A stretch of DNA of 64,000 nt from Synechococcus sp. PCC 7336 (GTDB taxonomy: Bacteria; Cyanobacteriota; Cyanobacteriia; Thermostichales; PCC-7336). The notes beneath the pieces are model-generated. The model made no database searches, had not been told where the DNA came from, and saw nothing but the letters and a program-made list of their open reading frames with translations. Of the stretch, positions 1-64,000 are shown in pieces; positions within the stretch are counted from its first letter, which is position 1; every line of letters begins with the position of its first letter. Where the stretch lies: contig NZ_CM001776.1 of assembly GCF_000332275.1 (NCBI RefSeq), forward strand, positions 2,855,737 through 2,919,736, in the 5' to 3' direction. A program made the position numbers and the translations under genes.

Positions 1-1
1 G

Positions 2-889
2 GGCTATTGTCTGGGAATGCACCTCAAGCTCCTGTCCCCCAGCTTGACGGGGGCGAGCAATCCCTCGGGAGAACCTATTCCCGACTTCATGGCCTTTGGC
101 GGATTGGACGGGTTGCCCTTTTGGTGGGAGCCATTTTACAGCCCTTGGTTTGCAATGGCGGCAGTTGTCTTCGTCCCGGCGATTGTGGCCTTCATTTTGG
201 GCTATTTAATCTTTAGAAACCGCATCAAAGGGGTATATTTCGCCATTATTTCCCAGGCCACTGCGTTGGTGTTCAGCGTGCTGCTGGTGGGCTATCTAGA
301 ATACACGGCAGGCACTAATGGTCTGACGGATTTCAACACGTTTTTGGGCGCGGATATCAATACTCCTGAGGTTCGAGAGGTTCTCTACATCGTCACCGTG
401 GTTTTTCTGCTGGTGATTTATGTATTTGCCCGCTGGCTCACATCTGGAAAATTTGGCCGCCTACTGGTTGCCATTCGCGACGACGAGTTCCGGGTTAGAT
501 ATGCGGGCTATCACGTCGCCTTCTATAAGCTGGCGGTATACATGATTTCTGCTGTGATTGCTGCGATTGGTGGTGCTTTATTTGTACCGCAAGTGCTGAT
601 CATCAATCCGAATCAAGCCGGAATTGTGCAATCGATTGACTTTGTGATTTGGGTTGCTGTGGGAGGGAGAGGAACGTTAGTGGGTGCGGTTTTAGGCGCA
701 CTGCTGGTGAATGGTATGAAGACAGCATTGAGTGAAAATCTGCCCGAGGTTTGGCTGTTGGCTCAGGGGCTCTTGTTGGTTTTAATTGTGGTGTTCTTAC
801 CGAAGGGGATTGCAGGGGTGTTGGGAGATTGGCTGCGCAGGCTGTTCTTCAGGGCTCCGGCAGCTAAAATTGCATCATCTTCGAGTTAG
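2..889 (+). CDS. urtC: Urea ABC transporter permease UrtC (5' end outside window)
   Basis: Inner-membrane permease of the high-affinity urea uptake ABC transporter (LivM-like branched-chain permease family). The reading frame is open from base 2, and the residues before the first Met (GYCLG) fit the start of a UrtC transmembrane helix, so the gene begins outside the window; the visible 295 or so residues are the C-terminal three quarters. Several hydrophobic helices are visible, together with the LivM-type motif GGRGTLVGAVLGA near residue 215 and a typical C-terminal FLPKGIAG. The ATPase genes urtD and urtE follow on the same strand, which supports urea rather than amino-acid specificity. The natural start cannot be seen. 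Confidence 0.93.
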   Translation, partial: GYCLGMHLKLLSPSLTGASNPSGEPIPDFMAFGGLDGLPFWWEPFYSPWFAMAAVVFVPAIVAFILGYLIFRNRIKGVYFAIISQATALVFSVLLVGYLEYTAGTNGLTDFNTFLGADINTPEVREVLYIVTVVFLLVIYVFARWLTSGKFGRLLVAIRDDEFRVRYAGYHVAFYKLAVYMISAVIAAIGGALFVPQVLIINPNQAGIVQSIDFVIWVAVGGRGTLVGAVLGALLVNGMKTALSENLPEVWLLAQGLLLVLIVVFLPKGIAGVLGDWLRRLFFRAPAAKIASSSS

Positions 890-926
890 CGATTCGAGTT
901 AGCAGGTTTAATGCGGGGGCTGAGGT

Positions 927-1688
927 ATGGCTAGTGATATTATTCGAGTTGAGAATGTAACGGTTAGTTTTGATGGTTTTAAAGCGATCGACGACTTAAA
1001 TTTCGCCATGAAGGAGGGGGAGCTGAGGGTGGTGATTGGCCCCAATGGTGCGGGAAAGACGACTTTGTGTGACGTGATTACCGGAAAACTCAAGCCTGCG
1101 GCTGGCAAGGTTTATTTCAAGGGTAAAGAGATCACCAATCTGCCAGAGTATAGAATTGCTCGTATGGGGATTGGCAGAAAGTTTCAAACGCCGAGAATAT
1201 TTCTCAATTTAACTGTGTTTGAGAACCTCGAATTGTCTTTCAATCGCAATAAAGGGGTGCTGTCGACTCTGTTCTCCGTGCGTAAAGCTGAGGATCGCGA
1301 TCGCATTTACGAGGTGCTCGAGGTTTGCGGTTTAGAAAAAGAGGCCGATCTGCCTGCTGGGGTGCTGTCTCACGGCCAGAAACAGTGGCTGGAAATTGGC
1401 ATGATGGTGGCTCAAGATCCCGATCTCTTGCTGTTAGACGAGTGTGTGGCCGGCATGACGGACAAAGAGACCGAAGCGACGGGGGAATTGCTCGAGGTAT
1501 TGGCTAAAGAGCATGCCATTCTGGCGATCGAGCACGATATGGTGTTTGTCCGGCAGATTGCGCGCACTGTGACCGTTCTGCACCAGGGGATGGTGCTGTG
1601 TGAAGGTAATTTTGACGAAGTCCAGAACGATGCTCGCGTGATTGAGGTCTATTTGGGTTCCCACAAGACGGAGGCTGCGCCGGTTTAG
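927..1688 (+). CDS. urtD: Urea ABC transporter ATP-binding protein UrtD
   Basis: Cytoplasmic ATPase of the urea ABC transporter, 253 aa, the usual length for a LivG-like subunit. Walker A is GPNGAGKTT at residues 38-46, the signature is LSHGQKQWLEIGM, and Walker B is LLLLDECVAGM; the LSHGQ variant instead of LSGGQ is common in UrtD. The gene lies 37 bp after urtC and is followed by urtE, giving the conserved urtCDE order. The start ATG at 927 gives MASDIIRVENVTVSFDG, where the ABC domain normally begins. In cyanobacteria this operon is known to be under nitrogen control; its promoter would lie upstream, outside the window. Confidence 0.96.
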   Translation: MASDIIRVENVTVSFDGFKAIDDLNFAMKEGELRVVIGPNGAGKTTLCDVITGKLKPAAGKVYFKGKEITNLPEYRIARMGIGRKFQTPRIFLNLTVFENLELSFNRNKGVLSTLFSVRKAEDRDRIYEVLEVCGLEKEADLPAGVLSHGQKQWLEIGMMVAQDPDLLLLDECVAGMTDKETEATGELLEVLAKEHAILAIEHDMVFVRQIARTVTVLHQGMVLCEGNFDEVQNDARVIEVYLGSHKTEAAPV

Positions 1689-1737
1689 ACTACTGCTGCG
1701 ATGTTTGGCCTGCTGTACGAAGTGGATGATTGACAAG

Positions 1738-2463
1738 ATGACAGAAACGACTGTGGCGATGAAGCCTCTACTGGAGGTGAGTAATTTCAATGTTTATTAT
1801 GGCGAAAGCCATATTATTCGAGATCTATCCCTCAAAGTTTTGCCCGGTCAAGCGGTGTGTCTGTTGGGCCGCAATGGCATGGGTAAGACAACGACCCTCA
1901 AAACGATTATGGGTCTGCTCGCACAGAGGAGTGGCACGCTGACGTTAGATGGGGACTCGATATCCCATGCCCGTCCCTATCAACGGGCTTGTGCGGGAAT
2001 TGGCTACGTGCCTCAAGGACGAGAGATTTTCCCGCGCTTGAGTGTTGAGGAAAATCTCTTGGTTGGATTGGAGGCTTCGGCTGAGAATGTTAAATCGATT
2101 CCCGAGTTTGTCTACGATCTGTTTCCGATTTTGAAAGATTTTTTGAAGCGCTATGGAGGAGATTTGAGCGGGGGCCAGCAACAGCAGTTGGCGATCGCCA
2201 GAGCGCTAGTGTCCAATCCGAAAGTGCTGGTGCTCGACGAGCCTACCGAAGGAATTCAACCGTCAATTATTATTGAGATTGAGGAAGCCATCTCGAAGAT
2301 TAAGCAGGAGCGGGGGATCGCTGTTCTATTGGTGGAGCAATACTTTCAATTTGCCCAGAGTCTGGCCGATTATTATTATCTGATTGAGAATGGCAGTCTC
2401 GTGACGGAAGGTTTAACGAGTGAGATGGATGTGGCGCACGTTCAATCGTATCTGTCTGTCTGA
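1738..2463 (+). CDS. urtE: Urea ABC transporter ATP-binding protein UrtE
   Basis: Second ATPase of the urea transporter (LivF-like). Walker A GRNGMGKTT, signature LSGGQQQQLAIARAL and Walker B VLVLDEPTEGI are all intact. The reading frame extends back to 1642, overlapping urtD, but the family normally begins a few residues before LLEVSNFNVYYGESHI, so the ATG at 1738 (241 aa) is preferred. ATGs at 1726 and 1756 are alternatives, and no ribosome binding site clearly decides between them. This is the last urt gene; the next gene encodes a small unrelated membrane protein. Confidence 0.93.
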   Translation: MTETTVAMKPLLEVSNFNVYYGESHIIRDLSLKVLPGQAVCLLGRNGMGKTTTLKTIMGLLAQRSGTLTLDGDSISHARPYQRACAGIGYVPQGREIFPRLSVEENLLVGLEASAENVKSIPEFVYDLFPILKDFLKRYGGDLSGGQQQQLAIARALVSNPKVLVLDEPTEGIQPSIIIEIEEAISKIKQERGIAVLLVEQYFQFAQSLADYYYLIENGSLVTEGLTSEMDVAHVQSYLSV

Positions 2464-2499
2464 TTCAATCGTCCTCTCTGCAAAATAGCACGTGCTTAT

Positions 2500-2739
2500 A
2501 TGGATCTAAAGACACTACTGCCCAATGCTATCCAGTATGCGATCGCCATCTTGATTGGCTGGCTGCTGATTTCGGGAGAGATTTCTGAAACGTCATTCTT
2601 CGTCCTATTTCTTCTCTATGCTCTCGTGGCATATGTTGTGCGCAGGCGATCGCGATCGCAATCAGCCTCCACCTCGCCTGTCGCGTCTCATGTGGAAAAA
2701 TTTGACGAGGGACATGCCGCTGGCGATCGCAAAAAATAA
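2500..2739 (+). CDS. Small two-helix membrane protein, function unknown
   Basis: A 79-aa frame 36 bp downstream of urtE. It shows two hydrophobic stretches (about residues 10-25 and 31-47) followed by a basic, Ser-rich tail with RRRSRSRS. I do not recognise the family. Its last 78 bp overlap, tail to tail, the end of a second small membrane-protein frame on the other strand, so one of the two may not be expressed. Composition and position support a real gene, but there is no homology that I can name. Confidence 0.5.
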   Translation: MDLKTLLPNAIQYAIAILIGWLLISGEISETSFFVLFLLYALVAYVVRRRSRSQSASTSPVASHVEKFDEGHAAGDRKK

Positions 2740-2979
2740 AGTCATCCCTTCAAACACAATCCATGCTTGGAGAGTATTGCCCCCATCCTGCAGGGCCGGA
2801 CAGTTATTGAGAAGGCAGTGAATAGAAATGACATTCAGCATCAGCAACAGCACAGCCACCATTCCACTTAACAGTCCTGCACCCAATAAATAGGATTCGG
2901 GAGATAAGAGAAAAGCAAACAGTGACGACTGTTGCTCGAGCACTCGATCGATCGATGCCTTCAAGTCCGGCACTGGCAC
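2662..2979 (-). CDS. Small membrane protein downstream of the cupin gene, unknown function
   Basis: A 105-aa frame starting with GTG, 8 bp after the stop of the cupin gene and on the same strand, so probably co-transcribed with it. Two membrane helices are visible: about residues 28-52 (LLGAGLLSGMVAVLLLMLNVI) and 72-95 (WIVFEGMTLFFAIASGMSLV). A short cysteine-containing loop lies between them and the tail is basic. I do not recognise the family. The 3' end overlaps the convergent 79-aa frame. Confidence 0.55.
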   Translation of the reverse strand: MPVPDLKASIDRVLEQQSSLFAFLLSPESYLLGAGLLSGMVAVLLLMLNVISIHCLLNNCPALQDGGNTLQAWIVFEGMTLFFAIASGMSLVKFFHMRRDRRGGG

Positions 2980-2987
2980 TCTCCAGC

Positions 2988-3737
2988 CTAAAAATTCTTG
3001 ACGGCGTGCTGTTCGGGATCGAACTCGTAGCGCTTGCTGTAATTGGGCTTGCCGTAGAGGTTAAAGGTAAACGTGGGCAGCCACGAGTCTTCGGCGTGGA
3101 CCTGCTCGACACTGTGGATGGCATCGGGGGTAAAGCCAATCAGATCGCCGGGATAGAGGAGTTGCTCCTCGGCCAGATCCAGATCGGCACGACCGGCCTG
3201 ACTGCCATCATCCGTGCGTCGCCACAAATAATTCCGCTCTCGCCCGCTGGTCTCATCTCCGATAATGGCGACAATGCTCCAAGTGGCATGGTTGTGGACG
3301 GGGGACGGTTGTCCCGGCAACCACGACACGGTTTGAATTGCGAAGGGGTAGTTCGGTTCCTGGTAGAGGGTGTGAACAGCCCAGCCTTTTTCTTCATCGG
3401 GCATTGGCAAGGTGTCCCCCAGCCAGTCGGCCTGTTCGATAAAACGACGCACCAATACCGCAGCAATACGCAGGCGATCGCGATCGTCCTTGACGGCATC
3501 TACCATATCGTCCAAATCGCTCAGCAAGCGGTAGAGGCGATAGGGGCGGCGGTTGGGAAAGCGGCGCAGTTGAGTGGGGGGCTTGCCCATAGGACGGCTG
3601 ATACCGCTGGCATCCACCATTAGGGTGGCCGTTTGTCGTTCGGTGAGTGTGACCAAGATTTTTCCCAAAACGCGGTGGTTCAATCCTAACCAGAGAGGCC
3701 GAGTTTTGTCTGCAGGAATCGCTGTAACTTCCCGCAC
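2988..3737 (-). CDS. Cupin protein, cysteine-dioxygenase-like
   Basis: A 249-aa protein with a double-stranded beta-helix metal site: PVHNHATWSIVAII at about residues 145-158 supplies two histidines, and a later DAIHSVEQVHA provides the second cupin motif. This fits the predicted metal-dependent cysteine-dioxygenase-like family (thiol dioxygenase fold). The N-terminal 120 residues are helical and lack a known motif. The substrate cannot be inferred. A small membrane-protein gene follows 8 bp downstream, and a binding-protein gene ends 7 bp upstream on the same strand. Confidence 0.75.
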   Translation of the reverse strand: MREVTAIPADKTRPLWLGLNHRVLGKILVTLTERQTATLMVDASGISRPMGKPPTQLRRFPNRRPYRLYRLLSDLDDMVDAVKDDRDRLRIAAVLVRRFIEQADWLGDTLPMPDEEKGWAVHTLYQEPNYPFAIQTVSWLPGQPSPVHNHATWSIVAIIGDETSGRERNYLWRRTDDGSQAGRADLDLAEEQLLYPGDLIGFTPDAIHSVEQVHAEDSWLPTFTFNLYGKPNYSKRYEFDPEQHAVKNF

Positions 3738-3744
3738 CTGCTGG

Positions 3745-5559
3745 CTAAGGAATGATGTCCAGATGTTCTAGATTCCACAAATTCCCCAAAATGGGACGGG
3801 GATCGGCATCAATAACGCGATCGCGGATGGCAGTGAGGGCAAGGGGGTTGACGGTGCCGATCAAAGGCAATTGCTCTTGCACGATAGCCTGAAAGCGATT
3901 GTAGAGCTGCTTGCGTTTTTCGAAATCCAGTTCGCGAGTCCCGGCACTAAAAATGTCGTCGATTTCCCGTTCCCAAGCGGCAATCTGGCGATCGCGAATT
4001 TCTCGCCCTGGCGAACCGGCCGGATTCCAGATATGTAACTGACCGGTGGTGCGCCAGATATTCGCTCCGCTATTGGGTTCGATCCCGCCCCCCCCAAAAC
4101 TCAGCATAACGGCCTCCCAATCGTAAGTGGCGTTGAGTTTGTTCACGAGCGTGGCGAACTCGATCGGGACAAAATCGACCTCGATACCAATCTGGTCTAA
4201 GTCATGCTTGATTAATGCACCGATCGCCTCGCGATCGCTATTGCCCACATTGGTATTGAGCGTAAACCGGACCAAATTGCCCGACCGGTCCCGCAGGCGG
4301 TCGTTGCCGTCGTAGGTGTAGCCTGCCGCCAGCAGCAGTTGCTTGGCGCGATCGGGATTGTACTCGTAAACGGGCAGCCCTTCTGCAGGACTGAAATGAA
4401 ATGGACTGGCGGGGGAGATGGGAGAAATTTGGGACTGGCCCAGCCCCCTCAGTACGCTGTCGATCCAAGCCTGACGATTGACCGCATAGGAGACCGCTCG
4501 ACGGAAGTTGACATCGGTAAACCAAGCCGACTCGATGGGATCCACAATGGGCTCGCCCGTTTCAGGATTGGTTCCTGTGGATTGGTTGAAACAGAAGAAG
4601 CTGTTATTGAGGGTCTGCCCCAAGTTATAAATCGTAAATTTGCCACTGTCTTCTTCCTGCTTGAGCAATTGAAAATCGCTCCCTCGCACCGCAAAGGTAT
4701 CGAGACTGCCAGAGCGAAACTGCAGCAGTTGATTATCTTGGGATGCCACAATCTGCCGCACCAGACGCGGAATTTTGGGCAGTGTTTCTCCCCCCTCTCC
4801 CCGCTTGTAATAGTGTGGGTTGGGCTCCAGCTCTACCCTCTGGTTGGGGGTGTAGCGGGTCAGTCGATAAGGACCGCTACTGGGCAGAATATCGACGGGG
4901 GTGTCGATGCTCCAGAGTTGGTTGAACTCGGGGTTCCCCGCTTCATCGGTTGCAGCAATACTGTCGGCCAAGAGGTGTTTGGGCATGACGGGAGTTCCCA
5001 CCACTCCAAAGAAGGGCGCAAACGGTTCGGGGAGGGTGAACTCGATTTGGCGATCGCCCACCACTCTGACTTCGGGCAGTGCTTGACTCTCGCCGCTGCG
5101 CAGAACATCGCGGCTAGAAGTGGGAATTTTTTCGTTGAAGATGATGTCTTCGAAGGTGAACCGAAAATCTTCAATTGTCAGCGGCTCGCCGTCCGACCAG
5201 AGCAAACCGGGACGCAACGTAAATACAATACGCAATCCCCCATCAAAAATCTCCCATCCTTCCGCCAGTTCGGGAGCCCAGTCTAGCGTGTCTTCATCCA
5301 ATCTGGTCAGCCCGCTGAGGGTTGGCCCCAAGACGGTTCTGCTGGGGGCATCGCTGGACAAGTAATAGTTGAAGGTTTGAGGATCGCCAAAATCGGATAG
5401 CAGTAGATAGGGTCGCTCGATCGCGGCAGAATTGGCACTGCAGGCGGCGATCGCCCCCATTGCCAAACAGCACAGTAGAGCTCGGCCTAGCTTGACTGAG
5501 AGGCTCTCTCGCCAGTGGTTTTGCCAGGCGATCGCCCGTTGCAGCCAGCGGTTTAGCAT
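3745..5559 (-). CDS. ABC transporter substrate-binding lipoprotein, family 5 (oligopeptide/nickel type)
   Basis: A 604-aa extracytoplasmic solute-binding protein of the OppA/DppA family. It has a long basic N-terminus, a hydrophobic segment at residues 24-39 and a lipobox ending at Cys40 (GAIAAC), so it should be an acylated lipoprotein. Family features are visible: the early TLRPGLLWSDGEPLTIEDFRF-type block, the VELEPNPHYY block and the RRAVSYAVNRQAW helix. No permease or ATPase gene is adjacent, so it is an orphan binding protein in this window, as such genes often are in cyanobacteria. The ligand is unknown. Confidence 0.88.
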   Translation of the reverse strand: MLNRWLQRAIAWQNHWRESLSVKLGRALLCCLAMGAIAACSANSAAIERPYLLLSDFGDPQTFNYYLSSDAPSRTVLGPTLSGLTRLDEDTLDWAPELAEGWEIFDGGLRIVFTLRPGLLWSDGEPLTIEDFRFTFEDIIFNEKIPTSSRDVLRSGESQALPEVRVVGDRQIEFTLPEPFAPFFGVVGTPVMPKHLLADSIAATDEAGNPEFNQLWSIDTPVDILPSSGPYRLTRYTPNQRVELEPNPHYYKRGEGGETLPKIPRLVRQIVASQDNQLLQFRSGSLDTFAVRGSDFQLLKQEEDSGKFTIYNLGQTLNNSFFCFNQSTGTNPETGEPIVDPIESAWFTDVNFRRAVSYAVNRQAWIDSVLRGLGQSQISPISPASPFHFSPAEGLPVYEYNPDRAKQLLLAAGYTYDGNDRLRDRSGNLVRFTLNTNVGNSDREAIGALIKHDLDQIGIEVDFVPIEFATLVNKLNATYDWEAVMLSFGGGGIEPNSGANIWRTTGQLHIWNPAGSPGREIRDRQIAAWEREIDDIFSAGTRELDFEKRKQLYNRFQAIVQEQLPLIGTVNPLALTAIRDRVIDADPRPILGNLWNLEHLDIIP

Positions 5560-5607
5560 TAACTTTGCCCCATTCCCTTCTGCACGATTACTCTAGCTCG
5601 GGAACGC

Positions 5608-7695
5608 TCAATCGGAAGACCGCGATCGCTTGCGTCGAGAGGCAGCGGGCGATTGCTTCTTGGGTTTGACTTCGGCAGCCAAACTGCTCTCCGAACTGTC
5701 CGAGTCGGGTTCGGTGCCGCTTGCCTCTGAGGGTTCTGCAGATTCAATCGACGCTCCAGCAGATCCTCTGTCTGGGAAGTCAGCCCTGTCTGCAGTGCTC
5801 CCATGCTCTTCAGTGGGGTCTGTGTCGCCATCTGAGAGGTCCTCATCAGAAGGATTCAGTTCTACTTCTTCCCCAGCCTCTAGGTCGATGGCCTCTGTTC
5901 GATCTTCAACTTCGTCGTCGAGATCGAATCCGTCAATCTCTAGAGGGGCTTGACCCGGCAAAGATACAGCTACCACTGTGTCCCGTCCGGTTTTCACGGG
6001 TTCTTCCAACAGGGCCAATGGGGAAATTCCCATCTCCGAATAGACCTTCTGCTGTGGGGGGGTCATCTCGATATTGATCAGCTTGCGGCGGGCTTTGCGC
6101 GGAGTCGGCGCGGGGGGCGAGCTCGCCGGGTCAGCACCCTCTTCTACCGTACTTTTTTGAGGAGGCTCGATGACTTTAGTGGGTGCAGGTGTCGGTGTCG
6201 GTGTCGGTGTCTCGCTGCGAGTGGGCGCTGCAGGGCTGCGCCGCCCCCGCCGTCCCCCCTGATAGAGATTTTCGGGAACGGGGGTGGCCGAACGACCGCC
6301 ATTCGAGTAAGTGCTTCTGCGGCGGGAGCCGCCGTTGCGATCGCCCCCCACTCGAGTACCTGCGGTAGCTGCCGGAGCATCTGGTACACTGCTGGCCAGC
6401 ACTGCCGATGCGTTGGTGACCGAATGGTCGAAGGGGGTCTGCTCCAATTCTGGATGGGCTCCGGGCAGGTGAGCTAACAATCCCAAGCCTTCGCAAGTGG
6501 GGCAGGGACGACCGAAAACTTCGTACAAACTTTGACCCTGACGCTTGCGGGTTAACTCCACCAACCCCAGCTCGGACAATTGGGCAATTTGCGGACGAGA
6601 TTTATCGGCTCGCAATGTTTTGTTGAAATGCTCCAGCACCTGCAATTGGTCGCGACGGGAATCCATGTCGATGAAGTCCACCACAATCACCCCTGCAATA
6701 TTGCGCAGGCGCATTTGGTGAGCGATTTCAGTCGCGGCTTCGCAGTTGGTCCACAACACCGTTTCGCGCGAGGTGGCCGAGCGCGTAAACGAGCCCGAGT
6801 TGACGTCGATCACCGTCAGCGCCTCAGTGGGCTCGATGATGATATAGCCGCCAGAAGGGAGGTCCACGCGGGGGCGCAATGCCTGACGAATGGCGGCATT
6901 AACGCGGTAATAGTCAAAAACTGGCGTCGATTCTCGATGAGCGTCGATCGCCACTCCAGCAGGCATGCGACCCTTATTCCAGTTTTGCAGGTGCTTGCGC
7001 ACCCGCTGCACCCCCTCGGGGGTATCGGTGACAATGCGATTGACCTCATCGCTAAAGGCATCCCGCAGAACCCGCTGAATGAAGTCATTATCGCGATTGA
7101 GCAAACTGGGGGGGCGGGTGGCATGTTGTTCCTGTTGAATGGCTTCCCACTGTTTCTTGAGAATTTCTAAATCTTCGATGATGCTCTCTTCGGGCATTCC
7201 ATCTGCTTCAGTGCGCACCATCAAGCCCATTTGAGGCGGTTTGATCAAAATGGCGAGGGATTTGAGGCGGTTGCGTTCTTCTTCGTCGCGAATTCTGGAA
7301 GATAGATTGACCCCGCGACCGGAGGGCATGAGCACCAGATAGCGTCCGGGAAACGATAGATTGCCAGTCAGACGCGGTCCTTTATTCCCCGTCGGTTCCT
7401 TCATCACCTGCACCAACACCTTCTGTTGGGGGGTGACCAATTCGGTAATGGCAGAACTGCTCCGTTTGAGCCGAATCGGTCCCAGATCGCTGACGTGAAT
7501 GAATCCGTTGCGTTCGGGGTTGCCAATATTGATAAAGGCAGCATCGATACTGGGCAAGACGTTTTCCACAATCCCCAGATAGACATCCCCTACTTGATGG
7601 TGTCCGCTGGCAACAATCAATTCTTGAATGCGATCTTCAGAAAAAACAGCCGCGATGCGATGTTGCTCGCCAATAATAATTTGTTTGGACATCAA
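5608..7695 (-). CDS. rne: Ribonuclease E (Rne/Rng family)
   Basis: Endoribonuclease that starts mRNA decay. The N-terminal half has the S1 domain (about residues 35-120), then the DNase I-like catalytic core with acidic residues in LTVIDVNSGSFT and VIVVDFIDMDS, and the zinc-link CPTCEGLG near residue 400. The C-terminal third is acidic and Pro/Thr-rich, including a run of four GGTGTC hexanucleotides at about 6187-6212 that encodes a Thr-Pro repeat. The protein ends with RRKRSRSSD, matching the basic C-terminal nonapeptide that in cyanobacterial RNase E is known to recruit polynucleotide phosphorylase. A roughly 500-bp non-coding leader lies upstream, as is common for autoregulated rne genes. 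Confidence 0.95.
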   Translation of the reverse strand: MMSKQIIIGEQHRIAAVFSEDRIQELIVASGHHQVGDVYLGIVENVLPSIDAAFINIGNPERNGFIHVSDLGPIRLKRSSSAITELVTPQQKVLVQVMKEPTGNKGPRLTGNLSFPGRYLVLMPSGRGVNLSSRIRDEEERNRLKSLAILIKPPQMGLMVRTEADGMPEESIIEDLEILKKQWEAIQQEQHATRPPSLLNRDNDFIQRVLRDAFSDEVNRIVTDTPEGVQRVRKHLQNWNKGRMPAGVAIDAHRESTPVFDYYRVNAAIRQALRPRVDLPSGGYIIIEPTEALTVIDVNSGSFTRSATSRETVLWTNCEAATEIAHQMRLRNIAGVIVVDFIDMDSRRDQLQVLEHFNKTLRADKSRPQIAQLSELGLVELTRKRQGQSLYEVFGRPCPTCEGLGLLAHLPGAHPELEQTPFDHSVTNASAVLASSVPDAPAATAGTRVGGDRNGGSRRRSTYSNGGRSATPVPENLYQGGRRGRRSPAAPTRSETPTPTPTPAPTKVIEPPQKSTVEEGADPASSPPAPTPRKARRKLINIEMTPPQQKVYSEMGISPLALLEEPVKTGRDTVVAVSLPGQAPLEIDGFDLDDEVEDRTEAIDLEAGEEVELNPSDEDLSDGDTDPTEEHGSTADRADFPDRGSAGASIESAEPSEASGTEPDSDSSESSLAAEVKPKKQSPAASRRKRSRSSD

Positions 7696-8216
7696 AATTC
7701 CTCAAAAGTCGCAGGAGTACTGCTACAAATCCCATGACGGGTATATTTTCTTGCAAGAGTGAAGTTGGTTGCGACGCAATCGACTGGCCGTCGCAGCCAC
7801 CGATCGCAAGTCCCGAGATTGAGTCGATGCAGGCATAGGTACAGCCGAGGTGCTATATGGCTGAGGTCTCCCCAGCGTTGCGTACATGCTGGAGTTGGGG
7901 CTGGTCGCCGTACCAACTCGATCGGCCCAAACGCTATCAGAGCGCAGACCGAAAACCTAGGGGTTAACCTACGAATGCTTCGGGGCAAGAGCGGAACTAT
8001 TCCAACTTGGCTCTAGACTCTCGATGGCAGGTTCGGATCGGAAGCGCTGCCGCTGAGCTGCAGTGCGTTAGTGCCGAAAAACTCGAGCACTGCCTAGCTT
8101 GACCAAGATTATAGCGCTCCTGGTTGATTTGTTCATAGGGGCTGGGCCCGATCGGGCTATTAACTCTGGAGAATCGCTCTGTTTGCAGTGCCAATGACTC
8201 TCCTGCAGCAGGCTCG
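7696..8216. other. Intergenic region: long leader of rne
   Basis: 521 bp without a convincing gene, between the start of rne and the 3' end of galE, both on the minus strand. Short frames here are shadows with unusual composition. By analogy with other bacteria this is probably the promoter and long 5' untranslated leader used for RNase E autoregulation. I see no clear hairpin-T-run terminator for galE. Confidence 0.5.
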
Positions 8217-9230
8217 CTATTGTGGCGATCGCGCCATTTGAGGAACTGACACTCCACTTTGGCGACAGTGCCACTGCCAAGCGTGACGCACGATCGTATC
8301 CAACTGACGATAGTGGGGTTTCCATCCCAGCACGCTTTTGGCTAGATCCGAGCTGCCCACCAAGACAGGCGGATCGCCGGGACGGCGGGGACCGAGGCGC
8401 ACGTCAAAATCAGTTTGAGAAATGCGCCGGACCATCTCGATAACTTCCTTGACCGAGAACCCGCACATATTGCCGAGATTGACCGTTTGGCTGCAATTCT
8501 CCTGCTGCAGGTATTCCAGAGCCAGCCGGAAGGCATTGGCCAAATCCATGACGTGAACGTAATCGCGGATGCAGGTGCCGTCTTGGGTGTCGTAGTCGGT
8601 GCCGTTGATTTGAATGTAGGGGCGTTGCCCTAGGGCGGTTTGGATGGCAATGGGGATGAGATGGGTTTCGGGCTCGTGGGCTTCGCCCAACTGTCCGTCT
8701 GGGTCTGCCCCAGCAGCATTAAAGAATCTTAAGGTGACGGACTGCAGGTCGTGGGCTTTGCCATAATCTTGCAAAATGCGCTCCACCATCAGTTTGGTCG
8801 CGCCGTAGGGGCTGATGGGGCTGAGGGGATGGACTTCGGGAATGGGGCGTAGTGTGGGCTCGCCATAGACTGCACAGGTGGAGGGAAATACTAGGTGCTT
8901 TACCCCCGCAGCGAGCATGGCATCTAGGAGAGTGATGGTGTTGGCAACGTTATTGCGGTAATACAGCCCCGGTTTGGCGGTGGACTCCCCCACCACAATC
9001 GAGGCGGCGAGATGGCAGACAGCAGCAATTGAGTGTTCGCTAAAGAGGCGATCGAGCAGTTGTCGATCGCCAATATCGCCAACTGTCAAGTTTCGAGCGG
9101 GGACGAAATCGCGACGACCGTTAGACAAGTTGTCGATCGCTACGACATCGTATCCCTCGCGGAGCAGAAGTTTAACGACATGAGAGCCGATATATCCCGC
9201 ACCGCCCGTCACTAAGATTGTGGACTGCAT
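8217..9230 (-). CDS. galE: UDP-glucose 4-epimerase GalE
   Basis: A 337-aa extended short-chain dehydrogenase. The NAD-binding GGAGYIGS is at residues 9-16, the catalytic serine/threonine region is STCAVYG near residue 120, and Tyr-x3-Lys is SPYGATK. The substrate-binding block VTLRFFNAAGADPDGQLGE is typical of GalE and separates it from other nucleotide-sugar epimerases. It interconverts UDP-glucose and UDP-galactose for polysaccharide and glycolipid synthesis. The length is normal. It stands alone, 521 bp upstream of rne. Confidence 0.94.
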   Translation of the reverse strand: MQSTILVTGGAGYIGSHVVKLLLREGYDVVAIDNLSNGRRDFVPARNLTVGDIGDRQLLDRLFSEHSIAAVCHLAASIVVGESTAKPGLYYRNNVANTITLLDAMLAAGVKHLVFPSTCAVYGEPTLRPIPEVHPLSPISPYGATKLMVERILQDYGKAHDLQSVTLRFFNAAGADPDGQLGEAHEPETHLIPIAIQTALGQRPYIQINGTDYDTQDGTCIRDYVHVMDLANAFRLALEYLQQENCSQTVNLGNMCGFSVKEVIEMVRRISQTDFDVRLGPRRPGDPPVLVGSSDLAKSVLGWKPHYRQLDTIVRHAWQWHCRQSGVSVPQMARSPQ

Positions 9231-9564
9231 AGCGTCATTTTCCTCACACTAGGGTGCCGTCTGAAAACAGGCAGTGCGTGCCTCAGCAATGACCGATCGG
9301 GCCGGATTGCGCGATCGCAATTGGAACTCAATGGGGAGGTGAATGTACGCAATTGTAAGCGATTGTGTCCCCGCGACCGTGGGAGAAGCGAGCTGAGCAG
9401 GCGAGAAAGTGGGGAGGGGTCCCTTGGCGATCGCAAGCTTAGCCCGAGCTCTGCTCGGGCCTGCGGGGGAGCCGAACGGGTGGTGCGGAGAGAGGGGGTA
9501 GGATGGCAGCAAGCTTGCGGGCAAAATGGTGACGCAAGCGTTGCATGATTTTGGCGATCGCCCT
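9231..9564. other. Intergenic region between galE and the antiporter gene
   Basis: About 330 bp between divergent genes, containing HIP1 octamers and GC-rich stretches. It should hold both promoters. I see no gene, repeat array or clear regulatory motif in it. Confidence 0.4.
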
Positions 9565-10734
9565 ATGCTCTCTTCACTCCCGACCGAGACCCCCGAATCT
9601 GAGAAGATTTCTATCAGGAGCCTCGTGTTTGGCGTTTTGCTACTGTTCATTCCCGTTTCGCTGGCGGCTGAATAGTTTCACTGGGGACCGCTAGCGGTGT
9701 TTGTGGCGGCAGGGTTGTCGATTTTGCCCCTAGCGGGCTGGATGGGAACTGCCACCGAAGAGATTGCGAGTGTGGCGGGCTCGCTGTGGGGGGGCTTGCT
9801 CAATGCCACGTTTGGCAATGCGACTGAGTTGATTGTTGCTGTCTTTGCTCTGCGGGCGGGGTTGGTGGATGTGGTCAAGGCCAGCATTACGGGGTCGATG
9901 ATTGGCAATCTCCTGTTGGTGATGGGCTTGGCGATGTTTTTAGGGGGGTTGCGGCATAAGGAACAAACCTTTCAGCCCACGATCGCCCGCGTCAATGCCT
10001 CAGCCATGACCTTGGCGGCGATCGCGATTTTGGTGCCGACAGCTGTAGATACTACCTCGGATGGCTTGGCGCTAGAGGTGATGCAGCACTTATCGGTGGC
10101 GGTGGCGCTCGTGCTGATTGGGGTGTATGCAATGACACTGTTATTTTCGATGCGCACCCACAGCTATCTCTATGATTTGAAGGGGGATGGCGGTCGAGAC
10201 TCTCGGGAGAGGAGTGAAGTGGAGTCTGCCGAAACAGAAGAAGAAGACAGTCACACTGCGAATGTGGGGTTGTGGATTGGGGTTTTGTTGGCCTGCACGA
10301 TCGCCGTCGCGATTGAGTCGGAACTGCTGGTCTCGAGCTTGGAAGCTGCCACCGCTCAGTTGGGGCTGACGGCACTGTTTACGGGGGTGATTGTGCTACC
10401 CATTATTGGCAATGCGGCAGAACATGCCACGGCTGTGTCGGTGGCCATGAAAAACAAGATGGAGCTATCGATATCCGTGGCAGTGGGCTCTACGCTGCAG
10501 ATTGCCCTGTTTGTAGGACCAGTGTTAGTGCTCTTGGGCCAGTGGATGGGGCAGCCCATGAACTTAGATTTCAACCCGTTTGAGTTGGTGGCGGTGGCGG
10601 TGGCAGTGGCGATCGCCAATTCCATCAGTACAGACGGTCGCTCCAACTGGCTGGAGGGGATTCTGCTGCTGGCGACTTATGCAGTCTTGGGCATCTCGTT
10701 TTACTTCCATCCCGTTATCGAAGGAATTGGTTAA
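9565..10734 (+). pseudogene. Calcium/proton antiporter (CAX family) interrupted by an in-frame TAG
   Basis: A CaCA/CAX exchanger with both alpha-repeat motifs: GGLLNATFGNATELIV in the first half and the matching GNAAEHATAV in the second, joined by an acidic linker of Ser/Glu residues. The natural ATG is probably at 9565 (MLSSLPTETPESEKISIRS), whose frame leads into the first membrane helix and reaches LAAE, then TAG at 9673-9675, then FHWGPLAVF. Family members usually have an aromatic residue at that point, so the TAG probably replaces TAT or TAC. The remaining open frame starts at GTG 9697 (345 aa) and lacks helix 1. The gene is either broken, N-terminally truncated, or miscalled at one base. 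Confidence 0.85.
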
Positions 10735-10766
10735 GCTGTAGCTCGTCGCCAGTTTGAGACTGCTGT

Positions 10767-11489
10767 ATGGATTTGCCGCCCGAGTGGAGTCAGGCGCATG
10801 CACCCCCTCAATTGCAGGTCTGTTCGTTGGGGGAAGTTCCCTACTGTAGCGCTTGGGAGTGGCAGCGGCAGCGGCAGCAGGGGATGGCAGCGGGCGATCG
10901 CCCCGACGGCTTGCTGTTGTTATCCCATCCCCCGGTGTATACCCTCGGGCAGGGGGCGGATGCGGGATTTTTAAAGTTCGATCCCGAGACGGCGACCTAC
11001 GAAGTGCATCGAGTGGAGCGGGGGGGGGAGGTCACCTATCACGGTCCGGGCCAGTGGGTGGGCTATCCGATTCTGAATCTGCGCCGCCACCGACAGGATT
11101 TGCATTGGTATTTACGCCAGTTAGAGCAGGTTCTGATCGAGACTTTGGCTGCATTTGGATTGCAGGGCGATCGCATTCCTGGTTTGACTGGCGTATGGGT
11201 GAATGGGGCGAAGCTGGGGGCGATCGGCATTCGGGCGACTCAATGGATTACTTGGCACGGCTTTGCCCTCAATGTCTGCCCGGATTTAGCAGCGTTCGAT
11301 CGCATCGTGCCCTGCGGAATTGGCGATCGACCTGTGGGCAGCATGGCTCAGTCGATTCCCGATATTTCAATGGAAGCCGTTCGGCCAGAGCTTTTGCGAG
11401 CCTTTAGCAGAGTGTTTGGGTTGGAGGCCCGCATCGTCGAGCTGGACGAGTGGCTGGCTAGCGCGCACAAGCTTGGCGTCAAGCGCTAA
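10767..11489 (+). CDS. lipB: Octanoyltransferase LipB
   Basis: Transfers octanoate from acyl carrier protein to the lipoyl domains of 2-oxoacid dehydrogenases and the glycine cleavage H protein. At 240 aa it has normal length. The family blocks are visible: [44 protein letters not shown] with the conserved lysine, and the catalytic cysteine in FDRIVPCGI. The gene starts 32 bp after the antiporter gene on the same strand and may be read from the same transcript. Confidence 0.95.
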
Positions 11490-11521
11490 AGTCAGCCAAA
11501 AAAGACCGTATTTCTGACGAG

Positions 11522-12430
11522 ATGGTAGCTTCAGCATTGCTGAGGTGCGGGGTAAGCTCTAAAAAGTTTACAGATTGGGGTGGCGTGACAGAATCGCTTA
11601 GCCGGTGGAGGCGCCATTCTAGGCTGGCCCGTTACTGGCGCTACGCCAGACGCAATCCTGCTTGGATAGCGATGTTTGTGCTATCTCGCTTCCGCTCGGT
11701 TTCAAACTGGGTGGTGAGCGTCACCCGTCCCCCCACGCTACCCCTACTGCCAGAAGAAGCATCGCTATTCCCAGAGCTAGATGTGGATGCAGTTGTTGCA
11801 GAATTGCGGCAGGTGGGCTGTTCCGCTCAACTCCGCTTGCCCGCAGATATCTTGGGCGAGATGTTGAGCTTTGCCACTACAGAAGAGCCTCTACCCGTGA
11901 AGCCAAAGTGGTTGGTCCGTCCTGCAGTACGAGCCTTTTATCCTACATTTGGCGAGGAGTGCGGGGCCGCACGACGGCTCGCCAGCGATGCCAAAATCCA
12001 CAATATTGCGGCTCGATATTTAGAATCAGAGCCCATGCTCAAGTCTGCGCGCCTAGGCTGGTGTTTTGTGGGCGATCGCAAAACCTATCGCGAGCTGGCC
12101 CCAGCCCAAACGATCTTTCATTACGATCTGGCTGACTACCGCGTCCTCAAATTTTTCTTTTATCTCACCGATGTCGATGCTAACAGTGGACCGCACGTCT
12201 GCATTCGCAGCAGCCATACCCGCAAGCATTGGAAGCATCAGTTCGCACTATTCGCCAAACAGAGCGATCGCGAAATCTACGAGGCGTACGGTCGCGAAAA
12301 CTGGTGGGAGATCGTCGGCCCTGCTGGATTCGGGTTTGTGGAAGACGTGTATTGCTTCCATCGCGGCACCCCTCCAGTTAATTGTCCCCGTCTGATGGTG
12401 AAGCTCACCTTTACCCGGCATCAGTATTGA
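11522..12430 (+). CDS. Phytanoyl-CoA-dioxygenase-like (2-oxoglutarate/iron) protein
   Basis: A 302-aa protein whose C-terminal half looks like the PhyH family: the iron motif H-x-D is in TIFHYDLADYRVLKFFFYL, followed by a double-stranded helix segment (VDANSGPHVCIRSSHTRKHW), and the distal histidine is in VYCFHRGTPP, with a plausible 2-oxoglutarate-binding arginine in CPRLMVKL. The N-terminal 90 residues are basic and unassigned. Starts at 11522 or further inside are possible. The substrate is unknown. It lies 32 bp after lipB. Confidence 0.72.
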   Translation: MVASALLRCGVSSKKFTDWGGVTESLSRWRRHSRLARYWRYARRNPAWIAMFVLSRFRSVSNWVVSVTRPPTLPLLPEEASLFPELDVDAVVAELRQVGCSAQLRLPADILGEMLSFATTEEPLPVKPKWLVRPAVRAFYPTFGEECGAARRLASDAKIHNIAARYLESEPMLKSARLGWCFVGDRKTYRELAPAQTIFHYDLADYRVLKFFFYLTDVDANSGPHVCIRSSHTRKHWKHQFALFAKQSDREIYEAYGRENWWEIVGPAGFGFVEDVYCFHRGTPPVNCPRLMVKLTFTRHQY

Positions 12431-12654
12431 GAGACTCGCAGGTCAATCAAGTCCTGGCGGATCGAACCCATGTCGCTGGGGAAAAGGATACCCAATAATT
12501 TCCAATAATCCCGAACAATAGCCCAAAAGTCAGCGACAGCTTACCCAATTTAATTCCCTAGAACGCTCTGCTCCTGTGCCGAATAATGGCTGGTAATCGA
12601 GGCAAAGCCCTGTAGGCAACTCGATAGCAGACCGAATCTGATGGAGGAGAGAGG

Positions 12655-14832
12655 ATGATGGATAAGCGGCGATCGCGTCAGAGAACGCAACGAGACAAAC
12701 CGCCGAGGCAGGGATGGCGGTGGCTGTCGGCAGGGGTGGTGGCGATCGCCCTCCTGTTGCTGGGAACCCATGCGTGGGCCACTCCCACTCGCGAAGAGTT
12801 ACCCTCCCTATTTGGGCGGGATGGAATTCAATACACCGCTCGAGCGATTGAGTTCGAACGGGAGCCTGAAGATTACGGCGGCTTATACGCCCAAATTGAT
12901 GGCGAGATTGTGGCTTTCCCGCTGCAACAAACGGAAGTCACGGCGGATGTGGCTGGGAATATCGCGCGGGTTGAAGTGCGGCAAAGCTTTACCAATCCCT
13001 ACGACTATCCACTGGAGGCCATTTATCAATTCCCGCTGCCGGAGGATGCCGCCGTGGACGACATGGAGATCCAAATTGGGGATCTGGTTGTGCGGGGGGA
13101 GATAAAGGAGCGACAAGAGGCCCAGCAGATTTACGCAGAGGCTAAAGAGAGCGGGCGAACGGCAGCGCTGCTGGAGCAAGAACGACCTAATCTCTTCACC
13201 CAATCCCTCGCCAATATTATTCCTGGCGAGACGATTGATACCGTAATTCGCTACACCAACACCCTCAAATTTGAGGGGGGCGACTACGAGTTTGCCTTCC
13301 CGATGGTCGTCGGCCCCCGCTACATTCCCGAGGATGCCAGCGGAAATGTCGATTTCAATCGCGTTCCCGATGTCTCTAGAATTACCCCTCCCATGCTGCC
13401 GCCAGAGGTGCGCTCCGGCCACGACATCGGCGTCACCGTCACTATCGATGCTGGGGTTCCCATTCGCGATGTGCGATCGCCCTCCCACGCAATTGACACG
13501 GAAAACCAGAATGGGGCCGTCAGAGTTCAGCTTGCCGATCGCAATACGATCCCCAACAAAGATCTGATTTTGCGCTACCAAATTGCAGGCGAGAACACCC
13601 AAGCAACCGTGTTAGCGCAAGCGGACGATCGCGGCGGCCACTTCGCCTCTTACCTGATTCCGGCGATCGACTATCAACTGGGGGAAATTGTGCCCAAAGA
13701 TGTGGTCTTCCTGATCGACACCTCGGGCTCGCAATCCGGCCCGCCCATTCTGCAATCCAAAGCCTTAATGCGGCAATTTATCGATCGCCTCAACCCCGAC
13801 GACACCTTCAGCATCGTCAACTTTGCCAACGAGAGTCGGGCGCTCTCCCGCCAACCGCTCGACAATACGCCCCAAAATCGTCGTCGTGCTTTGGCCTACA
13901 TCAACGGCTTGCGGGCAGATGGCGGCACGGAATTAATGAATGGCATCGAGACCGTGCTGAACTTCCCACCCGCGCGGGACAGCCGCTTGCGCAGCATTGT
14001 CTTGCTCACCGATGGGCTGATTGGGGATGACGAACGGGTGATTGGCGCCGTGCGCGATCGCCTCCAGCGGGGCAATCGCATCTACACCTTTGGCGTGGGC
14101 TCCGCCACCAACCGCTTTTTACTGGAGCGACTGGCGGAAGTGGGGCGCGGCAAAGCCGAGATTCTGCCCCCCGCCGAACCGGCTGAAGCAGTGGCTGACA
14201 AATTTGTCAGCACCATCAACAACCCCGTTCTGACCAATATTGAGGTGAACTGGCTGGGCAGTGGCGATATACCTGAAATCTATCCGCAGCGCCCCTCCGA
14301 CCTGTTTGCCAAGCAGCCCTTAGTGCTGCACGGTCGCAAGCCCGACGGCAGCAGCGGCAGGATCGAGATCGTCGGCAATTTAGCCAGTGGCGAAACCTAT
14401 CGGCGGGAATTAAGGGTGAATTTTGAGTCGGGAACAGGCAATCCCGGCATCGCTCAATTGTGGGGACGGGCGCGGATTAAAGACCTGATGAACCAGATGT
14501 ATAACCGCGAAACGGATGCGGGCATTCAAGCGGTCACCCAAACCGCATTAGACTATCGCTTGCTATCGAAATACACCGCCTTTGTGGCCGTGACTGAAAC
14601 AATCCGCGTCGATCCCAGCCAGCCGTCCGTGCGCCAGCAGGTTCCCGTCGCAACCCCTGAAGGCATTCAACTCAGAGACAACCGCAACGCCCATCAACCC
14701 CAGTTTGTCTATTCATCGCCCGAACCTCTAGAAATTCTCGGCAATCTATTGGCGCTGCTGGTGTTAGTGGTGCTGCTTTGCAAGACCCAGATTGTTCGAA
14801 AGAGGAGCGAAATGTCGAGTTCGACTCATTAA
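12655..14832 (+). CDS. VIT and von Willebrand A domain protein with PEP-CTERM sorting tail
   Basis: A 725-aa secreted protein. It has an N-terminal membrane signal segment (about residues 24-42), a VIT domain (about 60-180, with VEVRQSFTNPYDYPLEAIYQFPLP-like sequence) and a VWA domain with the metal site DTSGSQS near residue 355 and a later TDGLIGDD. The C-terminus is SSPEPLEILG at 687-696, a short hydrophobic helix, then the basic KTQIVRKR: a PEP-CTERM-type exosortase recognition tail. The next two genes encode a cyanoexosortase and its accessory protein, so this is very likely the local substrate. A strong ribosome binding site (GGAGGAGAGAGG) precedes the ATG at 12655. Confidence 0.88.
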   Translation: MMDKRRSRQRTQRDKPPRQGWRWLSAGVVAIALLLLGTHAWATPTREELPSLFGRDGIQYTARAIEFEREPEDYGGLYAQIDGEIVAFPLQQTEVTADVAGNIARVEVRQSFTNPYDYPLEAIYQFPLPEDAAVDDMEIQIGDLVVRGEIKERQEAQQIYAEAKESGRTAALLEQERPNLFTQSLANIIPGETIDTVIRYTNTLKFEGGDYEFAFPMVVGPRYIPEDASGNVDFNRVPDVSRITPPMLPPEVRSGHDIGVTVTIDAGVPIRDVRSPSHAIDTENQNGAVRVQLADRNTIPNKDLILRYQIAGENTQATVLAQADDRGGHFASYLIPAIDYQLGEIVPKDVVFLIDTSGSQSGPPILQSKALMRQFIDRLNPDDTFSIVNFANESRALSRQPLDNTPQNRRRALAYINGLRADGGTELMNGIETVLNFPPARDSRLRSIVLLTDGLIGDDERVIGAVRDRLQRGNRIYTFGVGSATNRFLLERLAEVGRGKAEILPPAEPAEAVADKFVSTINNPVLTNIEVNWLGSGDIPEIYPQRPSDLFAKQPLVLHGRKPDGSSGRIEIVGNLASGETYRRELRVNFESGTGNPGIAQLWGRARIKDLMNQMYNRETDAGIQAVTQTALDYRLLSKYTAFVAVTETIRVDPSQPSVRQQVPVATPEGIQLRDNRNAHQPQFVYSSPEPLEILGNLLALLVLVVLLCKTQIVRKRSEMSSSTH

Positions 14833-14929
14833 AAAGGACGAGTCAATCAGGGGAAACAGTCTCTTTTACCTCCCTCTTTTCTCCCCCACTGAGGGTTATG
14901 ACTAATACCGCTATCGAAAGGAGTCAATT

Positions 14930-15799
14930 GTGTTTGAACTTTCCAACCGCGACATCTGGACTGCCAGAGTGCAATACTCGCGAGCTTCGAAAAACTGGCT
15001 GATAGCCATCTTTGTAGGACTTGTAGGCATCCATCTCATCTCGGTTTGGAGCAGCGATAACGTGAATTTGTGGAGTGCGAGCTGTCTATTTTGGGCGGCG
15101 ACGATCGCCTCCCTCTGGCGCTGCCGCCAAGCCTTGCGTTGCGAAAGTAGTCTTGCGGCTATCGTCACCAGTTTCCTACTCATCGCCTGGATACTCTATA
15201 AAAGCCTGCACCTCTTCGACGCCGATATTTTCTTGCGAGTTTCCCCCATCCTGTCGCTTTTGGGCTTCGGCCTACTTGCCTCGGGCTTTCAAGGATTGCG
15301 CCCTTATGCCAAAGCCTTTCAACTGTTGGGATTTTTGGCTTTCCCTTGGGAACTGCTTTACCTGCTCGATATCACCACCTCGACCGCCAAATTTTCGGCA
15401 GCAGTGTTGAACGCGATCGGTTTTGAAGTCCAGCGACAGGGGTTTTTAGTGGCGCTGCCCAATGGTGCCATTGAAGTCTTCAACGGCTGTTCGGGGGTGC
15501 AACTGATTGCCCAACTGATGGGATTTACCTGGCTCTATCTCTGCTGGGTTGCCCCCAAGCCGATTGTGCGAGGCATTGTGGCGATCGCCGCCGTGCTGTT
15601 GGGCTTTGCCATCAATGGCCTGCGGGTCACATTAATGGCGGTGCTGGCAAACGCAGCGGCATATGACTGGCTGGCTTACTGGCACTTGGGCGACGGTTCC
15701 CTCCTGTTCCCCCTTGCAGCAGCAGCCCTGTTCGGCCTCTTCCTCTGGTCTGTCCACAAACTGCTGGTCTGCCCACAGCTCTCTCGCGCCTGCGTTTGA
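14930..15799 (+). CDS. crtA: Cyanoexosortase A
   Basis: A 289-aa polytopic membrane transpeptidase-like protein. The exosortase catalytic triad is visible: Cys in EVFNGCSGVQLIAQ (about residue 187), Arg in INGLRVTLMA (about 232) and His in YWHLGDGSLLFPL (about 251). It is expected to cleave PEP-CTERM tails during export. GTG at 14930 is the start; it follows AAAGGAG by 7 bases. The gene sits between a PEP-CTERM-bearing VIT-VWA protein and the accessory protein, all on one strand. Exosortase A-type enzymes have several named subclasses, and the cyanobacterial one fits best. Confidence 0.9.
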   Translation: MFELSNRDIWTARVQYSRASKNWLIAIFVGLVGIHLISVWSSDNVNLWSASCLFWAATIASLWRCRQALRCESSLAAIVTSFLLIAWILYKSLHLFDADIFLRVSPILSLLGFGLLASGFQGLRPYAKAFQLLGFLAFPWELLYLLDITTSTAKFSAAVLNAIGFEVQRQGFLVALPNGAIEVFNGCSGVQLIAQLMGFTWLYLCWVAPKPIVRGIVAIAAVLLGFAINGLRVTLMAVLANAAAYDWLAYWHLGDGSLLFPLAAAALFGLFLWSVHKLLVCPQLSRACV

Positions 15800-15826
15800 G
15801 CAGAGAATTCTCGGAGAAATCGACCG

Positions 15827-16513
15827 ATGCCGAAATGGAACCCACTGCAAACCCCAGTCCTGGCAACCGTCTTGCTGGCGATCGCCGTCACGGCAATTCA
15901 AACCCTCAACCGCCCCCAACTCCAATCTGTTGCAGTTCCCTCCTATATCTATCCCGAAGTCGTCCCCCTGCCCGGTTGGCAAGAGATTCCCGCCCGCGCC
16001 GCCGAAACCCCTCCCACGCTGTTTCCCCCTCCCAGTCCCCACGCGCCCAGCGGCGAGGTAGTGGCCAGCACTCAGTATTTATACCGTCACGATACAACTA
16101 TCTTAACGATAGATACGAGATACCTCATCAATACAAATGGGCAGCTTAAGGACTATATCAGCGAGCTCTCAGGAACTCTCTGGTCTGCACTGCGAGAACG
16201 AGACAACGTCGGGCACTATGGACTTTTTACTGATGGAGACAGAGCTTACATCAGTGCCTGCCTCAATCCTCGCGGCGGCAGTACGGTCACGAGCGATCGA
16301 TTCAGGCAAAATCGTTACCTCTACGACTTCCGTCCCGCCCGCATCGCGGCCTGGGTTGTGGGTCGAGACACCATTCAAGACCGACGGTGTCTGTGGACGA
16401 CCCTCTCTGTGGCGATCGCTGATTATGCCTCTCTCTCCCAAGCCGAACGAGACCTCGAAACCGCCTGGTTCGATTGGTTTGCCTGGTGGACTGCGAATTT
16501 CCCCAAGACTTAG
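15827..16513 (+). CDS. Cyanoexosortase A system-associated protein
   Basis: A 228-aa protein with one N-terminal membrane helix (about residues 8-25) and a periplasmic domain, resembling the EpsI-like protein that regularly accompanies cyanoexosortase A. It contains the block LPGWQEIPA after the helix, as in that family, and a Cys-containing segment AYISACLNPRGGSTVTSDRF. It starts 27 bp after the exosortase gene. Its biochemical role is unknown. Confidence 0.8.
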   Translation: MPKWNPLQTPVLATVLLAIAVTAIQTLNRPQLQSVAVPSYIYPEVVPLPGWQEIPARAAETPPTLFPPPSPHAPSGEVVASTQYLYRHDTTILTIDTRYLINTNGQLKDYISELSGTLWSALRERDNVGHYGLFTDGDRAYISACLNPRGGSTVTSDRFRQNRYLYDFRPARIAAWVVGRDTIQDRRCLWTTLSVAIADYASLSQAERDLETAWFDWFAWWTANFPKT

Positions 16514-16947
16514 TTGCAGCTCTCTGGCGATCGCCATGACTTAAAACTGCGGGCCGCCTCTATTGCTGCCCCGCCATCGATCTCAATCTCTCGAACCTGT
16601 TTTGCAACCGGTCAGTCTGAATCCGCGAGGAATCAATCTATGAATATTTTGCGCAGTTCCCATCCCACTCTTGGAGGAGAGCTCCCCATGGCTGCATCGA
16701 CTTCCATTCGTCCTACTGTCTGCCCCCGCCCTTCTGGCCTAATTTATGTCAAGGCTTGGATGTTCCGGGCCCATCAGCCCTTACTGCCCGAATTGCTGTT
16801 CAAGCCCTCCCAAGGTTCACCCAAATGGTGGCAACAGCTCTGCAGCCGCCAGTAAAGCCCACTTTCCTCAATCCATATCATCCCCATCCCTCTACTCCCA
16901 ATGCCAACAGCGGTCTACTCTGTTGGGGGAGCGGAGGGATGACGTTT
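16514..16947. other. Intergenic region after the exosortase locus
   Basis: About 430 bp with no gene I can support. Frames running through it have no recognisable products. A GGAGGG ribosome binding site at 16933-16938 serves the next gene. Confidence 0.4.
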
Positions 16948-17742
16948 ATGTATGCAGTTGTGTTCGACATTGACGGGGTGATTCGCGATGTCAGTCAATC
17001 CTATCGGCGGGCCCTGGCGGATACGGTAGAGGAATTTACGGGGCGATTGCTGCCTCGGTCGTGGCGACCGACGAATTTCGATATTGACGAGCTCAAGCGG
17101 GAAGGTCTCTGGAATAACGATTGGGAGGGTTCTAGAGAGTTTGTCTATCGGGCTTGGGAACAGCAGGGAGGCGATCGGGCCGATCTGGCGATCGATTATG
17201 GCGAGTTAGTTGGTTTTTTTCAAAGCCGCTATCGCGGTCGGGGCAATCGCCCGGAGGAGTGGGAGGGCTATATCAATGACGAGCCACTGCTGGTGAGTGC
17301 CGATTATTTTGCCAGTCTCGATCGCGGCCGAGTTCATTGGGGGTTTTTCAGCGGAGCCACGCGGGGATCGGCTCATTATGTCTTGACCCGTCGCCTGCAA
17401 TTGCCAGAGCCGATTCTTTACGCTATGGAAGATGGTCCCGAAAAGCCCGATCCTGCTGGCTTGTTTTGGGTGGTGCAGCAGCTAGAAGCTCGGGTGAGGA
17501 AGCGATTTGACGGTGTTGCCTATTGTGGCGATACCTCTAGCGATATGGCGGCATTGGCCACTGCCCGCGATCGCCAGCCCGATCGCCACTGGCGATCGGT
17601 AGGGATTGTCCCCCCCCACTTGTGGGGAGAGGGCGATCGGCAAGCGGAGTTCGAACGCATGTTATTCGAGCGAGGAGCCGATATCGTGCTTTCGCGTGCG
17701 ACCGAGCTGACACCGCAACAGATTAACGACTTATTTGCTTAG
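16948..17742 (+). CDS. HAD-superfamily hydrolase, subfamily IA (cyanobacterial/plastid type)
   Basis: A 264-aa phosphohydrolase-like protein. HAD motif I is VVFDIDGVIRDV at the very N-terminus, motif II is the FFSGATRGS region, and the C-terminal motif III/IV region contains YCGDTSSDMAAL with the metal-binding Asp residues. The start is set at ATG 16948, 9 bases after GGAGGG; the frame is open back to 16756, but that extension does not look like this family. The phosphate-ester substrate is unknown. The cyanobacterial/plant HAD-IA group with this DGVIRDVSQSYRRA N-terminus has been recognised, but I know of no assigned function. Confidence 0.85.
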   Translation: MYAVVFDIDGVIRDVSQSYRRALADTVEEFTGRLLPRSWRPTNFDIDELKREGLWNNDWEGSREFVYRAWEQQGGDRADLAIDYGELVGFFQSRYRGRGNRPEEWEGYINDEPLLVSADYFASLDRGRVHWGFFSGATRGSAHYVLTRRLQLPEPILYAMEDGPEKPDPAGLFWVVQQLEARVRKRFDGVAYCGDTSSDMAALATARDRQPDRHWRSVGIVPPHLWGEGDRQAEFERMLFERGADIVLSRATELTPQQINDLFA

Positions 17743-17766
17743 GTGTTTTCTCCATCACAGCCAAAA

Positions 17767-17794
17767 GCGGATGTAGGTTACTGCCTACATCCGC
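17767..17794. terminator. Hairpin terminator between convergent genes
   Basis: A perfect 11-bp stem (GCGGATGTAGG with its complement at 17784-17794) around the 6-base loop TTACTG. Read on the minus strand it is followed by TTTTGG, so it probably ends the minus-strand oxidoreductase transcript. For the plus-strand HAD gene the T-run is weak. It lies between the stops of the two convergent genes. Confidence 0.75.
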
Positions 17795-17824
17795 CTTGAG
17801 ATGTTTGTAAATCGCGGTCAGAAA

Positions 17825-19150
17825 TTATCGCGAGGAGTAGGTGGCGAGCTTCTCCTCCACATCGCGATCGCCTGCCGTCTCCACCTCCTTGAGATGCTTG
17901 GGCTTGAACTTGGCATCCATTAACTGATGCTCGTGTCCGGCAACCACCATCTGCCCCTCAATCATCTTGCGCAAGATCTGAGTGCGTCGCTGGCGACCCA
18001 TCAGCAGAGCCCCTACCAACTTGCCATCCTTGAAGGTCAGCTTGAAGTAGTTGTAGTCCCCTTTGCCCGGATCGTAGGTACGGCTGGTGTAGCCTTGACC
18101 CTCTGGCGGGTCGAAGACCCCCAGCAGTGTGTAGGGAATGTCGTAAAGAACGCCCGCATTGTAGAACAGACCTTCGTTGTAGACAGTAGCTTGTCCCATG
18201 AGGTTTGTGGCTGCTGCAATCCCCTGCATGGTAGCCACCTGCCAGGTGCGGTTGGGTCGCCGACCCAGCATCATTCCCCCCTGTACCCAAGTGCAATCGC
18301 CAGCGGCATAGATATTGTCAAAGTTGGTGCGTAGGTGCTCGTCCACCACAATGCAGCCCTTTTCCACCAGAATGCCAGATCCTTCTAAAAAGCTCGCATT
18401 GGGCCGAATGCCGCAGCAAACCCCAACAATATCGGCGGGGAATTCTTCACCATTGCTAGCTCGCACCGCCACAACATGCCCGCTTTCATCGCCGACAATC
18501 TCGGTGGCAGAGGTCAGCAACCTAAAATCTGCGCCAGTATCTCGCACTCGCTTGGCCAAGATTTCGCCAGCCGCGGTGTCTGTTAGCGGCTCGCCCAGGC
18601 GATCGCCCAACTGCAGCATCATCACATTCAATCCCGCGCGGTTGCAGCAGTCAGCCAATTCTAGGCCCAAGACTCCGGCCCCGACGATGACTGCATTTTT
18701 GACGGTTTTGAATTGCTCTTCATACCAGAAGGTATCGTCCATATCCCAGTAGCCCAGGCGCACTCCTTTGAGGTCCAGACCTTTGATGGGAGGGGCGATC
18801 GCGTGACCGCCAGTAGCGACGATCGAACCGGTGTAAGCAATCGGGGTACCGTTGGTTAAAACCACTCGATTGGCTTGGGGTTCGACCCGAGCGACGCGAC
18901 CTTGTATCACATCGATATTGAGGGCCTCGTATTCTTCGGGTTGCTTGACGGTGAGCGATTCTAGGGGGGTGCTGCCTTGTAGGTAAGTCGACAGAGACAG
19001 CCGCCGGTAGAAGGGGTAAGGTTCGCCGTTAATAACTTGAACCTCGGCGTCTGGACTTAGGCGGCGAATTTGCTCTGCTGCGCTAATGCCAGCTACACCC
19101 GCTCCGATAATGATGTAGCGATTGACCACGGTTCCACTCCATATGTTCAA
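17825..19150 (-). CDS. FAD-dependent pyridine-nucleotide oxidoreductase
   Basis: A 441-aa flavoprotein of the two-dinucleotide-binding-domain family. The FAD motif is YIIIGAGVAGISAAEQIRR at the N-terminus, the NAD(P) motif is AVIVGAGVLGLELADCC at about residues 153-169, and the second FAD motif is NIYAAGDCTWVQGG near 292. It resembles the rubredoxin/nitrite reductase-type NADH-binding half. The natural start may be an inner GTG (VVNRYIIIGAG). The redox partner is unknown and no ferredoxin or rubredoxin gene is nearby. Confidence 0.85.
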   Translation of the reverse strand: MNIWSGTVVNRYIIIGAGVAGISAAEQIRRLSPDAEVQVINGEPYPFYRRLSLSTYLQGSTPLESLTVKQPEEYEALNIDVIQGRVARVEPQANRVVLTNGTPIAYTGSIVATGGHAIAPPIKGLDLKGVRLGYWDMDDTFWYEEQFKTVKNAVIVGAGVLGLELADCCNRAGLNVMMLQLGDRLGEPLTDTAAGEILAKRVRDTGADFRLLTSATEIVGDESGHVVAVRASNGEEFPADIVGVCCGIRPNASFLEGSGILVEKGCIVVDEHLRTNFDNIYAAGDCTWVQGGMMLGRRPNRTWQVATMQGIAAATNLMGQATVYNEGLFYNAGVLYDIPYTLLGVFDPPEGQGYTSRTYDPGKGDYNYFKLTFKDGKLVGALLMGRQRRTQILRKMIEGQMVVAGHEHQLMDAKFKPKHLKEVETAGDRDVEEKLATYSSR

Positions 19151-19282
19151 CCTCAGTCTAGAAAGGCGTCAATGGCGAGTTAGGGGTTTGCGGGTTTTCT
19201 TCAATATCCCGTTGCTTAACGCAATCAACAAAACAAAGATTTACTAAGTTCTGCTGAGTTTTGATGTGATATCTCTAGATTG

Positions 19283-20848
19283 TTAGCTGGCAGTGTTAGT
19301 TACTTGCTGTTGAAGAAAGACGCCTAGATTTTGAGCCAGATGGAGTGGATCGACACCGCTAGGACCGTCTCGTTCCGCTAAGGCGATCGCCGCTCTGGCG
19401 TGCCACCAAGTGCCAATTCCCGCCGCCGCTTCCGGTGCAATGCCTTGTGCCAACAACCCCCCGATTAAGCCTGTCAGCACATCCCCACTGCCGCCGCGCG
19501 CCAGAGCCGGAGTGCTATCTGGATTCAGCCAAGCTCGCCCGTCGGGATTGCCGATCGCCGTCCGCGCCCCTTTTAGCAGAACCGTCGTTCCCGATTGCTT
19601 GGCGGCTTCCTGCGCCGCTCGAATGCGATCCGCCGACTCAATCTGGGGAAACAAGCGGCGGAATTCGCCTAAATGTGGCGTCAGAACGGTGGAGGCGAGT
19701 CTCCCTTTGAGGGAGGACACCCCCAAGCGGGCGATCGCATTTAAGCCGTCCGCGTCGACGACCAGCGGCAGCTCCCGAGTGCGATCGCAAAGTCCCCGCA
19801 CGAACTCGTCAATATCGGCATCCATACCGGGACCGACGGCGATCGCCGTATACCGCCCCAGGTCCAACTCCGGCAGCTCGCCCATACAGCCAGCCTCCGT
19901 TTCCGCACAAGGCACCACCAGTGCCTCGGGCAGCCACTGCCGCACCAGCAGCTGAATGCTCTGGGGCACGACCGCCGTCAGCATTCCCACTCCACTCGGA
20001 CGCGCCCCTAACGCCGTCAGAATGGCCGCCCCCGAATATCGCGCCGACCCGCAAACTAGCAGTAAATGTCCGTGGGTGTATTTATGGGTGTCGGGATTGG
20101 GGGGATGCAACGCGGTTCCCCAGCGTTGGGGAGGCAGGCGATCGCGTACCCACTTGCCCGTAATGCGCTCCAACTGGGGCGGCTCCCCCAGAACGTCCGA
20201 GATGGCTGGCAGTGGCAAGCCAAAATCAATCAACTCAGCCTGTCCGATCGCCTCCAGAGCCCGATCTTGCAATAAACCCCGCTTCCACAGCCCCAAACAA
20301 TAGGTCGCCGTTGCTCGCACTGCTGTTCCCAACGTCTCGCCCGTATCGGTTTCCAGTCCTGACGGCAGATCGATACTGACCATCGGCAGGCCGGATCGGT
20401 TAGCCCAATCAACTGTCTCGGCCCAAATCCCTTCCAGCGATCGCGTCAGTCCAAACCCAAACAATCCGTCAATCAGCCAATGGCAGGACTGTAATTCTTC
20501 ATAGGAGCTCGCCCGCGTTGCTCCCAGCCATCGCAAATACCGAGCGTGGTCTGCCGTCAGCGGCTTCGCCCTCTCGCTGGGCATCCAGACCCGCACTTCA
20601 TAGCCCGCCAGCAGCAATTCCCGCGCCACCACCAAGCCATCGCCGCCGTTGTGCCCCGGTCCGACAAGAATCCCGACCGTTGGATAATCCCGCCGGGGAA
20701 AGCGAGCGCGAAGGCGATCGAACAACAGGCCACCGACTTTCTCCATCAGCGCTGCGACGGGCATCCCGGCAGCAAAAACAGAGTGTTCGATGGCCTGCAT
20801 TTGGGCCGCCGTCACCAAGAAGCGATCGACTCTGGCGGACTGACCCAT
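19283..20848 (-). CDS. nnr: Bifunctional NAD(P)HX epimerase/dehydratase
   Basis: A 521-aa fusion that repairs hydrated NADH/NADPH. The N-terminal YjeF_N epimerase domain (residues 1-215) has GILVGPGHNGGDGLVVAREL and SIDLPSGLETDTGE; the C-terminal ADP-dependent dehydratase domain has AIAVGPGMD, VVDADGLNAI and the ATP/ADP-binding ARGGSGDVLTGLIGGLLAQG. Both catalytic halves look complete. It follows psaL by 27 bp on the same strand and might be read through from the photosystem I operon. Confidence 0.95.
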   Translation of the reverse strand: MGQSARVDRFLVTAAQMQAIEHSVFAAGMPVAALMEKVGGLLFDRLRARFPRRDYPTVGILVGPGHNGGDGLVVARELLLAGYEVRVWMPSERAKPLTADHARYLRWLGATRASSYEELQSCHWLIDGLFGFGLTRSLEGIWAETVDWANRSGLPMVSIDLPSGLETDTGETLGTAVRATATYCLGLWKRGLLQDRALEAIGQAELIDFGLPLPAISDVLGEPPQLERITGKWVRDRLPPQRWGTALHPPNPDTHKYTHGHLLLVCGSARYSGAAILTALGARPSGVGMLTAVVPQSIQLLVRQWLPEALVVPCAETEAGCMGELPELDLGRYTAIAVGPGMDADIDEFVRGLCDRTRELPLVVDADGLNAIARLGVSSLKGRLASTVLTPHLGEFRRLFPQIESADRIRAAQEAAKQSGTTVLLKGARTAIGNPDGRAWLNPDSTPALARGGSGDVLTGLIGGLLAQGIAPEAAAGIGTWWHARAAIALAERDGPSGVDPLHLAQNLGVFLQQQVTNTAS

Positions 20849-20875
20849 CTGTTCGGTGAAATCAAATCGGACTGA

Positions 20876-21355
20876 CTAGCCAGCAAGATGCTGGAAATCT
20901 TCCATAAAACCAGGCAGCATGGAAATCAGATCGGCATTGGCAATCAGCAAATAAGCGGTGATGGCACCGCCAAAGCCCCCCACCAAAAAACCGGAGGAAA
21001 ACATGCTCCAGCCTTCCTTGCTGCCGATGAACACGTCGCCATCGTCGGTGACATAGGAATAGATCGATAGGGCCATCGTCATTAACAGCACGATCGTGCA
21101 AGCGGCCAAAAAGCCAGCCACTAAAGCCACTGGCTCGTTGCGCAGGGGGCCGAGTAAAGCAAATGGACCCACCAGCCAGTAACCGTGAGCCATGCCAATT
21201 TCCAGGCCGCGAGCTAGCGGAGCCATGCCGGGGCGCTTGTAGGGCAACCAATCGAGGAAGAACTTAACGGCAGGGGAATTATTGACGGGGGTCAAGAAAT
21301 TGCCAATTTGAGCATCGCCATCTGGCGGAGAAACAAGAGACTTAGACTGGGTCAT
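20876..21355 (-). CDS. psaL: Photosystem I reaction centre subunit XI (PsaL)
   Basis: A 159-aa membrane subunit that mediates contact between photosystem I monomers. Family blocks are visible: FLTPVNNSPAVKFFLDWLPYKRPGMAPLARGLEIGMAHGYWLVGPF with chlorophyll-binding residues, then two further helices. Here it lies downstream of psaF and psaJ on the same strand rather than beside psaI. Three tandem copies of a 21-bp sequence fill the gap between psaJ and psaL. Confidence 0.96.
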   Translation of the reverse strand: MTQSKSLVSPPDGDAQIGNFLTPVNNSPAVKFFLDWLPYKRPGMAPLARGLEIGMAHGYWLVGPFALLGPLRNEPVALVAGFLAACTIVLLMTMALSIYSYVTDDGDVFIGSKEGWSMFSSGFLVGGFGGAITAYLLIANADLISMLPGFMEDFQHLAG

Positions 21356-21387
21356 AGCAAGAGAATCCTAAACTAGGTCTACTGAAC

Positions 21388-21448
21388 CAAAAAGCTGTAC
21401 TTCAGAATCAAAAAGCTGTACTTCAGAATCAAAAAGCTGTACTTCAGA
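21388..21448 (-). repeat. Three tandem 21-bp repeats between psaJ and psaL
   Basis: Copies at 21388-21408 and 21409-21429 are identical (plus strand CAAAAAGCTGTACTTCAGAA then T); the third, from 21430, matches for 19 bases before diverging. The array lies in the 130-bp psaJ-psaL gap, starting 32 bp upstream of the PsaL start codon. It could act in the leader of psaL, or it may simply be a slippage product. Confidence 0.85.
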
Positions 21449-21485
21449 CTTCCGAGTACAGTGTTTGGAATGAATAATTTGACTC

Positions 21486-21614
21486 TTAAAACACCAACAG
21501 ATCGGGGAAGAAGCGGTTAATTTCAATCAATAGGCCAGCCAGCAGCGTGAGTACAATGGCACCTGCTACGGGTGCGGTCAGCAAATAAGTGCTCAATTTG
21601 TCCATATCTTCCAT
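21486..21614 (-). CDS. psaJ: Photosystem I subunit IX (PsaJ)
   Basis: A 42-aa one-helix protein, [20 protein letters not shown] followed by the diagnostic [13 protein letters not shown] end, which matches PsaJ well. An AGAGAGG ribosome binding site lies about 9 bases before the ATG at 21614; an inner ATG at 21605 is possible. It binds to PsaF and helps place chlorophylls and the plastocyanin/cytochrome c6 docking side. It is 142 bp downstream of psaF, the usual neighbour. Confidence 0.93.
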
Positions 21615-21756
21615 CGTTTAATGCCTCTCTATCGCGTTTAATTTGTTCGAGGTCGGAGGCGATCGCTCGGGGCCAAGCGGCGATCGCGCCCGTATGAAGA
21701 GTCGCGAGAAATGTTGTCAGCACTGCGGCTGGAGAACGCCCTCGCGACTGCAATCG

Positions 21757-22308
21757 CTAGCGGGGGGAAATCGGCACAGCCTCGTCAGCTTCGCCAATAC
21801 TGCCCGAGGAAATCTCGGCAAATGCTAGTGCGGGCCAAGCAAGACTCTTACTGAAACTGGCCAGAGCCATGCCCGTATCGATAATGATTTCTTTGGTGGC
21901 GGCGTCGCCACTTTCGCGAGCTGAGATCAGATAGTCGCGACCGGCCCAACCAATCAGACCGGCAATATAGAGAAACATCAAGCTAGGGATAATAAACTCA
22001 CCCGCATGGTTCAGACGGCCATCGGCAATCAGATGGGGCAGTCCCTCGGTGCCGCACAGGAGCGAACCGTAACGGTCGAAACGGGCGTTGGTACGGGCAA
22101 TTTGCTTTTTCACCAGAGCCGCCTCGCTGCTGCCAGGGGCGCTAGCTGATAACTTAGCTTCTAGAGCTGCAACGCGATCGCTTTGGCGCTGAGTAAAGGC
22201 AGGTGTGTCGCTACAGGGTGTTAAGGCGGTCATGCCTTCAGCATTCGCCGGTTGGGGCACCCCCAAAAACAGTAGAACTGCTAGCAGTATTGTAAAAATT
22301 TTTGCCAT
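21757..22308 (-). CDS. psaF: Photosystem I reaction centre subunit III (PsaF)
   Basis: A 183-aa protein with a cleavable signal peptide (hydrophobic residues 4-16, ending near NAEG), a lumenal domain with two cysteines (TPCSDTPAF and LLCGTEGLPHLI), then the membrane helix region GEFIIPSLMFLYIAGLIGWAGRDYL. It is the first gene of psaF-psaJ-psaL and diverges from tsaD over a 125-bp promoter region. Length and motifs are normal. Confidence 0.96.
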   Translation of the reverse strand: MAKIFTILLAVLLFLGVPQPANAEGMTALTPCSDTPAFTQRQSDRVAALEAKLSASAPGSSEAALVKKQIARTNARFDRYGSLLCGTEGLPHLIADGRLNHAGEFIIPSLMFLYIAGLIGWAGRDYLISARESGDAATKEIIIDTGMALASFSKSLAWPALAFAEISSGSIGEADEAVPISPR

Positions 22309-22433
22309 GAAATTCTTTTCCCACTATGACGCATCAAGAATTGGGTTCCGACCGGAAGGAGTCGATTTTGCCTTGAGATTGTACTCCTCACACGATCGCT
22401 CGTAAACCAGAGTAAGACTACTTAAAACCTCTC

Positions 22434-23486
22434 ATGGCAACAGTCCTGGCAATTGAAACAAGTTGTGACGAAACTGCCGCCGCTGTCGTTACAAATCGCA
22501 ATGTTTTGAGCTCCATTGTGGCCTCTCAAATCGATCTGCATGCCCAGTATGGCGGTGTAGTGCCCGAGGTGGCCTCCCGCGCCCATGTGGCCACCGTGCA
22601 GCCAGTCGTCGCACAGGCTCTATCGGAGGCAGGCGTAGCGATCGCCGACCTAGATGCGATCGCCGTCACTTGCGCCCCCGGCCTAGTAGGAGCTTTGCTG
22701 GTGGGGGTCATGGCCGCTAAAACCCTGGCGCTGGTCCACCACCTGCCTCTGATTGGCGTTCACCACCTGGAAGGGCATATCTACAGCGGCTTTTTGACTC
22801 AGCCCGACCTGCAGCCCCCTTTGCTGGCCCTATTGGTATCGGGGGGGCACACCAGCTCGATCCACGTCCGGGCTGAAGGAGATTACGAAACGGTGGGACA
22901 AACCTGCGACGATGCTGCGGGGGAAGCCTTCGATAAGGTGGCTCGCTTGCTGGGCTTGGGCTATCCGGGCGGTCCTGCGATCGATCGCCTCGCCCGCTCG
23001 GGAAATCCCAAACGTTTCCCGCTGCCCGAAGGGAAGGTCAAACATCCCTATAACACCAGCTTTAGCGGCCTCAAAACGGCTGTTTTGCGCTTGGTACAGA
23101 AATTAGCAGCCACGGGCGATCCCCTGCCCGTAGCCGATATTGCGGCAAGCTTTCAAGCCACGGTGGCGCGGGTGCTGACCGCCAAGGCGATCGCCTGTGC
23201 CACCGATCTGCAATTACCCCATATCGTTCTGACCGGCGGCGTTGCCGCCAACAGCGAATTGCGATCGCGATTGCAGGCAGCCGCAGCCGCAGCGGGAATT
23301 GGTGTGGCGATCCCTCCCCTAAAACTGTGTACCGATAATGCCGCCATGATTGGGGCTGCAGCGGTAGCCCACTGCGAGCGCGGAGAGATTTCCTCGCTCG
23401 ATTTGGGGGTGCAATCCCGCTTGGCACTGGAACAGATTGAGAGCCTCTACCCTACTGCCGCCAGCACTATTGTCGCAGCGCCCTAG
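22434..23486 (+). CDS. tsaD: tRNA N6-adenosine threonylcarbamoyltransferase TsaD
   Basis: Catalyses the last step of t6A37 formation in ANN-decoding tRNAs together with TsaB and TsaE. At 350 aa it is standard. The ASKHA fold motifs are present: [16 protein letters not shown] at the start, metal ligands in HHLEGHIY (residues near 109-116), VSGGHTS and the C-terminal [13 protein letters not shown]. Start is ATG at 22434, divergent from psaF. Confidence 0.97.
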
Positions 23487-24360
23487 CGGCCGAATTTTCG
23501 GCGGCTTCATCCTGCACAATCCAGGTGGTTACCAGTTCCGCTTCGGCGGGGGTCCACTGGCCGAGGCGCTCGAGCGAGTAGCCTTTCTGCCGCGTATAGG
23601 TAACCTCTGGGGAGCCGGATGTGATTTGAGTGCTGGTTCCCTCGATGGGACTTTGGGTAAATCTTCTGGCCCGAGCAATGACAGCATGTCGGTTGGTCCA
23701 GATCGGATCGAGCAGTTCGCTATCGGGGTCGCCCTTGTCTATGTAGTCCAAGACTGCGTCGTAACTATCTAGGGCCCAGCGGCGAGCGCGACCGGCAGGA
23801 CGGTGACAGCCGACGCAACTAGCATCCAGTAAGGGCAAGACGTCATCTTCGTAGGTAAACTGCGGTTCGGTCCTGAACTCCACCTGGATATCTTCGGTCA
23901 GGGGGATGGCAGCTTGGGAGGGAATTTGGATGAGGTAATCGGTGCTGAAGGTCATGGGTTCGGCGGGCTCTAGCACCAAGCGGTTGTCCTCGGTGTTGAA
24001 GGCCAAAGAAATGGGGGGATCGATGGTGACATCGAGTTCTTCAAATTCATCGTCTAAGGGGCGATCGAATTCAAATTGCAAGATCGAGTTGATGGGGATA
24101 TCCATCTGGCCGTTAGCAGGATTACTGTTCGACAAGCCGATTGTGACAGGCTCAGCTTGTGCCAGCAGGTTGGCGCGATCGCGATGAATTGCACCTGGGG
24201 CCGCGATCGCTTCTGTCGCCAGCGCTCCCCCACTACTGGCGCGAGAGGGGACAGCCTGGAGGTGCCACGGTATGGAGATAATTGTCGCAACGGCGATCGC
24301 TCCGGCGATCGCAGCGAGAAATTGCCGTCCGGCGAGAATCCAACGTCGAGGTCCAGTCAT
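23467..24360 (-). CDS. Membrane-anchored protein with Ig-like (Big_5) region and CxxCH haem motif
   Basis: About 297 aa from the ATG at 24360 (the frame extends to 24444). There is an N-terminal membrane helix (about residues 6-30), an Ig-like domain ([25 protein letters not shown] through [10 protein letters not shown]) typical of Big_5 repeats, then a C-terminal segment [34 protein letters not shown] with a cytochrome-c-like CVGCH site. It resembles the planctomycete-type cytochrome C domain. Probably anchored with the domains outside the cytoplasm; the electron partner is unknown. It overlaps the end of tsaD by 20 bp (convergent). Confidence 0.7.
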
Positions 24361-24461
24361 GGGCAGTTCACAACGATTACAGTGCCAATCTTTTGCTACC
24401 CTAGCGAAGTCAAAAGCTTCCATCCAGTCTGTCGCAATTTTCACTTAAATTTCCGAGCAGG

Positions 24462-25169
24462 ATGCGCAAGCGCCACTGCGCGAGCGCGTCGAGCCCTGCC
24501 CTTTCAGTACACCCGATCGTTCGCGTTTGTGTGCTTGTGGCTACCCCCCTCCGCTATCTCAGCTATCGCTATCCTTGGCTCTATCAAGCCATTGCCAAAA
24601 CCACTGCTCTCTCCGTCGGGGGTCACCGACGCTTCCACTTGTTGCCACTGGATGGCTTAGCCATTGAGAAAGGCGATCGCATTTTGGATCTCTGCTGCGG
24701 TCGAGGGGAGGCTACCGAAATTTTGTTGGAATACAGCGATCGCGTCACCGGTCTAGATGCCTCTCCGAAGGCGATCGCTTATGCCCAAACCCACATCCCC
24801 CAAGCTCAATATGTGGAAGGCTTTGCCCAGGATTTACCGTTCGAGTCGGAAACCTTCGAATGGGTGCATACGAGTGTGGCGCTACACGAAATGTCGGCGG
24901 AAGTCTTGCGTGCCATCCTTGCAGAAGCCCATCGCGTACTGGTCCCCGGCGGAACGTTTGCGACGATTGACTTCCATCGTCCCCGCAATCCGGTCGTCTG
25001 GCCTGGGTTGGCAGCGTTTTTGTGGATATTTGAGACGGAAACTGCTTGGCAGTTACTGCGGGAGGATTTGCCCCACCTCTTGAGGGAAGCTGGGTTTTCG
25101 CAGGTGACGCAGAAACTTTATGCAGGGGGAAGTTTGCAGGTGTTGCAAGCGGTAAAGTCGGCGAGCTGA
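24462..25169 (+). CDS. Class I SAM-dependent methyltransferase
   Basis: A 235-aa methyltransferase of the UbiE/MenG-like type: motif I is ILDLCCGRGEATEIL, followed by acidic residue DAS in VTGLDASPKAIAYAQ, and VHTSVALHEMSAEVLRAIL and HRVLVPGGTFATIDFHRP further on. The true start is probably inside, near RVCVLVATPLRYLSYRYPWLY, because the first 20-25 residues look unlike the family. The substrate is unknown (a quinone or lipid is possible). Divergent from the CxxCH gene. Confidence 0.8.
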   Translation: MRKRHCASASSPALSVHPIVRVCVLVATPLRYLSYRYPWLYQAIAKTTALSVGGHRRFHLLPLDGLAIEKGDRILDLCCGRGEATEILLEYSDRVTGLDASPKAIAYAQTHIPQAQYVEGFAQDLPFESETFEWVHTSVALHEMSAEVLRAILAEAHRVLVPGGTFATIDFHRPRNPVVWPGLAAFLWIFETETAWQLLREDLPHLLREAGFSQVTQKLYAGGSLQVLQAVKSAS

Positions 25170-25334
25170 CGGTATGAGTGTTGCGTTGAGGTTCCCTCTC
25201 CAGAAGTGAGGCAATTAGGTTCGGGAATGGAGGCCAGTCTGTTATCGAGCTTCATCGAACCACATACTTCGTGACATACTGAAAATAATATTTGCATCCA
25301 AATTAAGCCTGTTTGTCTTGGAGGATTTCCGACT

Positions 25335-25652
25335 GTGGATCGCGCTCTGATTAAGTTTTCATCGACTGAATGCGGCATTTGCCACAGAATGTCCCATTTT
25401 GATAGCAAGGTTGCAGGTGAATTGGGCTTGCGGTTCATCGATGTCAAGCTGCAAGATGGCAAGACCTATCGCCAGTACCGCGACATCCTGATTTCTCAAT
25501 ATCCCGATAAAGCCAGTATGGGATGGCCCACTTACTTTGTCTGCGACAATCCCGAAGGAGAGTTCGACATCCTAGGGGAAATCAAAGGAGGCCACATGAA
25601 AGGGGAGTTCCGCAAGCGAGTGCAGGCAGTGCTCGATAAGGTGGCCGCTTAA
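25335..25652 (+). CDS. Thioredoxin-family protein with a CGIC active site
   Basis: A 105-aa protein with one thioredoxin fold: MDRALIKFSSTECGICHRMSHFDSK has the CxxC pair CGIC, and the cis-proline is in GWPTYFV. Such short thioredoxin-like proteins are common in cyanobacteria; the target is unknown. GTG at 25335 is the start, after GGAGGATTT. Confidence 0.78.
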   Translation: MDRALIKFSSTECGICHRMSHFDSKVAGELGLRFIDVKLQDGKTYRQYRDILISQYPDKASMGWPTYFVCDNPEGEFDILGEIKGGHMKGEFRKRVQAVLDKVAA

Positions 25653-25683
25653 TTCATTCAGGCACTTCAATCTCCATCCTGGT

Positions 25684-26598
25684 TTGCCTCGCGATCGCGG
25701 GGCATGTCTATATTATTTTTGGCGAACCGATTATTTTTGGCGAACCGATACAGAGAGACCTTTGGGGACCAGCGAACAGTGGGATTATTGCAAGTTGAAC
25801 TTGGGAGAGTGGCGAGGATCGTTTGCTCAACTGTCTCCTACGGGTGAGATTGTGCGAGAGTCTCCCTCTTTATTGCAGTTGAAAGAGCGGAATGACGCCC
25901 GACAGGTTCAACTGGAGTTGGAGGTGTTCGATGCCCTGACGGGGACACGAGAGAGACATATCGAGTTTGCGATCGCATTCGATAACGTCGATCCAAAGCT
26001 CGCCTTCTTTGAGACGGGAGCTTTTGTGCAAGGATCGCTGCAGTTCAGTCCTCTGGCTGAGTTTGGTGCGGAGTTTGGGTTTATTGCGGGCGATCGCCGC
26101 CACCGCCAGGTTCAGCTTTACAAACCAGGGGCACAACTCCCCCGCATCACAACTATTCGGGAATATCGAGTGGGCAGCAATGCCTCCGAGCAACCCGCCC
26201 TGACGATTGAGGCACTGTTGGGAGACTGGCAGGGCGAGGCCATTACCCACTATGTCGGCGATCGCCCCACCGAGCGCTACTCCACCCAATTGCAGGTGTC
26301 TCGCGATGGCGATCGACTTTGGCAAACCACTCGATTCCCCACTGGCGAAATGACTTCCTCGGCCCGCATTCAGGATCGAACCCTTCTTTTCGACGAGAGC
26401 GCCAATGCCGTGCAGGTGTTGTTGCTAGAGGACGGTAGTTCGGCCACAGTCCCCCTCGCCATTCCTAGAGTGCGTTCCTTTTTTCTGGAAGCAGGCTGGT
26501 TGCATGCACCCACTCAGCGGCAGCGCTTAATTCGGCGCTACGGCGATCGGGGCAATTTGGAGAGTATTACCCTTGTGGTCGAGACCAAACAGGCTTGA
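25684..26598 (+). CDS. DUF3598 (lipocalin-like) protein, N-terminus uncertain
   Basis: About 300 aa. The central part (LGEWRGSFAQLSPTGEIVRESPSLLQL to the end, IRRYGDRGNLESITLVVETKQ) fits the cyanobacterial DUF3598 family, a predicted calycin beta-barrel related to CpeS/T bilin lyases. The only start codon in frame upstream is TTG at 25684, and it leads into an 18-bp in-frame tandem duplication that encodes YFWRTD twice. No ATG is present before the conserved part, so the true N-terminus is unclear. The stop lies 22 bp from the convergent TPR gene. Confidence 0.68.
   Translation: MPRDRGACLYYFWRTDYFWRTDTERPLGTSEQWDYCKLNLGEWRGSFAQLSPTGEIVRESPSLLQLKERNDARQVQLELEVFDALTGTRERHIEFAIAFDNVDPKLAFFETGAFVQGSLQFSPLAEFGAEFGFIAGDRRHRQVQLYKPGAQLPRITTIREYRVGSNASEQPALTIEALLGDWQGEAITHYVGDRPTERYSTQLQVSRDGDRLWQTTRFPTGEMTSSARIQDRTLLFDESANAVQVLLLEDGSSATVPLAIPRVRSFFLEAGWLHAPTQRQRLIRRYGDRGNLESITLVVETKQA
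25711..25750 (+). repeat. 18-bp in-frame tandem duplication
   Basis: TATTTTTGGCGAACCGAT occurs twice in a row at the start of the DUF3598 frame, encoding YFWRTD-YFWRTD. It is probably a slippage duplication near the true start of the gene. Confidence 0.75.
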
Positions 26599-26620
26599 CA
26601 AATTCGCTCGTCAGAACCGA

Positions 26621-28120
26621 TTACCCCTCCGCTACATTCTCGACAGTTGTCTGTTCTGGCGTTCCACAGACGAGAGCTTGGAAGCGGGGGTGCGATCGCA
26701 TTCTATCAAAATCGGAATCTGTCTTTGCTAACTCTCTATTTCCCGCATCTAACTGAATTGCCTGCTCCAAGTGCCCCAGAGCCCTATCTACTTGATTTGA
26801 GAGTGCCAAAGTACATGCTTTATTGAATAAAGCTTTCTGGGAGTTGGGATTGATTGAAAGAGCCTTTTCATAAGAGTCAATAGCTTCATCATATCGACCT
26901 ATCTTAGACAGCAAATTACCACGGTTGCACCAACATTCATGGAAGTCTGGCTTGATGGAAACAGCCTTATCATAGGAGGAGATTGCCTCTTCTATTTGCC
27001 CAGATTGACTTAGAGTACTTCCTCTATTGCATAATGCCTCGTAGTAGTCTGGCTTACACATGATAGCATTATCGTATGAGGAAATTGCTTCACGATTGCG
27101 ACCCAACTGACGCAACGTATTACCTCTATTGAAGCATGCTTCATGAGAGTTTGGCTTGATTGCAATCGCTTTGTCGTAAGCAACAATTGACTCCTCATAT
27201 CTGCCTAATTCATGCAAGGTTAGACCTCTGTTGTACCAGGCTTCATATAGATCCGAATTGATTTCAAGCGCTTTGTCTAATGAGATGATAGCTTGCTCAT
27301 ATCTACCTAGTTTATATAAAGCGAGGCCCCGGTTGTTCCAGGCTTGGTAAAAGTTTGGATTGAATTCTATAGCTTTGTCTAATGAAGCGATGGCTTCTTC
27401 GTATTCTTCTACGTCTCCAAAAACAAGTGACTGTTCAAAGAAAAGTTTTGCTTGAAGTTCCTCAGTAAGCCGCTCCTCGCATAATAAGTTCTGAATTTTG
27501 GCAATCTTGGCCGATCTTTTATCCAGACTGAGAGCCTGATAATTGGAATCAACTCCCTCAAGTAAGAGTCGCAAGAAATTCTGTGCGATTTCCTCTTGTT
27601 CCATTGGAATTTCAAACAAACCAGACCGCCAATCAAAAAAATCCGGTGCTCGAAACATGAAATACTTCAGCCCGAACAACGGTAGCAAAAACACAAAACA
27701 GATCTCGAACCGATTCCGAAACGTCTCTCGATGCAAATTCAACGCCCCCAACACCCGAGGCACCGAGTCTTCCTTGTAATAATCCCCTTGGCCTCCATAC
27801 CCCGGATGAATATAAGGCTCAAACGACTTCTCTAACCCTGCAATAACGAGAACATCAATCTCATCTAAATTCTCCAATCCCTCCACAATTGGCAATAAGC
27901 TATCAATCGGCTCCTCAAACCGAAGCACCTCAAGCCGCTTCTCGGGTACATCTTTCCTGAGCCGCGCGATCGTCCGCTCCCCCACCACCGGAGCGCATCG
28001 AACGAACAACAACCCAAACCCCTCACTACGCCGCACACCCCGCACTAGCGCTCGATAATCGTCTTCCGCCTCTCGCGTCAGCCCTTCTTCTCTATCCCAC
28101 TTAGTCAGACTTGCCGTCAT
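26621..28120 (-). CDS. TPR-repeat protein with an N-terminal degenerate ATPase-like domain
   Basis: A 499-aa protein. Residues 1-230 resemble the AAA/STAND-like module found before TPRs in many bacteria (VLVIAGLEKSF, LGALNLHRETFRNRF, RAPDFFDWRSGLFEIP), but no Walker A (GxxxxGKS/T) is present, so it probably cannot hydrolyse ATP. Residues about 250-470 hold six full 34-residue TPRs plus a partial one (pattern AW-NRG-AL--LGRYE-AI-SYDKAL-I-P). It overlaps the upstream ATPase gene by 20 bp, implying coupled translation and a joint function. The TPR part looks more AT-rich than the flanking housekeeping genes. Function unknown. Confidence 0.78.
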   Translation of the reverse strand: MTASLTKWDREEGLTREAEDDYRALVRGVRRSEGFGLLFVRCAPVVGERTIARLRKDVPEKRLEVLRFEEPIDSLLPIVEGLENLDEIDVLVIAGLEKSFEPYIHPGYGGQGDYYKEDSVPRVLGALNLHRETFRNRFEICFVFLLPLFGLKYFMFRAPDFFDWRSGLFEIPMEQEEIAQNFLRLLLEGVDSNYQALSLDKRSAKIAKIQNLLCEERLTEELQAKLFFEQSLVFGDVEEYEEAIASLDKAIEFNPNFYQAWNNRGLALYKLGRYEQAIISLDKALEINSDLYEAWYNRGLTLHELGRYEESIVAYDKAIAIKPNSHEACFNRGNTLRQLGRNREAISSYDNAIMCKPDYYEALCNRGSTLSQSGQIEEAISSYDKAVSIKPDFHECWCNRGNLLSKIGRYDEAIDSYEKALSINPNSQKALFNKACTLALSNQVDRALGHLEQAIQLDAGNRELAKTDSDFDRMRSHPRFQALVCGTPEQTTVENVAEG

Positions 28121-29477
28121 ACTGTTCCAATGCCTGCTGAAACTCCTGAATTCCTCGAATCACCGGATGTACGTCATACCAACATTTGAGAGCATCGTCA
28201 TCATCCAAATACCGATATTCCAAAATACAGCGATTGAACAACAAGTCTCGATAAGCATCTCGATTTGTTAACTGCTTGCGCCGCTCCACCTCAGCCAGCA
28301 AGGTCCATTGTCCATCCTGCACCGTCCGCCGAAACACATCCCGCACCTCCATAATCGCTCGACGCACTGCCCGCTCGCCAATCGGCAATTCATCCGTCCG
28401 CAGAATCGCCTCTTGCATTAACAGCAGAAGATTGCGGGCGTGTCCCCCACTCATCAAACACAGCCCATTCAGCGTCTCTAGCTCGTCAAACACCTCGGTT
28501 GCCACATCCAGCTCCAATCCAAGTCCCAGCAAACTTCGCTTGACTCGCCTCTTCACTACCTCCTGCATCTTCTCCAACCCATTAGCATAGGTCTCCCCCT
28601 GCTCCGTCCGCACCATCACCATCGGCAAATGTTGCAACGGTCCATAAATCTCTCGCAAAATGTTCGCCCGCTGCGAATACACCATCGACAGCGGAATCGT
28701 ATAGATCGAGTGACACTCTAGCCCTTTCAGTTGGTCGCTGCGATCGATAAAAATCTCATCCAGGTTCGTCTTGCCATCCTCCTGCCGGTCTGGAACAATC
28801 CGATCTAAACTGTCTGCGATCGCCACCAACTCCTTCTGCTCCTCGGCCAGCTTCTGCTTCGCCTCCCGAATAAACTGATTCAAAGCTTCAATCAGCGTTG
28901 TTGTATGCGGACTTACCCTCTGCCGAATTTGTTTGCGTCTATCCGGCTCAGCTCGAATAATGGCAGTCAACTTGGCAAACTGAGAGATCTGCGCAGTGAC
29001 CGATAGCTTCTCAAAAGCAACGTCAGTCAGCACAAATTCTTTTAATTCTGTCCAACGACCTCTTAACCATTCCAGCACTGGGTTGGGGTTGGCAATCTCC
29101 TGCAACTGCTCCAAGATTTGCCGCGTGCAAGCCAATAAAATATCTATATACTTGGCGTCTTCTGGATTGATATCATCTTCCACCGCAGAAAAATAAACAA
29201 CCCGAAACCCGCGCTCTTCCAAATACTGCTGCAACCGCAACAACTCCGTTGATTTCCCTGCTCCTCGATGCCCCGTATAGAGACGGCAGATCTTGCGATC
29301 GGACAGACAAACTGCCTTTCCCAATACAAACACATCTTCATCGCCGCGCACCTCCCGACAGTTCACATAGTCTTGACTCCCGGCAGGCAATGGTTCGCGC
29401 GGATCGAAAGCGTTATACAGCGCCCTCAATACTGCCTGCTGCTGTTCTACTGTCAAATCGCTCAAGGCCACAGTCAA
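28101..29477 (-). CDS. P-loop ATPase paired with the TPR protein
   Basis: A 458-aa AAA-type ATPase. Walker A is TGHRGAGKST at residues 68-77 and a Walker B-like stretch is LVAIADSLDRIVPD at about 218-231; a segment of charged helices (IREAKQKLAEEQKE) precedes it. The C-terminal part carries RHFNRCILEYRYLDDD-like helical sequence. The next gene (TPR protein) overlaps its last 20 bp. No nuclease, protease or TIR domain can be seen. It could be a regulatory NTPase or part of a defence or conflict system; neither is shown by the sequence. Confidence 0.75.
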   Translation of the reverse strand: MTVALSDLTVEQQQAVLRALYNAFDPREPLPAGSQDYVNCREVRGDEDVFVLGKAVCLSDRKICRLYTGHRGAGKSTELLRLQQYLEERGFRVVYFSAVEDDINPEDAKYIDILLACTRQILEQLQEIANPNPVLEWLRGRWTELKEFVLTDVAFEKLSVTAQISQFAKLTAIIRAEPDRRKQIRQRVSPHTTTLIEALNQFIREAKQKLAEEQKELVAIADSLDRIVPDRQEDGKTNLDEIFIDRSDQLKGLECHSIYTIPLSMVYSQRANILREIYGPLQHLPMVMVRTEQGETYANGLEKMQEVVKRRVKRSLLGLGLELDVATEVFDELETLNGLCLMSGGHARNLLLLMQEAILRTDELPIGERAVRRAIMEVRDVFRRTVQDGQWTLLAEVERRKQLTNRDAYRDLLFNRCILEYRYLDDDDALKCWYDVHPVIRGIQEFQQALEQYDGKSD

Positions 29478-29527
29478 TCCTCAACCTCTGTAGCTCGAAT
29501 TCTATGCCTCCTGACCCAAACACGCTT

Positions 29528-30532
29528 TCAGTCTGGAGCTCGCCCCTTCAACACATCCCCCGATATCGGTTTAGCCAGCGGTTGTCGGTCTGGCATTAGA
29601 GCTCCAACATGTTTCTGCTTGCGACTCTCGGCGATTTGGGCCTGACGCCAGCGTTCCACAAAGCTGGCCCGTTGTGACTCCGAGAGGCGATCGCAACAAT
29701 AGGGACAAGCAACACCCGGTTGATATTGTTCCGATTGGCAGTCCCGTTCGGAGAGCGGACGGCGGCAGGCATAACACATGATGTGACTGCCCGGTTCGAG
29801 TTTATCGGTCACGGCCACGCGAGCATCGAACACAAAACACTCCCCTTCCCAGAAAGAGTTCTCGGCAGATTGTTCTTCTAAATAGTTCAAAATGCCGCCA
29901 TTCAGTTGATAAACTTCCTCAAACCCCCGTTCGAGTAAATAAGCGCTAGCCTTTTCGCAACGGATGCCACCCGTGCAAAACATGGCGATTTTGCGGTGCT
30001 GGCGAGGGTCGAGATTCTCGCTGACAAACTGAGGGAATTCGTGGAAGTTGTCGCTGCAGGAGGGGATGGCATTTTGGAAGGTGCCGATCGCATATTCGTA
30101 CTGGTTTCGGGTATCGATCGTCAACACTTCTGGATCGCGAATTAAAGCATTCCAATCCTGTGGATCGACATGCACCCCTGTCTGCCGAGACGGATCGATC
30201 GCCTCTACTCCCATTGTCACGATTTCAGCCTTGACCTTCACCTTCATTCGGTGAAAGGGAGCCTCGTCTGCGCGTGAAAGCTTGGGATTGAGATCGGAAA
30301 ATCTCGGATCGTCTCGAAAGAACTGCAGCAAGTTATCGACACTAGTTTGGGGACCGGCAACAGTTCCATTAATCCCCTCACTCGCCAGTAGCAGAGTCCC
30401 CTTCAGCCCTTGGGACTGACAAAACTGCAGGAGGCGATCGCGCATCTGCTCGCAGTTGTCCAACTGCACGAACTTATAGGCAGATGCCACCACAATGGAT
30501 TTTTTTTGAGGCTGGGGGAGAGAGGAACTCAT
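29528..30532 (-). CDS. trhO: tRNA uridine-34 hydroxylase TrhO (rhodanese-like)
   Basis: A 334-aa member of the YceA/TrhO family, which makes 5-hydroxyuridine at tRNA position 34 using oxygen. Visible are the N-terminal acylphosphatase-like part, the family motif EGINGTVAGP (residues 55-64), the rhodanese catalytic loop MFCTGGIRCEKAS with the active-site Cys, and a C-terminal zinc-ribbon-like region (CYACRRPLS, CPYCCDRLSE). Length and motifs are normal. The gene lies 26 bp downstream of cmoA, which acts on the next steps of the same modification. Confidence 0.93.
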   Translation of the reverse strand: MSSSLPQPQKKSIVVASAYKFVQLDNCEQMRDRLLQFCQSQGLKGTLLLASEGINGTVAGPQTSVDNLLQFFRDDPRFSDLNPKLSRADEAPFHRMKVKVKAEIVTMGVEAIDPSRQTGVHVDPQDWNALIRDPEVLTIDTRNQYEYAIGTFQNAIPSCSDNFHEFPQFVSENLDPRQHRKIAMFCTGGIRCEKASAYLLERGFEEVYQLNGGILNYLEEQSAENSFWEGECFVFDARVAVTDKLEPGSHIMCYACRRPLSERDCQSEQYQPGVACPYCCDRLSESQRASFVERWRQAQIAESRKQKHVGALMPDRQPLAKPISGDVLKGRAPD

Positions 30533-30558
30533 GGGCGATCGCGCTAATTCACTCGAAC

Positions 30559-31344
30559 TTACTTAATGGCTAAAAACCCTTCAAAACAGAGGTACTTCAT
30601 CACCGTAGTAATGTCTTCAAAGCCAGCCCGCTGCAATAAGCCGAGATTGCCAGCAGTGGAAAAGGGCTCCAAAATACCTTTGAGGCTGCGGTTTTTGGCG
30701 ACAATCTCGTTGCCCGTAAACCCTTGGGACAATTTGAAGTCTGTATAAATGGCACTCATCATGTCTTGAAAGCGGGCGTCAGGACCGCGCACCTTTTCGA
30801 ACAGCAGAAAGCCACCGCCCCAATTTAGCGCTTTATAGATGCGACTGAATAGCTCCTGCCGGTGTTTCGGTTTGACAAACTGCATAGTGTAGTAAGCCAC
30901 GACGAGATCGGCGGGTTCGAACTCCAGCTCGATCGCGTCTTCACAGCGAATCTTTACATTGGCAAACGCGCGACACCGCTGTTGCGATCGCCGCACCATA
31001 TCCATCTCGGCATCAATGCCCACAAACTGAATCTGTTTGCCGCTATGCCGTTGAGCTAATAGCGCAGTTAATGTCCCCGTCGCGCAGCCGAGGTCGTAAC
31101 AGTGCGATCCCTGCGATAAAAAGAAATCGGAAATCGACGCCACCAACTCGTGCCCCAAGGCATACAAAGGAACCGATCGCCGGACGTGCTCTTCGAAATG
31201 CTCGCTGGTCTCGCCCGCAAACGACCAACCCGCATTCGAACTCTCAATCGAATTGCCCACTGGTTCCAAACTCGCGTTCTCCGTTGAGTGTCCTGACAAT
31301 CCGATCGTGGCACAGCCTACACTGGCGGAGGCAAAAATCTGCAT
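30559..31344 (-). CDS. cmoA: Carboxy-S-adenosylmethionine synthase CmoA
   Basis: Converts SAM and prephenate into carboxy-SAM, the donor used by CmoB. About 261 aa from the ATG at 31344, with SAM motif CYDLGCATGTLTALLAQ, then VGIDAEMDMV, AYYTMQFVKP and a C-terminal block LVLLQRAGFEDI-like sequence. The frame is open to 31404, but that extends into cmoB. The CmoA core usually begins near WSFAGETSEHFEEHVRRSVPLY, so the first 60 residues are an N-terminal extension or the start lies further in. Only 9 bp separate its start from that of the divergent cmoB. Confidence 0.85.
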   Translation of the reverse strand: MQIFASASVGCATIGLSGHSTENASLEPVGNSIESSNAGWSFAGETSEHFEEHVRRSVPLYALGHELVASISDFFLSQGSHCYDLGCATGTLTALLAQRHSGKQIQFVGIDAEMDMVRRSQQRCRAFANVKIRCEDAIELEFEPADLVVAYYTMQFVKPKHRQELFSRIYKALNWGGGFLLFEKVRGPDARFQDMMSAIYTDFKLSQGFTGNEIVAKNRSLKGILEPFSTAGNLGLLQRAGFEDITTVMKYLCFEGFLAIK

Positions 31345-31353
31345 ACCTCTCGC

Positions 31354-32343
31354 ATGTTTGACTACACCCCACTCTACGACCGACTGGCTGCGTCTCCAGC
31401 ACATTCCTGGCTGGACACCCTATCCCAGCAAGTTGAAGCTGCCCTCCAGCCGCAGCGCCACGGTCATTTGGGACGGTGGCGAGAGGCGATCGCCCAACTC
31501 CCCTGCGCTCGACCGAGTGAAATCGACTTGCTCGATGCCGTCCGCATTGGCGTAGCTGAGGATATGGATGCCCCCACACAACAGCAGCTAGTCACTGCTT
31601 TGAAGCAGCTTCATCCCTGGCGCAAGGGGCCCTTTCATCTATTTGGCATTCATATCGATGCAGAATGGCGCTCCGATTGGAAATGGCATCGCCTGAAACC
31701 TTATATTCAGCCCCTCACAGGACGGACGGTGTTGGATGTGGGCTGCGGCAATGGCTATTACGCTCTGCGGATGTTGGGGGCTGGAGCAAAGGTAGTCATC
31801 GGTTTAGACCCCTCCCTGCTATTCGCAATGCAATATGCTGCCATCTGTCACTATCTGCCCGAACCGAATGCTTACGTACTCCCTTTAGGTATCGAACAGC
31901 TCGCACCCAATCTACACGCCTTCGATACAGCTTTCTCAATGGGGGTGCTGTACCACAGGCGATCGCCCCTCGAACATCTCGCCACACTCCGCGATGCTCT
32001 CCGACCGGGGGGCGAACTCGCGCTCGAAACCCTCGTGCTCGATTCCCATGAAGACAAAGTCCTCGTCCCCGAACAGCGCTACGCTCGGATGCGCAACGTT
32101 TGGGCCATTCCCTCCCACCGCAGGTTGGTAACCTGGCTGTCGGACTGCGGCTTCGAGCAGGTGCGGATTGCGGATGTGACGCCAACAACAACGCAAGAGC
32201 AGCGCCAGACGGAGTGGATGACGTTTCATTCGTTAGAGAATTTTCTCAATCCAAACGATGCCAGTCAGACGATTGAAGGATATCCGGCTCCGGTGAGGGC
32301 GATCGCGATCGGACAGGCTCCGTCTCGATCGCACCGCATTTAG
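31354..32343 (+). CDS. cmoB: tRNA U34 carboxymethyltransferase CmoB
   Basis: Uses carboxy-SAM to carboxymethylate 5-hydroxyuridine at tRNA position 34, giving cmo5U. A 329-aa protein of normal length with the family marker HPWRKGPFHLFGIHIDAEWRSDWKW (residues 88-112), motif I VLDVGCGNGYYALRML and VGLYHRRSPLEHLATL-like methyltransferase sequence. ATG at 31354 begins MFDYTPLYDRL. Divergent from cmoA with 9 bp between the start codons, so each promoter must lie inside the other gene. Confidence 0.95.
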   Translation: MFDYTPLYDRLAASPAHSWLDTLSQQVEAALQPQRHGHLGRWREAIAQLPCARPSEIDLLDAVRIGVAEDMDAPTQQQLVTALKQLHPWRKGPFHLFGIHIDAEWRSDWKWHRLKPYIQPLTGRTVLDVGCGNGYYALRMLGAGAKVVIGLDPSLLFAMQYAAICHYLPEPNAYVLPLGIEQLAPNLHAFDTAFSMGVLYHRRSPLEHLATLRDALRPGGELALETLVLDSHEDKVLVPEQRYARMRNVWAIPSHRRLVTWLSDCGFEQVRIADVTPTTTQEQRQTEWMTFHSLENFLNPNDASQTIEGYPAPVRAIAIGQAPSRSHRI

Positions 32344-32391
32344 AGGCGATCGCCGCTATGCTTGTTCACATTCTCCTTCCCCACCCAAGCG

Positions 32392-32694
32392 ATGCCCGCC
32401 AACAAACCGAAAGGCCGACTGGTTCTCAACCATTCCACCCACGTAGAGGGCCTGATCCCCGTCTTAGAAGAATTAGCTACCTATGCGGGCATTCAAACCA
32501 TTACGCCTGGCGCATTAGCTAAAGTGCGCAGCCGACCGTCAAACTTGCGACTGAGAATCTCGGTGCCGATTCGCGGTGGCTTCAAGCTGCAAGCTCGCAA
32601 AGGCACCACCGTGCAAGAGGTGTTTGTCATTACCAACCTCGATCGCCCCGAGTTCGAGCAAGCGTTTCAGACAGCTCTGGCAAAGCGCGGTTAG
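32392..32694 (+). CDS. DUF2103 family small protein
   Basis: A 100-aa conserved cyanobacterial protein: MPANKPKGRLVLNHSTHVEG, then IQTITPGALAKVRSRPSNLRLRISVPIRGGFKLQARKG. This matches my recollection of DUF2103, whose function is unknown (metal binding has been proposed). The frame runs back to 32362; the ATG at 32392 gives the more family-like start. It is close to cmoB (49 bp) but has no obvious link to it. Confidence 0.7.
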   Translation: MPANKPKGRLVLNHSTHVEGLIPVLEELATYAGIQTITPGALAKVRSRPSNLRLRISVPIRGGFKLQARKGTTVQEVFVITNLDRPEFEQAFQTALAKRG

Positions 32695-32775
32695 GAATTT
32701 TCTCTTGGTGTAGCGAACGCTCGATAACCCCAATTCCCTTAAATTCCAACGATTGGGGGCATAGTTACCCAGCAT

Positions 32776-33387
32776 TTAAAGGAGACCGTAATCGTAATGA
32801 GCTAAGATTTCTGCCAGCAAGTGAGGGCAATCTAGTAGCAGATTACTCACACCAACCCTTGTAAATTTGTCTGCTGAGCGATCGAAGAGCCCACAACAAA
32901 TTCGCGTGTCATCGTGACGGGAACGATAGCGAATTCCATCCACTTGTGTGGGATGTTCCCAAATCGCTTGCGCCCACAGTCTAGACATCAAATAAGGCCC
33001 TGAAGCCAGACGAGCATCAGCCCCCAGCTTCACCAGCCCATCTCCTAACAAGTTTGCCAACCGCAACGGTTGGCTTGACTCAATCCGGGCCAGTCCTCGT
33101 CGAGATAATGCCGCCTCCTCTACACCCCGCGCTCCGTGTTTGCGCCCAAACGTTTCAATAAACGCACAATACTCATCCTCCCCCACATACAACATTCCAT
33201 AGCCTTGCTCGGGGCCATCAAACCTGCCACTGCCTTTTCGACTAAAAAACAGCGGCTCGTAGATTGTGGAGTATAACCGGTACCAAGGCCCCGAAGAGGC
33301 GATTGTGGGAAGCGGACGGAGGAAAAAATCATCGGCTGGATGGGGATGGGGCAACAGTGGCTCTTCAGGCTGCACTCTGGTCCCCAT
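32776..33387 (-). CDS. RES-domain toxin
   Basis: A 203-aa protein of the RES family, whose studied members degrade or ADP-ribosylate NAD+. Name-giving residues are recognisable: Arg in GPWYRLYSTI, Glu in YCAFIETFG and Ser in IRYRSRHDD. It overlaps the upstream antitoxin gene by 23 bp, as is usual for RES/Xre pairs, so translation is probably coupled. The order antitoxin then toxin fits the family. Confidence 0.88.
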   Translation of the reverse strand: MGTRVQPEEPLLPHPHPADDFFLRPLPTIASSGPWYRLYSTIYEPLFFSRKGSGRFDGPEQGYGMLYVGEDEYCAFIETFGRKHGARGVEEAALSRRGLARIESSQPLRLANLLGDGLVKLGADARLASGPYLMSRLWAQAIWEHPTQVDGIRYRSRHDDTRICCGLFDRSADKFTRVGVSNLLLDCPHLLAEILAHYDYGLL

Positions 33388-34042
33388 AGCATTGAGCCGC
33401 CTGCACTACTGCCTCAACTTGTCCGGCCTTAAGACACTCCAAAGGCGTCTTGCCTTCGAGTCGAACATCGGCAGTTTTGAGAAACATGAGTTGCGTCCAG
33501 GCAGAATACTCCTGCAGAGCCGCAAGCACTTTCTCCAACCCTGGCAATGTGCTCCCATCGAGAAACTGCTCGGCAGGATAAAAATATCCTCGTCGCCCGA
33601 GGGAAACCGCTAGCAGTTGATGCTTTTTCCGGCGCTTGTCAACAGCTTGACGGCTGATGCACAGGAGTTGGGCCACCTCTGCACTAGAGAGTGGGTCGCC
33701 ATCGCGGTACAACAGCTCGAGCTTGACTCGATGCCCCTTCAAGCGGGCGGCAGCTAGCGGGTCTTCAGGAGCTAGGGCTTTAAGGACTTCTGGTTGAGTG
33801 ATGCCTTGCACCATGACGTCAAAGTCTTCACTCTGCTGTAAAAATTCTGGAGTCAATTTTGTTTGCTGGCTGGCCTTGAGAGAGACATCGATCGTGCGCT
33901 GTAGGAACTGCAAGCGAGTGGGATTGTTTCTAGCTCGCTGCATTGCACTCAATACCGAGACGAGAACAGCTCGTTCCAACTCAGTTGCATGCTGGAGTTC
34001 AGCTTCTAATGTGGTATTTAAAACTGTGGTGTTTAAAGACAT
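33365..34042 (-). CDS. Xre/MbcA-type antitoxin of the RES pair
   Basis: A 225-aa DNA-binding antitoxin. A central HTH is visible (LSSAEVAQLLCISRQAVDKRRKKHQLLAV) and the C-terminal toxin-binding region ends in TPLECLKAGQVEAVVQAAQCYGD. Longer than a minimal antitoxin because of a helical N-terminal half. Two 15-bp tandem blocks near the start encode the NTTVLNTTL repeat. A perfect palindrome lies 29 bp upstream of the start codon and is a likely autoregulatory operator. A degraded copy of its 3' end occurs 2.4 kb away at 35811-35897. Confidence 0.87.
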   Translation of the reverse strand: MSLNTTVLNTTLEAELQHATELERAVLVSVLSAMQRARNNPTRLQFLQRTIDVSLKASQQTKLTPEFLQQSEDFDVMVQGITQPEVLKALAPEDPLAAARLKGHRVKLELLYRDGDPLSSAEVAQLLCISRQAVDKRRKKHQLLAVSLGRRGYFYPAEQFLDGSTLPGLEKVLAALQEYSAWTQLMFLKTADVRLEGKTPLECLKAGQVEAVVQAAQCYGDQSAA

Positions 34043-34070
34043 AGTGGAACTCGTCGATGCCTATCTCGAG

Positions 34071-34098
34071 GTTGACAAAGTTGTGCAACTTTGTCAAC
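34071..34098. promoter_or_regulatory. Perfect palindrome upstream of the RES/Xre operon
   Basis: Two 13-base arms (GTTGACAAAGTTG at 34071-34083 and its complement at 34086-34098) separated by 2 bases, 29 bp upstream of the antitoxin start. It is too close to the start to be a terminator for it and has the size of a dimeric HTH-antitoxin operator. It could also form a hairpin in a transcript from the upstream direction. Confidence 0.75.
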
Positions 34099-34107
34099 TA
34101 TCTAGTT

Positions 34108-34140
34108 CGACCTCTCATCGACCTCTCATCGACCTCTCAT
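34108..34140. repeat. Three tandem copies of an 11-bp sequence
   Basis: CGACCTCTCAT occurs three times in a row at 34108-34118, 34119-34129 and 34130-34140, just beyond the palindrome and between the antitoxin gene and the broken ribH. Too short to call a function; perhaps spacer slippage. Confidence 0.85.
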
Positions 34141-34185
34141 CGAAAGGAGTGTGCGAGATGCTTATCGATCGAGTCAGAAATTGCT

Positions 34186-34521
34186 TACCCGTCCACCGCC
34201 ACATTTGCCGACGGGGACAGCGCTGCTTGAGGGATTATCGAAATGGGGGGTTTGGCCGCGCACGACCGCACCCAAACAAATCACGGCATTGTAGCGTTGC
34301 GTGGCCACCAGTTGCCGCGCCGCGATCGGGATTTCAAAACACCCCGGCACCCAAGCATAGTCCACCTGGCCGCCGTCCTCGTCGATATCAATGCCGTGAC
34401 GCTTGAGGGCATCTTTACAACCGGCCAGTAACTTCCCCGTAATTAAGTCATTAAAACGGGCGATCGCGATCGCAAATCGCAACCCCTCCGTTGCGACAAA
34501 CGAGCCTTCAAAAACAGCCAT
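34186..34521 (-). pseudogene. ribH: 6,7-dimethyl-8-ribityllumazine synthase, copy A, internally deleted
   Basis: Matches the intact copy at 35902-36465 almost base for base through [12 protein letters not shown], then jumps to the last part of the gene. About 230 bp, including the region of the conserved catalytic core after the His-Phe-Asp, have been lost, with GGATT at both edges of the deletion, and the frame shifts so that the tail reads [15 protein letters not shown] instead of the normal end. The product cannot form the lumazine synthase active site. Psb gene psbZ copy A follows it upstream. Confidence 0.88.
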
Positions 34522-34652
34522 GTGACCCCTCCATTACGCAACAACAGGTTGCCCCAGCCTGTCAGCCAGACGCAGCCCCATTGCCGCTAAAACCGTGCAG
34601 GCCCCGATCGCAGTATCGAGTGCCGTTCCCCTGCTGGAGCGCGATCGCCCCC

Positions 34653-34841
34653 CTAAGCAAAGCGACTGAGAATGCCTACCACCACCACAAACACTGCCCA
34701 TACAGCGGAGCCCAGCAGAATAATGCCGTTCCCCTTGGACGACTCAGTAGCAGAGCTGTACAGTACCGGTACCGCCACTACCAATAGAAAGCTGTAGAGT
34801 ACGAGACCCAATAAAGAGAGTTGAAAAATACTGAGGACCAC
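34653..34841 (-). CDS. psbZ: Photosystem II protein PsbZ, copy A
   Basis: A 62-aa, two-helix protein ([21 protein letters not shown], then [19 protein letters not shown]). From codon 4 on it is identical in protein sequence to copy B. The two copies diverge exactly at the 5' end: this one reads GTG GTC CTC AGT, with no good ribosome binding site before it, and has a different upstream sequence. It may not be expressed. Located upstream of the broken ribH, the same order as in copy B. Confidence 0.8.
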
Positions 34842-35107
34842 AGCAATTGAACACGATTAGCTCTTGCACAGACTGCTCCGATAAAGTGAAAGCCCTATTG
34901 GTTTAGGCTAAAATCTTGAGAAGTAGCTACTTTAGCTCTGAAAGGTACAATAAACTTGTAAGCCTTAGCCATCCTACAACTCGATCGAGCGAGTAGTTTT
35001 CTACGCTCTAGACATAGAGTGACTGCAGTCTGCTTTCTAAGCGAGATAGAGGCGATCGCAATCTTCGCAATGCGATCGTGACCCCAGAAGCCCGAAGGAC
35101 TCAACTG

Positions 35108-35353
35108 ATGAGCATTGAGGAACTCCTTCAACAAGCCCGACAGCTTGCCCCTGAAGAACAACTTCAGCTCATCTCGAGTTTGGTAGATAATATTCAAGAG
35201 CTTTATCAAAATGGTTCCCCTCGCCCATGTTGGAGTGATGTGCGCGGTACCTCTCCCTATCCGCTTATAGGCGAAGATGCTCAGGAGTGGGTATCGGGAA
35301 CCCGTCAAGAGGGTGACAACCTGAGGGCTCAATATTTGCCTCGCAAAGCATGA
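35108..35353 (+). CDS. Antitoxin-like protein preceding a PIN toxin
   Basis: An 81-aa frame from the ATG at 35108 with a GAAGGA ribosome binding site about 9 bases upstream; the frame is open to GTG 35078. It begins MSIEELLQQARQLAPEEQLQLISSLVDN, which resembles the helical N-terminus of small addiction-module antitoxins. It overlaps the next gene by 4 bp (ATGA), a typical toxin-antitoxin arrangement. I cannot name the exact antitoxin family. Confidence 0.65.
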   Translation: MSIEELLQQARQLAPEEQLQLISSLVDNIQELYQNGSPRPCWSDVRGTSPYPLIGEDAQEWVSGTRQEGDNLRAQYLPRKA

Positions 35354-35799
35354 ATGTGGAAGCAGCCTTGCAGGGAGTCACCCGCCTGTTTCTAGACACC
35401 GCACCAGTTATCTACTACCTAGAAAACAATCCCATCTATCAATCTCTAGTCGTCTCAGTATTTGACAGAATTGAAGCAGGGAGGCTAACGGCAGTTACCT
35501 CTCCAGTCACTCTGGCAGAATGCTTGGTACATCCTTACCGATTGGGTCGAACGAAACTACAACAAGCTTATCAGCGGACCATCGTAAATGCAGAAAATAC
35601 TCTCTTTCAGACCATTGGCGAACTGGCCGCACAAAGGGCAGCCCAATTGAGAGCTAGTTACAATCTTTCCTTGCCAGATTTCCTGCAGTTAGCGGCAGCT
35701 CTTGCAGCTAACTGCGAAGCTTTCTTGACCAATGACATCAATCTCAAGCGAGTTGGCGAGCTGCAAATCCTAGTCATCAAAGAATTAGAAGAAGCTTAA
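35350..35799 (+). CDS. PIN-domain toxin (VapC-like)
   Basis: A 149-aa PIN-domain ribonuclease. The acidic residues of the active site are visible: Asp16 in RLFLDTAPVIYYLE, Glu57 in LAECLVHP, and Asp in LSLPDFLQLAAA and FLTNDINLKRV. Such proteins cut RNA (often tRNA) when not bound by the antitoxin. It follows the putative antitoxin with a 4-bp overlap and sits between the two psbZ-ribH copies. Confidence 0.82.
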   Translation: MNVEAALQGVTRLFLDTAPVIYYLENNPIYQSLVVSVFDRIEAGRLTAVTSPVTLAECLVHPYRLGRTKLQQAYQRTIVNAENTLFQTIGELAAQRAAQLRASYNLSLPDFLQLAAALAANCEAFLTNDINLKRVGELQILVIKELEEA

Positions 35800-35810
35800 T
35801 ATGCTTAGGT

Positions 35811-35897
35811 TGCACTCTATTCCCCATAGCATTGAGCCGCCCGCACTACTACTGCCTTAACTTGTCCAGCTTTAAGGCAATCCAAAGGCGTCTGGCC
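35811..35897 (-). pseudogene. Fragment of the RES-pair antitoxin gene (3' end)
   Basis: About 87 bp closely match the end of the Xre-type antitoxin gene at 33370-33455 (protein TPLDCLKAGQVKAVV then AAQCYGE against TPLECLKAGQVEAVVQAAQCYGD). The rest of the antitoxin and any toxin are absent; ribH copy B follows immediately. It is a scar of the duplication that also made the two psbZ-ribH copies. Confidence 0.8.
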
Positions 35898-35901
35898 TGT
35901 C

Positions 35902-36465
35902 TCAACCTTCCACCGCCACATTTGCCGACGGGGATAGTGCTGCTTGAGGGATTTGATTGCCGTCGCCCAACACGCCATTCGAGCTGCCCTCCCGAATTTG
36001 GGGCAGAAGAGTGGCCATTTCGATCGCATCCATGCCGTAGTTCCAGCCCAGGTTGCTCTTCACCCCAGCCCGCTCGATCGCCTGCTGCATCGTATCGGTG
36101 GTCAAAATGCCATAAATAACCGGGACTCCGGTCTGAAGCGAAATCGCCGCAATCCCCTTCGACACTTCGGCGGCAACGTAATCGAAATGGGGGGTTTGAC
36201 CGCGCACGACCGCACCCAAACAAATCACAGCATCGTAGCGTTGTGTGGACACCAATTGCCGCGCCGCGATCGGGATTTCAAAACACCCCGGTACCCAAGC
36301 ATAGTCAACCTGACCGCTTTGCTCGTCGATATCGATGCCGTGACGCTTGAGGGCATCTTTGCAGCCGGCCAGTAACTTCCCTGTAATTAAGTCATTAAAA
36401 CGGGCGATCGCGATCGCAAATCGCAACCCCTCCGTTGCGACAAACGAGCCTTCAAAAACAGCCAT
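35902..36465 (-). CDS. ribH: 6,7-dimethyl-8-ribityllumazine synthase, copy B (intact)
   Basis: The penultimate enzyme of riboflavin synthesis. A 187-aa protein with all expected blocks: [46 protein letters not shown] containing the catalytic His, [14 protein letters not shown] and the C-terminal [18 protein letters not shown]. About 25 residues extend past the normal end. The psbZ-ribH neighbourhood is common in cyanobacteria. This copy should carry the function, since copy A is broken. Confidence 0.93.
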
Positions 36466-36596
36466 GTGACCCCTCCATTACGCAACAACAGGCTGCCCCA
36501 GCCTGTCAGCCAGACGCAGCCCCATTGCCGCTAAAACCGTGCAGGCCCCGATCGCAGTATCGAGTGCCGTTCCCCTGCTGGAGCGCGATCGCCCCC

Positions 36597-36782
36597 CTAA
36601 GCAAAGCGACTGAGAATGCCTACCACCACCACAAACACTGCCCATACAGCGGAGCCCAGCAGAATAATGCCGTTCCCCTTGGACGACTCAGTAGCAGAGC
36701 TGTACAGTACCGGTACCGCCACTACCAATAGAAAGCTGTAGAGTACGAGACCCAATAAAGAGAGTTGAAAAATATAGCTCAC
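36597..36782 (-). CDS. psbZ: Photosystem II protein PsbZ, copy B
   Basis: A 61-aa two-helix PSII subunit that stabilises PSII and phycobilisome interaction. It starts GTG AGC TAT ATT TTT CAA (MSYIFQ), which matches the PsbZ N-terminus (MSI-FQ) better than copy A, and has AGGA about 10 bases upstream. The rest is identical to copy A. It is followed by the intact ribH. A 125-bp gap on its 5' side separates it from the 3' end of folE, so its promoter should lie there. Confidence 0.9.
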
Positions 36783-36909
36783 GGCGAGAATATCCTAAAC
36801 GAATACCAACAAGCTACCAGATTCCGGCTCCGAGGGCGCGAGCCCCCTCAGATCTGGCAGGAACTGTCCCCCAGCGGCAGAAAGTTCTCTCAACGCCAGA
36901 CCCAAACGA

Positions 36910-37575
36910 CTAAAACTGGGGCTGGTGGCGAATCAAGTTGAGAAACTCTTCCCGCGTCTTTTGCTCCTCTTTAAACGCTCCCACCATCGAGCTGGTTACA
37001 GTCCAAGAGCCGGATTTTTGCACGCCGCGCATCACCATACACATGTGGGAGGCTTCAATCACCACTGCCACACCTTGGGGTTCGAGTACTGCCATCAAGG
37101 CTTCGGCAATTTGGCGGGTGAGGCGCTCTTGCACCTGCAGGCGGCGGGAATACATTTCTACGATGCGAGCAATTTTGCTCAGGCCGACCACCTTTTGGTT
37201 GGGGATATAGGCTACGTGTGCCCGACCCATAAAGGGCAACATGTGATGCTCGCACATACTGAACATATCGATGTCGCGCACCAATACCATCTCGTCGTGA
37301 CCGACATCGAAGATAGCTCCATTCAGCAATTCCTCTAGAGACTGGTTGTAGCCGCTGGTGAGGAACTTCAGGGCTTTCGCGACGCGCTTGGGGGTCTTGA
37401 GCAGACCTTCGCGGGCGGGATCTTCACCGACACCTTCTAAGAGGACTTGTACGGCGGCTTCCATTTTGGCATCGGATTCGGGATCGCCACTGAAGTCAGC
37501 GGGGCTGAGCAGGTCTTCAGCAAAGCGATTGGTGTTGTCGAGCGAAAAGCTAGAACCGTTTTGTGCAACAGTCAT
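36910..37575 (-). CDS. folE: GTP cyclohydrolase I
   Basis: First enzyme of tetrahydrofolate and pterin synthesis. From ATG 37575 it has 221 aa; the frame extends to 37626 but the upstream residues are unlike the family. Zinc ligands are seen in [19 protein letters not shown] (Cys-His) and [12 protein letters not shown] (Cys). The typical ending EEFLNLIRH is intact. Convergent with nothing; it lies downstream of an SDR gene on the same strand by 64 bp. Confidence 0.96.
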
Positions 37576-37639
37576 GCAAGAGTTACCTCTAGGCGATACA
37601 GCGATGCGTGCAGGCGACAAATCCAACAGGCATCAAAAT

Positions 37640-38374
37640 CTAAAACGTTCCCCCACTGGGCATCAGCACCAGCTCGTCCACCACGGCATTGGGGGGTAAG
37701 GACAAAGTTTGAATCAGAGCGGACGCGACCGTTTCCACATCCAACATCTGCGTCCGGTCGAAATCTGCCTGCACGGTGGGGGTATCCCACAGAGTGCTAT
37801 TGACTGCACCAGGGCAAAAGGCTGTAACGCGGATGCCGTGCTTGCTCTCCTCCTGGGCAAGGGCTTTTGACAAGCCCAGCAAGCCAAATTTACTGGCGCA
37901 GTACGCCCCCCACCCGGGAAAAGCCTGTTTTCCGGCGATCGAAATCACGGTCGCAATCTGCCCGCTACGGCGCTCCCTCATGCCGGGTAGAACTGCTTTG
38001 ATACAAGCAAATGCTGCTGTGAGATTGAGATCGAGCACTGTTTGCCAATCTTGGAGAGGGGTATCCGCAATGTCTGCGGTATATCCCATGCCAGCATTTA
38101 CGATCGTAATCTGAAAGGGGCCGCGAGCCTCAACAATCTCGTCCAATCGTTCGGGGAGTGTGGCCAAATCGGTCAGGTCGATCGCATAAGCAACGGCCTT
38201 GCCCCCCGACTGCTCGATCTCCGTCACCACTTCTGCCAACTGCGCCTTGTCGCGGGCGATCGCCACCACCGGAACCCCCAATGCAGCCAACTGCATTGCC
38301 ACTGCCCGACCAATACCGCGACTGGCACCCGTAACCAGAGCAGGTCTGGCAAGAGAGGAATTCTCAATCATCAA
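37640..38374 (-). CDS. Short-chain dehydrogenase/reductase
   Basis: A 244-aa classical SDR. The cofactor motif is VTGASRGIGRAVAMQL, the catalytic Ser is in VISIAGKQAFPG, and Tyr-x3-Lys is YCASKFG. It has no signature of a named branch that I can assign; candidates include ketoreductases and sepiapterin-type reductases, and the nearby folE is suggestive but not proof. Starts at 38374 or 38371. Confidence 0.85.
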   Translation of the reverse strand: MMIENSSLARPALVTGASRGIGRAVAMQLAALGVPVVAIARDKAQLAEVVTEIEQSGGKAVAYAIDLTDLATLPERLDEIVEARGPFQITIVNAGMGYTADIADTPLQDWQTVLDLNLTAAFACIKAVLPGMRERRSGQIATVISIAGKQAFPGWGAYCASKFGLLGLSKALAQEESKHGIRVTAFCPGAVNSTLWDTPTVQADFDRTQMLDVETVASALIQTLSLPPNAVVDELVLMPSGGTF

Positions 38375-38741
38375 AGATTTGTCCTGTAATGCCGAGTCCC
38401 TTGCTTGGGTCGAGATCTCGAACAGAGGGTTGAGGAATGGCGCGATCTAAGCACCCGCTCTGAGTCGCACAGGCAACTCGAAGTCAGTTGCTATCGAGCA
38501 AATCAGACCAGTATCGAGCGTAACAGATATGAAGTTATGTGTCGAACCCTGAGAAGAGTCTGAGGGCTATCGCATTGCGGAGTTTTGTTCTCAGGGCCTA
38601 GATTCATGGATTTCAGCCCTGGCTGCGATCGCATTTTCTGGCTCGGGGGCAGTGCTTTTGACCCAATGCGATCGGAAGAAACCCTATAATCTAGTGATAA
38701 TCGGGGCTTGACCCCTCAGCGGTATAGGAGTTACATCCGTT
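38375..38741. other. Intergenic region between the SDR and a hypothetical gene
   Basis: About 370 bp between divergent genes. A short stem GGGG-CTTGA-CCCC at about 38703-38716 and a TAGGAGT ribosome binding site at about 38726-38732 precede the next gene. No RNA gene is recognisable. Confidence 0.4.
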
Positions 38742-39128
38742 ATGAGATTTTTTAAAGCGTTGTTTGGCGGCATTGCCAACTTTTTCAAAATCCTGTTTGG
38801 AGGGCTGTTGGGAGCTTTCACGGGGCCTCAGGCAGAAGCTGCCGATCCAGCTTCTGCCACCGCCACCCTTGCCACTGCTGCCGAGCCCGCGTTTAGAGGA
38901 GATGGTGCCTCTGCAGGTTCTACCCCTGCCGCCACTGTGGCTGCTACTGTCGAGTCAACTCCCGTCGACCCCAATGCCCCGATTGAAACTGAGACCGAGG
39001 CTGAGCCTGCGGCACCAGTACAGTTTGCCTCCCTCAACGAGCTACCCCTGACTCGCCCCAAACGCCGTCCCGGTGCAGCTCTAGCTGGGTTTAAGAGCAT
39101 GGCCCGGGAGTTGATGGCTGAAGCTTAA
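38742..39128 (+). CDS. Protein with N-terminal amphipathic helices and low-complexity linker, unknown
   Basis: A 128-aa protein. Residues 1-26 repeat the pattern FFKALFGG/FFKILFGG (two similar segments), which should form membrane-binding amphipathic helices. Residues 30-95 are rich in Ala, Pro, Thr and Glu. The C-terminal segment, PLTRPKRRPGAALAGFKSMAREL, is basic. I do not recognise a family. A good ribosome binding site (TAGGAGT) stands 8-9 bases before the ATG. Confidence 0.6.
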   Translation: MRFFKALFGGIANFFKILFGGLLGAFTGPQAEAADPASATATLATAAEPAFRGDGASAGSTPAATVAATVESTPVDPNAPIETETEAEPAAPVQFASLNELPLTRPKRRPGAALAGFKSMARELMAEA

Positions 39129-39458
39129 ATTTCAGACCTTGCCCCCAGTCCCTCTCCCACACTTGATACTGCTGGCCAATTTAACATTTAGAAATATTGG
39201 CATGGTGCAAGTCCTCTGCATGGCCCTCACCCCCGGCCCCTCTCCCAAGTTTGGGAGAGGGGAGAAACAGCCGAAAATCCTTACGGGGCCTTGTTCCCCT
39301 GCCCCCAAAGTTGGGGGTAGGGGTTAGGGGAAGGGGGCCACAGGCATCTAGACAAATGGCCAATGTTTCGGAATATGAATTTCGCCAGCAGCATCACACT
39401 TGGGAGGGGGAAGTAACAGCCAGAAACAGAACAGATCGTCTTGCTGGAGCAGATAGTC
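39129..39458. other. Intergenic region with palindromic repeats
   Basis: About 330 bp between convergent genes; it contains the two-hairpin repeat described separately and otherwise no gene. Confidence 0.5.
39223..39341. repeat. Palindromic repeat, two hairpins (MITE/REP-like)
   Basis: Two GC-rich hairpins joined by about 50 bp: 39237-39262 has 12-bp perfect arms (CCCCTCTCCCAA), and 39297-39323 has nearly perfect arms around CCCCTGCCCCCAA. The surrounding CCCTCACCCC and GTTAGGGG strings are typical of the palindromic repeats dispersed in many cyanobacterial genomes. Confidence 0.75.
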
Positions 39459-41111
39459 CTAAACCTTCTGAGTGGCTGCCTCCCGCTGAGATGCACTCGC
39501 AGGCTCGGAACTCAAGGCAAAATACAAGCGATTGAGGGCATTCACATACGCATTCGCCGACGCCACAATAATGTCGGTATTGGCTGCATGACCCGAAAAC
39601 GTTTTCCCCAGCCCCTGGTGGTACAAGCGAATTGTCACCTCCCCAATCGCATCAATCCCCGCCGTCACCGATTGCACAGAATACTCAATCAATCGATTGG
39701 GCACCTGCACTAATCGATTAATCGCTTCGTACACCGCATCTACCGGTCCCGTTCCCACCGCTGCATCCGTCAGTTCCTCTCCAGCGGGAGTCAGCACCGT
39801 CACTGTTGCTGTGGGAATCTCGCGATCGCCACAACTGACCTGCACCCGTTCCAACCGGAACAGCTCGGGAATCTGGCGAATCTCGTCATTCACGATCGCC
39901 TCTAAATCCAAGTCCGAAATTTCCTTCTTCTTATCCGCCAGCTCTTTAAAGCGAACGAATGCTTTATTGAGCTCCTGCTCCGACAACTCGAAGCCCAACT
40001 CCTGCAAGCGAGTGCGAAATGCATTCCGACCCGACAACTTACCCAACACAATTGAATTTGTCTGCAAGCCAATGGTCTGGGCATCCATAATCTCGTAGGT
40101 CTGACGGTGTTTGAGCACCCCATCCTGGTGAATGCCCGACTCGTGCGAAAACGCATTTGCCCCCACGATCGCCTTGTTCGGCTGCACCAGCATTCCCGTC
40201 AGGTTCGATACCATCCGCGAGGTGCGGTAAATCTCTGGCGTGACAATATTCGTCAGCGGCTTCTCCGACTCCACCGGCAAGCCGAAATAGGGATTGAAAT
40301 AGGGACGGCGAACGTGCAACGCCATCACAATCTCTTCCAGCGAAGCATTGCCCGCCCGCTCGCCAATGCCGTTAATGGTGCATTCCACCTGGCGAGCGCC
40401 GTTCTTAATGGCTTCTAAAAAGTTTGCGACCGCAACTCCCAAATCGTCGTGACCGTGGACTGAAATGACGGCATCGCTGGCGTTGAGCACGTTCTCGCGG
40501 ATGCCCCGAATAATGCGACCGAACTCTTCGGGCATGGTGTAGCCCACCGTGTCGGGGATATTGACCGTTTTTGCCCCCGCCCGAATGGCGGTTTCCAGCA
40601 CCTGATAGAGAAATTCGGGATCGGAGCGACCGGCATCTTCAGGTGAAAACTCCACATCGGGAATCAGGGAGGCTGCTAACGCTACCATCTCTGCCACTGT
40701 TGCTAGCACTTCAGCGCGAGTTTTGCGCAGCTTGTACTGCATGTGGATATCGGACGTGGCAATAAACGTGTGAATGCGCCCCTTCGCTGCCGGTGCTAGA
40801 GCTTGTGCTGCCGTTTCGATATCGCGACGGGTGGCCCGCGCTAAACCGCAAATTGTCGGTCCTGCCTCAGTCCCCACCTCTTCGGCAATCTTTTGGACGG
40901 CCTCAAAATCCCCCGGACTGGCAAATGGAAATCCTGCCTCGATAATGTCTGCGCCCAAGCGGGCGAGCTGCCGCGCAATGGTCAGTTTTTCCTCACCATT
41001 GAGGGTGGCTCCTGGCGATTGCTCCCCATCTCGCAAGGTGGTGTCAAAAATTAGGACTCGGTCGAGTGCGGGGGGGGAAAGCGGGATGGAATTGGCGACA
41101 ACTGGCTCCAT
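39459..41111 (-). CDS. leuA: 2-isopropylmalate synthase
   Basis: First committed enzyme of leucine synthesis. At 550 aa it is full length. Catalytic motif [15 protein letters not shown] is at residues 24-38; metal-binding histidines are in [13 protein letters not shown], and [18 protein letters not shown] is typical. The C-terminal regulatory domain (leucine feedback) extends from about residue 390 and includes the [16 protein letters not shown] region. It is not in an operon here. Confidence 0.97.
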
Positions 41112-41322
41112 AGCGGAATCATTCCGAGTTTGAGTAAGTTTCTACTATTGTGACACGAACCCAAGCAGTTGTAGCTTCTGCGACAACTGCTGTTGAGTAG
41201 GAATATTGAGATTATTGGCTATTTGATGGGAACGCGGGGGGACTGTCGCCACTGCTGACAAAATCGTCGCGATCCTTCAGTCTAATGGGGCAGTCCAATC
41301 TGGGGTTTCTGCCCAGATGCAG

Positions 41323-41961
41323 CTAGCGTAAAAAGGCCGTTACAATCCACATCACCAATAAGGTGGGACCGATGATGACCGCAGAGGAGGGGTTGCCTGC
41401 AAAGCCGATGCCTTGGACCACCGCTAGGGCAAATAAGAGCCCCAGACTCAAGCCACCCAGAGCCAATAAAACCGATCGCCAAAAGCGGCGCTCCTTGACA
41501 TAGAGGAAGTAGAGCGACACCAGCAACGAGATCGACATGGCCCAAGCAGGTGGGCGATCGCCACTATCGAAGAGGGCGAGCAGGAACAGTACGAACATAA
41601 TCCCCAGCGGCAGTAGGATGTCGCGGGAGGAAGGAGTGTCGAGTAGACCGGAAAGCCAGCCCGGTCGCGAACTAGTTTGAACGTTGGGGGAATTGAAATT
41701 GGGTTCGGCGGGGACGGATCGATCGGGGTAGCGGATGCGATCGGGCACCGGAATTTTGCCTTCTTGTCGCAGCCGCAGCCGCAGCATCAAGATTGAGTCG
41801 TATGCCTGCTCGACCCGCTGCTGCTCTGCCTCGCGCGCAGATTTCACAAGCCGATCGCGCGCGGCTTGAATTTCTTCAAACGAAGCATCTTCCGAGATGC
41901 CCAACACTTGGTACGGACCGCGATCGCCCATGCCGTTACTCACATTAGAATTCGCTTTCAC
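41323..41961 (-). CDS. CPP1-like membrane protein (J-like domain)
   Basis: A 212-aa protein of the CPP1/CDF1 type, known in plants as a chaperone of protochlorophyllide oxidoreductase. The N-terminal J-like domain is GPYQVLGISEDASFEEIQAARDRLVKSAREAE at residues 15-46, followed by a Ser/Pro linker and three or four membrane helices from residue 115. The C-terminus is hydrophobic. A member of this group is found in most cyanobacteria. It diverges from the GTG-started gene at 42141. Confidence 0.8.
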   Translation of the reverse strand: MKANSNVSNGMGDRGPYQVLGISEDASFEEIQAARDRLVKSAREAEQQRVEQAYDSILMLRLRLRQEGKIPVPDRIRYPDRSVPAEPNFNSPNVQTSSRPGWLSGLLDTPSSRDILLPLGIMFVLFLLALFDSGDRPPAWAMSISLLVSLYFLYVKERRFWRSVLLALGGLSLGLLFALAVVQGIGFAGNPSSAVIIGPTLLVMWIVTAFLR

Positions 41962-42140
41962 CTTAACCGAATTCCTCCTGAAATCGTCGATACTTTTGCC
42001 AAATTTTTACAGATCGTAGAACAGTCGTACAACAGAAATCTGCTGGCTGGAGGGCAAGGCTCGATTGGCTCGCAGCCCAGTGGCGATCGCCTGCCCTTAA
42101 AATTCAAAGGAATTGGATCGAGCTCGATGGGGAGATAGTT

Positions 42141-42581
42141 GTGAATCGCAAAGCCATTCTGACGGTCGAGATGCTGGATGGGGAGCGCTGCGCGGTCAAG
42201 GTCAATGGCAATCTCTTGGCCGAGTGTAAAAACTATGCAGATGCCGAGGATTTCATCGCCCAGTGGGAACTGGGAGCCCGAGGGTTTAAGTCGGGTTACG
42301 AGATTCGCCGCCAACCCATACCTGCCGTTCGCAAGCGTCAGCCTCTCCGCCGTACCGCTGCTGGCAAGCTACTCCAAGATGATGCTCTGGCGGCAGAGAC
42401 TTACGCGATCGCCGCTGTCCGAGCGCTGCTCGACCGGCACGGCTGGAGTTCCGAGCAGGTGCGTCAATTGTGCGAATACGCGATCGCCGAAGATTACAGA
42501 GCCCTGGAAGAACGCCGCCACTTGCCCCCCCTGCGGGAAGCTCCGTTCAATCCCTTTAACTTGCGACGCTTTTTTGAATAG
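42141..42581 (+). CDS. Conserved hypothetical protein
   Basis: A 146-aa protein starting with GTG, with a short beta-rich N-terminal part (AILTVEMLDGERCAVKVNGNLLAEC) and a helical C-terminus (AVRALLDRHGWSSEQVRQLCEYAIAEDY). I do not recognise a family. It is followed by ridA 144 bp downstream on the same strand. Confidence 0.6.
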   Translation: MNRKAILTVEMLDGERCAVKVNGNLLAECKNYADAEDFIAQWELGARGFKSGYEIRRQPIPAVRKRQPLRRTAAGKLLQDDALAAETYAIAAVRALLDRHGWSSEQVRQLCEYAIAEDYRALEERRHLPPLREAPFNPFNLRRFFE

Positions 42582-42725
42582 AGCATTTTCCCGGTTAGCG
42601 ATATACATTCTGTCCCGAAGGAGAGCGGAGACTCTAGGTTGGAAAATTAGAGCTTATACCGTCCACCCGAAAATTGCTCTAAAGTAGTCTGCGAACGCTC
42701 GATCGCCTTTTGGAGCCCCCACCGC

Positions 42726-43121
42726 ATGTCCGTCCCCAGCAACCGCACTCCGATTCTGACTTCTGCTGCCCCCGCCCCCGTCGGTCCTTACAATCAGGCG
42801 ATCGCCGTGCAGGGCTCGATGGTGTTCACGGCCGGCCAAATTGCCCTCGATCCCGTTACGGGCGAGATTGTGTCTGACGACATTGCCGCTCAAACCGAGC
42901 GGGTGCTGGAAAATCTGGCAGCAGTTTTGGCAGCGGCTGGCAGCTCTCTCGCCAATACAGTTAAAACCACGGTCTATCTGGCGGATATGAACGATTTTGC
43001 GGCGATGAACGAGGTATATAGCCGTTATTTCACTGGCATTGTTCCCGCTCGCTCCTGTGTGGAAGTGGCTCGCCTGCCCAAAGACGTGCGGGTGGAGATT
43101 GAGGCGATCGCCTTACGCTAA
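42726..43121 (+). CDS. ridA: RidA-family reactive intermediate deaminase
   Basis: A 131-aa Rid protein that hydrolyses reactive enamines/imines formed by PLP enzymes. The catalytic Arg lies in [22 protein letters not shown] and the N-terminal [19 protein letters not shown] is typical. Length is normal. Convergent with mdh, with 19 bp between the stops. Confidence 0.92.
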
Positions 43122-43140
43122 AGCGGCTATCTCAGCAGCA

Positions 43141-44112
43141 TCAGAATAGGCCCAAGTCTGGCAAGCGCTGCACTTGCGCGCGCACCGACTCAGCTGAGGA
43201 GTGGAGGGCCTTGGATTCCTCATCGGTGAGGTCCAACTTTACAATTGCTTCTACCCCGTTACGTCCCAAGCGCACGGGAATCCCCATACACAGATCGTCA
43301 ATGCCGTATTCCCCCTGCAGCGGTATGGCTGCGGGCAGGGTGCGATGGCGATCGCGCAAAATCGCTTCCACCATCTGCGCGACTGAAGAGGATGGAGCGT
43401 AGTAGGCACTGCCCGTTTTTAACAACCGACCAATTTCGGCTCCCCCATCGCGGGTGCGTTCCAGCAACTGGGCGATCTTCTCTGCGGGCAATAACTGCGG
43501 TAAAGGGATGCCGCGAACGGTGGTGTAGCGGGGGATCGGCACCATGAGATCGCCATGTCCTCCCAATACCATTGCGGTGACGTCGGCTGCCGATGCCTGC
43601 AATTCCATTGCAACAAAGGTGGCAAATCGGGCAGCGTCTAGCACTCCTGCCATACCCATGACCTGCTGGCGGGGTAGGCCGCTCACCTTCCAGATCAGGT
43701 AGGTCATGACATCGAGCGGATTGGTGACGGCAATAAAGGTGGCATTGGGGGCTTGGGCGATCGCCTCTCGAGTGACACTGGCCACAATCTGGGCGTTGAC
43801 GCCCAGGAGCTCGTCCCGCGTCATGTCTGGGGTGCGAGGGCGTCCGGCGGTGATGACAACAATGTCTGCCCCGGCAATATCGGCGTAGTTTTGGGTACCG
43901 ATGACCGTGCGATCGTGCTGTTCGATCGCCCTTGCTTCCATTAGATCGAGGGCGACCCCCTGCGGCCTGCCTTCGATCGTGTCCAGCAGCACCACATTCG
44001 CCAGATCGCGTTCGACGATTCGTTGGGCGAGGGTGCTGCCCACCGAACCCGCTCCAATAATGGCAACTGTTTCCCGTCCCTTGAGCTGCTCGGTCATAGT
44101 TTTTTCCGGCAC
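43141..44112 (-). CDS. mdh: Malate dehydrogenase
   Basis: A 323-aa lactate/malate dehydrogenase. The NAD motif is VAIIGAGSVGSTLAQR; the substrate-specificity loop GRPRTPDMTRDEL has Arg at the position that favours malate, and the catalytic His is in LGGHGDLMVPIPR. Start at 44112 or ATG 44097 (MTEQLKG). Tail-to-tail with ridA. Confidence 0.93.
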   Translation of the reverse strand: MPEKTMTEQLKGRETVAIIGAGSVGSTLAQRIVERDLANVVLLDTIEGRPQGVALDLMEARAIEQHDRTVIGTQNYADIAGADIVVITAGRPRTPDMTRDELLGVNAQIVASVTREAIAQAPNATFIAVTNPLDVMTYLIWKVSGLPRQQVMGMAGVLDAARFATFVAMELQASAADVTAMVLGGHGDLMVPIPRYTTVRGIPLPQLLPAEKIAQLLERTRDGGAEIGRLLKTGSAYYAPSSSVAQMVEAILRDRHRTLPAAIPLQGEYGIDDLCMGIPVRLGRNGVEAIVKLDLTDEESKALHSSAESVRAQVQRLPDLGLF

Positions 44113-44365
44113 TATCAGGTGCCCAGTGTATCGCCAGAGGTCAGTCAGTCCCCCTTCCCCACAAATAGCCTACCGTGCAGGCACATCTGCCAAACGATCT
44201 CAAAATGTTGCATTTTGCCCCTCGATCCCCCTCGCGAAGGATATCCCCTCGCGAAGGATATCTGTGTAGGGAGGAAACTGGTTTCGACTGCGCTAATACA
44301 ACAGCGATCGCCGTTGATGCGGTTAAGCGCCAAAAGTTTGATCGGAACTGAGTTTGGGATTTTAA

Positions 44366-44436
44366 GCGGGTGAAGCGATTCGAACGCTCGACCGTCTCGT
44401 TGGCAACGAGAAGCTCTACCACTGAGCTACACCCGC
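44366..44436 (-). tRNA. tRNA-Gly (GCC)
   Basis: On the minus strand, GCGGGTG and CACCCGC form the acceptor stem, GCTC-AGTGGTAG-AGC the D arm, and TCTCG-TTGCCAA-CGAGA the anticodon arm with anticodon GCC; the T arm is GAGCG-TTCGAAT-CGCTT. 71 bases; the 3' CCA is not encoded. Confidence 0.95.
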
Positions 44437-44500
44437 ATCTGTGCTGATTTCAGCTTTTACATGATGGCGAGAGATCGGATCGATGTCAAGTTCGAGAACT

Positions 44501-45070
44501 TCAAACTCTTTCGGAGGGCGATCGCCCTGTATCGTAAGCTGGCAAGCCGTCAACGCTCGTCTGATTGTTTTTCTGGCGATAGGCTTCCAACCCCTCCGCT
44601 CCCTTCCGCTCAGCCCAAGCAATTAACTCGTTCCGCTGTTGCTTGTACTCGAAGAGGGGCACCCCAAAGCCGCAAGAGGTTTGTACCCGCTGAATCGCGA
44701 GGACGACAATCTGGCGCTCTCCAGGAATGCTGTCGAAGTGTCGATAGAGGTCTTGCCAGTCGGCATCCTGCGATCGCACTACTCGCCCTTTGCCATACAG
44801 GCGCAGAATCGTGGGTTTCTCCGCAAAACTGCAAAACATAATGGTCAGACGGCCATTCTCGCTCAGGTGAGCGGCAGTTTCGTTGCCGCTGCCGGTCAAG
44901 TCGAGGTAGGCGACAGTGTTGTTATTCAGGCAGCGAAAGGTGTCGATACCCTTGGGAGAGACATTGATGCTGCCGTTGCTCGCCAGGGGGGCCGTTCCCG
45001 TAAAAAACAGGTGTTGTTTGGCGATGAACCGCTCTAGCGGTGGAGTGAGTTCGGAGTAAATTTTCGCCAT
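44501..45070 (-). CDS. Pyridoxamine 5'-phosphate oxidase-family (split-barrel flavin) protein
   Basis: A 189-aa protein with the PNPOx-like barrel: FFTGTAPLASNGSINVSPKG, VAYLDLTGSGNETAAHL and LRLYGKGRVVRSQD. It likely binds FMN or F420-like flavin; enzymatic activity is unknown. A plausible 5' gap holds a plus-strand terminator. Confidence 0.85.
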   Translation of the reverse strand: MAKIYSELTPPLERFIAKQHLFFTGTAPLASNGSINVSPKGIDTFRCLNNNTVAYLDLTGSGNETAAHLSENGRLTIMFCSFAEKPTILRLYGKGRVVRSQDADWQDLYRHFDSIPGERQIVVLAIQRVQTSCGFGVPLFEYKQQRNELIAWAERKGAEGLEAYRQKNNQTSVDGLPAYDTGRSPSERV

Positions 45071-45298
45071 CGATTCACCTCAAAAGCCGCATCTCAACCA
45101 GTTTGACACGAGCGACCCGCTCGGGCGGCAACAGTTCGTCTGTATCGTTGGTATGGCATAAACATGCGTTCTAGCGCAAAGAATTTTGTGCTTTCTGCGA
45201 TTTAACTCTGCAGTAAGAGCCTGGGGCAACATATTTTAGTTAGGTCTATCGTGATGGATATAGCAACTTGCCATCGCAATGTTGTCATTAAGTAGCAG
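45071..45298 (+). ncRNA. Possible small transcript ending at a strong terminator
   Basis: The region between the divergent starts and ends holds no recognised gene, but on the plus strand it ends in a complete hairpin-T terminator. The only short frame is 13 codons (MDIATCHRNVVIK) near 45254. A short RNA read from a promoter in this region would fit. No known RNA family could be recognised. Confidence 0.3.
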
Positions 45299-45327
45299 GG
45301 AGAGGTCAAATGTCCTCTCCTTTTTTT
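45299..45327 (+). terminator. Rho-independent terminator
   Basis: Stem GGAGAGG at 45299-45305 with CCTCTCC at 45314-45320, an 8-base loop, then seven T. It reads on the plus strand, although both flanking genes (the PNPOx-like gene and the membrane protein) lie on the minus strand, so its transcript is not accounted for by them. Confidence 0.85.
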
Positions 45328-45387
45328 CGATCTGACTTTAGAGATCAGCTATCTCTACTTCAGGGCAGTTTGGGATTCTTCTGTAGG

Positions 45388-46095
45388 CTAATCTTCTGTA
45401 GACTCATCTTCTGATGAAGCCGGTACAATCTCTGTCGGCGATGCAGGCTCGTAGCGCGAGAGCAAGTTCGGCCACTCCCAGCCCAATGTTGTAAAATCAT
45501 CCGCCGCACCTTCAACGGTGACGGGGGCGATCGCCGTCAGTTCGCCATCTTCCATCACCATGACGCGCAAGGTGGCCAGAGGCACTTGCAAAAACAAATT
45601 CGCCCCCAAAAGACCCAAGCTGGCAATGAGAAATCGGCTGATGGGCGCACCCGGACTGTCGGCAATGGGGGATAGTCCTTCCAGCAGGGGGTAGATCTGA
45701 TAGAGATCGCTTAAAAAATAAACCAGCAGAATGGCGACAGCGGCAGCTAGCCAGCGATGTTCGCGAGCTTGAAATGCTGCCAGAATACGACGGCGATCGT
45801 CAGCAAGCTGATGGGGGGGTAGGGCGAGGAGTAAGACGCTAAAAATATTGAAGGGTCGATAGCACTGCATTGCCAGAATGGGTAGTATCCCTGCCAGCGC
45901 GATTGCCATTTTTTCCAGGCCCGCCGGACCGAGGGGGTCTCCGGTCGCCAGACCGATGGCACACAGCAACATCCACAGGGGGAAAACCAAAATTCCCGCC
46001 ACGTGAATCCAGACAAACGGGTCGAACCAACTCTGACGCACCGCCAAATCCTCAGGGACAACTGGATTTACAGACCATGGGTTGATAGAACCCAT
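45388..46095 (-). CDS. Low-complexity-tail membrane protein
   Basis: A 235-aa protein from ATG 46095 (the frame continues to 46164, overlapping ndhS). Four membrane segments are visible (WIHVAGILVFPLWMLLCAIGL, MAIALAGILPILAMQCY, WLAAAVAILLVYFLSDLY and FLIASLGLLGANLFLQ); the C-terminus is a Ser/Glu-rich tail, SPTEIVPASSEDESTED. It matches my recollection of the cyanobacterial family with a low-complexity tail. The gene starts 4 bp after ndhS; function unknown. Confidence 0.75.
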   Translation of the reverse strand: MGSINPWSVNPVVPEDLAVRQSWFDPFVWIHVAGILVFPLWMLLCAIGLATGDPLGPAGLEKMAIALAGILPILAMQCYRPFNIFSVLLLALPPHQLADDRRRILAAFQAREHRWLAAAVAILLVYFLSDLYQIYPLLEGLSPIADSPGAPISRFLIASLGLLGANLFLQVPLATLRVMVMEDGELTAIAPVTVEGAADDFTTLGWEWPNLLSRYEPASPTEIVPASSEDESTED

Positions 46096-46099
46096 AGAT

Positions 46100-46279
46100 C
46101 TACTGACACACTCGCAGATCGTCCACGTTAAAGGTGACGATTTTTTCCCAGTTGCCGCCCCCAAAAATCACGGCAGCTTTGCCATCCACCACCCGCTGCA
46201 CCTGGCCCTGAAAGCGGAAATAGGTATCGTTGGGGTTAATGACCTTGACCGGTTGACCGGGTAAAAGCAATTGACTCAT
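46100..46279 (-). CDS. ndhS: NAD(P)H-quinone oxidoreductase subunit S (NdhS)
   Basis: A 59-aa SH3-like subunit that binds ferredoxin at the photosynthetic NDH-1 complex. The sequence MSQLLLPGQPVKVINPNDTY followed by RFQGQVQRVVDGKAAVIFGG and NWEKIVTF fits NdhS well. Short enough to be missed by many gene finders. ATG 46279 to TAG 46100; the membrane-protein gene begins 4 bp after its stop. Confidence 0.9.
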   Translation of the reverse strand: MSQLLLPGQPVKVINPNDTYFRFQGQVQRVVDGKAAVIFGGGNWEKIVTFNVDDLRVCQ

Positions 46280-46472
46280 GCCAGTATGACCTCGACTCGT
46301 ATCGCACTACTGACGCTATTATCTGTCGAAATTGACGCGATCGCCGGATTCATCCACGGGCGGGACGATCTGCATGCTGAGGCCAAAAAACGGAGCCAAT
46401 GTGTCGCAAATGCAGCAGCAGCTCGCATCGTTCGGATTAGTATGTTAAGCGTTGCTACAATCGACCAGCTCG

Positions 46473-46730
46473 ATGCCTCGCCTGCCGCAAACCACAGCCC
46501 ACGTCCGTATTACCCGCCAGTGCTGGAACGCGGGGCAAATTGAGGGTGAAGTACAGGCAAACGAGTGGGCTTGGCAGTTTTCGTGGAGCTTCAAGCGGGG
46601 CGAGCTTCAGGTGGAACCCTCTTTAGGTCGAGCTTTGATCCGCGAACCGCTCAGTCGGTTTTTAGAACAGTGGGACTATCATCTAGAACCGGGCAGTAAT
46701 TATTCGTTTACGATTCGGAGCGAATTGTAA
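46473..46730 (+). CDS. DUF3146-like small protein
   Basis: An 85-aa protein from ATG 46473: MPRLPQTTAHVRITRQCWNA, then a Trp-rich beta stretch and VEPSLGRALIREPLSRFLEQ. It resembles a conserved cyanobacterial family (DUF3146) whose function is unknown. The frame begins at 46452 in the ORF but the inner ATG fits better. Confidence 0.6.
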   Translation: MPRLPQTTAHVRITRQCWNAGQIEGEVQANEWAWQFSWSFKRGELQVEPSLGRALIREPLSRFLEQWDYHLEPGSNYSFTIRSEL

Positions 46731-46840
46731 GGGCGATCGCGCCAGTGTTGCGAGCTCGAAGTGGATAAACTTGGGTCAGCGGGAGGTTAGGAGTTGTGTG
46801 ACTCCTGCGAATCCGCAGCTTGCATTTGTGGGAGATCGAG

Positions 46841-47212
46841 ATGGCTGAGGCAAGAAATGTTTTGGGCACGACGCTAGAAGTCTGTTGTATGTCGCCGATG
46901 ACGGGATTTTATCGGGATGGCGTTTGCAAAACGGGGGCGGGCGACTATGGCATGCATGTGGTGTGCGCCCAGATGACAGCAGAGTTTTTGGCCTATACCA
47001 AAGCCCAGGGCAACGATTTGAGTACTCCAGCGCCAGTCTATTCCTTTCCGGGTTTGAAACCGGGCGATCGCTGGTGTTTGTGTGCCTCCCGCTGGAAAGA
47101 GGCTCTAGATGATGGGGTCGCTCCTCCCGTCGTATTGGAGGCTACCCATGCTTTGGCGGTAGAGCACGTTTCGTTAGACGAGCTGAAGCAGCACGCGATC
47201 ACGATCGGTTGA
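46841..47212 (+). CDS. DUF2237 family protein
   Basis: A 123-aa protein with the DUF2237 pattern: NVLGTTLEVCCMSPMTGFYRDGVCKTGAGDYGMHVVCAQMT, then SFPGLKPGDRWCLCASRWKEA. Many cysteines are conserved. ATG 46841 lies about 6 bases after GGAGA. Function unknown. Confidence 0.8.
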   Translation: MAEARNVLGTTLEVCCMSPMTGFYRDGVCKTGAGDYGMHVVCAQMTAEFLAYTKAQGNDLSTPAPVYSFPGLKPGDRWCLCASRWKEALDDGVAPPVVLEATHALAVEHVSLDELKQHAITIG

Positions 47213-47559
47213 AGTCAAGCCTGTAGTTTCCTATTGCATACGAGGTAGTGCGATCTGTTAGAGACTAGTTTGTCGAGACAGTTAGCCTTCGGCGAGTCAG
47301 GGGTGCAACCCGTATTTGGTATCGCTTTAACGACTTCGCTTCAGATTTTTACGATGCTCGCAAAGCGGAAGACTTTACTGATGCAGATTTGAATATGATG
47401 CCAATTCCAGAATACATTGACTTCATTCAAGACTGGTCTGCAAACAACCAAGATCTATAGTGAGGCAGTTTAAGCAGGGGTGTGTAGTATTTTGTGTTTG
47501 GAGCTGGCTGGAGGCGATCGCTAACGGGCTGAGGTGATTCGTACTTCTAAACTCCAATA
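47213..47559. other. Region between DUF2237 gene and higA
   Basis: Holds the remnant described separately and otherwise nothing I can support. Confidence 0.4.
47269..47460 (+). pseudogene. Possible gene remnant without a start codon
   Basis: A frame of 63 codons closing at TAG 47458-47460 encodes RIWYRFNDFASDFYDARKAE, then DFTDADLNMMPIPEYIDFIQ, a sequence with natural-looking composition. There is no start codon near its 5' end. I cannot identify a family; it may be the end of an ancestral gene. The neighbouring orphan HigA-type antitoxin may belong to the same debris. Confidence 0.3.
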
Positions 47560-47862
47560 TTAAGCTGTTACAAGTTTGATGTCTTGATAGTCTGATTCAT
47601 CAAGCAGGCTGAGTTCCCAATTGCTTTGAAGATTGAGCCAAAACTGCGGACTGGCTCCCAGCGCACGGGAAAGTCTCATTGCTATTGCTGCACTGATGCC
47701 TTGCTTACCGCGACAGATTTCATTGATAGTTTTTGGTAGAACTTCTATATGTTGGGCAAGAAGCGTTTGCGAGATACCAAGTTCGTTTAATTCCTCTTGC
47801 AGAACCTCACCTGGATGGACAGGCGTTATGTGACCCATACTCATCGAATCCTTCCTATCCAA
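47560..47862 (-). CDS. higA: HigA-family antitoxin (no toxin gene adjacent)
   Basis: A 100-aa XRE-type antitoxin: HITPVHPGEVLQEELNELGISQTLLAQHIEVLPKTINEICRGKQGI, then AIAMRLSRALGASPQFWLNLQ. Start at 47862 or an inner ATG (MSMGHITP, 47844). No HigB toxin gene is next to it, so it appears orphan; a remnant on its 3' side could mark a lost partner. Confidence 0.85.
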   Translation of the reverse strand: MDRKDSMSMGHITPVHPGEVLQEELNELGISQTLLAQHIEVLPKTINEICRGKQGISAAIAMRLSRALGASPQFWLNLQSNWELSLLDESDYQDIKLVTA

Positions 47863-47872
47863 TTAAGTGACA

Positions 47873-48817
47873 TTAAGCTGCTAAGGTCCCGGAAGCATAA
47901 ACGCCGGGGAGTAATGCGCTATCGATCCAACAATCGGAGTTGATAATCGTGCCAGCAGGCAGAGAAGCATTGGGGCCTAGTTTGGAGCGAGCACCTACAT
48001 AGCAAGGAGCTTGCAGTTTTGCGTCAGGATCGACTGTAGCCTCGGGATGAATCCAAACGCCAGGAGAACGTTCTTCAGCGGCGATGGGATATTCAGCCAT
48101 TGTTTTTTCCAGAATATCGATTTGCCCTTGGTAATAGCTGGGGGGCTTGCCCAAATCGCGCCAGTAGCCCTCGTGAACGAAGGCACTCATATGTTCCCCC
48201 CGCTCTAACAAACCGGGGAAGACGGCTCGTTCGAAACTGAGGGGTTCGCCCGCAGGATAGCGATCGAAAATACTGGGTTCTAAAACATAGGTGCCCGCAT
48301 TGATGGTGTCGGTGGAAATCTGGGCTGCTTCTTCCGGGCTGGGTTTTTCGCGAAAGGCCAAAATCCGAGAGTTGCCATCCACTTCAACCAATCCAAACGC
48401 CGTGATATCGTCCACGCGGGTCAGAGTGAGGGTGGCTGCAGCTCCCGACTGGCGATGCCAGTCCATCAGGGCGGCGAGATCGAGATCGGTGAGGATGTCG
48501 GCGTTAAACACCACCAGCGGCTCCCCCGTGAAGTAGGGCTTGGCCAGTAGCAGAGACCCTGCCGTGTCGAGGGGAGTCTCTTCCCGCACGAAGCGAATCT
48601 TGACATCCCAGCGATCGCCTGTGCCGAAATAATCCTCGATTTGCTCGCCTAAATAGCCCACATTAATTGAAATATCCGTCAATCCCACCGCTTTGCAGCG
48701 CAACACCATCCATTCGAGAAACGGGACTTCTAGCAGGGGTAGCAGGGGTTTGGGCGATCGCAGAGTGAACGGTCTCAATCGGGTTCCTTTCCCGCCAGCC
48801 ACAATCACAGCCTGCAT
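47873..48817 (-). CDS. NDP-sugar nucleotidyltransferase
   Basis: A 314-aa protein of the GlmU/RmlA-like type, with MQAVIVAGGKGTRLRPFTLRSPKPLLPLLEVPF at the N-terminus and EGYWRDLGKPPSYYQGQ near residue 225; the C-terminal left-handed helix repeats (GARSKLGPNASLP) may be truncated relative to longer relatives. Sugar and nucleotide cannot be assigned; mannose-1-phosphate guanylyltransferase is plausible. Confidence 0.85.
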   Translation of the reverse strand: MQAVIVAGGKGTRLRPFTLRSPKPLLPLLEVPFLEWMVLRCKAVGLTDISINVGYLGEQIEDYFGTGDRWDVKIRFVREETPLDTAGSLLLAKPYFTGEPLVVFNADILTDLDLAALMDWHRQSGAAATLTLTRVDDITAFGLVEVDGNSRILAFREKPSPEEAAQISTDTINAGTYVLEPSIFDRYPAGEPLSFERAVFPGLLERGEHMSAFVHEGYWRDLGKPPSYYQGQIDILEKTMAEYPIAAEERSPGVWIHPEATVDPDAKLQAPCYVGARSKLGPNASLPAGTIINSDCWIDSALLPGVYASGTLAA

Positions 48818-49207
48818 CGATTTCAGTCCCCTAATACATCGAACTCACCTCAGACATCCTCTCAAAGCCAAAGCCATTTGGCTACGGTCCCACATCCACC
48901 CGCCAGTGACGCTGCAGTATCCTCGCGGGACTGTCCAATTGTTCTAAATGCAGCAAGCGCAGTTGCGGCGATCGCTCGTGCAGGCAGTGGGAGCGGGCGT
49001 GTAAGATGGCACTGGTTTTGAGACACGGGTTGCGATTGAAGGTAGAGCCTCCAGGGTATGCTAATCGCGACTGTTATCTTTGCCGGTACTCTAAGCCACC
49101 CAGTTAACGTCCCGACATCCGTTAAGATTGTCTGACTGTTAGAGATCGTCTGACTGTTTAGTGAGTCCCATCGGACTGCGAAACCCCTCAGTTCCAGGAG
49201 CTGATGC
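48818..49207. other. Intergenic region with an 18-bp tandem duplication
   Basis: 390 bp between divergent genes. At 49126-49161 the sequence GATTGTCTGACTGTTAGA is followed by a nearly identical copy, just upstream of the LCP gene; it might be a regulatory element, or slippage. Confidence 0.5.
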
Positions 49208-50560
49208 ATGGATCGCCCCTCGAAATATGCTTCCAGGCATCACCCTAGTTCCAAATCGGTGGCGCGGTGGTTGCCGTTGAGCTGTCTGGCGGTGGTGGCT
49301 GTAGGAGCCGCGATCGCGGGGGCCTTTATTGCCGTCATGCTGCCCAAGCCCATTCTGCCCGCCAGGGAAATGAGTGAAAGTGAACTGGCGGTGTTTCGCG
49401 ACGATCGGTTGCGGGAAGCGCAATTGGATGAATCCCTCAATATCTTGGTGCTAGGGACCGACAACCCCAACCCCGTCAATCGCAACCAGGCGTTTGAAGC
49501 CTCATTGCAAGGCCGCAGCGACACGGTTTTGCTCGTCCGCTTCGACCCAGACCTCGGCACCATCAACGTCATTTCTATTCCCCGCGATACCCGCGTGCGC
49601 ATTCCCAATCGCGGCGTTAACAAAATCAATTCTGCCAATGCGATCGGCGGCCCCGCTCTCACCGCCCAGATCGTCAGTTCGCTGTTGGGGGATGTGCCGA
49701 TCGATCGCTACGTCCGCCTCAACACCGACGGCATTGCCGAGTTGATCGACGTTTTGGGGGGCGTGGAAATCGATGTACCCACCCGCATGCGATATGTCGA
49801 TCGCACCCAAGATTTAGAGATCGATCTCGAACCGGGCTTGCAGCGATTGAATGGCGAACAGGCCCATCAGTTCCTGCGCTTCCGGCAAGACCAGTTGGGG
49901 GATATCGGTCGAGTCCAACGGCAACAGTTGATGATGCGGGCTTTAAGTCAGCAGGCTTTCAACCCGCGTACCCTGACCCGCCTGCCCCAAATTATGGGGA
50001 CTATTCGAGACAATGTCGATACCAACATGACTTGGGAAGAGGTGTTATCTTTATTCCAGTTTGCCTTGCTGTCGAAAAGCGATCGTCTCAATATGGTCTT
50101 GCTGCCCGGACGGTTTAGCCGCCCGGATGAATATCTCACCAGTTTTTGGATTGTGGACCCGGTCGATACCTACCGAGTGGCGGTCAATTATTTCGGTGCC
50201 GAGCCCCGCTTTGGCAGCCCGACCCGATCTCCCGCGCAGCAGCGGGTGGCGGTGACCAATGCGTCGGGGTTGCCCAGGATGGGCCGCAATATGGCCAATG
50301 CCTTGCAGCAGAAAGGGTTTGTCAATGTGTATGTGACGGCGGACGCCCCCCAAATGCTCGAGCGCACGGAAATTATCGCCCAACAGGGGGATTCGCAGTC
50401 GGCGGCTGAGGTGCAGGCATTATTGGGATTTGGGGAGGTTCACGTCGAATCCACCGGCGAAATCACCTCCGATATTACGGTGAAGGTAGGCCGCGACTGG
50501 GCTACCTTCTGGTATCCAGAGGTGTTGGAGCAAGTGCAAGCCGTATCGTTAGATCCGTAA
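49208..50560 (+). CDS. LytR-CpsA-Psr (LCP) family protein with LytR_C domain
   Basis: A 450-aa membrane-anchored LCP phosphotransferase, expected to attach polymers to the cell wall or participate in polysaccharide export. A single helix (about residues 20-45) precedes the LCP domain with its basic-acidic site (SDTVLLVRFDP, VISIPRDTRVRIP, KINSANAIGG, RFRQDQLGDIGRVQRQQ) and a C-terminal LytR_C domain (VAVTNASGLPRMGRNMANALQQKGF). Length is normal. Confidence 0.9.
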   Translation: MDRPSKYASRHHPSSKSVARWLPLSCLAVVAVGAAIAGAFIAVMLPKPILPAREMSESELAVFRDDRLREAQLDESLNILVLGTDNPNPVNRNQAFEASLQGRSDTVLLVRFDPDLGTINVISIPRDTRVRIPNRGVNKINSANAIGGPALTAQIVSSLLGDVPIDRYVRLNTDGIAELIDVLGGVEIDVPTRMRYVDRTQDLEIDLEPGLQRLNGEQAHQFLRFRQDQLGDIGRVQRQQLMMRALSQQAFNPRTLTRLPQIMGTIRDNVDTNMTWEEVLSLFQFALLSKSDRLNMVLLPGRFSRPDEYLTSFWIVDPVDTYRVAVNYFGAEPRFGSPTRSPAQQRVAVTNASGLPRMGRNMANALQQKGFVNVYVTADAPQMLERTEIIAQQGDSQSAAEVQALLGFGEVHVESTGEITSDITVKVGRDWATFWYPEVLEQVQAVSLDP

Positions 50561-50564
50561 GGCT

Positions 50565-51212
50565 CTAAGCAGGTGGTTCCGAGGGGGTGTTGCGCAATTG
50601 TCGGGCGGCGATCGCGATCGCCTCTGGATAAATCCGATGTTCCTCCACCTGAATCCGCGCTTGCAAAGACTCTTCGGTGTCGTCTGGCAAGACTGGGACG
50701 ACGGCCTGCTGGACGATGGGGCCGCTATCGACGGCTAAGGTCACCCAATGGACAGTGCAGCCCGAGAATTTGACACCGCAATCCAACGCCTGTTTGACGG
50801 GGTGCAGGCCGGGGAAGTCGGGCAATAAACTGGGGTGGATATTTAACATGCGATGGGGGTAAGCGTCGATTGCCACCTGGGTGACGCGACGCATCCAGCC
50901 CGCCATCACCACTAATTCGACCGCTTTCTCTTGCAAGACTTTGACGATCGCCCGATCGCAATCCTGCCGCTGCGCAAACTCGCGATGATTGACCAACACC
51001 GCCGGAATGCCGAAGTCGCGAGCCCGAGCGGCTACCCCTGCATTGGGATTGTTGTAGATGACAACTGCAATTGTGGCGTTCAGGGTACCGTCGGCGATCG
51101 CTCGGGCGATGGCGACAAAATTACTCCCTTTGCCGGAAGCCATTACCCCCAGCCGCATCGGCGAGGCTGGGTTCTGGGTCGCAGGGGAAGGGGCCGAAGC
51201 GGAGGCGGTCAT
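50565..51212 (-). CDS. purN: Phosphoribosylglycinamide formyltransferase
   Basis: A 215-aa enzyme transferring a formyl group from 10-formyl-THF in purine synthesis. From the ATG at 51212 (frame runs to 51248). The active site blocks are LGVMASGKGSNFVAIA, MLNIHPSLLPDFPGLHPVKQALD and VHWVTLAVDSGPIVQQAVVPV. The stop lies 4 bp after that of the LCP gene (convergent). Confidence 0.94.
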   Translation of the reverse strand: MTASASAPSPATQNPASPMRLGVMASGKGSNFVAIARAIADGTLNATIAVVIYNNPNAGVAARARDFGIPAVLVNHREFAQRQDCDRAIVKVLQEKAVELVVMAGWMRRVTQVAIDAYPHRMLNIHPSLLPDFPGLHPVKQALDCGVKFSGCTVHWVTLAVDSGPIVQQAVVPVLPDDTEESLQARIQVEEHRIYPEAIAIAARQLRNTPSEPPA

Positions 51213-51298
51213 AGGGCGATCGAGAGGCAGGCTGTCCCACTGTATCAAGATCGCCTGTGATTAACTAAGAGGGCAACGTCAGTCCCATTCTGTTCCCC

Positions 51299-51811
51299 AT
51301 GGCATCTTTTCAAGGCAACATCGATCCCGATACCTGGATTGCTCCCAATGCCACTGTCTGTGGAGCTGTAGAGATTGGCCCTCAGACCAATATTTGGTTT
51401 GGAGCCGTGGTGCGGGGAGATCTCGAACGCATTCAGATCGGACGCTGCTGCAACGTTCAAGATGGAGCGGTGCTCCATTGCGATGGAGGAGAGCCGACGG
51501 TGCTGGAAGACTACGTCACCATTGGGCATAAAGCGATCGTCCACTCTGCCTATTTAGAACGCGGCTGCTTGATTGGAATGGGGGCAATTGTCATGAATGG
51601 GGTGCGCATTGGGGCGGGCAGCATTGTGGGGGCAGGGGCTATTGTGACGAAATCGGTGCAGCCCAACACACTGGCAATCGGCACGCCCGCCAAACCCCGT
51701 CGCAGCCTCAGCCCAGAAGAGGCCAGCAAGCTGCTCCATCACGCCGAAGAGTATTGGAGTTTGGCGATCGCCCATCGGCAGGGTCAATTTCCGCTGCTGC
51801 CAAGGGGCTAG
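51299..51811 (+). CDS. Gamma-type carbonic anhydrase family protein
   Basis: A 170-aa left-handed beta-helix protein. The zinc-type histidines are in LHCDGGEPT and IGHKAIVHSAYL, and NVQDGAVLHC, ERGCLIGMGAIV form repeated turns. Related to CcmM-like and Caf-like proteins; activity not certain. ATG 51299; its stop overlaps the convergent response-regulator gene by 4 bp. Confidence 0.87.
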   Translation: MASFQGNIDPDTWIAPNATVCGAVEIGPQTNIWFGAVVRGDLERIQIGRCCNVQDGAVLHCDGGEPTVLEDYVTIGHKAIVHSAYLERGCLIGMGAIVMNGVRIGAGSIVGAGAIVTKSVQPNTLAIGTPAKPRRSLSPEEASKLLHHAEEYWSLAIAHRQGQFPLLPRG

Positions 51812-52560
51812 CGGCCCACTACTGCCGCGAATTTACCGTTGGAAGATCTGCTGGCTAGGGTTCCATGGGGGGAGGTAGCCGCATCGGGATAGAGACGATA
51901 GCCAACATTGCGGACAGTCTGAATGAGGTGGGGCTGTTGGGGGTTCGTCTCGAGTTTTTTGCGCAGCGACAGGATGTGAGTGTCCACCGTGCGGGGATTG
52001 TCGATCGCATCGGGCCAAGCCCGCCGCAGCAGCTCGGAGCGTGACAGGGCCTCGCCTGCGGCTTGGGCGAGCACAAACAGAAGACTAAATTCCTGTGGGG
52101 TGAGTTCGACAGCGCGCTCTGAAACGGTGACTTGCCGCTGCACCAAATCGATCCGCAAGGAGGGGTAATTGAGACAGGATGGGGGGGTGCAGCGTTTGAT
52201 ACGGCGGGCGATCGCCTCAACCCGGGCGGTAAACACCTGCATACTCATTGGCTTAGTCAAATAATCATCTGCCCCTGCCTCCAAACCGGCAACGATATCT
52301 GCCTCAGAATCTTTGGCTGACAGCAGTACGATGGCCGCATCCATCTGCTGATAGGCCCATCGACAAAATTCCAGACCGCTATTGTCGGGCAGGTCGCCAT
52401 CCAAGACTAGAATGTGCGTTATATTTCTTTTGAGCGGAGCTTGGGCCTGCTGAATGCTGCCGCAAGAGCGCACAATATGACCTGCTTTTTCCAGTTGCCA
52501 ACTTAACAGAGTTCTGAGGTGCGGATTGCCTTCTACAATCTGAATTTGTAACGGGGACAC
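51808..52560 (-). CDS. Response regulator, OmpR/PhoB type, atypical acidic pocket
   Basis: A 250-aa two-component response regulator. The receiver has the phospho-acceptor Asp in ILVLDGDLPDNSG (about residue 54) and Lys in DDYLTKPMS, but the N-terminal acidic pair normally seen as DD or ED reads EG (VEGNPH). The C-terminal winged-helix DNA-binding domain is seen (ELTPQEFSLLFVLAQAAGEALSRSELLRRAW; TVDTHILSLRKKLE). Its histidine kinase and targets are unknown; no kinase gene lies beside it. Confidence 0.88.
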   Translation of the reverse strand: MSPLQIQIVEGNPHLRTLLSWQLEKAGHIVRSCGSIQQAQAPLKRNITHILVLDGDLPDNSGLEFCRWAYQQMDAAIVLLSAKDSEADIVAGLEAGADDYLTKPMSMQVFTARVEAIARRIKRCTPPSCLNYPSLRIDLVQRQVTVSERAVELTPQEFSLLFVLAQAAGEALSRSELLRRAWPDAIDNPRTVDTHILSLRKKLETNPQQPHLIQTVRNVGYRLYPDAATSPHGTLASRSSNGKFAAVVGR

Positions 52561-52799
52561 GCCGGAACTCCTTACCAGATGGGCGACTGCAAACGTTTGT
52601 CTGCGTGGATTTTCTGCTAACGTAGCAACTTGGCCCCCTTCAATTTGTAACTGGGACTACTTACGAGAGAAAGACATTTGGAAGGTTGTGCTGCTCGAGG
52701 ATCGATTGAGACTTCTCAATTGTGTGGAATGGCTAATTAAGAACTCCGACCAGTCGACTCGGCCACCTAAGCTGGTCTGCTGTCATGAATGGTTGGGGT

Positions 52800-53018
52800 T
52801 TATTCGCTTGCAGGCAACTGACTTTGCTGCTTTTTCCATTCGTCCGTCAGCAGACCAGAGAACCCCCAGTCTTCATCGTTTATCTCTTGGATGACGATAT
52901 GGATGTGCTCTGGCTTCTTCCCGAGTACGCGCACGAGTGAATCAGTGACGTCTTCGACCAACTCAGCCTTCTGTTCTCTGGTGGCTCCCTTGGTAATCTG
53001 AATATTGACGTAAGGCAT
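52800..53018 (-). CDS. 4-oxalocrotonate tautomerase-family protein
   Basis: A 72-aa protein with the catalytic Pro right after the start Met (MPYVNIQITKGATREQKAEL) and HIHIVIQEINDEDWGF. Slightly longer than the typical 62. It lies 84 bp downstream of the LysR gene on the same strand; substrate unknown. Confidence 0.86.
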   Translation of the reverse strand: MPYVNIQITKGATREQKAELVEDVTDSLVRVLGKKPEHIHIVIQEINDEDWGFSGLLTDEWKKQQSQLPASE

Positions 53019-53102
53019 TATCGATTCCCAGATCAGTCTCAGATGTTCGCTCGAGCCGATAATTACATAGTTCCGTGTTGTTGCAAAGCAACCTAGCTCG
53101 AG

Positions 53103-54041
53103 CTACGCAGATTTACTGAGGTCGTCGGTCTGGGACAACTGGTGCGATCGCGCCCATTCCCGCAGCGTATCCAGAAACGCAAACACTGCTGGAGTTTGCA
53201 GTGCATCGGCCAGCACCGCCGCTCCGACGATCCGTTCTAGCTTCACCGGCAGGCTACAGATTTGAATGCTGGGGGGGATCGGGTCGGCAGCCAGTCTCGG
53301 CAGAATGGCAGCTCCCAAACCGCGATCGACCATTTGCACTGTCGTGGTATCTTCCCGAAAGCGATATACGGGTTGACAGGGTTGCTGGTGGGCCTCGAAG
53401 TGGGCGCGGACGATGAAACTGCAGCTATCGGTTTCGGGGGGAAGGATGAGGGGGTATTGGGCCAGTTGTTCCCAGGTGAGTTTGGGGGAAATGAGGCGGG
53501 GCTGGGGGGGCAGCAGGACAACATATTCGTCTCGCAAAATTTCCCAAGTGTCGAACTCTTTGGCGGCGGGTAAGTAGGTAAAGCCCACTTCGGCGCTGCC
53601 GTCGTGGAGGGCTTGTTCGACGTGGGGGAAGTCGTTGTGTTCGGCGATCGCCACCGAAATGTCGGGAAACTGTTGCTGAAACAAGGCCATAACCTCAGGC
53701 AGGACGTGGGTAGCGACACTGCGAAAGGTGGCGATGCGCACCTGTCCACCTTGTAGGCCCTTGTGCAAGTCGGCATCTCGAACGAGGTTGTCCACCTGTT
53801 GTAAGATGTCGCGGGCGCGGTCGGTAATTTGTTCGCCTGCGGGGGTGAGCTGAGCGCCACGGCGTCCGCGCGAAAGCAGTTGTACCCCCAGTTCGCTTTC
53901 GAGGGTGGCGATCGCGTGGCTAATGGCAGACTGCGATACCTCTAGCTGCAGGGCGGCTTCGCTGAAGTTGTGACAGTCGGCGACCGCCACCAGCGCCCGC
54001 AGTTGCGATAGCTTAACGCGGTTGAGATTGAGACCTCCCAT
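53103..54041 (-). CDS. LysR-type transcriptional regulator
   Basis: A 312-aa LTTR. The HTH is FSEAALQLEVSQSAISHAIATLESELGVQLLSRGRRGAQLTPAG, followed by a type 2 periplasmic-binding-like domain (RIATFRSVATHVLPEVM). Likely to act on neighbours or itself, but no operator is visible. The inducing ligand is unknown. Confidence 0.92.
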   Translation of the reverse strand: MGGLNLNRVKLSQLRALVAVADCHNFSEAALQLEVSQSAISHAIATLESELGVQLLSRGRRGAQLTPAGEQITDRARDILQQVDNLVRDADLHKGLQGGQVRIATFRSVATHVLPEVMALFQQQFPDISVAIAEHNDFPHVEQALHDGSAEVGFTYLPAAKEFDTWEILRDEYVVLLPPQPRLISPKLTWEQLAQYPLILPPETDSCSFIVRAHFEAHQQPCQPVYRFREDTTTVQMVDRGLGAAILPRLAADPIPPSIQICSLPVKLERIVGAAVLADALQTPAVFAFLDTLREWARSHQLSQTDDLSKSA

Positions 54042-54178
54042 GACGGTAGTGCCTCTTGCATGGCGATGGGTTCAGTTGTGGGAGGATCTTAGCGGCAATA
54101 CCGGGAAAGAAGTATGAATTTTTTTCATGGCAACGATGCAAGAAAGCGATCGGTTAGTACCGAAGCCAGCGAAATGAC

Positions 54179-55483
54179 TCACGCAACTCCTGGTCTAAGT
54201 AGTTTGAGGTCAGGGTCATCGATGGCGTCAGGTAAAGCATTGAGCTCGGTGTCTGAAGAAGATGCTTCGTCGAGATAGGCGAGAAACTTCGCTTTCATAT
54301 CCGTAAAGAACTGTTGTTCTTGCTCGGTCGGATTGTTGATGTAGGAATTAATTAAACGACCGGCCAGCATTGCTGAACCCATAACTGTCATGGGACCCGA
54401 TAAAACTGTGAACGCCAACCCCATTCCCGGTACCGCCACAGAGAGAACAGTAATCACAAAAAAGATAACTACTCCACTGAGACCGGCAAAACCAGTATCT
54501 TTGGCAATCTCCACCAAGCATTTTTTTCGCTCTTCTGCTGTGCCATTGAGGAGCTCATCTCTATGTATTAGAACTTCGTCAACAAACTTGATGATAATAG
54601 TAATAACTGCAGCTTTTAATGCTCCTTTAAAAGCTCGATCCCAAAACCTTCTATCTGTAAGAAAGTCTAAGCGATTGTCAAGATGAGCTATCAGCTTCTC
54701 CTGTCCAGTCATCTCGCTAGCACCACGAGATTTATTAGGACTACTGTCCTCCCAGATCGCATTCTTCAGATCGTCAGCTAAATCAGGATGCTCCTTCTGA
54801 CTTTTGATATGTGACCAGTCTTTCTGTTTGAACCAGTCTGCGATCGCTTCTGCGTTGAGGCGGCGTAGTGCTTCGGGAGAGGCATCAAATGCTTGCTCGG
54901 GATTAATACCGTGGCTTCTCATCCGAGAATAGAACGTGTTTTGCCACGCTTGAGGCATATCCTTGAGAGAGATAACAGTTTGATTGGCATATGAGAGCAT
55001 AGCCGCTGTATATGGTAGAGCTTTTCCTAACACCTCGCCCGCTTGCTTAATAACAGAATTTTCTTTGACCTGAGTCAATGGATTATCGAGCTTGATTGCA
55101 GTTTTTTGCGTCAAGTTTCTGACACTTTGAACGATATTACTTTTCTGAGTTTTATCGATTAATCTACTTCCCTGAATAGTTGTTTTTTCTGCCAAATTGC
55201 TTGTATTATTTAAGACAGATTGCGGACTAAAACCTCCGGTAATTCGATTCACTTTAGAGGCTACAGCTCCAAATAAATTTATAGATTTTCCATTATTTAT
55301 ATTCTCGGCTGGATCTAAATCAATCATCTCATCAGTCGAGTTCTTATCGTCAAAGGTGGCAAGATTTTGGTTGTCATTATCTACCTGTAGAGACTCCCCT
55401 AAATTCTCATCTTGTCTCAGACTATAATTGAGCTCGTCACCTTCCAAAACTAGTTGAATTTCTTTTTGATTCTCTTCAGTCAT
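54179..55483 (-). CDS. Large membrane-associated protein of unknown function
   Basis: A 434-aa protein with no family that I recognise. The N-terminal 60 residues are acidic, the middle contains a helical region, with 2-3 membrane segments at about residues 285-305 (GALKAAVITIIIKFVDEVLI) and 325-385 (GFAGLSGVVIFFVITVLSVAV and the Gly-rich stretch after it). Codon use and base composition are more AT-rich than in neighbouring genes. An inter-module region TPEALRRLNAEAIADWFKQKDWSHIKSQKEHPDLADD is unusual. Possibly recent acquisition. Confidence 0.65.
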   Translation of the reverse strand: MTEENQKEIQLVLEGDELNYSLRQDENLGESLQVDNDNQNLATFDDKNSTDEMIDLDPAENINNGKSINLFGAVASKVNRITGGFSPQSVLNNTSNLAEKTTIQGSRLIDKTQKSNIVQSVRNLTQKTAIKLDNPLTQVKENSVIKQAGEVLGKALPYTAAMLSYANQTVISLKDMPQAWQNTFYSRMRSHGINPEQAFDASPEALRRLNAEAIADWFKQKDWSHIKSQKEHPDLADDLKNAIWEDSSPNKSRGASEMTGQEKLIAHLDNRLDFLTDRRFWDRAFKGALKAAVITIIIKFVDEVLIHRDELLNGTAEERKKCLVEIAKDTGFAGLSGVVIFFVITVLSVAVPGMGLAFTVLSGPMTVMGSAMLAGRLINSYINNPTEQEQQFFTDMKAKFLAYLDEASSSDTELNALPDAIDDPDLKLLRPGVA

Positions 55484-56006
55484 GAGACTTTCACCAATTT
55501 ACATTCAACTCGTTGCCTCCAGTATTCCCACATGCAGAAATAAAGTTACTATTCGCACTCAGGGATTACACCAGTTCCTGATAGGCAGGGCTTCGATCTG
55601 TCTTGCTAGCAAACTAATGACTGAAACCTGGAGCAGAAGTTTGTCTAATATAAAGGTCATACGATCTCCATAGCCATATAGATACAAGCGATAGCAACAT
55701 TGCATCTGGAATGAAGAAGTTTGCCAAGCAGAGCGATCGCACTGGGATTGAATCTGAATGTATGCCTACTTACAGTAAATAGAGATTGTCACACTGACGG
55801 CTTAGCAAACGATCTAGGCATGACTAGTATATAGCGATACAGGACTGACGCCGATCGTCCATGTTCTTGGCTTTTGCACAATCTTCGGCGAAAATGATTT
55901 GGAGCATATATTGCATCCTTATAAATCTTATAAATAGATTAAAATCTCAAATAAGTTTCTGCCACAGAAGTACTCTCCTAAGGTAGCTTTGCGCTCAAAA
56001 GTTAAC
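55484..56006. other. AT-rich intergenic region
   Basis: About 520 bp between divergent genes, AT-rich, with a CTTATAAAT direct repeat at about 55918-55936 (possible -10 elements). No gene or RNA recognised. Confidence 0.45.
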
Positions 56007-57350
56007 ATGATTGAAATACTAAATCTACCTCAACTGATTGAGCCATCTAAAGAAGAGATCTATACCTATTTCCGAACAATCTGGCAACTTTATGAGTGGC
56101 TATTTAGCGGAATTCAACAAAGTGAAGAGGCCTTTTCCGTTCAGCCCCACCCCTTGCGCAACACCATAGCATTTTATTACGGGCATACAGCTGCTTTCTA
56201 TGCTCAAAAACTACGAATGTCAGGTCTACTCTCTGCAGAAATTCATGCGGACTACGATGAGAAATTATCGCGTGGCGTGTCGGCTTCTAGTGCGCAGGAA
56301 ATTGCTGCTTTGCAACAATGGCCTCAGCTTGACGAACTGAAACGATATCGCCGTCAAGTATATGACGCCGTAGAATCTGTCATTGAAACAGCTCGTTACG
56401 ATGCTCCAATTACGCCACAAACCCCTCTTTGGGCATTGCTAATGAGCATTGAGCACGAAGCCATTCACTTTCAAACCTCCGTCCCACTGATTCGAAAACT
56501 GCCGTTAAAGTGGGTCTCTCGCCCCGATGGCTGGCATTATGCTATTACCCAAACCCCAATCGAGGTGAACCCTCAATGGTTAGAGATTGCTGGCGGTCAG
56601 GTCACCTTCGGACGGGAACAGTCTGATTCTACTTATTTCGGTTGGGATAATGAATATCCTCAAGTCAGCCGTCAAGTGGAGGATTTTCGGGTATTGAGTC
56701 TTCCCATCACAAATCGGCAATTTCTTAACTTTGTTGAGGATGGCGGATACGAGCGATCGCAGTGGTGGACAACTGGCGAAGTTGCAGCATGGTTTGCAGA
56801 AATGTCTCCCACTCATCCCACTGCCTGGGTCAAAAATGCTGAAGGAGGCTACCGCCATCGAGGGGTGTTTGATGAGTTCGATATGCCCTGGGATTGGCCC
56901 GTAGAAGTCAACCGGCACGAGGCAGTCGCCTATGCCAATTGGGCTAACTCGCGATTGCTAACAGAAGCAGAGTTTAACTATCTTTTAACGAAAGAATACA
57001 GCAATGCAGAAGGTGCCCTACAACTTAAAAATGTCAATCTCAACATGCGCCATGCTTCTCCCTTACCCGTGGCCTCCACAAGCCAGCAACTCACTCGATC
57101 TGACTTAGATCTAGTTGGCAATATCGCACGTTGGGGCCAAGAAGATTTTCAACCTTTGTCGGCAAAGGAGTTTCAACCCCATCCACTCTATGAAGATTTT
57201 TCTCAACCTTGGTTTCGTCCCGATCACGGTATGTTGTTGGGGGCAGGCTACACAGCTGTGGGCCATATGGCTCAAGTGGGGTTGATGCGAGATTTTATGC
57301 AAAACCATATGGATCAAATTGCTGGCATTACCCTGGCAGGCGATCGCTAA
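56007..57350 (+). CDS. Sulfoxide synthase of the OvoA/EgtB/SenA type (no methyltransferase domain)
   Basis: A 447-aa non-haem iron enzyme. It has the DinB-like N-terminal domain with HPLRNTIAFYYGHTAAFYAQKL and EHEAIHFQTS (the histidines that bind iron), then a formylglycine-generating-enzyme-like domain (VTFGREQSDSTYFGWDNEYPQ, PITNRQFLNFVEDGGY, VSVNRHEAVAYANWANSRLLTEAEF). It most resembles 5-histidylcysteine sulfoxide synthase OvoA, but the C-terminal methyltransferase domain of OvoA is absent. Ergothioneine- or selenoneine-type chemistry are alternatives. Start TTG at 55989 is also possible. Confidence 0.78.
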   Translation: MIEILNLPQLIEPSKEEIYTYFRTIWQLYEWLFSGIQQSEEAFSVQPHPLRNTIAFYYGHTAAFYAQKLRMSGLLSAEIHADYDEKLSRGVSASSAQEIAALQQWPQLDELKRYRRQVYDAVESVIETARYDAPITPQTPLWALLMSIEHEAIHFQTSVPLIRKLPLKWVSRPDGWHYAITQTPIEVNPQWLEIAGGQVTFGREQSDSTYFGWDNEYPQVSRQVEDFRVLSLPITNRQFLNFVEDGGYERSQWWTTGEVAAWFAEMSPTHPTAWVKNAEGGYRHRGVFDEFDMPWDWPVEVNRHEAVAYANWANSRLLTEAEFNYLLTKEYSNAEGALQLKNVNLNMRHASPLPVASTSQQLTRSDLDLVGNIARWGQEDFQPLSAKEFQPHPLYEDFSQPWFRPDHGMLLGAGYTAVGHMAQVGLMRDFMQNHMDQIAGITLAGDR

Positions 57351-57497
57351 CATTGTTCCCCCCACTGTTCAACCAACTCTCAGCGGATTGCCTGCTCAGG
57401 AATGGAAATTTTCTAGGCTCTATAGGGATTACGGGGAGGTGAGCCAGAAGGGGCATTCTGCTAGCCTACGAGCAACAGTTGCTAGTTCCTCTCTCAG

Positions 57498-57806
57498 ATG
57501 CTGAACCTTGTCAATCTCCTCGATGATGCGAAGTGTTATGAAACCGTGCGTCAGTTGCGGTGGCCAGAGGGCGTGCATTGTCCCAAGTGTGGCTGCGAGC
57601 AGGTCAATAAGCGAGGCAAGGATGATACCCAACCCAACCGTCAACGGTACTGCTGTCAGGGTTGTGGCAAGCAGTTTGATGATTTGACGGACACGATTTT
57701 TGCCGGTCGTCGCTAGCCACTGCGAGCCTGGATGAGCTGTCTGTATTTGATGGGGCTTAATGTCTCGAATCAGCAGATCGCTCAAGTATCTGGCGACAAT
57801 GATCTT
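57498..57806 (+). pseudogene. IS1595-type transposase fragment with in-frame stop
   Basis: Encodes a zinc-ribbon N-terminus (GVHCPKCGCEQVNKRGKD, then QRYCCQGCGKQFDDLT) typical of IS1595-type transposases, then a TAG at 57714-57716 and, in the same frame, PLRAWMSCLYLMGLNVSNQQIAQ. The stop probably replaced CAG. The catalytic domain is absent; the sequence then enters an ISL3-like end. Confidence 0.75.
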
Positions 57807-57825
57807 GGGCTCTTGCCAACTTTTG
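57787..57825. repeat. 39-bp repeat, first copy (ISL3-type end)
   Basis: Matches 58121-58159 with 2 mismatches. It carries GGGCTCTTGCCAACTTTTG, which resembles the left end of the ISL3 element. It could be the surviving end of a second, lost element. Confidence 0.75.
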
Positions 57826-57920
57826 ATACTGGTGGCGAAATATTGCTTAACAAGTGAATCGGCTTTGAGTAAGAATTCCTTAGGATGGTCAGAAGTCAAT
57901 TCCATCGGGGGATTCGTCTG

Positions 57921-58136
57921 ATGTCACTGAAACCACAAGCTCAATATGTTGTACCAGAAGAAACCTCTAAAGTCGCCCATGCGATTTTTCCCAAGGGCAA
58001 TCTTTGTATCACCATGGCTGATACGCTGAGCGAGTTTCTGTGCGATCGGGACTTCAACCAGCTCTTTCCAATCCAAGGTCAACCTGCTGTATCTCCCTGG
58101 CGGCTCGCATTAGCTACCATTATCTGGCGACAATGA
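57921..58136 (+). pseudogene. IS1182-type transposase N-terminal fragment
   Basis: MSLKPQAQYVVPEETSKVAHAIFPKGNLCITM is followed by an acidic stretch and QPAVSPWRLALATI, fitting the start of IS1182-family transposases. It ends after about 70 residues where the 39-bp repeat and the ISL3 end begin. Confidence 0.7.
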
Positions 58137-58140
58137 TCTT

Positions 58141-59994
58141 GGGCTCTTCCCAGCTTTTGGTGAAGCCGAAAAATAACCCGTCAATAGTGATGCCCCAAAA
58201 GCCAGACACTGTAGGGGATAGCTCCCTTCAAGCGATCTACCCATGGAATGACTCAAGTGTTTGCTACCCAGTGCCAGTCTGCTCCGCTTAGACAAGCATG
58301 AACTGGATAGCGAGGCCCATCATTTGACCATCAGCGTGTGCTCCACCCAAACCACAGCCCAATGTCCCTTGTGTGGAGGACTAACTCAACGCATCCATAG
58401 CCGCTATCAGCGAACACTCGCCGACCTTCCCTGTGTGCATTTCAGTTTGACATTACTGGTTCAAGTGGCGAAGTTCTTTTGCTTGAACCCAGACTGCCGC
58501 CGTCGCATCTTTACGCTCAGGTAACAGCCCCCTGGGCCAGAGAGACCGCTCGCTTGGTTGAGCGGTTGCAGACCATTGGCTTGGCCTTGGGCGGTGAAGC
58601 GGGTGCTCGCCTGGAGGTTCAACTGGGCTATTTCAGTTGTGGCAGCACCCTGCTCAACCATCTGCGGCAGCTTCCATTGCCTCACTTTGAGGTGCCTAAA
58701 GTGCTGGGTGTCGATGACTTTGCCTTTCGAAAAGGCCATTGTTACGGAACAATTTTGCTGGATCTAGAGCGGAACCAGCCGATCGCCCTGCTCCCCGCTC
58801 GCAAGGCAGAGACGTTGGCGGACTGGTTGCGAGAGCATCCGGGGATAGAAATCCTCTCGCGAGACCGCTCTAAAACTTATCGACGGGGGATGAATGATGG
58901 AGCCCCACAAGCACTCCAGGTGGCGGATCGCTTTCATTTGGTCCAGAACTTGAGTGAGACGTTGGAGAAAACCTTGAGCGGTTATGCCGCTGAGCTCAAA
59001 GCGATCGAGCATGCCCAGCGCCAGTCGCTCGCAGCCGCTGCTCCCGATACCGTGGTGGCTCTGCCCAAACCAACGGCAACAGTGCAAGCTCAGCAGCAGC
59101 AACAGGTGGCGTATCAACGACGCATTCAACAACAGCAAAGGATTAAAACGCTCCACGCACAAGGGTGGCCGCAAGTCGCCATTGCCCAGGATGTCGGGGT
59201 GAGTACCCGCACGGTCCAACGCTTTGTGAGCCTGCCGGACTTCCCAGACACACCTCCTAGACGCAAGAGCTTTGGCAAGGGAATGCTTGAACCCTATAAA
59301 CCGCAGCTACTCGAGTGGTGGAATTCCGGAATTCGACAACCTCACGTGCTGATGCTCTTACTGCAACAACAAGGGTTCACTGGCAGTGAGCGGACGCTGC
59401 AGCGCTATCTGAGTGGTTTGCGTGAGGCGCAAGGTTTACCCCCACTTCGGATCAAACCCGTCAACCCCTTGCCAACAGTGATTGACCCTCACTCCCCTCC
59501 TTTAACACCCCGTCGGGCAGCCTACTTGATGGTGCTCAAACCAGAGAATCGAGAACCAGAAGAGACGCAGCTCTTGCAGCGCCTCCAGCAGCATCCGAAC
59601 CTGGCAGCGGTTGTCAAGCTAGCGGATGAGTTTTTGCACCTGCTCCGGCAGCGTCAGGCAGAAGCATTGGATGACTGGTTGAAGAAGGCCATCACCAGCG
59701 TCTTTAAACCCTTCCAGTCGTTTGCAGCAGGCCTGTTTGAAGACTACGCTGCCGTCAAAGCCAGTCTGACAACAGAGGTCAGCAATGGACCGGTTGAAGG
59801 ACTCAATAACCGACTGAAGATGTTGAAGCGCCAAAAGCGGACAAGACCCCGAAGTCGGATGAATATGCAAAAGGTATGGACGGGCTGGATTAGAGTTGCT
59901 CGCCAAGCGATTCATCATGGCTGTATAGTCGAAAAAGGCTGAAGAGCAATAACCTCAATGGTTTCATAGGATCACCAAAAGCTCGGAAGAGCCC
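58141..59994 (+). mobile_element. ISL3-family insertion sequence
   Basis: About 1.85 kb. Left end GGGCTCTTCCCAGCTTTTGG at 58141-58160 and right end complement at 59972-59994 match with one mismatch over 23 bp, including the typical ISL3 GGCTCTTC start. No target duplication is found. The transposase carries a frameshift. Its right end cuts into the group II intron ORF. Confidence 0.85.
58261..59942 (+). pseudogene. ISL3-family transposase with a frameshift
   Basis: The zinc finger N-terminus (CPLCGGLTQRIHSRYQRTLADLPC, then FFCLNPDCRRRIFT) is in frame 58261-58524; the DDE domain continues in frame 58479-59942 (VPKVLGVDDFAFRKGHCYGTILLDLERNQPIALLP, then VKASLTTEVSNGPVEGLNNRLKMLKR). A single-base shift near 58510 separates them. 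Length of the second part is 487 codons. Whether a low-level frameshift keeps it alive is unknown. Confidence 0.83.
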
Positions 59995-60930
59995 AGGATG
60001 GTTGACATTTAATAGCTTTTGGTGAAGGTTGGCAGACCCTCACACTGGTGTATCCCGACAGCAGTGTTTGTAGGCCGTTGAGCGCCACGTTTAACAATAA
60101 CGGCGAGATCGTCCCCCCTTGGGGGGCTCCTTCCGTTGTTGGATGAAGGATCTCCGCTTCCACATATCCTGCTTTAAGCCATTGTCGGATCAGCTCTCGG
60201 CCTGGGACAGGACCGATGGCCTCAAGGATGAATGAATGGCTCAGGCGATCGAACGCACCTCGGAGATCTGCATCGAGGGTCCAGGTGTCACAGCCACTTC
60301 TGAGCCGTAAATGGCTTTGTTCGATGGTGTCATGACACCCTCTGCCCGGTCGAAAGCCATAGCTATGACTTTCAAATCTGGCTTCCCAACTAGGTTCCAG
60401 GGCGTTCTTCACCATTGTCTGAGCGACACGGTCTGCTAGACAGGGAATCCCCAACGGTCTGAGTTTTTGGTTGGCTTTAGGGATATAGACGCGTTTAGTG
60501 GGTTGCACTTGCCACAGACTATATTCCTGCATAATTTGACTCGTTGTGCTGGAGTTTGGGCTGTCTTACCATCGAGGCCAGCAGTCTTCCTTCCCCGATT
60601 TTCTTGTGCGATCCGTCGCACGGACAATAGCAGGTTGGAGTAGCTACGTAGCATCAGTTTCATTAGGCTTCTCACCCGATTCCACTGCTGCTGTTCAGTT
60701 GCCCGATAAATCCGCTATCTCAAGTTCCTAACACGCTTCTTGACCTGTTCCCAATTAATGGAAGCCCAGTCTTGAAGAGGTTTCCCTGCTCCGATTTCCA
60801 ATTGGAATCTATCTTTCACAGTGGATTTGGTTCCGTTACTTTGGTTTATCGGTGAAGACCTGCCGGAAGTCTGCCATCTTTCGATGTAGGGCAAAGTTTG
60901 AACCCCTATCTCCCGCATTACCAGGAGCAT
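59995..60930 (-). pseudogene. Group II intron reverse transcriptase/maturase, decayed and truncated
   Basis: Three frames joined by two frameshifts (near 60716 and 60535) spell one RT-maturase: [21 protein letters not shown], then RATEQQQWNRVRSLMKLMLRSYSNLLL and GRKTAGLDGKTA, then YSLWQVQPTKRVYIPKANQKLRPLGIPC, FRPGRGCHDTI and GAPQGGTISPLLLNVALNGL. The YADD catalytic box and the whole C-terminus are missing because the ISL3 end begins at 59994. Confidence 0.82.
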
Positions 60931-61374
60931 TCGCTTTCTCCGGCATCCTTTACCCTCTGGATCGTTCCGCTTCCCTTACGGTCGGCCTACTCCCAGATTG
61001 ACTGAGAGAATCCATAGGGCTTACGCAGTTCCAAGCGTTTGAGATGCGTTTGGGGTGGGTTCCGTCTAACTCCGATGGGGATGTAATCTGTCGCTTAACG
61101 GAATAGCAAGCCATTAAGCTACCCATTCACCTTTTGGTCTGAGTGTGTCAGCCTGATTTCACTCATTCCTTTATGACGAAGCGTCATCAACGGTTCACTC
61201 ACGTTAACCCGGTCAAACTTCCCCTTGCCCGCTCCCGGTTTGGGCTACCAGGTTAGGTACTTTCGTGGTCTGCTTCCATTGGCTTCATTACTGACTGCCA
61301 ATGTGACCGGAGTCAGAGACTCTTTTACGTGGGGACAGTGGGACAGATGCCACTGGGAGATTTTCTCCACTCAA
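60931..61374. other. Region upstream of the intron ORF
   Basis: About 440 bp with no gene. In the minus orientation this is where group II intron RNA domains I-III would lie, but I could not identify the 5' GUGYG end or domain structures. The IS4 element follows. Confidence 0.4.
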
Positions 61375-62722
61375 TTGGTCAATACTCCGGACAGTTTTGA
61401 GACGGAGATGGAAGAAAAGCCACCCACCGTGTAGAGTGCGATTGTAGAAAAAATACACACCGATGGATAGCTTCAAAGAGATTCTAACCGGTCTGCTGGA
61501 CTCAGCAGGCCATTTCACAAACCCCAACGCCAGTTTCTGCTGACCTTGATGAGCACAATTTTCGTGGTCTGTGGCAAGGTCAATTACACCAACCTCAGCC
61601 GCTACAGCGAACTATCCGAGCGAACCTATCGTCGCCACTTTGAGCAAGGACTGGGATTGGAGAGGCTCAACCAAACGCTGATAGAACAGGTGAGCTCCTC
61701 CCAAAGCAACCAGATCGCCGTGGTGGATTGTAACTTCGTCGAAAAAAGTGGTCGTCATACCCCCGGACTGGATTGGTTTTATAACGGCAAAACCCAACGA
61801 GCCGAGCGAGGTTTGGAGTGGTCGGTAGTGGCGATCGTGGATCTGGAACAGAACACGGGATATACCCTGTCCGCTCAACAGACCGAAGCGGGATTGGCTA
61901 GCCAGGCTGACACAGCGGCTCCAGCACATCAGTCTCGGGGCAACCGTGTGGACTTCTACCTGGGACATCTGGCCTATTGTCAAAGCTATTTCCCCCCCCA
62001 GCTGCGCTATGTGGTTGGCGATGGCTACTACACCAAGGACAAGTGGGTGGAGGGGGTGGTGCAGTTGAAGCTGCATGCGATTGGCAAACTGCGGCGCTGC
62101 GATGCCAACCTCAACTTCCTTTATGACGGGCCTCAGAAGCCACGAGGACGTCACCGCCGCTATGACGGCAAAGTGGATTTGACTAACCCCAGTCGCTTTG
62201 AATTCGTTGGGAGTGTAGAGTTTGACGTCAAACTCTACACTGCTGTGGTCTGGTCGGTGTGTCTCAAACGGTCCATCCGCCTGGCTTATTTGCTCAAAGA
62301 GCAGGATGGCAAACGCAGCTATGTCGTGCTGTTTTCGACTGACTTGGAGATTGACCCTCTGCTGCTCTATCGCTGCTACAAGGCCCGCTTTCAGATCGAA
62401 TTTATTTTCCGCGATGCCCGCCAGTTTACCGGATTGGCCGATTGTCAGGCCCGCTCCCCCGAAGCTTTAGATTCCCATATTAATACCAGTCTCATGGCAC
62501 TGAATTTAGCCAAAGCCGCCTTGCAACAACAGCAGCCAACGACTGAACCGCTCAGTTTTTCCATTGCTTCTTACAAACGGCTTGCCCTTAACGAGCATCT
62601 GTTGGACTTATTTATTTCCATGTTTGAGTTGGAGCCAAGTTCAATTAAATCCCACCCCAGCTACCAGAACCTGCTTGGCTACGGGGCTATAGCAGCCTAA
62701 TTCTGTCCGGAGCATTGTTGGT
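61375..62722. mobile_element. IS4-type insertion sequence with TTGGT target duplication
   Basis: 1338 bp at 61380-62717. Ends CAATACTCCGGACAG (61380-61394) and CTGTCCGGAGCATTG (62703-62717) are 15-bp inverted repeats with one mismatch. TTGGT at 61375-61379 and 62718-62722 is the 5-bp target duplication. It has an intact transposase and looks recent. Confidence 0.93.
61546..62700 (+). CDS. IS4-family DDE transposase (intact)
   Basis: 384 aa. The DDE pieces are seen: VVDCNFVEKSGRHTPGLDWFY, YVVGDGYYTKDKWVEGV, and the IS4 signature YKARFQIEFIFRDARQFTGL near residue 282. The frame is open throughout. Start at 61546 or ATG 61549. Confidence 0.9.
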   Translation: MMSTIFVVCGKVNYTNLSRYSELSERTYRRHFEQGLGLERLNQTLIEQVSSSQSNQIAVVDCNFVEKSGRHTPGLDWFYNGKTQRAERGLEWSVVAIVDLEQNTGYTLSAQQTEAGLASQADTAAPAHQSRGNRVDFYLGHLAYCQSYFPPQLRYVVGDGYYTKDKWVEGVVQLKLHAIGKLRRCDANLNFLYDGPQKPRGRHRRYDGKVDLTNPSRFEFVGSVEFDVKLYTAVVWSVCLKRSIRLAYLLKEQDGKRSYVVLFSTDLEIDPLLLYRCYKARFQIEFIFRDARQFTGLADCQARSPEALDSHINTSLMALNLAKAALQQQQPTTEPLSFSIASYKRLALNEHLLDLFISMFELEPSSIKSHPSYQNLLGYGAIAA

Positions 62723-63121
62723 GAGATTTTATTCCCTCCTTCGCTCGACTTCTGCGGCGCGCTACTATATAAAGGCGAATGTGTCATTCGAGTGCAGTCC
62801 ACCCGCGAAGAACTGTTGCACGATATGAATGTGGTTACCCGCAAAACCCGCTATTACATCTACTCCTTTCCAGAGAGCGCCGAGCAGTTGGCTCAACGGA
62901 TTCGCAGCTATTGGGAGGTGGAAAACAAGGTTCATTATGTTCGAGATGTTACTCAAGGAGAGGACAAATCTCGCATTCGCACCACTCCTCTGGTCCAGAT
63001 TTGCGCCTTGGCCCGCAACTTTGCCATCAACCTCTACCGAGAGTTTGGCTTTACCAATATGGCCCAAGCTCAGCGACGATGTGGACAGACTTTCAACACA
63101 CTCAGGGCTATCTTTGAATGA
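62718..63121 (+). pseudogene. ISAs1-type transposase C-terminal fragment
   Basis: From about 62792 it encodes RYYIYSFPESAEQLAQRI, YWEVENKVHYVRDVTQGEDKSRIR, LARNFAINLYREFG: the C-terminal part of an ISAs1-like DDE transposase. The N-terminal part is not found on the other side of the IS4 element, so the fragment was already truncated before that insertion, or lost part of it. Confidence 0.78.
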
Positions 63122-63193
63122 AATAACCCTGAAGGGGGCATACTTAGCATTAAGTGAGAAAGAGGCTTCAATCTCAATGTAGAGAAACTGTTC

Positions 63194-63769
63194 ATGAGTC
63201 TCAAGCATATAGGCAATTCTAACAATCGAACAATCTATATCCGCATCATTGTTGACACGGATATGGTCCTTCAGGACTTTCCCGATCTTGGTAGGGACAT
63301 CCGGGAACCCACGACTATTCGCTGGGACCAGGAGTACGCGTTCGTCACTACGACAGCAGGGAGTACGAATCAGGACACTGGGAATGTTGCTTTCGAAGCC
63401 TGCGCAGGTGACATCATCCGCTTCTGCGCCACTTCAGGGTCGAACAACTTCGAGCAGCCTGTTTTGATCCGCGACCTCAATTATGTTCGGGGTGACAAAC
63501 TCCTACAAAGCTTCAAGCTTGTGAGACTGGAACAGAGGGGGATATCTCCCATCGGCGAGAGCGATCCCAATGCCAAGCTCGTCAGGCAGAAGTTCTGGTT
63601 CTACCAGTGCGAGGTTGCTTGCGAAGGTACCGGGATCTACAGCCTGGTGCTAGCACTCCACAGCTATGACGAGGAGGGACAACTTCGCTTAGCTGGTCTC
63701 TACAAATGGAAGCTTCAAATCACTGTACATTTCAGTTCATCATCACCAGAAGAAAAAACACAACAGTAA
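63194..63769 (+). CDS. AidA/PixA-family inclusion-body protein
   Basis: A 191-aa protein with the pattern IYIRIIVDTDMVLQDFPD, then AFEACAGDIIRFCATSGSNNFEQPVLI and YSLVLALHSYDEEGQLRLAGLYKWKLQITV, typical of the family of PixA (crystalline inclusion protein) and AidA. Function in cyanobacteria is not known. A related gene follows at once. Confidence 0.85.
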   Translation: MSLKHIGNSNNRTIYIRIIVDTDMVLQDFPDLGRDIREPTTIRWDQEYAFVTTTAGSTNQDTGNVAFEACAGDIIRFCATSGSNNFEQPVLIRDLNYVRGDKLLQSFKLVRLEQRGISPIGESDPNAKLVRQKFWFYQCEVACEGTGIYSLVLALHSYDEEGQLRLAGLYKWKLQITVHFSSSSPEEKTQQ

Positions 63770-63781
63770 GGAGAAAAAATC

Positions 63782-64000
63782 GTGAGTAAGACCATCAATA
63801 TTCTCATAACAATCGACACAGACGCTGTCAAGAAACACTATCAGAACCCCAGCCAGGACTCGACTGAGCCCACTGGCATCGCCCACAATTACGGTTTCAT
63901 GGTCGCCACGGGGACGGTTATTAACTCTGGACAGGGAACCGGGGACCTCAATATAACAGCCCTCGTCGGCGACAACCTCCGCGCTTTTGCCACATCAGGC
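63782..64000 (+). CDS. AidA/PixA-family protein, second tandem gene (3' end outside window)
   Basis: GTG at 63782 follows AAGGAG (63768-63773), giving MSKTINILITIDTDAVKKHY, then GIAHNYGFMVATGTVINSGQ and LVGDNLRAFATSG: the N-terminal two-fifths of an AidA-like protein. Similar to, but clearly different from, the preceding gene; the pair is a tandem paralog. The end is outside the window. Confidence 0.87.
   Translation, partial: MSKTINILITIDTDAVKKHYQNPSQDSTEPTGIAHNYGFMVATGTVINSGQGTGDLNITALVGDNLRAFATSG

What the first reader, a model, noticed from the sequence alone, without database searches (positions are those of the whole stretch)
12655..16513. Exosortase locus with a local VIT-VWA substrate carrying a PEP-CTERM tail
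The VIT-VWA protein ends SSPEPLEILG, hydrophobic helix, RKR: the pattern recognised by exosortases. Cyanoexosortase and its accessory protein follow at once. A dedicated substrate-enzyme pair would be simple to test. VIT-VWA proteins are also linked to sortase-like systems in other bacteria.
Basis: partly seen in the sequence, partly recalled or inferred. Interest (0 to 1): 0.6.

Follow-up and report, generated by a model that had tools for sequence, protein, structure and literature searches.

The report
Dedicated exosortase with VIT-VWA substrate
A cyanobacterial surface-protein gene sits next to the membrane enzyme that probably cuts off its tail and places it in the envelope; the enzyme and this one substrate are inherited together across distant cyanobacteria, and in all the relatives found the substrate also carries a signalling kinase that the copy here has lost.

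Summary
The VIT-VWA protein (12655-14832) ends SSPEPLEILG, a helix and RKR, and is followed on the same strand by cyanoexosortase A (CrtA, 14930-15799) and its accessory protein (15827-16513). No PEP-CTERM model detects this tail, but relatives keep it in clearer form (VPEPxEIxG...). All PEP-tailed cyanobacterial VIT-VWA proteins form one clade; nearly all other orthologs examined end differently. The CrtAs linked to the VPEP-type tail form one exclusive clade (100/97 support), separate from the genome's second CrtA, which probably serves about 8 canonical PEP-CTERM proteins. Gene order is kept in 7 genomes. In two genera enzyme and substrate occur together in 8 of 8 species and are both missing in 6 of 6. 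Four genomes have this CrtA but no canonical PEP-CTERM protein above cut-off. So a dedicated pair is well supported; processing itself is untested. VIT-VWA proteins with sortase, rhombosortase or exosortase tails were already published (PMC3237569), so this is a new variant of a known kind.

The parts
12655..14832 (+). VIT-VWA protein, 725 aa; N-terminal hydrophobic segment (signal peptide or remnant TM), VIT, VWA with DTSGS metal-site motif, C-terminal PEP tail
   Evidence: TIGR03788 487 bits over residues 92-705, profile 2-622 of 629 (below cut-off 551.65)
12724..12780 (+). N-terminal hydrophobic segment LSAGVVAIALLLLGTHAWA, probable export signal in place of the kinase-TM of relatives
   Evidence: Hydropathy; no kinase-like ORF anywhere in the window
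12922..13254 (+). VIT domain (residues 90-200)
   Evidence: PF08487 123.2 bits
13699..14160 (+). VWA domain (residues 349-502), DTSGS at residue 355
   Evidence: PF13768 70.5 bits; motif
14716..14829 (+). PEP-type sorting tail: SPEPLEILGN, hydrophobic helix, basic RKR cluster, short extension
   Evidence: Sequence; profile of relatives' tails
14930..15799 (+). Cyanoexosortase A (CrtA), 289 aa, with the expected CSG (187), NGLR (229) and YWH (250) motifs
   Evidence: TIGR03763 200.9 bits; motifs; exclusive clade with CrtAs of VIT-VWA-PEP genomes
15827..16513 (+). Cyanoexosortase A system-associated protein, 228 aa, one N-terminal TM
   Evidence: TIGR04153 173.3 bits; hydropathy

Best explanation
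The three genes are a one-enzyme, one-substrate sorting module. The VIT-VWA protein is exported by its N-terminal hydrophobic segment and held in the inner membrane by the C-terminal helix, with the basic cluster inside. CrtA of a dedicated subfamily recognises the variant tail (S/V-PEP-x-E/Q/H-I-x-G-N/S), cuts at or near PEP, and frees the VIT-VWA domain or transfers it to an envelope acceptor; the accessory protein assists. Shown here: genes, domains, catalytic-type motifs, tail conservation, gene order, co-occurrence, exclusive CrtA clade. Inferred: cleavage, the acceptor, the role of the accessory protein, and a function in surface adhesion or assembly. The pair is ancestrally attached to a receptor-like Ser/Thr kinase (kinase-TM-VIT-VWA-PEP, mostly with a 4-Cys prefix). 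The window lineage kept only the exported half.
For: Order VIT-VWA, CrtA, accessory on one strand in the window genome and in G114, G525, G527, G529 and G519; in G528 the contig ends after CrtA. In a Prochloraceae MAG the three lie within 9 kb (L141). In three g97 genomes both are present but unlinked. Tail-profile hits: these VIT-VWA proteins are the only strong match in the twelve genomes tested (E 1e-15 to 1e-21; next best 1e-4; most of these tails were in the profile). PEP-tailed VIT-VWA proteins form one clade, SH-aLRT 100. CrtAs of all 11 VPEP-type genomes form one clade with no other member: 100/97 in a 55-row tree, SH-aLRT 98 in a 131-row tree. Genera g70 and g97: 8 of 8 substrate-positive genomes have this CrtA, 0 of 6 negatives do (Fisher p = 3.3e-4, not corrected for relatedness). 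G356, G538, G540 and G519 have no TIGR04155 hit over cut-off.
Against: No biochemical evidence. The window tail is the most divergent of its group and passes no public PEP-CTERM model. The window genome has a second CrtA that could also process it. The first tree, with a simpler model, did not join the two halves of the CrtA clade (backbone support near 0). Accessory proteins do not resolve as one clade, though one clade is not rejected (p-AU 0.51). Some members have long branches. VIT and CrtA are unlinked in genus g97. G367 has a PEP-tailed member with a different tail and an ordinary CrtA.
Confidence: 0.82

Rival explanations
1. CrtA here is a general exosortase. VIT-VWA is one substrate among the genome's PEP-CTERM proteins, and its neighbouring position is incidental.
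For: Eight PEP-CTERM candidates (7 over the cut-off) and a second CrtA are present. Shared substrates between paralogous sorting enzymes are possible (inference).
Against: Exclusive CrtA clade tracking the substrate; gene order conserved in 7 genomes; four genomes keep this CrtA with no canonical PEP-CTERM protein over cut-off; the tail differs from the genome's canonical tails.
Confidence: 0.13
2. The tail is only a membrane anchor, not a cleavage signal. PEP arose by chance or has decayed in this lineage, and the protein simply stays in the inner membrane.
For: The window tail has a serine instead of I/V before PEP, lacks glycines in the helix, and is missed by TIGR04155 and TIGR02595.
Against: PEP, I and G are invariant across the eight aligned tails; the neighbouring exosortase is intact with all expected motifs; a relatives-only profile still ranks this tail first in the window by best domain.
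Confidence: 0.05

Closest known systems
Marine proteobacterial dedicated sortase system: TIGR03788 target with sortase TIGR03784
   Same: Homologous VIT-VWA protein (487 bits), C-terminal motif-helix-basic tail at the same place, adjacent dedicated sorting enzyme, only target in its genome (PMC3237569)
   Different: The enzyme is an exosortase, not a sortase; the motif is PEP, not LPXTG; the score is below the TIGR03788 cut-off
PEP-CTERM VIT-VWA protein of Verrucomicrobium spinosum (PMC3237569, Figure 3C)
   Same: Same protein family with a PEP-CTERM tail and a cognate exosortase
   Different: Different phylum; that tail is recognised by TIGR02595; no kinase fusion or CrtA pairing is described in the passage read
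XrtN system VIT domain protein (TIGR04477) and MSEP-CTERM protein (TIGR04286)
   Same: VIT-domain or related proteins named as exosortase-family partners
   Different: Only marginal similarity of a cyanobacterial ortholog (9.1 and 13.1 bits, cut-offs 250 and 150); no CrtA
Cyanoexosortase B system of Nostoc punctiforme (PMC12188702)
   Same: Cyanobacterial exosortase with PEP-CTERM substrates, linked to polysaccharide retention, motility and biofilm
   Different: CrtB, many substrates; CrtA, VIT and kinases are not mentioned in the paper

Membership tests
Cyanoexosortase A (TIGR03763) | Score over curated cut-off (150 bits) | tested here: met
   200.9 bits
Cyanoexosortase A (TIGR03763) | Exosortase Cys, Arg and His motifs in hydrophobic context | tested here: met
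   CSG 187, NGLR 229, YWH 250
Cyanoexosortase A (TIGR03763) | Cleaves PEP-CTERM substrates | not testable with these tools
   Needs mutant and proteomics
Cyanoexosortase A accessory (TIGR04153) | Score over cut-off (100 bits), next to CrtA | tested here: met
   173.3 bits, 27 nt downstream
PEP-CTERM protein (TIGR04155, TIGR02595) | Tail passes a curated PEP-CTERM model | tested here: not met
   No hit to either at E up to 10; the relative in G356 passes TIGR02595, 18.4 against 16
PEP-CTERM-like tail (by architecture) | PEP motif, transmembrane helix, basic cluster at C-terminus | tested here: met
   conserved in the clade
Marine proteobacterial sortase target (TIGR03788) | Score over cut-off 551.65 | tested here: not met
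   487.3 bits
Marine proteobacterial sortase target (TIGR03788) | LPXTG motif | tested here: not met
   Tail has SPEPLEILG instead
Dedicated sorting system (one enzyme, one target, PMC3237569 definition) | Single recognisable target in the genome | tested here: inconclusive
   Not true of the window genome as a whole (about 8 other PEP-CTERM proteins, second CrtA); holds as far as models reach in G356, G538, G540 and G519

The most novel reading that the evidence does not exclude
The ancestral substrate is a transmembrane receptor-type Ser/Thr kinase whose outer VIT-VWA domain is processed by a dedicated exosortase and attached to the envelope or its polysaccharide. The kinase would then be tethered at both ends and could sense envelope attachment or tension. 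It would also break the stated rule that PEP-CTERM proteins start with a signal peptide. The fusion is seen in ten other genomes with the VPEP-type tail (broken by frameshifts in one of them) and in G367; the signalling is not tested.
Probability: 0.3. Interest if true: 0.75.

Novelty: new variant of a known kind. Interest (0 to 1): 0.55.

Why it matters
Exosortases usually face many substrates, which makes their chemistry hard to test. A co-inherited pair of one enzyme and one substrate with a recognisable variant tail gives a clean test system in cyanobacteria, and a second CrtA in the same genome serves as built-in control. The kinase fusions suggest that protein sorting and signalling may be linked. 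The same VIT-VWA cargo has now been paired with sortase, rhombosortase and exosortases in different phyla, which points to a function that needs fixed placement at the surface.

Tried and rejected
Canonical PEP-CTERM models on the window tail: no hit. Chance tail: rejected on clade conservation. Kinase remnant upstream of or elsewhere in the window: none. Adjacency as a general CrtA trait: rejected; among the CrtA loci read only those of the VIT-tail group show it. First 131-row tree with a simple model left the clade split with no backbone support; a site-mixture model on the same rows joined it. Accessory protein tree: unresolved. Promoter and terminator scan between the genes: no more than chance, so no transcript claim. 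Kinases near the CrtAs in G187 and G115: unrelated, no VIT or PEP tail. Solved structures: VIT-VWA matches PARP4 and inter-alpha-trypsin heavy chains; CrtA matches nothing. Literature on PEP-CTERM plus protein kinase: nothing relevant in the held library.

Full report
Observation. Pfam and NCBIfam name VIT, VWA, cyanoexosortase A (200.9 bits, cut-off 150) and cyanoexosortase A system-associated protein (173.3 bits, cut-off 100). The best NCBIfam match of the VIT-VWA protein is TIGR03788, the marine proteobacterial sortase target, at 487 bits, below its cut-off; the match runs to profile position 622 of 629, so the PEP tail lies where the sortase tail lies in that family. The tail reads SSPEPLEILGNLLALLVLVVLLCKTQIVRKRSEMSSSTH. 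CrtA has the CSG, NGLR and YWH motifs; the VWA domain has an intact DTSGS metal-site motif.

Is the tail real? Neither TIGR04155 nor TIGR02595 sees it. A profile from nine relatives' tails, without the window, gives it the best domain score of all ORFs in the window: 14.5 bits against 5.6 for the next, E 0.009 per 10,000 sequences, or 1.8e-5 for the tail alone. That is moderate alone. The family decides: relatives end VPEPAEIAGSLVAIALLWWRFGRRR, VPEPGQIIGNIVALILLIFFFIRR, VPEPSHIIGNLIVLITLGFFFWKRR, VPEPGEILGSLAAVLLLLSRFGWKR. PEP, I and G are invariant.

The genome. It is a single-contig cyanobacterial genome of 5.07 Mb. It has a second CrtA with accessory protein at C1:1886298, also over cut-off, 38% identical to the window CrtA over 129 residues, and eight other PEP-CTERM candidates, seven over cut-off. 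Those tails that could be read run PEPLTILGS, PEPISIVGS, PEPTTVLGS, PEPTAVLGS. So the window alone cannot show a dedicated pair.

Relatives. A search of 194 relatives and 386 genomes across the phylum found VIT-VWA orthologs in 52 and 36 genomes. Nearly all those examined end in another C-terminal segment, named 'after-VIT' domain in the one scanned. PEP-tailed forms occur in the window genome, G114, G525, G527, G528, G529 (genus g70), G519, G356, G538, G540 (genus g97), the genome of a Prochloraceae MAG (L141) and, with a different tail, G367. They form one clade, SH-aLRT 100, on a tree that leaves the tail out (the G519 row there is a fragment labelled 'no' because its tail lies in a second ORF).

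Enzyme and substrate go together. VIT-VWA, CrtA and accessory protein are consecutive on one strand in the window genome and in G114, G525, G527, G529 and G519; the G528 contig ends after CrtA. In L141 they lie within 9 kb. In genus g97 they are unlinked. In genera g70 and g97 together, 8 substrate-positive genomes all have the CrtA and 6 substrate-negative ones all lack it (Fisher p 3.3e-4, which ignores relatedness). CrtAs of all 11 genomes with the VPEP-type tail form an exclusive clade: bootstrap 100, SH-aLRT 97 among 55 rows, SH-aLRT 98 among 131 rows. The window genome's other CrtA and the other CrtAs of g70 lie outside. A simpler model did not recover this. The accessory tree does not decide. 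In G356, G538, G540 and G519 no TIGR04155 protein passes the cut-off, and with the tail profile the VIT-VWA protein is the only convincing hit. The g97 genomes also carry CrtC, so the sole-substrate statement concerns CrtA. G367, whose tail differs (APEPSFMLATLS), has a CrtA outside the clade, which fits tail and enzyme matching each other.

Kinase. The PEP-tailed VIT-VWA proteins other than the window's carry an N-terminal Ser/Thr kinase (Pfam 136-151 bits in the four scanned; matched by the kinase query in all) with HRDIKPEN, DFG and APE motifs in the three checked. Three of four scanned also carry a 4-Cys prefix. A single TM segment precedes VIT in those checked. No untailed VIT-VWA in the set matched the kinase query. 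In G519 the gene is broken by frameshifts, perhaps sequencing errors. The window protein nests inside the clade (SH-aLRT 95), so loss of the kinase is the simplest reading. Its hydrophobic N-terminus may be an export signal or the remnant TM.

Mechanism (inference). Export, retention by the tail helix, recognition of the variant PEP tail by this CrtA, cutting near PEP, and release or transfer to an envelope acceptor. In Nostoc, CrtB is needed to hold polysaccharide at the surface (PMC12188702); a similar role here is plausible and untested. In the fusion proteins the same step would act on the outside part of a receptor-like kinase.

Known or new. VIT-VWA proteins bearing GlyGly-CTERM, LPXTG with an adjacent dedicated sortase, or PEP-CTERM (Verrucomicrobium spinosum) were shown in 2011 (PMC3237569). 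NCBIfam also names proteins of the XrtN and MSEP-CTERM systems that share the VIT region. New here, as far as the held sources show, are the dedicated CrtA subfamily in cyanobacteria, the variant tail, and the kinase fusion. The 2011 paper says that proteins with such tails always have a signal peptide; the kinase forms begin with a kinase instead. Verdict: new variant of a known kind.

Noticed in passing
G000:C1:1886265-1887038 (L001, L003): Second CrtA plus accessory pair in the same genome, outside the VIT-linked clade; probable general enzyme for the canonical PEP-CTERM proteins.
   Followed up: partly
L218:7134-10133, L141:11435-14512, L214:4628-7729, L216:4969-8043: Kinase-TM-VIT-VWA-PEP fusion proteins of about 1000-1035 aa, three of the four with a 4-Cys prefix.
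   Followed up: yes
L213:1165-4381 (G519): Kinase-VIT-VWA gene split over three ORFs by frameshifts; sequencing error or pseudogene not decided.
   Followed up: partly
L216:4969-8043 (G367): PEP-tailed kinase-VIT-VWA protein with a different tail (APEPSFMLATLS) and a CrtA outside the dedicated clade.
   Followed up: partly
window 11522-12430: Upstream 302-aa ORF with no Pfam or NCBIfam match.
   Followed up: no
G000:C1:3065969-3066046: Strong canonical PEP-CTERM tail (33.5 bits) in an open frame of only 29 aa; possible broken gene or frameshift.
   Followed up: no
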